23,336 bases of DNA from the IMG/VR virus record IMGVR_UViG_3300044679_000049, positions 1-23,336 of that record; one strand, 5' to 3'. The stretch comes from a virus. The notes under the pieces are model-generated. The model was not told the origin of the DNA. It searched no databases and was given only the letters and a program-made list of their open reading frames with translations. The translations under genes and the position numbers were made by a program. Shown here piece by piece: positions 1 through 23,336 of the stretch; the stretch's first letter is position 1; every line of letters starts with the position of its first letter.

Positions 1-1
1 C

Positions 2-367
2 GTGAGCGAGAAGAAGAACTGGGGTGCGAGCTGGGCGGACGAGCACATCGCGGCCCTGAAGCGTGGCGAGACGGTGAGCTTCCGTCCGCACGGGCGCAGC
101 ATGGAGCCGCGCATCATGTCGGGGCAGCTCTGCACGGTCGAGCCCGTGGACCCGCTCACGCTGGGCACAGACGACGTTGTGCTCTGCCGTGTGGGGCGGA
201 AGCAGTACCTTCACATCGTCCACGCGATCCAGCCCATTGTGGTAACCGCAGGCGTCAGGCACTTTCGCAGCTCCACGCCGTTCATGATCGGAAACAACAA
301 GGGAGGGCTCAACGGATGGATCGGACCGGAGGATGTCTACGGCAGACTGGTGAAGGTGACGTCGTGA
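2..367 (+). CDS. S24/S26 peptidase-like protein
   Basis: A 121-residue protein starting with GTG at the window edge; the true start could lie upstream. Residues 31-36 (GRSMEP) match the catalytic-serine motif of the LexA/signal-peptidase superfamily, with Ser33 as nucleophile. The later GNNKGGLNGWI...VYGRL segment (about 97-116) resembles the conserved C-terminal box of these folds. Where LexA and bacterial leader peptidases have the general-base lysine, I see YLHIVHAI (69-76), so His71 or His74 may act instead, as in ER-type signal peptidases. No DNA-binding domain and no membrane segment are visible, so it is neither a full repressor nor a classical leader peptidase. Its stop overlaps the next GTG (GTGA), indicating translational coupling to the lipoprotein gene. 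The fold assignment is fairly secure; the substrate is unknown. Confidence 0.6.
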   Translation: MSEKKNWGASWADEHIAALKRGETVSFRPHGRSMEPRIMSGQLCTVEPVDPLTLGTDDVVLCRVGRKQYLHIVHAIQPIVVTAGVRHFRSSTPFMIGNNKGGLNGWIGPEDVYGRLVKVTS

Positions 368-531
368 AGGGGCTCGTGTTGCTGGTTCTCGTCGCAGGGT
401 GCGACCCTACCGCAGCGCCGGTGGTCAGACACGACGCCGCTCCTGTGGATGCAGGGCCGCACGTCTCCGTCCTCGACACGTGCAACGCCATCTGCGACGC
501 GCGAGACCGCATCCGCGAGGACCGCGCGTAG
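364..531 (+). CDS. Small lipoprotein, interrupted by an amber codon
   Basis: GTG start inside the GTGA overlap with the previous gene, preceded by a purine-rich GGTGAAGGTGA site. The 55-residue product begins MKGLVLLVLVAGC, a short lipoprotein signal peptide with lipobox LVAGC (lipidated Cys13), then a Pro/Ala-rich linker and CNAICDARDRIREDRA. The TAG at 529-531 is followed in the same frame by 38 more codons to a second TAG at 646-648. That continuation reads as a heptad-like helix (IDALRLQQESLQASVNAL), joins smoothly onto the DRIREDRA helix, and keeps G/C-rich third positions. It contains no start codon of its own. The gene is therefore a truncated pseudogene, a readthrough product or a sequencing artefact. 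A spanin-like role is conceivable for a small phage lipoprotein, but nothing here proves it. Confidence 0.55.
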   Translation: MKGLVLLVLVAGCDPTAAPVVRHDAAPVDAGPHVSVLDTCNAICDARDRIREDRA

Positions 532-648
532 ATTGACGCTCTCCGGCTTCAGCAGGAGTCGCTCCAAGCGAGCGTCAACGCGCTCCGTGCCGAGGCAGAG
601 AGGCGCCACATCGACGTCAGCAGCATCTTCGACGGGGGTACGCGGTAG
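532..648 (+). pseudogene. In-frame continuation of the lipoprotein after TAG
   Basis: This segment continues the upstream lipoprotein reading frame past its amber codon and ends at a second TAG. It encodes 38 residues of predicted amphipathic, coiled-coil-like helix ending DVSSIFDGGTR. Third codon positions are mostly G or C (31 of 38 by hand count), as in coding sequence of this genome. With no usable start codon it can be expressed only by readthrough or if the stop is a recent mutation. Confidence 0.45.
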
Positions 649-655
649 AACACAC

Positions 656-730
656 GGGTACGTAGCTCAGTCGGTAGAGCACCAGAAATGAAGAGTCTGG
701 TGGTCGCGGGTTCAAGTCCCGTCGTGCCCA
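656..730 (+). tRNA. tRNA, apparent anticodon GAA (Phe), enlarged anticodon arm
   Basis: Folded by hand. The acceptor stem pairs 656-662 with 723-729 (seven pairs, one G-U). The D stem is GCTC/GAGC (665-668 with 677-680) with GG in its loop. The T stem pairs 706-710 with 718-722 around TTCAAGT (711-717), with a 5-nt variable loop (701-705) and discriminator A730. The anticodon arm (682-700) has 19 nt instead of 17: five canonical pairs (CCAGA/TCTGG) enclose nine bases, AATGAAGAG. GAA sits in the centre, with T before it (U33) and G after it (position 37), so Phe is the best reading. The sixth position would be an A687-G695 mismatch. CCA is not encoded after the discriminator. It lies between the lipoprotein and the DUF7448-like gene. 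It may be a working phage tRNA with an unusual loop or a decaying one. Confidence 0.75.
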
Positions 731-743
731 CGAGGAGAGAGTG

Positions 744-1223
744 ATGAGCGGTCTGGAGAAGCTGGTCGGGCGGACGATCCTGGAGGCGCGCATGGACAAG
801 GGCTCCGGCAACCTCTGCCTGATGCTGGACGGCTGGCAGATGGTGCGTCTCGTACCCGAGGGTGACTGCTGCGCCAACTGCTTCATCAACGGCGTCTCCG
901 GCGCGGACGCTCTCCAGGGCGGTAAGGTCGTGTCGGTCGAGAACGCGCCCGGCATCGAGCCGACGCAAGCGGAGAAGGACGCAGCCGAGGTGCTTGACAC
1001 GTGGGGCCACGTCATCACGACCGACCACGGTGTGTGCTTCATCGACATGCGCGTCTCGCACAATGGGTACTACGGCGGGAGCCTCGACTGGAAGGAGATG
1101 GGCGAGACGGTGGCTCAGACCTGGGAACGGTTCCTGGTCGACGTGGCGCGCGGCGCCGGGGCCGACTACACGCCCGATCGGCAGACGGGGTTGGCCGAGT
1201 TCCCCAAGCTGGAGGACTTCTAG
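744..1223 (+). CDS. DUF7448-like phage protein
   Basis: ATG at 744 is chosen over GTG at 741 because GAGGAGAG (732-739) sits at a good distance. The 159-residue product has the pattern I associate with DUF7448: a start of the form LVGRTI, a GDCC motif (residues 40-43), a segment of the form GGKVVSVENAP about 20 residues later, and a late SHNGYYGGSL segment (about 105-114) matching the usual SNGYYS-type strand. This family is common in phages and has no established function. Acidic content is high and there is no signal peptide or membrane segment. It begins 13 nt after the tRNA and is followed immediately by the next gene. Family membership is by motif recall, so moderate confidence; expression as a gene is near certain. 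Confidence 0.75.
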   Translation: MSGLEKLVGRTILEARMDKGSGNLCLMLDGWQMVRLVPEGDCCANCFINGVSGADALQGGKVVSVENAPGIEPTQAEKDAAEVLDTWGHVITTDHGVCFIDMRVSHNGYYGGSLDWKEMGETVAQTWERFLVDVARGAGADYTPDRQTGLAEFPKLEDF

Positions 1224-1226
1224 GAG

Positions 1227-1556
1227 ATGCCCCTCGTGGACATCACGGACGACGCGCTGGACGCGCTCATCCTGCTCGGTGACCGGCAGGTGGCGGTCAT
1301 GGCTCTCATGCCTGAGGTGCCGACGCTGCTGGACTTGGAAGAAGCCCAGGAGCGGGTGCGCACGCGAACGAACGCTCTGACCTCGCCGGCCGACCGGGGC
1401 ATCGGGCTGTACCAGTCGGTGACCAGGCGCATCATCGACTCGCTGCGCCTGGAGCGAGAGATACGCGCGGCCGACCTGCTCAGCTCGTCTCAGACCTGGG
1501 ACGGCGAGGTCGTCGTGCAGCTCAACAACGGCGTCACCAAGCTCGAGGTACCGTGA
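1227..1556 (+). CDS. Unrecognised 109-aa protein
   Basis: ATG start 3 nt after the previous stop. The likely ribosome site is GGAGGA inside the end of the upstream gene, since the AGGAG directly abutting the ATG is too close. The product is soluble-looking and mostly helical (DLEEAQERVRTRTNAL, QSVTRRIIDSLRLEREIRAADLL), then ends in a short strand-rich tail (TWDGEVVVQLNNGVTKLEVP). No family is recognised. Its stop overlaps the next GTG, so it is probably co-translated with the following small gene. Confidence 0.7.
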   Translation: MPLVDITDDALDALILLGDRQVAVMALMPEVPTLLDLEEAQERVRTRTNALTSPADRGIGLYQSVTRRIIDSLRLEREIRAADLLSSSQTWDGEVVVQLNNGVTKLEVP

Positions 1557-1837
1557 CGCCGATGACCGCGGACGAGCTGCTCGTGAAGCTGCGCTCCATC
1601 CGCGACACCGCCATCGCGCTGGGAGGCTCCCACGACGTCATCTTGACGCACGCGGCTTGGCGTCGCGCGTGGCCCGGCCGCACACACGGCAGCTCGTGTT
1701 CGACCGTGGTCAGGGTGACAGATCGCGAGGGCGTCTACATCGCGACGACCCTTCTCGACACGACCGAGGAGAGCACGCACGTGAGGCGTCAGTACGTGGC
1801 CGCCGCGCTCACGCTTCTCGACGAAGATCGGGGATAA
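1553..1837 (+). CDS. Unrecognised 94-aa protein
   Basis: GTG start in a GTGA overlap with the preceding gene; an ATG four codons in (1562) is an alternative. The sequence runs helix (TADELLVKLRSIRDTAIAL), a His/Trp/Arg-rich middle (ILTHAAWRRAWPGR), then a strand-helix end. It carries the only TAA stop among the plus-strand genes of this window. No domain is recognised. Coupling to the upstream gene suggests the two are made together. Confidence 0.6.
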   Translation: MTPMTADELLVKLRSIRDTAIALGGSHDVILTHAAWRRAWPGRTHGSSCSTVVRVTDREGVYIATTLLDTTEESTHVRRQYVAAALTLLDEDRG

Positions 1838-1956
1838 TGTGTAGGTAGTGTCACGTAGGGTCATCCCTGGGCCACTTGGGGCCGCCACCAGCAGTTCACC
1901 TAAGAGGGACTCGCGACGCCGAAGGGCAACGCGAGCCCGAGGACAGACCGGACAGC

Positions 1957-2151
1957 ATGAGCAACGCCGCAGGCACACCGCCGGGCCGGATCACACTCGC
2001 GCAGGCCAAGAGCACCTCGGGCGTCATCGCCATCACGGGCGGGCCGTATGATGGCGTAAGTGTTCAGGTTCGCGAAGGCGAGGGCCTGAACGCGACCATC
2101 GGACGGCTCCTGGCCGCCATGAGAGCCCGAGAGCACCTGCCTCGTTCCTGA
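1957..2151 (+). CDS. Unrecognised 64-aa protein
   Basis: ATG at 1957 is preferred over in-frame upstream starts because the preceding translation (Arg/Glu/Pro-rich) does not look like protein. GAGGA lies about 13 nt upstream, a loose ribosome site. The product contains ITGGPYDGVSVQVREGEGLNATIGRLLAAM, suggesting a small strand-strand-helix fold. No family is recognised. About 119 nt upstream (1838-1956) hold no gene that I can see. Confidence 0.5.
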   Translation: MSNAAGTPPGRITLAQAKSTSGVIAITGGPYDGVSVQVREGEGLNATIGRLLAAMRAREHLPRS

Positions 2152-2176
2152 CCCGAGCATGCACTGGGTGTCCGTC

Positions 2177-2228
2177 GTCAGGTCTCTCGGACTCCGTTTT
2201 CTCCAGGCGGTCGTTCGGGGGACCTGAC
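2177..2228 (+). promoter_or_regulatory. RNA hairpin covering the ribosome site of the zinc-knuckle gene
   Basis: GTCAGGTC (2177-2184) and GACCTGAC (2221-2228) are a perfect 8-bp inverted repeat. Pairing continues inward with G-U wobbles allowed (2185-2191 with 2214-2220), giving a stem of about 15 pairs around a 22-nt loop. The 3' arm contains GGGGGA (2217-2222), the only good Shine-Dalgarno match for the ATG at 2230, which begins 1 nt after the stem. In RNA the site would be masked, which suggests translational control. Confidence 0.55.
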
Positions 2229-2229
2229 C

Positions 2230-2520
2230 ATGGACATCGAGTGCTTCCTGGCTCTCGCGGAGCTGGAGGGTCAGCGGCTCCAGGAGCTGGACGAGCTGCG
2301 GTACGAAGTGCACCGGCTCCAGGGCTTGCTGGACCGGCTCGACCGGCTGCCTTCCGAGAGCGCCCCCGTGGACGTGCGGACGGAGTGTGCGCCAGTCCTG
2401 CATCTCCTCCCCCATCTTTCCCACCTCTCTGAGGGACGGAAGAGAGGACCCAGACGCTGCTCGGTGTGCAGTCAGTCCGGGCATGACTTGCGGACCTGCG
2501 GTCAGGTGCAGACAGGCTAG
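2230..2520 (+). CDS. Coiled-coil protein with C-terminal CCHC zinc knuckle
   Basis: A 96-residue protein. The N-terminal half is a strongly heptad-like helix (about 7-40; Leu-rich, of the form LQELDELRYEVHRLQGLLDRL), likely an oligomerising coiled coil. A linker is followed by a basic patch GRKRGPRR (69-76) and C77-x2-C80-x4-H85-x4-C90, the exact CCHC zinc-knuckle spacing used to bind single-stranded nucleic acid. GHDLRTC resembles the GHNxRTC type of knuckle seen in some bacterial and plant proteins. It sits just before the small terminase gene, so a role in nucleic-acid handling during packaging or in mRNA control is plausible but unproven. The start is under a hairpin that masks its ribosome site, so its synthesis may be regulated, possibly by itself. 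Confidence 0.75.
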   Translation: MDIECFLALAELEGQRLQELDELRYEVHRLQGLLDRLDRLPSESAPVDVRTECAPVLHLLPHLSHLSEGRKRGPRRCSVCSQSGHDLRTCGQVQTG

Positions 2521-2606
2521 ACCGGGCTCGGCAGGACCACACGAACGGATCACTGCTGAGCTACACTCCCAGCAGGACATGGTTGAGCTAACGGCTGAGG
2601 TGTGAC

Positions 2607-3122
2607 GTGGGATTCAAGAAGCGCGTACCCGGCGGACCGCCTCCGGGGAGCAAGAATGCGGCGCAGACTGCGGCGCAGCACGAGAAGGACGAGAAGGCGT
2701 GGAGCCTGTCTCTCACCGGGGCGTCGTACAGCCAGATCGCCAAGCTCCTCGGTTACGCTGACGGCTCCGGTGCGTGCAAGGCAGTCAAGCGCGTCATCGA
2801 GCGCATGCAGGTCACACGGCTCAACAAGGACGAGAAGATCGCGCAGTCGAAGGCGCGCCTCGAACGGCTCCTGTTCGCTATCGCGCCGATGACCCAGGCC
2901 ACGCCCGCGAACCCGCAGACGGGTGCCGGCGCCAGAAGCCCTGACCTCAAGGCCGTCGCGCGCGCCGAGAGCATCAACATGAACATCGCCAAGCTCGAAG
3001 GCTTGCTCAAGGACATCGTCGAGCTGACGGGCGAGAACGGCGGCCCGCTCACGACCGTAGGCGCGACGGTCGACTGGTCCACCATCCAGGCGATCATGGA
3101 GAAGAACAAGGCCACGGAGTAG
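2607..3122 (+). CDS. Terminase small subunit (probable)
   Basis: GTG start 6 nt after GAGG; 171 residues. A basic, Gly/Pro-rich N-terminus leads into a helix-turn-helix region at about 31-67 (AWSLSLTGASYSQIAKLLGY...ACKAVKRVIERM), the form seen in phage DNA-recognition subunits. It is followed by a charged helical stretch (DEKIAQSKARLERLLF), a Pro/Ala linker and a C-terminal helical region with NMNIAKLEGLLKDIVEL. Small terminase subunits bind the packaging site on concatemeric DNA and deliver it to the large subunit. Position 14 nt before the large subunit supports the call. Sequence families of small terminases are very diverse, so the call rests on HTH plus context. Confidence 0.75.
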   Translation: MGFKKRVPGGPPPGSKNAAQTAAQHEKDEKAWSLSLTGASYSQIAKLLGYADGSGACKAVKRVIERMQVTRLNKDEKIAQSKARLERLLFAIAPMTQATPANPQTGAGARSPDLKAVARAESINMNIAKLEGLLKDIVELTGENGGPLTTVGATVDWSTIQAIMEKNKATE

Positions 3123-3136
3123 GCTGAGGCTCGCCC

Positions 3137-4972
3137 ATGAGCGCCGCGGTCTCCCAGGTCACGTGCTCCGACTGCTTCACGAGCCCGTGCGACTGCGAGC
3201 CCGCGGGGGCCGACGCTGCCAGCGCCGCGCAGGCGTTTGGAGGAGTGCAGGCCGCCGTCGCCGTGTACCAGGCGATCCCCGAGTACATCGAGCCGCCCGC
3301 GCCCGTGAAGCCCAGCGTTCCCGTGCGCACGGGGCCGAGCCCGGAAGACCTCGCGCGCGCCATCGCCGACTTCCCGCGCTTCTGCGCACTGCTCCAGGTC
3401 TCCAACATCGACGGCGGCCCGCGCATCCCGATGGAGCTGACGTGGATGCAGCGTCAGTTCCACCGCAACAGGACCAAGCGCGACATCTTGCTCAAGGCCC
3501 GGCGTGTGTTCGCGACGACCTTCGAGTGCGCGCGTGACATCTGGTGGTTCCTCACCGTGAGGGGTGCGCAGGTCGTCATCGTCATCCAGCACGAAGAGGC
3601 GCCGCACCCCGTGCGGACCTCCATCTACGACAAGATCCGCATCTTCTTCTGGTCGTTGAGGCAGTGGGGCATCCAGCTCCCGTTCGACGTCGAGGAGGAT
3701 GGGCGGTGGGAGATGCACGACCGCGACGCGAGCATGCGCGTGGTGGTGGCAGGTGGCAACGTGACGGCGGCTGCGACGCGCGGCCGCGGCGCCACCATCA
3801 ACCGGCTCCACATGAGCGAGGTCTCCTCGTACGCCTACGCGATCGAGACGACGACGGCGATGCTCAACTCGATGCCGCGCGGCGCCGACGCCGTGACGGA
3901 AGTGGTGCAGGAGAGCACGGCGATGGGCGCGGCCGGCTACTTCTACGACCAGTACAAGAGCGCACGCATCGGTCCTCCGCCTCCCGGCGAGACGAACGAG
4001 TGGAACGGGTACCGGGCGCACTTCTACCCCTGGCACTCGCACCCGAAGAACACGCTGCCGCTGCGTCCCGGCGAGGTCATCACGCCGACGGGGGCGCTGG
4101 AAGTGCAGGAGCGGGCGCTGCTGGCGCAGGGCGTGAAGCCCGAGCAGATCAAGTGGCTGCGGCAGACGTTCAGCGAGTCGGGCAACCGGCTGGACCTGCT
4201 CAACCAGGAGCACCCGTCGGACGAGATCACGTGCTGGCTCATCGACGGGCGGCCGTTCTTCGACCCGCGCCGCATCGAGGAGTCGCTCGGTGTCGCGCGC
4301 ACGCCGCTCAAAGACCTACCCGCCATGGGCCCGAGCGAAGAGGTGAAGCTGCTGCATGCGCGAGGCACGCTGCGCGTGTGGGAGCTGCCGAAGCCCGGCG
4401 CCGTGTACGTTGTTGGTGCGGACTCTGCCGAGGGCGGCGGCGGGGACTACTCGGCCGGGCTCGTGTTCGAGAAGGGCACGGGCAAGCACGTCGCGACGCT
4501 CCACGGGCAGATCATCCCCTACGAGTTCGCCGCCGCCCTCGCCCGCGTTGCCGTGTTCTACAACGGGGCCAAGATCGCCATCGAGCGCAACGCGCCGGGC
4601 CCCGCCGTCATCCAGGCGTTCTCGATCATGCCTGAGCTTCTCGCGTTCAACGCACACCAGCTCCTGTGGTGGGCGGACGACGGGAAGCCCGGCTGGCACA
4701 CGAACGAGGCGACCCGCTCGCCCATGCTCGACGGGATGGATGCGGCGCACCGCTCCCGCATCTTCGAGACCAGCGACCTGAAGCTGCTGGAGGAGATGCG
4801 CTCCTTCGTCATCGACAAGAACGGCAAGCCTACCGCGACCCGAGGCAAGCACGACGACCTCGTGATGGCAGGGGCGATTGGCTGGGCCGTGTGCACGCGC
4901 TCCGGCGGCGCCGGCATCACGGTGGGCGGCTGGACGCCGGGCATTTCGATCGACGACCTGACCGTGGGCTAG
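3137..4972 (+). CDS. Terminase large subunit (Mu gp28-like)
   Basis: A 611-residue packaging motor with ATPase and nuclease domains. ATG follows GAGG at 7 nt. The N-terminus holds a Cys cluster (C10, C13, C18, C20) unusual for the family, then a linker to about 90. The Walker-A-like segment is K120-ARRVFATT, which lacks the usual glycine. The Walker B equivalent is INRLHMSE with Glu228 as probable catalytic acid. The RNase H-like nuclease begins at VVGADSAEGGGGDYS (Asp429, Glu432, Asp437), continues with AIERN (Glu483) and ends with GKHDDLVMAGAIGWAV (Asp573/Asp574), all typical of terminase nuclease centres. It cuts concatemers and drives DNA through the portal. Its stop shares the palindrome CTAG with the stop of a minus-strand ORF. 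Confidence 0.93.
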   Translation: MSAAVSQVTCSDCFTSPCDCEPAGADAASAAQAFGGVQAAVAVYQAIPEYIEPPAPVKPSVPVRTGPSPEDLARAIADFPRFCALLQVSNIDGGPRIPMELTWMQRQFHRNRTKRDILLKARRVFATTFECARDIWWFLTVRGAQVVIVIQHEEAPHPVRTSIYDKIRIFFWSLRQWGIQLPFDVEEDGRWEMHDRDASMRVVVAGGNVTAAATRGRGATINRLHMSEVSSYAYAIETTTAMLNSMPRGADAVTEVVQESTAMGAAGYFYDQYKSARIGPPPPGETNEWNGYRAHFYPWHSHPKNTLPLRPGEVITPTGALEVQERALLAQGVKPEQIKWLRQTFSESGNRLDLLNQEHPSDEITCWLIDGRPFFDPRRIEESLGVARTPLKDLPAMGPSEEVKLLHARGTLRVWELPKPGAVYVVGADSAEGGGGDYSAGLVFEKGTGKHVATLHGQIIPYEFAAALARVAVFYNGAKIAIERNAPGPAVIQAFSIMPELLAFNAHQLLWWADDGKPGWHTNEATRSPMLDGMDAAHRSRIFETSDLKLLEEMRSFVIDKNGKPTATRGKHDDLVMAGAIGWAVCTRSGGAGITVGGWTPGISIDDLTVG

Positions 4973-5160
4973 TGCGCCGTGCACTCGCAGCACCCGCACT
5001 CCGGGTCTGCGCACGGGATCGAGTGCCCGCATGGGCACGCAACACCCATCGCGTTCACGACCACGCGCAGGACGTGCCTCCAGGGCGACAGGGCCAGCAT
5101 GGCTCTCAGCACCTCGGCAGTCCACGCAAGGTCCGCCTCGGCCGCGAACTCGCGTCCCAT
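4969..5160 (-). CDS. Minus-strand 63-aa Cys-rich protein
   Basis: A minus-strand ORF in the 346-nt gap between terminase and portal. It begins MGREFAAEADLAWTAEVL and ends with CPCGHSIPCADPECGCCEC, a dense Cys/His cluster that could bind zinc. Third codon positions are almost all G/C on this strand (about 54 of 61 by hand count), as in real genes here, and the gap has no plausible plus-strand gene. Its TAG shares CTAG with the terminase stop, so the two converge. No strong ribosome site is visible (only GGCGGG upstream). Function unknown. Confidence 0.5.
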   Translation of the reverse strand: MGREFAAEADLAWTAEVLRAMLALSPWRHVLRVVVNAMGVACPCGHSIPCADPECGCCECTAH

Positions 5161-5179
5161 GTGCTGCCCGCCAATCGGA

Positions 5180-5320
5180 TCACCGTCCAGACCGCCTCCT
5201 CTTCGCGTCCCGAGTCGCGCGCTCCAGCAACGTCAGCATCCGCTCCATGTCCGCGTCCAGCTTACCAAAGCCGGCGCCGGGTGTGAGCCCTCGAACTTTT
5301 CCACTCTCACGAGGCTCCAT
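5180..5320 (-). CDS. Minus-strand 46-aa basic protein (doubtful start)
   Basis: Lies just upstream (on the minus strand) of the Cys-rich ORF. If it starts at the ATG within CCATGG (5317-5322), the same palindrome supplies the portal ATG on the other strand. The product ends LDADMERMLTLLERATRDAKRRRSGR, a helix with a very basic tail. The first nine codons have weak third-position G/C, so translation may begin at an internal ATG (MERMLTLL...). Together with the neighbouring ORF it would form a two-gene inverted cassette. No family is recognised. Confidence 0.35.
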   Translation of the reverse strand: MEPRESGKVRGLTPGAGFGKLDADMERMLTLLERATRDAKRRRSGR

Positions 5321-7802
5321 GGCCAAGCGTAGTGCCTCCCCCACCCCCCGCCGACCTCGCGGCGGAGGCACGGGTCTCGCGCTCCGCACCGCCCCTCGTT
5401 CTGCTCCCGGTACGGGTGTGGGCTTCGCGCGCACGCTCAAGAACCCGCCCATCCCGGTCACCGTCACGTACCCGTCGGGCAGGTCCAACCCGAGGCAGGG
5501 CGTAGGCTCGGGCAAGCTCCCGGGTGAGGCCGTGCCGCGGCCCGACGGCGCTCCGCGCGCGACGGCACCCATCGACGTCTCGTTCTCGCAGGGGGCGGTT
5601 GCTCCCTGGCCGCTCATCGACCGCTACCCGTGGGTCGTTGGGCAGGATCTCAACCTCACCTACATCGCCAACGTCTTCCGGCTCGCGACGACCGGGTACC
5701 GGCAGCAGCTTGTCGACCTGCTCAACGAGCTGATGGAGCAGGACCCGCACCTGTTCTCGGTCGTGCAGAAGCGCGTCCTGAGTACGGCGAACGGACGGCT
5801 GGAGATTCGGCCCTTCGACTTGCCCGAGGACGACCCCGACTACCAGTTGGCGCAGGACACGGCCGACTTCGTGCGTGGGGAGATGGCGCGCATCCCCAAC
5901 CTCACGCAGAGCCTCGCCTCGCTGCTCTGGGGCCTGTTCTACGCGGTCAGCGCGAGCGAGATCATGTGGACGCGGGACGGCGACGGGTGGCACGTCGACC
6001 GGCTCCAGATGGTGCACTCGCGCCGCCTCAGCTACCCCGACTACCAGAACTGGTCGCTCTACATCTGGGACCAGGGCCAGGTCTACGGCTGGCAGTCGCC
6101 GTGGGGCGCGCAGCCGACCAACTCCCAGGTGTTCGGCACCAAGATCGCGGACTGGCCCGGGAAGTTCATCGTCTACGCCCCTCAGCTCCGCGGCGACTAC
6201 CCGACCCGCGAGGGCATCGGGCGGCAGGTGGCGACGTGGGCCACGTTCAAGCGCATCTCGGGCCGTGGCGGGTCGGTGTACCTGGAGCGCTTCGCCAAGG
6301 GCTTCATGGACTTGGTCTACAGCACGACCAACACGGGCAATCCGCGCGAGGCGACCAAGGAAGACATCTCGCTCGCGCAGCAGATCGGCGCTTCCATCGG
6401 CCCCGGCTCGGGCTCCCAGGCCGTGCACCCGGACTCGATCGTGCTCGCGCCCAAGAGCTACGAGCAGCCGGGCACAGCGAAGCTCACGTGGAGCGAGTGG
6501 CTCTCCATCTGCAACGCCGAGATGAGCAAGGCGGCGCTGGGCGGCACGCTGGGCACGGAGGTCGGGAGCACGGGCGGCAACCGCGCGCTCGGCGAGGTGC
6601 AGGAGCGCGGCGAAGTGGACCTGGAGCAGTACGACGCCACGACGCTCGCCGAGGCCATCCGTACGGACATCGTGACGTGGCTCGTGCGGCTCAACCGTCC
6701 GCAGGCACTCCACGTCGTGCCCCACGTGTTCATCAACGTCGACGTCGAGCCGGACGCCAAGAGCGTCATCGCCAACGCCAAGGAGATGACGCAGATCGGC
6801 TGTCCCGTCGACGCCGACGCGCTCTCCGACCAGACGGGCATCGCGCTCGTGCCTCAGGAAGACGCGGACGAGAAGGACGCGGACGGCAAGAGCACGGGCA
6901 AGAAGTCCGACCCCAAGCCGCGTCGCACGTACTGGAGTGACGTGGTGGACCCGCACACGGTCGACCCCACGCTCATGTCCGACGAGGCCAAGCAGCAGGC
7001 CCAGGACAAGATCGACTCGGACCACGACCTCGCGGTCCAGAAGCTCCAGCAGCCGGTCATCGCCGGGGCCGGCGCCAAGGGCCCTCCGGGCACCAAGGGG
7101 TCTCCGGGCACCAAGGGGTCTCCGGCCAAGAAGCCTGCCTCGGGCACCCGTCCCAAGGCTCCACCCAAGCGCATGCACGTGCAGGCCGTGGTCGACGCGC
7201 TGGACTCGGAGCGCCTGATTCTGCTCGTCGACGACCGCCGCATCCGCATGGTCGACATGGCAGAGGTCGACGACGACCGGGCCATGCGCCGGCTTCTGAA
7301 GGACGCCCAGGCCCAGGAGGTCTACAACGAGCTGCTGGAGGACTACCCGGCCGGGTCGCTCGGCTGGATCTTGTCGGGGCACTGGACCGGGCCGACCGAC
7401 ATCGACACCGACGACATCGACACCTCCAGCGCCAACAAGTGGCGCGCGTCGCACGAAGACATCACGCCCTACGTCGAGCGCATCGAGGCTGGGCGGCGCA
7501 AGCCCATCGTGCTCGTCAAGACGCCCGGCAACCCGAAGTACATCATCGTCGACGGGCACCACCGCTACCTCGCCAACGTGAAGCTCGGGCAGCCGGTGCT
7601 CGCGTACTTCGCCATCGTGCACACGGACGTGGGCCCGTGGGACGAACTGCACGACATGCAGAAAAAGGGCAGCTCCCGCGGCTCCTGGGCCGGTGAGGGC
7701 AGTCCGTCCTGGACCGCGTCCAATGCCCCGAGCTGGGGTGCGGGGGCGAGTTCGTACACTGGGCCGCCGCCGCATCCCCTCGACGAAGCCTCCAACACCT
7801 GA
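5319..7802 (+). CDS. Portal protein (DUF935/Mu gp29-like) fused to a ParB/Srx-like domain
   Basis: An 827-residue protein starting at ATG 5319; the open frame runs further upstream but that part is unlike protein. Residues 1-95 are basic, Pro/Gly-rich and disordered. About 100-560 is the portal: YRQQLVDLLNELMEQDPHLFSVVQKRVLS, WGLFYAVSASEIMW and NAEMSKAALGGTLGTE are typical of the DUF935 family, the dodecameric ring through which DNA passes and to which the neck binds. A linker at about 585-612 contains GPPGTKGSPGTKGSPAKKP, a collagen-like stretch encoded by an 18-bp tandem repeat. The C-terminus (about 712-770) has RKPIVLVK...YIIVDGHHRYLANVKLGQPV with D745-GHHR749, the signature of ParB/sulfiredoxin-like domains. 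A 55-residue Gly/Ser/Pro tail follows. It is much longer than usual Mu-type portals, which are around 500 residues. Confidence 0.88.
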   Translation: MAKRSASPTPRRPRGGGTGLALRTAPRSAPGTGVGFARTLKNPPIPVTVTYPSGRSNPRQGVGSGKLPGEAVPRPDGAPRATAPIDVSFSQGAVAPWPLIDRYPWVVGQDLNLTYIANVFRLATTGYRQQLVDLLNELMEQDPHLFSVVQKRVLSTANGRLEIRPFDLPEDDPDYQLAQDTADFVRGEMARIPNLTQSLASLLWGLFYAVSASEIMWTRDGDGWHVDRLQMVHSRRLSYPDYQNWSLYIWDQGQVYGWQSPWGAQPTNSQVFGTKIADWPGKFIVYAPQLRGDYPTREGIGRQVATWATFKRISGRGGSVYLERFAKGFMDLVYSTTNTGNPREATKEDISLAQQIGASIGPGSGSQAVHPDSIVLAPKSYEQPGTAKLTWSEWLSICNAEMSKAALGGTLGTEVGSTGGNRALGEVQERGEVDLEQYDATTLAEAIRTDIVTWLVRLNRPQALHVVPHVFINVDVEPDAKSVIANAKEMTQIGCPVDADALSDQTGIALVPQEDADEKDADGKSTGKKSDPKPRRTYWSDVVDPHTVDPTLMSDEAKQQAQDKIDSDHDLAVQKLQQPVIAGAGAKGPPGTKGSPGTKGSPAKKPASGTRPKAPPKRMHVQAVVDALDSERLILLVDDRRIRMVDMAEVDDDRAMRRLLKDAQAQEVYNELLEDYPAGSLGWILSGHWTGPTDIDTDDIDTSSANKWRASHEDITPYVERIEAGRRKPIVLVKTPGNPKYIIVDGHHRYLANVKLGQPVLAYFAIVHTDVGPWDELHDMQKKGSSRGSWAGEGSPSWTASNAPSWGAGASSYTGPPPHPLDEASNT
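7088..7123 (+). repeat. 18-bp tandem repeat encoding a collagen-like linker
   Basis: Two identical 18-bp units (7088-7105 and 7106-7123) in the portal gene. They encode Gly-x-y triplets (GTKGSP) and extend a preceding GAKGPP. Slippage here would change linker length without shifting frame. Confidence 0.8.
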
Positions 7803-7830
7803 CATTCTCCGCTCCGAGGACACCACGACC

Positions 7831-8481
7831 ATGACCAAGCTGCGCGTTCTCGTCTTCACGGCACTCGTTGCCGCCTGCCTCGGTGTCGCCTGCCTCTGCA
7901 CGATGCCGGCGTGCACTCCGAGCGCTACCACGACCACGCTGCTGCCCGAGGCTGGCTGGTCGGCGCCGAGTCCGCCCGACCCCAGCGCTCCGCACAAGCT
8001 CGGGATGAACTTGCTGAACACGTACGAGGTCGCGGCGAACGTGGCCCAGATGGGCTTCGTCGACTGGAACAAGACCACGGCCGACCTCTCCACGACGCAG
8101 GATGCGGGCGGTACGGAGACGGCCATCGGCATCATCGGCGCCGGCCCCGTCAACATCCCGGTCGGTGCGGTGACGTTCAATCCGGCCGCGGCCCTAACGG
8201 CGAGCGACACGAACAACGCTGTCCTCAACGTCTACAAGCGCAACGCACCCGACGGCGGTGGAGGGACGACGCAGACGCTGCTCGCCAGTGCCTCGACCTT
8301 CACGCCGGGCAAGGACGGGGGCACGGGTAGCTGGAACCCGTTCACTCCCGTCGTGTTCACGCTGGTCGCGGGCGCGTTCGTGGCGCCCGGCGACTGCATC
8401 ACGATCCAGATCGCCAAGAACGGCACCACGGGTGTGAGCGTTCCGCAAGGCCAGCTCAACATCTACACGACGCTGAACTGA
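7831..8481 (+). CDS. Secreted or lipoprotein-like protein in the head cluster
   Basis: ATG at 7831 has GAGGA about 11 nt upstream; the frame is open earlier but overlaps the portal end and is unlike protein. The 216-residue product begins with a basic n-region and a hydrophobic segment, MTKLRVLVFTALVAACLGVAC, with possible lipobox cysteines at 16, 21 and 28 (LVAAC is the best). The mature part is strand-rich and Thr/Gly/Asn-rich. Its C-terminal segment (about 105-216: NIPVGAVTFNP, NAVLNVYKRNA, VAPGDCITIQIAKNGTTGVSVPQGQL) looks like a beta-sandwich of the sort found in phage surface proteins. An export signal between portal and protease is unexpected. It may be a membrane-anchored moron or a virion surface protein whose hydrophobic N-terminus is not a true signal. 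Confidence 0.7.
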   Translation: MTKLRVLVFTALVAACLGVACLCTMPACTPSATTTTLLPEAGWSAPSPPDPSAPHKLGMNLLNTYEVAANVAQMGFVDWNKTTADLSTTQDAGGTETAIGIIGAGPVNIPVGAVTFNPAAALTASDTNNAVLNVYKRNAPDGGGGTTQTLLASASTFTPGKDGGTGSWNPFTPVVFTLVAGAFVAPGDCITIQIAKNGTTGVSVPQGQLNIYTTLN

Positions 8482-8486
8482 CGCAC

Positions 8487-10541
8487 GTGCGCTGGATCGA
8501 CTCACCGCTGAAGCGTCGCGTCCTCCAGACGACGCCCGAGCTTGCGAAGGAGCAGCACGTGCTCCTGTCGAACGCGCCGGGCGTGCTCCTGGACTTGGGC
8601 GTGGCCGACGTGCACACCCCGAGCACGCTGCGGCCGATGGGCGGCGGCGACTCGCACGTCGCGCCGGGGCCGACGCCTCCGTCCGACACGGGCACGGGAG
8701 GGGGCAACGCAGGCCCCCGCGGCGCGACGAGCGCGCCTCCCGGCTCCGAGCCGAGTCCGGGACCGGGCGACGACAAGGACAAGGCGGGCAAGAAGAAGAC
8801 TGCGAAGGCCGCGCAGCGCCGCGGCATGAAGACGGTCAAGATCCGCGGCCAGCTCGGGCCCGGTGGGTCGCTGCACGTGAGGCACATCAGCATGGATGCG
8901 AAGGACACGCAGCGAGTCATCCAGATGCGCGACGGCTCGATGTCGCTGCGCGACGTCCGTCCGATCAAGCGCGGCGACGAGGTCGACCCGGCAGCGGTCG
9001 GTGTCACGCTCAAGGGTCCGGCGACGTACGCGGACGGCACGGAGAAGAAGCTCGTCTGGATCCAGCTCGCCGAGTGCGGCGCCTGGAACGGACACCCCTC
9101 GGGGCCGTTCCAGATGACCCCGGCGACGTTCTCCGAGATCGCCAAGAACTTCGACGCGCGGGGACTCCCCGTACCGTTCGACTACGAGCACTTCAGCGAG
9201 GTCCCCAACCCGCCTCCGGGTGCGGTCGAGAGCGGGACGCCTGCTCCGGCCTGGGTGCACCGGCTCGACAACCGCGGCATCGGCGGCCTCTGGGGCCTGA
9301 CCGAGTGGCTGGAGAAGGCGCGGGCCCAGATCCATGCGGGGGAGTACGCGTACCTCAGTCCGGCCATCCGCTTCGGGTCCAAGGACCCGAAGACCAACGC
9401 GCAGGTCGGCGCCAAGCTCACGTCGGTTGCGCTGACCAACCAGCCGTTCCTCACCGGGCTCGAAGGACTGCGGGCGGCGAAGGACGGCGTGTACGCGACC
9501 ATCATCGACGGCGTTCCTGTCGTGGCCATGGCTGGGCGCGCGCCCGGGTTCCACGAGGTCGCGCTGTCGCAGCCGCACGAGTACATGCCCGCGCTCCGTG
9601 CCGCGCTGCGCATGCCCGACATCGCCACGCACGGCGAGATGAAGGACCACGTCGACCGCCTGCGCGAGTGCTGCATGAACGCGGACGGCAACGGCATGCA
9701 CGAGGGCGTGGACCTCCGCGCCACGTACCTCAATTCCCTCGCGACCGTCAGCGGCGCGGGCGCCGCCAGCACCCCCACGGACATCCTCGACGCGGTCGAG
9801 CGCATGATCGACGCGGCGATGGCCCGGCACGAAGCCACGATGCACCCCGGGATGCGCGACGCGCCCGACCCGGACGACACGGAACCCAACCCCATCCCTG
9901 CACCGGATCACGAGGACACGACCATGGACGCAACGCTGCTCAAGAGCCACATCGACGCCGCGACGGCGCCCCTGAACACGAAGGTCACGGAGCTGGAGAA
10001 CACCAAGGGCCAGCTCACGACGCAGCTCAAGGACGCCACCGCTGCGAAGGACACGGCCGTGGGCATCGTCGACGGCGCGCTGAAGGTGCTGAAGGACGCG
10101 GGCATCGAGCCCAAGGCCAACGAGACGCTGGCCGGCGTGGTCGCCCGCGTGGCCGAGGACAACAAGGCGCTCCTGGCCGACAAGGTCAAGCGCGAGGAGG
10201 CCGACATCAACGCCGATGTCGAGCGGGCCTTCGTCACGTACAAGGACGTGAAGAAGCTGTCGGACAAGGACAAGCCGTCCATGCTCGACCACCGCAAGGC
10301 GCACGTGGCGTCGTTCAACGCCACGTACCCGCCCGTGGGCGCGGACCAGATGCACCTGCTCCGCAGCATCACGCCGACCGAGAGCCGCGAGGAGAACGGG
10401 CAGCCGCCGCCCCAGGCCCTCAGCTTCACGGGCCTCACGGCCAAGCTCATGAGCGAGGAGAAGCTCAGCGTCTCCGACGCGCAGGAGAAGGCCGCCAAGA
10501 TCATCGCCGGCAAGATCCCGTACCCGGCGCCCAAGAAGTAG
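8487..10541 (+). CDS. Head maturation protease and scaffold (Mu gpI-like)
   Basis: A 684-residue protein from GTG 8487. The protease domain (about 165-330) matches Mu gpI-like peptidases: WIQLAECGAWNGHPSGPFQMT, VPFDYEHF with His235, APAWVHRL, YAYLSPAIRF with Ser291, then LTSVALTNQPFLTGLEGL. His235 and Ser291 are conserved positions and likely catalytic. The C-terminal third (from about 480) is Ala/Lys/Glu-rich and helical, like a scaffold, with its own in-frame start. Residues 1-115 are an extension: a segment LDLGVADVHTPSTL (35-48) almost identical to part of the second capsid protein, then a Gly/Pro/Lys-rich linker. Such enzymes line the procapsid, cleave scaffold and other head proteins, and then themselves. 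Confidence 0.9.
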   Translation: MRWIDSPLKRRVLQTTPELAKEQHVLLSNAPGVLLDLGVADVHTPSTLRPMGGGDSHVAPGPTPPSDTGTGGGNAGPRGATSAPPGSEPSPGPGDDKDKAGKKKTAKAAQRRGMKTVKIRGQLGPGGSLHVRHISMDAKDTQRVIQMRDGSMSLRDVRPIKRGDEVDPAAVGVTLKGPATYADGTEKKLVWIQLAECGAWNGHPSGPFQMTPATFSEIAKNFDARGLPVPFDYEHFSEVPNPPPGAVESGTPAPAWVHRLDNRGIGGLWGLTEWLEKARAQIHAGEYAYLSPAIRFGSKDPKTNAQVGAKLTSVALTNQPFLTGLEGLRAAKDGVYATIIDGVPVVAMAGRAPGFHEVALSQPHEYMPALRAALRMPDIATHGEMKDHVDRLRECCMNADGNGMHEGVDLRATYLNSLATVSGAGAASTPTDILDAVERMIDAAMARHEATMHPGMRDAPDPDDTEPNPIPAPDHEDTTMDATLLKSHIDAATAPLNTKVTELENTKGQLTTQLKDATAAKDTAVGIVDGALKVLKDAGIEPKANETLAGVVARVAEDNKALLADKVKREEADINADVERAFVTYKDVKKLSDKDKPSMLDHRKAHVASFNATYPPVGADQMHLLRSITPTESREENGQPPPQALSFTGLTAKLMSEEKLSVSDAQEKAAKIIAGKIPYPAPKK
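9924..10541 (+). CDS. Nested scaffold protein (internal in-frame start)
   Basis: ATG at 9924 is codon 480 of the protease gene. It has GAGGA (9912-9916) with a 7-nt spacer, better than the site of the full-length GTG. The resulting 205-residue protein begins MDATLLKSHIDAATAP and is long, charged and helical (KVTELENTKGQLTTQLKDATAAKDTA), as expected of a scaffold. Phage lambda C/Nu3 and Mu I/Z use the same arrangement, in which the 3' part of the protease gene is also made separately in excess. A Pro/Asp-rich linker (MRDAPDPDDTEPNPIPAPDHED) just before the start marks the domain border. Confidence 0.65.
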   Translation: MDATLLKSHIDAATAPLNTKVTELENTKGQLTTQLKDATAAKDTAVGIVDGALKVLKDAGIEPKANETLAGVVARVAEDNKALLADKVKREEADINADVERAFVTYKDVKKLSDKDKPSMLDHRKAHVASFNATYPPVGADQMHLLRSITPTESREENGQPPPQALSFTGLTAKLMSEEKLSVSDAQEKAAKIIAGKIPYPAPKK

Positions 10542-10543
10542 TC

Positions 10544-11689
10544 GTGGCCGCCTCGCCCACCATCATCCGCGACCTGCGCGGACGGTCTGTCGGCTTCCTC
10601 GACGACGACGCCGTGCGCGACGCGTCAGGGGACGCCGTCGCTCGCCCCGTGCTGCACGGCGACGAACGGGACGTGGCACGGCTCGCTCGCGTCGCGTCGC
10701 GGACGATGGGTGGGGCGCGCTCCCAGGGGCTCAACGGCAACAAGGTGCTCCTGGACCTCGCGCCGGGAGACGTCGCGACGGCGCAGACGGAGGCGGACTA
10801 CGGCACGCCGCTCACCGAGTTCATCGCGGACACGGTGTGCCCCGTGCGCATGGTCTCCCATGACCGCGGGTACTACTACCTGGAGAACATCGGCAACACG
10901 ACGCAGCTCGTTCTCTGCAACACGTCGACCGACGGCGAGCCGCCCGAGATCAACCCGGGGTTCGCCAAGACGCTGTTTCAGACGACGGGCTACGCGCTCG
11001 CCGCCAAGCTGCCCAAGGAGTTGCTCGCCAACGCTGACTTCGACTTGAAGGCGCGTGTGCTGCGGCTGCTGTGCGAGAAGCTGATGCTGGCGCGCGAAGT
11101 GCGCGTCGCCACGCTGCTCACGACCAGCACCAACTACGCCGCAGCCAACCGCGTCGCCGCCGCGGCGAAGTGGAACGGTGCCGTCACCACGTCCATCAAC
11201 GTGCTCGGCGACTTGTTCGCGGCGATGGCGCTGTCGTACCTCCCTGCCAACACCGTCGTGCTGTCCGAGGGCATCGCGCAGTACTTCTTCCAGCAGACCG
11301 CCGCGGGGCCCGCGGGTGCCGGTACCCAGCAGCCCACGAGCGTGCGCGACTACGTGATGGCGGGGGGCAAGCTGCCGAAGCAGGTGTACGCACCGCGTCA
11401 GTACCTATCGGGTGGCTCGCTGGCGTACGTGTGGTCGCCGGCCAAGCCCGCCAACGTGCCCGTGCTCCGCGTGGTCGAGGACCCGGTGTCGGACGTCGGC
11501 ACCGCCGTCACCTTCCGCTGGACCGGGAGCAAGGGCGCCAAGGACATCATCGACACGGTCAACGGCGTGATGGTGCGGTTCTACTGGCACCCCCAGGACA
11601 TGTCCTACTGGATGGTCGTGGCGCACAACGACGTCGACGTCATCCTTTCCAACCAGGTCGGCGCCGTCATCACGGGCGCCCTCGCGTAG
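10544..11689 (+). CDS. Major capsid-like protein 1 (HK97 fold, probable)
   Basis: A 381-residue protein from GTG 10544, 2 nt after the protease stop; the ribosome site (AAGAAG) is weak. Recognised mainly by homology to the capsid-like protein encoded at 12279-13547. Both have a segment of the form xxDL...IAD...P, a motif E-(I/V)-NP followed about 20 residues later by LP-x-E and NAD, R-E-x-RV-x-x-LL, then VTFRWTG and a C-terminal (V)VxHND(I/V)xVxxSNxVG. Residue positions here: DL at 71-72, EINP 135-138, KLPKELLANAD 155-165, REVRVATLL 184-192, VTFRWTG 322-328, AHNDVDV 360-366. It has a shorter N-terminal arm than the second protein. It could be the hexon or a minor (pentamer) capsid subunit. 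Confidence 0.78.
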   Translation: MAASPTIIRDLRGRSVGFLDDDAVRDASGDAVARPVLHGDERDVARLARVASRTMGGARSQGLNGNKVLLDLAPGDVATAQTEADYGTPLTEFIADTVCPVRMVSHDRGYYYLENIGNTTQLVLCNTSTDGEPPEINPGFAKTLFQTTGYALAAKLPKELLANADFDLKARVLRLLCEKLMLAREVRVATLLTTSTNYAAANRVAAAAKWNGAVTTSINVLGDLFAAMALSYLPANTVVLSEGIAQYFFQQTAAGPAGAGTQQPTSVRDYVMAGGKLPKQVYAPRQYLSGGSLAYVWSPAKPANVPVLRVVEDPVSDVGTAVTFRWTGSKGAKDIIDTVNGVMVRFYWHPQDMSYWMVVAHNDVDVILSNQVGAVITGALA

Positions 11690-11735
11690 CTGTCAGAGCG
11701 GGTCATGTTTTCGCACGTAGGCCACCAGCATCGAC

Positions 11736-11754
11736 TCTCCGACTTGAGCGGAGA
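11736..11754 (+). promoter_or_regulatory. Hairpin before the decoration gene
   Basis: TCTCCG (11736-11741), a 7-nt loop and CGGAGA (11749-11754) form a small hairpin ending directly before AAGGA, the ribosome site of the gene at 11770. It leaves the site exposed and could protect the mRNA or set translation rate. The surrounding 80-nt gap holds no gene. Confidence 0.3.
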
Positions 11755-11769
11755 AAGGACGTTTTTCCA

Positions 11770-12198
11770 ATGAGTGCCACCGACTTCCTCTACCCGCGTT
11801 TCCCGATCCAGGGCGCGGACATCCCCGTCAAGAACACCTCCGGCACGGCGTGGACCGTGGGGCAGCTCCTCAAGATGGACTCCGCGAACGTCGTGTCCGC
11901 GACGCAGCCGCAGATCGGCGCCATCATCACGGCGGCCGTGACGGACATTCCGTTCGGCTTCGCCATCGAGGCCACGCCCGCGTCGGGGCAGGGTCGGTGC
12001 CAGATCGCCGGCATCATGTACGGACTCGGTGTGGCCGCGGGCGTCACCGCGGGCGCCACCGTCGGCCCGTCCGGCTCCGTCTCGGGGCAGATCGTCGCCT
12101 ACACGGCGACCGACCCGTACGCCGGTCAGGCGCTCACGGCCGGCGTCAGCGCAGCCGACCCCGTGCTCGTGCACATCATGCCCGGCATCACGGCGTAG
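11770..12198 (+). CDS. Capsid decoration protein (DUF2190-like)
   Basis: A 142-residue protein from ATG 11770 with AAGGA 10 nt upstream; the open frame before it is a shadow of capsid gene 1. The sequence is small, Gly/Ala/Val-rich and strand-rich, with repeated patterns of the form GxAxTVGQLLKM, IGAIITAAVTDIPFGFAIE, GIMYGLGVAAGVTAGATVGPSG and an ending AVSAADPVLVHIMPG-type strand. This alternation is typical of capsid cement proteins such as DUF2190, which bind the outside of the shell and stabilise it. Its place between the two capsid genes supports the call. A hairpin follows the stop. Confidence 0.75.
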   Translation: MSATDFLYPRFPIQGADIPVKNTSGTAWTVGQLLKMDSANVVSATQPQIGAIITAAVTDIPFGFAIEATPASGQGRCQIAGIMYGLGVAAGVTAGATVGPSGSVSGQIVAYTATDPYAGQALTAGVSAADPVLVHIMPGITA

Positions 12199-12205
12199 TT
12201 CCTCG

Positions 12206-12227
12206 GGCGGCGCAGTCCGGCGCCGCC
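12206..12227 (+). terminator. Strong GC hairpin between decoration and capsid genes
   Basis: GGCGGCGC (12206-12213), a 6-nt loop, and GCGCCGCC (12220-12227) form a perfect 8-bp stem 8 nt after the decoration stop, followed by ATTCACTTTC. There is no uninterrupted T run, so it may act as a weak terminator, an mRNA stabiliser or a processing site that sets the ratio of head proteins. Confidence 0.45.
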
Positions 12228-12278
12228 ATTCACTTTCAACCGCAGCACCAACGGCTTCGCGCCAAGAGAGAAACACCG

Positions 12279-13547
12279 ATGAACACCCATCTGATGAGCA
12301 TGAAGGACGCGAAGACCGGACGCGTCGAGTACATGGACCCGGCCACCGCCAAGGTCTACGCCGACGCGCAGGGCGCGACCTTCCTCCGGCAGATGGAGGA
12401 GGTGGAGTTCGTGCTGGGCGACAAGGGCGTGCCCCTCCGCGACCCGCACACCAACGCTCCCATCCACCGCAGCGCCCTCGTCGCCGTGGCGCAGGAGCAC
12501 TACTACGGGCAGGCCGCGCGCCTCATGGGTGCGAAGAAGTACCCGGTCGGCATGACGGACGAGGCTGGACAGCTCGTCACGATGGACCTCGGCATCGCCG
12601 ACGTGCACACGCCGGCCACGCTGCCCAACTACGCGGGCGGCTACCGGATCGCCGAGTCCATCGCGGACCTCGCGAGCCCCGTCATCCCCGTCGCCAAGCA
12701 GTCCGACGTCTACTACACGTGGAACGTGCAGAGCGACTTCAACCGCAAGCTCGGAGTCTCGGGGTCGCCCGGGTCGGCCGTGCCCGAGGTCAACCCGAGC
12801 ATCTCGAACGCCACGTACTCGGCCGTCGAGTACGCGCTGGCCGGGTTCCTGCCCACGGAAGTGCAGGCGAACGCGGACACGCCGCTCCAGCCCTTCGCCA
12901 AGCTCACGCAGGTCGTGGTCGACGCGCTGCGCCTGGAGCGCGAGTACCGCGTGTCCGTGCTGCTCCAGACGTCGGGCACCTGGACCTCGTCGCTCGTGCA
13001 GACGCTCGCCGCGGGCACGCAGTGGGACGGGGGCGCCTCGTCCGACCCCGTCGCGAACTTGCACAAGGCGATCGAGCAGTCGTACATGCCCATCACCGGC
13101 ATCTTCATGTCGGAGCTGGTGCTGCACGACTTCCTCCGCAACCCGGCGGTGCAGAAGTACTTCACCTACAAGGACCCGGTGAAGGGGCTGCCCAGCCCGG
13201 CCGACGTCGCGGACACGCTCGGGCTGCCGCCCATCAACGTCTCGACCATGAAGTATCTCACGGGCGGCGGCGTGCTCACGTACATGTGGGGCAACCACGT
13301 CGTGCTCACGCACGAGCCGAAGACGATGCCGCCCACGACCCAGATGGACGTGGCGTCGAACGTCACCTTCCGCTGGACCGGGGGCGAGGCGCCGGACGGG
13401 ACGCTGACGGGCGGGCTGCTCGTGCGGACCTACTACGACCCCAAGCGCGGTGCGCGCGGCGGGACGCAGATCGTGGTCGTCCACAACGACATCGAGGTCC
13501 AGACCTCGAACCTCGTGGGCGGCTTGATCCTCAACGCCCATATCTAG
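12279..13547 (+). CDS. Major capsid-like protein 2 (HK97 fold, probable)
   Basis: A 422-residue protein from ATG 12279, with AAGAGAG upstream. The N-terminal arm (1-100) is helical and charged (YMDPATAKVYADAQGATFLRQ), like the cleaved delta/N-arm region of HK97-type subunits. Then come MDLGIADVHTPATL (102-115), ESIADLASPVIPV, VNPS and LPTEVQANAD, DALRLEREYRVSVLLQTS (215-232), and a C-terminal VTFRWTG (362-368) and VVVHNDIEVQTSNLVGG. It is clearly paralogous to the protein at 10544-11689. Being longer and having its own gap-flanked transcript segment, it is the better candidate for the main shell protein. Two hairpins follow the gene. Confidence 0.82.
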   Translation: MNTHLMSMKDAKTGRVEYMDPATAKVYADAQGATFLRQMEEVEFVLGDKGVPLRDPHTNAPIHRSALVAVAQEHYYGQAARLMGAKKYPVGMTDEAGQLVTMDLGIADVHTPATLPNYAGGYRIAESIADLASPVIPVAKQSDVYYTWNVQSDFNRKLGVSGSPGSAVPEVNPSISNATYSAVEYALAGFLPTEVQANADTPLQPFAKLTQVVVDALRLEREYRVSVLLQTSGTWTSSLVQTLAAGTQWDGGASSDPVANLHKAIEQSYMPITGIFMSELVLHDFLRNPAVQKYFTYKDPVKGLPSPADVADTLGLPPINVSTMKYLTGGGVLTYMWGNHVVLTHEPKTMPPTTQMDVASNVTFRWTGGEAPDGTLTGGLLVRTYYDPKRGARGGTQIVVVHNDIEVQTSNLVGGLILNAHI

Positions 13548-13743
13548 CCTGACGCTGGACGCCACGGGGCCGGACGAGCTAGGCTTGTCTGGTCTCGGCG
13601 GCGGCCGAGCAGGCTTGGGGCACCATCGGCCGTGAGGTCGGTCGACCGGAGGATGGTCGACGCCAGCTCGTCCCTCTCGCGGCTTCGCAAGCCGTGTAGA
13701 CCGTCGCCGAGGCGCTGACTCACCCACCGAAAGGCCCTCCGCC
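13548..13743. other. Structured 196-nt gap with two hairpins
   Basis: No gene is supported here. CTCGGC (13594-13599) pairs with GCCGAG (13604-13609) around a 4-nt loop. CGGCTT (13680-13685) pairs with AAGCCG (13689-13694) around CGC. A GGTCGACC palindrome lies between them. The gap follows the second capsid gene and precedes the neck genes, where a drop in expression is expected. A 21-codon ORF at 13653 has a ribosome site with no spacing and is not credible. Confidence 0.5.
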
Positions 13744-14106
13744 ATGACCCCTGCCGCTCCCGTCGTCTCCACCATCGTCAAGCGCGTGCCGCGCACCGAC
13801 GCCTCGCACGAGAACGCGCGGGAGCGAAAGCTCGGCGGTCGGTACCGCGTCATCCACGGGCAGGTCGCTGTGCCGCGGCCCGAGGCGGAGTACCTGCGCC
13901 CGGACGGGAGCGAGGACCCGCACAAGCTCAAGATCGAGTACGCGATCGAGGGCGACGTCGTGAACCTCAGCGACGACGACGCGGCGCGGATGCTCGACGC
14001 GGACATCGTCGAGCCGCTCGACGCCAAGCCGTCCCGCGTCGGGAAGGTGTGCGAGCCGCCCAGGTCCACCGTCACCAACAAGAACACTGGCCGCGCAGCG
14101 CGGTAG
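13744..14106 (+). CDS. Small head/neck-cluster protein with TVTNK tail
   Basis: A 120-residue protein; ATG 13744 follows AAAGG. Basic N-terminus, then GRYRVIHGQVAVPRP, and a core IEGDVVNLSDDDAARMLDADIVEPL (about 68-92), a strand-helix pattern common to small phage proteins encoded beside capsid genes. It ends STVTNKNTGRAAR. The next gene has the same core and the same TVTNK tail, so the two are diverged duplicates or share a grafted tail. Function is unknown; the position suggests a minor head or head-fibre-like component. Confidence 0.7.
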   Translation: MTPAAPVVSTIVKRVPRTDASHENARERKLGGRYRVIHGQVAVPRPEAEYLRPDGSEDPHKLKIEYAIEGDVVNLSDDDAARMLDADIVEPLDAKPSRVGKVCEPPRSTVTNKNTGRAAR

Positions 14107-14122
14107 AAAAGGGCTCCTTCCC

Positions 14123-14521
14123 ATGTCACTCGCAGGCAAGTACACGCTCTCCGCCCACATGTTCCACGACGGCGCCTACCACAAGCCGGGCGACGAGGTG
14201 GAGCTGAGCGAGGAGGACGCGGCTCGGGCTCTCTCGCAGAAGACCGTCATCGACGAGGACGCGATCCCGACCCGCGCCGAGGTGCTGGCGCACGCCGTTG
14301 CCGAGGTCACGGAGGACGTGAACCGCAGCTACGACCGCATGGTCGAGAACGCGCGGGCGCGGAAGATGGAGAAGGACAAGGCGGTGGCCGCCGTGCTCTC
14401 GCCCCCGAAGCCGGAGCCCGAGGGCGAGACCACCGTCACCAACAAGGACTCGGGCGACACCGTGCCCATGGGCGACCGCCCGGGGAACCGCGCCCAGCGC
14501 CGCGCCACGCAGCAGGGGTAG
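14123..14521 (+). CDS. Small head/neck-cluster protein, relative of the preceding gene
   Basis: A 132-residue protein; ATG 14123 follows AAGGG. The N-terminal domain is KYTLSAHMFHDGAYHKPGDEVELSEEDAARAL (6-37), matching the strand-helix core of the preceding protein. A helical middle (AEVTEDVNRSYDRMVENARARKMEKDKAVAAV) and a Pro/Glu linker lead to TTVTNKDSG (103-111) and a basic end NRAQRRATQQG. The 17-nt DNA stretch coding for the shared tail is identical in both genes (14066-14082 and 14430-14446). Function is unknown. Confidence 0.7.
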   Translation: MSLAGKYTLSAHMFHDGAYHKPGDEVELSEEDAARALSQKTVIDEDAIPTRAEVLAHAVAEVTEDVNRSYDRMVENARARKMEKDKAVAAVLSPPKPEPEGETTVTNKDSGDTVPMGDRPGNRAQRRATQQG

Positions 14522-14527
14522 CCGAGC

Positions 14528-15025
14528 GTGCCCGTCTCGGCACCCTGGGCGGCGATCTGGCTCAACCAGGGTGACCTGGAGAACGCCACCAGCATCGCCA
14601 CCGTCGCCGCGTGCTTCGACGACGGCAATGGCGGTGGCGCGCTCAACACGGGCGCCATCGCCAGCGTCATCGCGCGGGCGGAGCTGAAGGTGCTGAGCTG
14701 GCTCGGCGACGAGTACGGCCCCCCGCCGTTCTCGCCCGTCCAGATCGCCGTGCTCCAGGTCGATCCGTTCCTCGCCTACGCGGCGCTGGAGTACTGCATC
14801 GCGTTCATGTTCGACCGACACCCGGAGTACGTGCGGGCGAACGGCAAGGAACGGGGCGAGCGCTTCAAGCGCGCCGAGGACCAGATGCAGCAGGTGCTCG
14901 ACGGGCGGCAGAGGTTGCCCGTCGCGCAAGCCGTTCCGGCCAACGTCGGCGGCGTGTCGACGGACGGCGCCGCGCGCATCATTAGCGACAACCCCGACGG
15001 AAGCACCAACAGCGGCGACTACTGA
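14528..15025 (+). CDS. Head-tail connector (Mu gp36/DUF1320-like)
   Basis: GTG start 6 nt after the preceding stop; 165 residues. The pattern fits gp36-type connectors: an early helix, TGAIASVIARAELKVLSWLGDEYGPPPFSPV (about 41-71), where a helix with Ala/Arg/Glu precedes a tyrosine-proline loop, then DPFLAYAALEYCIAFMFDRHPEYV and a long helix ERFKRAEDQMQQVLDGRQRLPVAQ. These proteins form a ring under the portal. It has a Gly/Asp/Ser-rich C-terminal tail. The gene order (capsid, connector, neck, sheath) supports the assignment. Confidence 0.72.
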   Translation: MPVSAPWAAIWLNQGDLENATSIATVAACFDDGNGGGALNTGAIASVIARAELKVLSWLGDEYGPPPFSPVQIAVLQVDPFLAYAALEYCIAFMFDRHPEYVRANGKERGERFKRAEDQMQQVLDGRQRLPVAQAVPANVGGVSTDGAARIISDNPDGSTNSGDY

Positions 15026-15044
15026 CCCGGCACTGAGGTGTTCG

Positions 15045-15494
15045 ATGTCCGTGACCGTGGAGCTAGAGTCGACGCTCGCGGCTGACTGGCGACGGTTCTG
15101 TCGCGTGCTCGTCAAGGGGCTCCACACGGCAGTCCAGAACGCCATCGAAGAGGGCGCGCACGAAGCCCGCACGACCCACAGGTACCAGGACCGCACTGGC
15201 AACCTCACGCGCTCCATCCAGCCGCGCATGTGGCAGGGTGAGGACCCGAACGGCGCTGAGGGCTACATCGAAGCGCTCATGCCTTACGCGAGCTTCGTTG
15301 AGAACGGGCATGCCATCATCAGCCGGCAGTCGCGCAAGTTCGCGTCGATCGCCGGTGGGCGCAAGACCTGGCACTTCTCACGGCAGGCTCGGCCGTTCCC
15401 GTTCATGGCCCAGGCGTACCTCAAGGCCGAGCGCGTTCTTGAGCGAGACACGCTCGTGGCGATTGCCGCGGCGCAGCTCGTGCTCCCGGTGTAG
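15045..15494 (+). CDS. HK97-gp10-like neck / tail-joining protein
   Basis: A 149-residue protein; ATG 15045 follows GAGG. Motifs in order fit the HK97 gp10 family: a long N-terminal helix ending AIEEGAHEARTTHRY, then DRTGNLTRSIQPRMW (49-63; the family's TGxLxxSI), MPYASFVENGHAI (about 79-91; the family's YAxxVExG), and SRQARPFPFMAQAYLKAERVL (about 111-131; the family's ARPFMxPA). Members sit at the head-tail interface. Context between the connector and the tail-completion gene agrees. Confidence 0.82.
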   Translation: MSVTVELESTLAADWRRFCRVLVKGLHTAVQNAIEEGAHEARTTHRYQDRTGNLTRSIQPRMWQGEDPNGAEGYIEALMPYASFVENGHAIISRQSRKFASIAGGRKTWHFSRQARPFPFMAQAYLKAERVLERDTLVAIAAAQLVLPV

Positions 15495-15509
15495 GCTCGC
15501 GAGCACGAG

Positions 15510-16487
15510 ATGGCTCTCCAGGCAGCGCAGGACACGTGGGGAGCGCTGAGCATCCCGGCACAGCCCGACTACGCGCCGTTCGTCCCCATTGCCCAGGGGC
15601 TCTGGGTCGCACCGGCGCAGATCCCTCTCGCGGACCCGACGCTCGCCGTCATCCTCGACTTCCTCGCCACGGCCATCAACACCGACCAGCTCCCCCAGGC
15701 CGCTTGGGATCAGGTCAAGGGCCCTGCCGGACCCAGTCCCATCAAGCGCATCTTCTGCCACGACCCGGGCGAGGTCGTCTTCAACGCAAGTCACCTGCCC
15801 GCGTTCTACATGTGGCGCGCGGGCGCGACCACGGCGTACCAAGCGGATGACTGGTACGTGGAGACGACGCAGCTCAAGGCGCTCTGGGTGTACCCGCTGG
15901 CGGAGCAGAGCCGGCAGCAGGCCCGGCAGCCGTTCGTCAACGCGCTCGTCAAGTGCATCGCCCAGGTCATCGAGCGGGGGCGGACTCCGGGCTGGATCCA
16001 GCCGACGGACGAGAGCGACGACCGCACCGCCGCCGAGGGCTCGGTCTTCTACCCCTACGCGGGGTTCGAGTCGCTGTTCCTGTCGAGCTGGCGCATGAAC
16101 AAGCTCGCCGTGCCCGACTCGGCCGGCACGCGCATGGACATGTACCCGGCGGTCGAGATGACCTTCACGCTGGAGGAGAATCTCGTCTACGGGCTGTCGC
16201 GCTTCTTCGTGTCAGCGCCGGGCGCCTTCGCCACGCTCTACAACGCGCAGGGCGCGCTCGTTTGGGCACCGCTCACGGCCTACGCGACGTCGACGCAGGT
16301 CACGTCCAGCCCGCCCAACGGCTTCATCTACACGTGCACGACCGCCGGCACGAGCAACCTCACGCCGCCGCAGTTCTGGCCCACGACCATCGGGGGCACC
16401 GTCTCGGACAACGGCGTGGTGTGGACGTGCACCTCGACCATGCAGCCCAACGGCAACGTCACCGTCTCCGGTCCCCTCGCGCCCTGA
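15510..16487 (+). CDS. Tail-completion-like protein with C-terminal surface module
   Basis: A 325-residue protein. The N-terminal 245 residues (of the form FYMWRAGATTAYQADDWYVETTQLKALWVYP, then QPFVNALVKCIAQVIERGRTPGW) are consistent with tail terminator/completion proteins encoded just before sheath genes, but the match is by position and general pattern. Residues about 251-307 are a separate strand-rich module: W-A-P-L-T-A-Y, PNGFIYTCTTAGTSNLTPPQFWPTTIGGTVSDNGVVWTC. The same module occurs inside the tail sheath (about 221-272), and 18 nt of the coding DNA are identical (16376-16393 and 17917-17934). Modules of this type are known from phage tail and adhesin proteins. The remaining tail is short. 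Confidence 0.65.
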   Translation: MALQAAQDTWGALSIPAQPDYAPFVPIAQGLWVAPAQIPLADPTLAVILDFLATAINTDQLPQAAWDQVKGPAGPSPIKRIFCHDPGEVVFNASHLPAFYMWRAGATTAYQADDWYVETTQLKALWVYPLAEQSRQQARQPFVNALVKCIAQVIERGRTPGWIQPTDESDDRTAAEGSVFYPYAGFESLFLSSWRMNKLAVPDSAGTRMDMYPAVEMTFTLEENLVYGLSRFFVSAPGAFATLYNAQGALVWAPLTAYATSTQVTSSPPNGFIYTCTTAGTSNLTPPQFWPTTIGGTVSDNGVVWTCTSTMQPNGNVTVSGPLAP

Positions 16488-16500
16488 AGGAACTTCCTCG

Positions 16501-17100
16501 ATGCCCCCCCTGCCCTCCTCCAAGACGCTCCGTGTCGTGTGCAACCCGTTCGCCGCCATCGACCACGAGGGTCGGTGCGCGGGGGGGTTCCCGCACGAGC
16601 CCGACATGGTCTTCGGCGACACGGAGGTGCGGCACGTGGGCGCCAAGCGCGTCGCCACCGAGACGCGCGCGGCCAACGCCGCAGCGCGCATCACGGCGGA
16701 GCACGACCGCTCGTTCGCGTTCTCCTCGGGCACCGTGACCGTGATCCGCAGCGACTACTACCGACGGGCGCTCCTGGACCGGGCGGTGTTCGCCGCCGAC
16801 GTCGAGACGCACGAGTATGCGTTCGGGACCAAGCTCGGGTTCCGAGACCCGCTCGCGCGCGTCGCGCAGCTCGTGCGCGAGCACGACAACCTCATGCCCC
16901 AGGGGCCCATCGTCGCGGTCGATGAGGGCGCGGCCGAGTCCATCAAGCTGCTCGGCGGTGGGCGGCACGACCCGAATCACTGGCCCGACGCGCTCAAGCC
17001 GCACCTGGAAGCGTGGGACAAGGCGCAGGCGATGCAGGCTGCGCGTGTCTTCGTGCCCAGCGCCCTCGACCACGACCCCGACGAGCACGCAGGCCAGTAG
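16501..17100 (+). CDS. Tail-cluster protein, possibly DUF2635-like
   Basis: A 199-residue protein; ATG 16501 follows AAGGA at about 9 nt. The start TLRVVCNPFAAIDHEGRCAGG and the later GTVTVIRSDYYRRALLDRAVFAAD (about 77-100) recall small DUF2635-type proteins (Mu gp38 position) that lie directly before sheath genes, with extra sequence at the C-terminus. No catalytic motif, signal peptide or membrane segment. The function of that family is unknown, and the match is weak. Confidence 0.55.
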   Translation: MPPLPSSKTLRVVCNPFAAIDHEGRCAGGFPHEPDMVFGDTEVRHVGAKRVATETRAANAAARITAEHDRSFAFSSGTVTVIRSDYYRRALLDRAVFAADVETHEYAFGTKLGFRDPLARVAQLVREHDNLMPQGPIVAVDEGAAESIKLLGGGRHDPNHWPDALKPHLEAWDKAQAMQAARVFVPSALDHDPDEHAGQ

Positions 17101-17158
17101 GCCCGCGCGTCCCCTCCCCTTCCCCCCATCCCACGCACTCGACCGGAGCCTCTGACCC

Positions 17159-18961
17159 ATGCCCCTCGTTCCGATCATCGCCGGCTTCCCCAGCTCCAAC
17201 CGCGTACCCGGCGCCGTGGGCGAGGTGCTGTTCGGCACCGCGGGCCAGTCGGCCGCGTCGCTGCCGCTGCTCCTGCTCTGCGTGGGGCTCAAGACCTCTG
17301 CCGGGTCCATCACGGCCGACACGCAGGTCCAGATCATCGCGTCGCAGGCCGACGCGGACGCGTACGCCGGGGCTGGCTCGGAGCTGGCGTGCATGCTCTA
17401 CGACGCGCTGAAGGTCGCGGGTAACGCGGGCGTGCCCATCTACGCCGCGTCCCCGACTCCGGCGAGCGGCGCGACGGCGGCCGGGGAGCTGATCACGATC
17501 GGCGGTACCTGGAGCACGGCGGGCCAGATCACCGTCCGCATCGGCGGCGTCTCCATTCCCGTCACCGTCGGTGCAACCGACACGACGACCACCGTCGCTG
17601 CCAACATCGCCGCCGCCATCGCCGGCTACAACGGGTCGCGTCTTCCGGTCACCGCCACATCGACCACGGGGCAAGTCGCGCTGGCGTGCCGCACGTCGGG
17701 CCAGCGTGGCGCGCAGCACGTCGTGGTCCTCGACACGACGCAGATCCCGGCCGGGCTCACGGCGACGTTCGACGTGACGTGGTCGGCGTCCACCGCGGGT
17801 CAGTCGATCACCGCCGGCTCCATCTCCCAGGTCACGCCGACCGCTGCGCACGCCAACGGCTACTACTACCAGGCCACGGCCATCACCACGGGCACGACGG
17901 GCTCGACGGAGCCGACCTGGCCCACGACCATCGGCACGACCGTGGTCGACTCAGGGGTGACGTGGACGTGCTGGGGCTTCACGGCCAACTCGCTCAACAA
18001 CGTGGTCGCGCGGTTCCTCGGCAAGTGCACGGGCTTGGAGACGTACACGGCGCTGCTCGCGACGCTCATCAACGCGCAGTACAACCGCATCGCCCTCGCC
18101 TGCAACGACGCGACGAGCGTGGCCGCGTGGAAGTCGCAGATCGACGGCGTCGCCGCGGCGCCGACGGACCTGCTCCAGCACTACGTCTGCGCGGTGAACT
18201 GCGGGACCACGACGACCAGCTCGCTCACGGCCGCGACCGCGCTCGGTCAGACCACGGCCAACGATCAGCGTGGGCAGGTCGAGTGGGCGCAGTCGTGCGA
18301 GACGCACCCGAGCCGCATCGCAGCGGCGACCGCGGCGCAGCGCGCGCTCTCCGAGCAGCAGGACCCGGATGCGGCGTACAACTACTTCCCGATGCCGACC
18401 ATCGCGCCGCAGTTCAACCCGCTCGACTGGCCGACCAACGCCGTGCTCGTGTCGGCGCTGAACAACTCGGTCACGCCGCTCTCCACGCAGCGTGGTGACG
18501 GGTTCATGCGCATCGTGCGGTCGATCACGAGCCACTCGCTCTCGGGCTCGAACCCGGACTACTCGACGTTCGACACGGGGCAGGCGAGCGTGCCGGACTT
18601 CATCCTCACGGACTGGCGCCTCTACTACCTGTCGAACCTCCAGCCGAACAACCCGCGCGTTCAGGACAACCCGAACATCGCCGCGGGCGAGAAGAATCCG
18701 CCCTCGGGCGTGCTCTACCCGAACCTCGTGTCCAACGCGTTTTTCGCGAAGCTGACGGACTACTCCAACGGGGTGCTGTCGCCGTCCAGCAGCACGCCCA
18801 ACCCGAACTCGGGCACGGTCGCGCCGATCGTCGATGCGCCGCAGACCGGAGACGTCCAGTCCGTGTTCGACCCGGTCGCCCGCCGCATCATCGTCACGGC
18901 CAACGCGCGCGTGAAGGCGAACGACGCGCAGCTCGGCATCTCGGTGCGGCAGGCTGGATGA
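17159..18961 (+). CDS. Contractile tail sheath (Mu gpL-like) with inserted module
   Basis: A 600-residue sheath subunit. The N-terminus IAGFPSSNRVPGAVGEVLFGT (7-27), then DAYAGAGSELACMLYDALKVAG (67-88) and the IGGVSIPVTVGATDTTTTVAANIAAAI segment (128-154) are typical of Mu-type sheaths. The segment of the form LETYTALLATLINAQYNRIALACND...WKSQID and the C-terminal RRIIVTANARVKANDAQLG follow the family pattern. About 221-272 is an insertion with HANGYYYQATAITTGTTG...EPTWPTTIGTTV...GVTWTC, the same module as at the end of the preceding tail-completion-like protein. Sheath subunits stack around the tube and contract to inject DNA. It overlaps the next gene by ATGA. Confidence 0.9.
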   Translation: MPLVPIIAGFPSSNRVPGAVGEVLFGTAGQSAASLPLLLLCVGLKTSAGSITADTQVQIIASQADADAYAGAGSELACMLYDALKVAGNAGVPIYAASPTPASGATAAGELITIGGTWSTAGQITVRIGGVSIPVTVGATDTTTTVAANIAAAIAGYNGSRLPVTATSTTGQVALACRTSGQRGAQHVVVLDTTQIPAGLTATFDVTWSASTAGQSITAGSISQVTPTAAHANGYYYQATAITTGTTGSTEPTWPTTIGTTVVDSGVTWTCWGFTANSLNNVVARFLGKCTGLETYTALLATLINAQYNRIALACNDATSVAAWKSQIDGVAAAPTDLLQHYVCAVNCGTTTTSSLTAATALGQTTANDQRGQVEWAQSCETHPSRIAAATAAQRALSEQQDPDAAYNYFPMPTIAPQFNPLDWPTNAVLVSALNNSVTPLSTQRGDGFMRIVRSITSHSLSGSNPDYSTFDTGQASVPDFILTDWRLYYLSNLQPNNPRVQDNPNIAAGEKNPPSGVLYPNLVSNAFFAKLTDYSNGVLSPSSSTPNPNSGTVAPIVDAPQTGDVQSVFDPVARRIIVTANARVKANDAQLGISVRQAG

Positions 18962-19092
18962 AGCGCTGGACGATCACGCTCGGGTGGCCTGACGACGAAG
19001 AAGCTCGGGCGCGTCTCGTCGCGCTTCTTCGTCGAGCACCCGGACCGTGGTTCCTCGCGACCTCGAACGGGCCCGTCGTCCGGCTCGATTAG
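18958..19092 (+). CDS. 44-aa protein translationally coupled to the sheath
   Basis: ATG overlaps the sheath TGA (ATGA). The product reads MKRWTITLGWPDDEEARARL...APGPWFLATSNGPVVRLD, a compact strand-helix-strand, ending at TAG 19090-19092. Its amino-acid make-up and the coupling make it a credible gene though short. No family is recognised. It lies immediately before the palindrome cluster. Confidence 0.55.
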   Translation: MKRWTITLGWPDDEEARARLVALLRRAPGPWFLATSNGPVVRLD

Positions 19093-19379
19093 AACAACGC
19101 GCCGCGTTAGAAGGGGGTCTAGCGCCCCCCGCTACGCGCGGGGGAGGCCCCCTGAGCCCCCGAGGGACGTCCCTCGGGGGAAAACGCGCGCTAGACCCCG
19201 CTGCGCCGCCCCCCGGGGGCCTCGCGCCCACAACCTGCGCCGCGACAAGCGGCCTCCTCGCCCGCGCAGTCGCGCGGTCCGCCGGGGGAGGCCATCGCGC
19301 CGAGCGCTTCATGCCTGTCCTGTTCGAGCCGCGCAGCGTGCACGCGCTCTAACGTCCGCACACCGGAGAAGCACCCGCC
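19093..19379. other. 287-nt GC-rich gap between sheath and tube genes
   Basis: The largest non-coding gap in the tail cluster. It contains the nested palindrome element (19113-19200) and, after it, a run CCCCCCGGGGG near 19209. I see no credible gene; the open frames across it are Pro/Arg/Gly-rich shadows. The ribosome site GGAG for the tube gene is at its end. Confidence 0.6.
19113..19200. repeat. Nested palindrome element
   Basis: An outer perfect 12-bp inverted repeat, GGGGTCTAGCGC (19114-19125) and GCGCTAGACCCC (19188-19199), encloses two hairpins. The first is CCCCCGC (19126-19132) with GCGGGGG (19138-19144). The second is a perfect 24-nt palindrome at 19157-19180, with CCCCCGAGGGAC as its left half. 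The whole folds as a three-way junction. It resembles extragenic palindromic repeats found in GC-rich genomes. It is followed by AAAA, not by a T run. Confidence 0.7.
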
Positions 19380-19754
19380 ATGGCCAACGTAAGGATCCGT
19401 CCGTACTCGCTCTACTTCAACGGGCGCAAGCTCGGCCAGATGCACACGGCCGACATGACGCTCATGAGCGGGGACGAGCCGCAGTTCGGCGATGGGGGGT
19501 TCGTCGGGATGTCCGACGGCGCCCAGACCATCAACATCACGTGCGAGGCAATCCAGCCGGCCACCAGCCAGCTCGACTTCGACCTCGTCAACGCTCTGCT
19601 CAACAAGCAGGACGTGGACGTGGCGATCCCCATCGGCCCGAACATCTACATGGCGACGGTGCGCTGCACGAAGGCCGCGTACAAGACGGACCAGAAGTCG
19701 GGTACGCTCAACGGTGACTTCGAGTTCACCGGCGGTCAGACGAAGCGCACCTAG
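19380..19754 (+). CDS. Tail tube protein (Mu gpM-like)
   Basis: A 124-residue protein; ATG 19380 follows GGAG. Sequence is strand-rich with NGRKLGQMHTADMTLMSG, GGFVGMSDGAQTINITCEAIQP, DVDVAIPIGPNIYMATVRCTKAAYKTD and GTLNGDFEFTGG, the alternating pattern of contractile-tail tube proteins, in which the second strand carries SxGxxxxxI and a late strand carries xGxFxFxG. It polymerises inside the sheath. The order sheath-tube-chaperone-tape measure is the standard one for myoviruses. Confidence 0.85.
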   Translation: MANVRIRPYSLYFNGRKLGQMHTADMTLMSGDEPQFGDGGFVGMSDGAQTINITCEAIQPATSQLDFDLVNALLNKQDVDVAIPIGPNIYMATVRCTKAAYKTDQKSGTLNGDFEFTGGQTKRT

Positions 19755-19764
19755 CGAGCACACC

Positions 19765-20367
19765 ATGCGCTTCTCTACCGTCTCCCAGGGCACCCGCGCC
19801 GAGCGCGCGGCGAGCTTCAAGCACGGCACGACCGTCGTGAACGTGCTCCTGCGCCCTCTGACGGCGGCGGAAGAGATCGAGGTCATCTCGAAGGCCACGG
19901 CGCTTGCCGAGTCCAAGGGCATCAAGAACCCACGACCCGACAACCCCATCTACGAGTCCGCCATCTGGGCCCACTCGCTCGCCCTCGCGTGCCTGGACCC
20001 GGACTCTCCGACCGACGCTCGGGCGCCCACGTTCGACGGGGGTGCGGAGCAGGCGCTCGCCGCGCTCGATTCCGACACGCTCGCCGTGCTCTACGAGCAG
20101 CTCCGGGTGTGGCAGGAGGAGTGCTCTCCGTCGCTCCGCACCGTCGGCACGGACGCGCTGTGGAACGCGCTGAAGGAGGTCGCGACGAGCGACGACCCTT
20201 TCGTCTACGCGCGGCTGTCGCCGCACATGCGGTGGACCTTGCAGCGTTTTACGGCTGCCCTGCTTCTCAAGTCACCCGGAGCCAGGCCCTTCTCTTCTTC
20301 CGACTCCGGGGACTCAAGCTCGTCCACAACGACCCCGTCGAGCCCCGCGAAGAGTAGTGCGTCATGA
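19765..20367 (+). CDS. Tail assembly chaperone (frame-0 product)
   Basis: A 200-residue product beginning MRFSTVSQGTRAERAASFKHG. The body up to about 162 (of the form TAAEEIEVISKATAL, AIWAHSLALACL, TDALWNALKEVATSDDPFVYARLSPHMRWTLQRF) looks like ordinary protein and occupies the position of the lambda G / Mu gp41 chaperone, between tube and tape measure. The last about 38 residues turn into a low-complexity Ser/Thr/Pro run (SSSDSGDSSSSTTTP). The -1 frame over the same DNA instead reads as normal protein, so most of the functional product may come from a frameshift. Its stop overlaps the next ATG (ATGA). Confidence 0.72.
   Translation: MRFSTVSQGTRAERAASFKHGTTVVNVLLRPLTAAEEIEVISKATALAESKGIKNPRPDNPIYESAIWAHSLALACLDPDSPTDARAPTFDGGAEQALAALDSDTLAVLYEQLRVWQEECSPSLRTVGTDALWNALKEVATSDDPFVYARLSPHMRWTLQRFTAALLLKSPGARPFSSSDSGDSSSSTTTPSSPAKSSAS
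20245..20357 (+). other. Candidate -1 frameshift and its downstream reading frame
   Basis: The frame-0 codons CGT TTT (20245-20250) create four T's (20247-20250). A Phe-tRNA on TTT can slip back one base and re-pair perfectly, after which the frame reads TAC and continues YGCPASQVTRSQALLFFRL...LKLVHNDPVEPREE to TAG at 20355-20357. This is much more protein-like than the frame-0 tail. Tail chaperones of many phages use -1 frameshifting here. The heptamer is not the canonical X XXY YYZ, so the exact site may be elsewhere nearby. Confidence 0.55.
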
Positions 20368-21014
20368 CCGCGCTCTCGGCTGTCCCTGGGCTGCGCGCTC
20401 CCGACCGCATCGTCGTGCTGTCGCCCGACGCGTTCGCGGACACGTGGCTGCACAAGCCTCGCGCCGACGTCGCTGTCGGGCTGCGGCGCATCTCGGTCGC
20501 GCAGGTGAACGCGGCGATGATCGAGGCGACGCGGGAGGCGGCGGGTGTCTACGACGCGCACCCTGACGGGTCGACGCCGATCCTGGACGACATTATCGAC
20601 GCGCGCAACGAGTACCTGCTCTGCAACGCGCTCGCCGTCGCCACGACGGACCCGAACGACATCACGCGGCCCTACTTCGAGTTCGCCGACGCCACGATCC
20701 GCCAAGCCCTCACGACCGAGGGCCTTCGCCGGCTCTGGGACGAGCTGACGATCTTGACGCGCGGCAACGGACTCGCGCTGCCCGTTGCGTCCGACGAGGA
20801 CGCGAAGCTGCTTGGCCGTGCGCTGCTCAGCGGCATCGCGGCCCCGGCGCTCGACGACGAAGGCCGAAAGCTCATCGCGTACCTGCTGGAGAAGGTCGAG
20901 CGGGGACTGCCCCCGGAGACCCTCGCGGGGCCGATGCTGCTGGAGCAGGACGAGCCCGACGAGCCCGCGGAAGAGGACGAAGAGGTCAAGCCGTTCATCG
21001 CGCGCGTGGAGTAG
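20364..21014 (+). CDS. Tail-assembly-position protein
   Basis: A 216-residue protein starting in an ATGA overlap. The order of helices (DDIIDARNEYLLCNALAVATT, PYFEFADATIRQALTTEGLRRLWDELTILTRGNG, DEDAKLLGRALLSG) and its place directly before the tape measure suggest a second tail-assembly chaperone or related factor. The C-terminus is very acidic (LLEQDEPDEPAEEDEEVKPF). No family is firmly recognised. It may interact with the preceding chaperone in wrapping the tape measure during tail assembly. Confidence 0.65.
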   Translation: MTALSAVPGLRAPDRIVVLSPDAFADTWLHKPRADVAVGLRRISVAQVNAAMIEATREAAGVYDAHPDGSTPILDDIIDARNEYLLCNALAVATTDPNDITRPYFEFADATIRQALTTEGLRRLWDELTILTRGNGLALPVASDEDAKLLGRALLSGIAAPALDDEGRKLIAYLLEKVERGLPPETLAGPMLLEQDEPDEPAEEDEEVKPFIARVE

Positions 21015-21020
21015 CCGACC

Positions 21021-23213
21021 GTGCCTAGCATCCGCATCAAGGTCGGAGCCTCGCTCGACGCCAACGCGCTCGCCGTGTTCCAGCCCCTGGAGCGGGCGGC
21101 GAAGCGTGCGCGCAAGGGCATCGAAGAGAACCTCAACGCCGCCGGCAAGTCGGGCGCGAAGTCCGCGAAGCAGGTGGGCACGTCCTGGGACGCTCTCGAC
21201 AAAGAGCTGGACCGGATGGCCAACGACATCCTGCGCAAGCGGGAGCGGGCGGACAAGGCCGCGACACGTAGCGCGGCCCAGGCTGCGAAGGAGCGCGTCC
21301 GCAACGAGAAGGCAGCGGAGCAGCAGATCGCCGCCGCCTACACCGCAGCGCAGAGGCAAAAGGCGCAGGCGTTGCGCGCGGCCGCGGCCGCAGCACGCAC
21401 GGCGAACGCGAACGTCCCCTGGTACGCGCGGACGATCGGGGGCTCCCGAGGAGCGCTCGGCTCCGGGGGGGCTATCGGTATCGGTCGCCGTGCCGGCATC
21501 CGCGTCGGTCGCGGCGCGGCGATGGCGTACGGCTACGGCGGCGCAGCGCTCTCGGGCGCCATGGGCGTCGGGATGGACATCGCCCACGGCCTCGGCGTTG
21601 ACACGTCGCTCGCGTCGCTGGTCTCCAAGTCCCAGCAGCAGCAGACGCTCGCGACCAAGCTCTCGAACGCCGGCTATGTGCCCGGCACGCAGCTCCAGGA
21701 CCCGCGCGAGCTGCTCCAGGAAGCGCGCTCCGTCTCCAACGAGACCGGCATCGACACGACCGAAGCACTCGACGCGCTCCGGGCCTTCGTCGCCAAGACC
21801 GGCGACCTCCAGACCGGGCGCGACACGCTCGCCGACATGGCCAAGCTCTCCCGCGCGACGGGCACGAGCTTGGAGGACATGGCGAACGCCTCAGCAGAGG
21901 TCACGAACGCGCTCGGCGACATGCCGAACAAGGCCGGCGTGACGAAGACGATCATGCAGCAGATCGCCGGCCAGGGAAAGCTGGGCGCGGTCGAGATCCG
22001 GGACATGGCCAAGCAGATGGCCAAGCTCGCTGCCATGTCGCATCGGTTCGTAGGCGGCGTCACGGCCAACGTGTCCGAGATGGGCATCATCGCCCAGGAG
22101 GCCAAGCTGCGCGGCGGTGCCGTCAGCGCGACACAAGCCGCGACGAGCGTCGTCAGCTTCGCGACCGACATCACGAAGAAGGGCACGCTCAAGGGCTGGA
22201 CCGACGCCGGGCTCAACCCGTTCGCCGACAAGGGCAAGACCATGCTCAAGTCGCCCGAGGAACTGATCAAGGAGGCAGTGCTCCACTCGAAGGGCGACCT
22301 CACCAAGCTCAACGCGCTGTTCCCCAACAAGATGTCCGGGCGCGCGGTGCAGGGCTTCGCCGCCATCTACGGCGAGACGCAGGGCACGGAGCGCGAGAAG
22401 ATCGCTGCGGTGACGGCGGAGTTCGAGCGCCTCCGTCGGGCGCAGCTCGACGACGCCGAGGTCAACCGTGCCTTCGCCGAGTCGATGAAGACGAGCGAGG
22501 CGCAGGTCACCGTCTTCAACAACCACATGGACGAGGCCGCGGAGCAGCTCGCGGGAGCGCTCATGCCGGCGTTCGCTGGACTTTCCAAAACGATCATTCC
22601 GCTCTCGCAGAGTTTCGGGAACTGGCTCGGAGACATCACCGGCCAGAAGCGGGAGAACGCGCTGGACCTGGGCGGGAAAGCTGTTGTCGGGAACGCTGCG
22701 TCGATTGATCGGCTCAACCGCGGCGCGCGGGAAGGTACTGCGTACGAGGTCGGGGGTCCTACGTGGCGCGGCTTTATGCAGGGCACGGGCGTGGCCGGCG
22801 GGCACAAGGTCACTCAGTACTCCGAGGAGGAGCTGATGGTCATGCGCAACCAGGGCGCCAAGCTCGGTGCGAACGCTGGCGCGCTTCAGACACAGGTCGA
22901 AGCAGAGGCGGAGGAGGTTGCAGGGATCAACAACGCAGCAAGGGCCGCGCGCCATGGCGGTAACTTCGCCCGAGCCAACGACTTGGACAAGGACGCAGCC
23001 GCCGCAGTTGGACGCCTCACGGCGGACATGGGCAAGCTGAACGAGATGTACGTGGAGATCGGCAAGAACGCCGAAGCGACCAAGATGGTCTACACGGCCG
23101 TGAGCGAAGGCTCGGCCGAGATCGTTTCGGCCATCCAGAACACGGCCAAGCCGTCCGACGGCGTGCCCTCCGGTATCGCGCGCCCTGACTCTCCCGTGGA
23201 CGCGGACGAGTAG
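21021..23213 (+). CDS. Tape measure protein
   Basis: A 730-residue protein from GTG 21021. Residues 1-125 are charged coiled coil (KRARKGIEENLNAAGKSGAK, ATRSAAQAAKERVRNEKAAEQQ). About 139-195 is a Gly/Ala-rich hydrophobic stretch (RGALGSGGAIGIGRRAGIRVGRGAAM...GYGGAALSGAMGVGM) as in tape measures that insert into membranes. About 210-330 has DTTEALDALRAFVAKTGDL, LADMAKLSRATGTSLEDMANA, typical of the conserved tape measure domain. The rest is helical and ends acidic. It fixes tail length; at 730 residues it is short for the family, so a fairly short tail is expected. Found right after the chaperone genes and before the baseplate genes. Confidence 0.88.
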   Translation: MPSIRIKVGASLDANALAVFQPLERAAKRARKGIEENLNAAGKSGAKSAKQVGTSWDALDKELDRMANDILRKRERADKAATRSAAQAAKERVRNEKAAEQQIAAAYTAAQRQKAQALRAAAAAARTANANVPWYARTIGGSRGALGSGGAIGIGRRAGIRVGRGAAMAYGYGGAALSGAMGVGMDIAHGLGVDTSLASLVSKSQQQQTLATKLSNAGYVPGTQLQDPRELLQEARSVSNETGIDTTEALDALRAFVAKTGDLQTGRDTLADMAKLSRATGTSLEDMANASAEVTNALGDMPNKAGVTKTIMQQIAGQGKLGAVEIRDMAKQMAKLAAMSHRFVGGVTANVSEMGIIAQEAKLRGGAVSATQAATSVVSFATDITKKGTLKGWTDAGLNPFADKGKTMLKSPEELIKEAVLHSKGDLTKLNALFPNKMSGRAVQGFAAIYGETQGTEREKIAAVTAEFERLRRAQLDDAEVNRAFAESMKTSEAQVTVFNNHMDEAAEQLAGALMPAFAGLSKTIIPLSQSFGNWLGDITGQKRENALDLGGKAVVGNAASIDRLNRGAREGTAYEVGGPTWRGFMQGTGVAGGHKVTQYSEEELMVMRNQGAKLGANAGALQTQVEAEAEEVAGINNAARAARHGGNFARANDLDKDAAAAVGRLTADMGKLNEMYVEIGKNAEATKMVYTAVSEGSAEIVSAIQNTAKPSDGVPSGIARPDSPVDADE

Positions 23214-23216
23214 CCC

Positions 23217-23336
23217 ATGCCGACCGCCCAAAGCACGCTCGCTCTCACGCAGTTCGGAGACATCAAGTTTCCGGCGGAGAAGCACATGGTGCACGGTACG
23301 GGGCGGCACCACGTGCACGAGTACCCGCACTCGCCC
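23217..23336 (+). CDS. Start of a Mu gpN / DNA-circulation-like protein (truncated by window end)
   Basis: Only the first 40 codons are present, starting at ATG 23217. The sequence FGDIKFPAEKHMVHGTGRHHVHEYPHSP matches the N-terminus of the DNA-circulation/gpN family, where GRxxxHEYPxxxxP is the hallmark. In Mu-like phages gpN is a baseplate hub component encoded just after the tape measure, which fits. The gene continues past the window. Confidence 0.68.
   Translation, partial: MPTAQSTLALTQFGDIKFPAEKHMVHGTGRHHVHEYPHSP

Follow-up and report, generated by a model that had tools for sequence, protein, structure and literature searches.

The question raised by this locus is why a phage head maturation protease should carry, outside its protease domain, a short segment that is also found in the capsid protein encoded a few genes downstream. 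The window (the whole 23,336-base virus record that was analyzed) contains a Mu-like head gene block, the features of which are given here in order, with the strand where it bears on the reading.

3137–4972, terminase
Within 5031–7802, Mu-like portal (PF06074)
Ending at 8481, protein of unknown function, encoded by the gene before the protease
8547–8552, plus strand, Shine-Dalgarno-like AAGGAG with a 6-base spacer to GTG 8559, read from the sequence
8559–10541, plus strand, head maturation protease with a C-terminal scaffold-like part (PF10123, phrog_328)
8586–8630, plus strand, capsid-mimic motif in the protease, LLDLGVADVHTPSTL (44.4 bits)
8631–8825, plus strand, Gly/Pro/Lys-rich linker, from the translation (pLDDT about 35–45)
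9090–9734, plus strand, protease domain (PF10123 match, residues 202–416 counted from 8487)
9735–10541, plus strand, C-terminal scaffold-like part without a motif copy (best motif score 10.4 bits)
10544–11689, plus strand, capsid protein 1 (cap1), HK97-like (phrog_1005, E 2.7e-15)
10748–10792, plus strand, motif copy in cap1, LLDLAPGDVATAQTE (21.1 bits)
11770–12198, plus strand, small protein between the capsid genes, from the translation
12279–13547, plus strand, capsid protein 2 (cap2), HK97-like (phrog_1005, E 8.9e-37, residues 106–372), with the core starting from about residue 106
12579–12623, plus strand, motif copy in cap2, TMDLGIADVHTPATL, at the start of the capsid core (N-arm; 48.5 bits)

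Positions 8589–8630 of the protease gene encode LDLGVADVHTPSTL and positions 12582–12623 of cap2 encode MDLGIADVHTPATL, with 11 of 14 residues and 34 of 42 bases being identical, the three differences being L/M, V/I, and S/A, and the flanks being dissimilar. The initial annotation had thus placed the two segments and judged their near-identity correctly; its diverged equivalent in cap1 is real, and the segment does lie outside the PF10123 domain. The Gly-rich stretch that it described after the motif in both proteins is not common to them in the window (GGGD vs NYAGGY); in the relatives L011 and L020, the match between protease and capsid continues through YAAGY. The bit scores listed above for the three copies were obtained with a profile made from other phages' capsid copies, with the window excluded. 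When all six frames of the window were searched with the capsid-motif profile, only cap2, the protease, and cap1 stood out, the next place scoring 10.7 bits, and among 20,000 shuffled versions of the protease N-terminus, none scored above 18.9 bits with a profile that included the window's own cap2. The motif match in the window exceeds chance, and its consensus reads [LM]D[LI]GxxDVHx(P/D). A signal common to all head proteins was considered and rejected, the portal, the small protein, and the pre-protease gene of the window being without a copy. The portal frame (5031–7802) has a ParB-like C-terminal stretch (phrog_4715 and phrog_2159, with weak E-values).

The protein that carries the segment is, by its profile matches, a PF10123 protease, the Mu-like_Pro model scoring 82.7 bits (E 4.5e-23; cut-off 25.2) and the phrog_328 head maturation protease profile giving an E-value of 4.1e-25. 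The longest open frame runs from GTG 8487 to 10541, and because of the good ribosome site AAGGAG and its 6-base spacer, the protease probably starts at GTG 8559 instead, so that the protein begins MLLSNAPGVLLDLGVADVHTPST. From that start the motif occupies residues 11–24, near the N-terminus as in several relatives, and the earlier numbering of residues 35–48 is to be corrected accordingly, the motif itself being real. The linker that follows it takes the position at which many relatives have a Nudix (PF00293) and/or a DUF6582 (PF20223) domain. Within the protease domain, His 235 of DYEHFSE and Ser 291 of LSPAIRF (both counted from 8487) are intact in the window and invariant in the alignments of relatives, and have a putative catalytic role. 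As regards an assemblin-like fold, the best matches of the protease in a fold search were two herpesvirus proteases, those of KSHV and HSV-1, which were weak (E 0.02, probability 0.94, TM 0.25–0.32). For the C-terminal part, a scaffold role is suggested by analogy with the I/Z arrangement of Mu.

On the capsid side, the motif of cap2 sits where the phrog_1005 profile match begins (residue 106). It aligns with the extreme N-terminus of those relatives' capsids that have no extra arm, with the short armless capsids retaining its second half and with DVH being invariant in 12 of 12 capsids, and it marks the exact boundary between a variable N-arm of about 24–125 residues and the conserved capsid core. 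The profile start, the armless-capsid alignment, and the invariant DVH thus identify the capsid motif, at the level of sequence comparison, as the N-arm with which the HK97-like core begins. A capsid model computed from 12 sequences has a mean pLDDT of 47, which is too poor for placing the motif, and the capsid profile, when searched against PDB sequences, returned no matches. In the AlphaFold model of the protease, the N-terminal tail is unstructured (pLDDT about 35–41) and has no confident placement. The two capsid genes, both of phrog_1005, are related tandem genes with the small protein between them, in the window as in its close relatives L003–L011. L010 and others have one capsid gene only, and cap1 therefore looks like a duplicate that arose within the window's subclade. 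A family search run on a sub-range of the sequence gave no match for the small protein (11770–12198), which from its position may be cement- or decoration-like.

If the resemblance were an accident of this one record, the segment should be missing from the proteases of homologous phages, which the initial annotation had offered as the observation that would count against its significance. It is instead present in the protease in 26 independent related phage genomes, the window included, lying N-terminal to the protease domain in all of them, either at or near the start of the protein or after an extra N-terminal domain, which is often Nudix. The close relatives L003–L011, which were found via cap2, have the gene order of the window, and the motif is present in every genome of this group whose protease N-terminus is covered, with the following protease sequences as examples.

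L003, VTTKPILLDLAPSDVHTPSSM
L005, MTEKVTLDLSAGEVHTPSTI
L007, VPTETVQMDLSVGSVHTTSAS
L009, AFAMDLGPGDVHTPGSP
L010, AHLMDLGVYDVHVPGAM
L011, VVEMDLSVGDVHAPSSIGQYAAGY

Each protease, cap1, and cap2 of this group has one copy, the 20 matches scoring 35.9–48.4 bits and the next one 10.8 bits with a profile built from those same copies; the cap1 motif is kept throughout, except in L010, which is without cap1. A wider set was gathered by scans with protease and capsid-core alignments, and the capsid-core scan, the patterns of which exclude the motif, yielded 8 more motif proteases as scored with a capsid-only profile. In 15 whole contigs (23–138 kb) searched for the motif, it was found only in protease- and capsid-sized frames and in one 31-residue frame. 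The protease motif occurs in 26 of the 30 genomes with a strong capsid motif vs none of the four with a decayed one, an association that gives a Fisher P of 0.0015, not corrected for descent. The copy in L026 is partial (GQADVHAD). The four proteases without the motif beside a strong capsid motif are those of L027, L029, L074, and L080, and those beside a decayed capsid motif are from L030, L037, L089, and L092. In a protease tree made from an earlier set, before the last genomes were added, the motif clusters, with a few apparent losses. No member of the clade was found among the phage records searched, which held only distant capsids of about 22–26% identity; when genome contigs were scanned, the capsid alignment detected no relatives and the protease alignment detected two remote ones, both without the motif. 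The clade has no cultured member, and many of its genomes are incomplete metagenome contigs. In L074 (2623–5720), the protease, small protein, and capsid genes lie in one stop-free frame (2630–6049), with TTAGC at four gene boundaries, where TAG is out of frame by one T, and with the later genes ending in TGA; this joined frame may represent a polyprotein, recoding, or a sequence artifact.

The two copies are not merely retained together but also change together. The BLOSUM similarity between the protease and capsid motifs of the same genome is 44.15, compared with 34.69 ± 1.32 for permuted pairs, with 0 of 200,000 permutations being as high; removal of the four most striking genomes leaves the signal in place (P 1.5e-5), and the own capsid motif is closer than that of the nearest relative (Wilcoxon P 0.021), it being understood that the permutation and association tests remove shared ancestry only in part. 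Among the pairs are YDVHVPGAM/YDVHIPSAM in L010, LLDIGVVDVHRD/LLDIGVADVHRD in L025, and FADIGPGDVH/FADLGPSDVH in L063, and L073 has LLDLGPSDVH in both proteins alike. At shared residues, 57% of the codons are identical in own pairs vs 54% in cross-genome pairs, which argues against a recent gene conversion and against a nucleic-acid element. A DNA or RNA element was rejected on this ground, synonymous codons not being held in common within genomes. Together, these comparisons indicate that the protease and capsid peptides co-evolve and that their likeness is kept at the protein level.

This bears directly on the simplest account of the segment, namely, a functionless neutral or recent duplication, or a repeated conversion of the protease gene by the capsid gene. 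Such an origin would fit the adjoining position of the two genes and the 34 of 42 identical bases in the window. It is difficult to reconcile with a motif present in 26 lineages while the remaining N-terminus has become unalignable or has been replaced, with the near-equal synonymous codon sharing within and between genomes (0.57 vs 0.54), and with retention of the motif on either side of inserted domains. Neutral duplication was therefore rejected, the motif being conserved, co-varying with the capsid, and mobile yet not lost, and we regard this account as very improbable.

The inserted domains themselves are informative with respect to what is constant in this region. A Nudix domain (PF00293) was found in the protease of seven relatives (L003, L005, L007, L009, L010, L011, and L025), and DUF6582 in five of eight protease proteins scanned. 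The order is motif–Nudix–protease in L003, L005, L007, L011, L020 (read from the sequence), and L025, Nudix–motif–protease in L009 and L010, and motif–protease with no Nudix in the window, L023, L024, and L028. Since the motif is retained while Nudix sits before it, after it, or is absent, it is the one fixed element in a protease N-terminal region that is exchangeable in other respects. A limited search of the literature found no description of a Nudix–head protease fusion or of a capsid segment in a head protease. In L011 (6026–6250), an in-frame stop lies within the Nudix domain, leaving the motif on a 74-residue fragment, which may reflect a sequencing error or decay. In L019 (7557–8007), a Cys-rich stretch (CAKCRYL...CCNAF) precedes the protease motif at the place where Nudix would be.

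In the model that we favor, the segment acts as a short linear motif for docking, with the head protease imitating the N-arm of the phage's own capsid protein, a reading towards which we lean with modest confidence. The protease and the capsid retain these 15 residues in common and alter them in parallel, so the two copies most likely have the same partner. For the capsid copy this is most plausibly another capsid subunit, and the shared partner would accordingly be the capsid lattice, with incorporation of the protease as the effect, such that the protease copy probably has the role of seating the enzyme in the shell as it grows. Carried on the flexible N-terminal tail, it would compete for, or fill, the contact that the N-arm makes with a capsid subunit or with some other N-arm-binding part of the procapsid, and this docking would bring the protease into or onto the interior of the procapsid shell before cutting occurs; in many relatives, the fused Nudix enzyme would be carried along with the docked protease. 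The absence of the protease motif where the capsid motif is degraded (0 of 4) speaks in favor of this model, and the motif-less proteases of L027, L029, L074, and L080 imply that a head of this type can do without the motif. Should the N-arm and its protease copy be bound not by the shell but by some third component (the scaffold part or the portal, for example), the same co-variation would be expected from any N-arm binder; there is nothing specific in favor of this arrangement, no candidate having been identified here, and we consider it improbable. Encapsulin cargo-loading peptides are comparable in that an enzyme is brought by a short peptide to the inside surface of an HK97-fold shell; unlike the protease motif, those peptides are not copies of a segment of the shell.

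Of the two ideas put forward in the initial annotation, the putative docking through a capsid-like contact is the better one, and the other, a shared cleavage site for maturation, has been weakened. According to the latter, the protease would recognize the motif, cut beside it, and remove the capsid N-arms together with its own N-terminal part. This is consistent with the motif lying precisely where the variable N-arm gives way to the conserved core of the capsid, copies of a cleavage site would co-evolve with the specificity of the protease, and the capsid targeting sequences of T4 are also processed (PMC9026906). It is less likely, however, because the protease–scaffold junction, where a release cut is expected, has no copy in ten genomes (best score 10.4 bits vs 16–49 bits for true copies). 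Furthermore, in L005, L007, L024, and L077, where only about 3–6 residues precede the motif, a cut would do little; the capsid motif persists unaltered in relatives whose protease has no copy; and the armless short capsids keep the second half of the motif, which is therefore structural. Overall, cleavage at the motif is rather unlikely, and a variant of it could combine targeting and cutting in a single peptide, by analogy with T4.

A further possibility is that the tail copy acts as a pseudosubstrate or autoinhibitor, which fills the active site until it is displaced by the capsid N-arms, so that cutting takes place only in a filled procapsid. The copy and its co-variation would then be explained by both peptides binding the same active-site groove, and the tail is flexible in the model. 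The weaknesses of the cleavage model nonetheless apply, since the capsid motif would have to be a substrate: a copy at the junction is predicted and is missing in the same ten genomes, and motifs placed so close to the N-terminus are left unexplained. Anywhere from about 67 to 398 residues separate the motif from the protease domain, and the AlphaFold model gives the tail no confident place, making this possibility less probable still than a shared cleavage site.

Among known systems, the closest in kind is the capsid targeting sequence (CTS) of T4, a short N-terminal peptide that directs the internal proteins IPI–III into the prohead (PMC9026906). The CTS associates with the core, and the gp21 protease cleaves it off after a glutamyl residue. 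A targeting role of its own has been suggested for the propeptide of gp21 (PMC9026906), and the same review describes gp21 autocleavage as a major gap and prohead targeting by the propeptide as only speculation (PMC9026906). The motif described here resembles the CTS in being a short peptide near the N-terminus (in the window if GTG 8559 is the start, and in L003, L005, L007, and L024). It differs in copying the N-arm of the capsid itself, in that its targeting function and any cleavage at it are putative, and in not being common to other packaged proteins, as judged from the protease- and capsid-sized frames recovered in the whole-contig search. From sequence comparison, the motif would work like a capsid targeting sequence and be related in kind to that of T4 without being a member of that class.

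The protease itself, with its PF10123 domain, C-terminal scaffold-like extension, and order of head genes, resembles the protease I/scaffold Z of phage Mu. In the remote PF10123-type relatives examined (JBD67, JBD30, L030–L033, and similar ones), the N-terminal motif is absent; in the window's clade, it is an addition to the common plan, frequently joined by Nudix or DUF6582 domains. In the solved structure of the Mu-like phage JBD30, the N-arm of the capsid protein reaches a neighboring capsomer (PMC11445458) and changes on maturation from a helix to an extended hook (PMC11445458). The JBD30 capsid, unlike those of the window's clade, belongs to another family, so that its N-arm contacts serve as an analogy; in the part of the JBD30 protease that was examined, there is no copy of the motif.

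Little is understood of the way in which maturation proteases get into procapsids, and a 15-residue peptide that is common to protease and capsid and co-varies over 26 genomes points to a specific contact. With this motif, protease entry becomes testable by means of peptides, point mutants, or fusions. For this large uncultured Mu-like clade, we propose, tentatively and with less assurance than the docking motif itself, that a co-evolving copy of the capsid N-arm recruits the protease into the lattice and that the same tag also carries the fused Nudix enzyme. The motif may also be of use as a short tag with which enzymes are loaded into phage heads, something that, to judge from the Nudix fusions, nature has already done, and, if the proposal is true, the maturation protease would be recruited by mimicry of a shell subunit.
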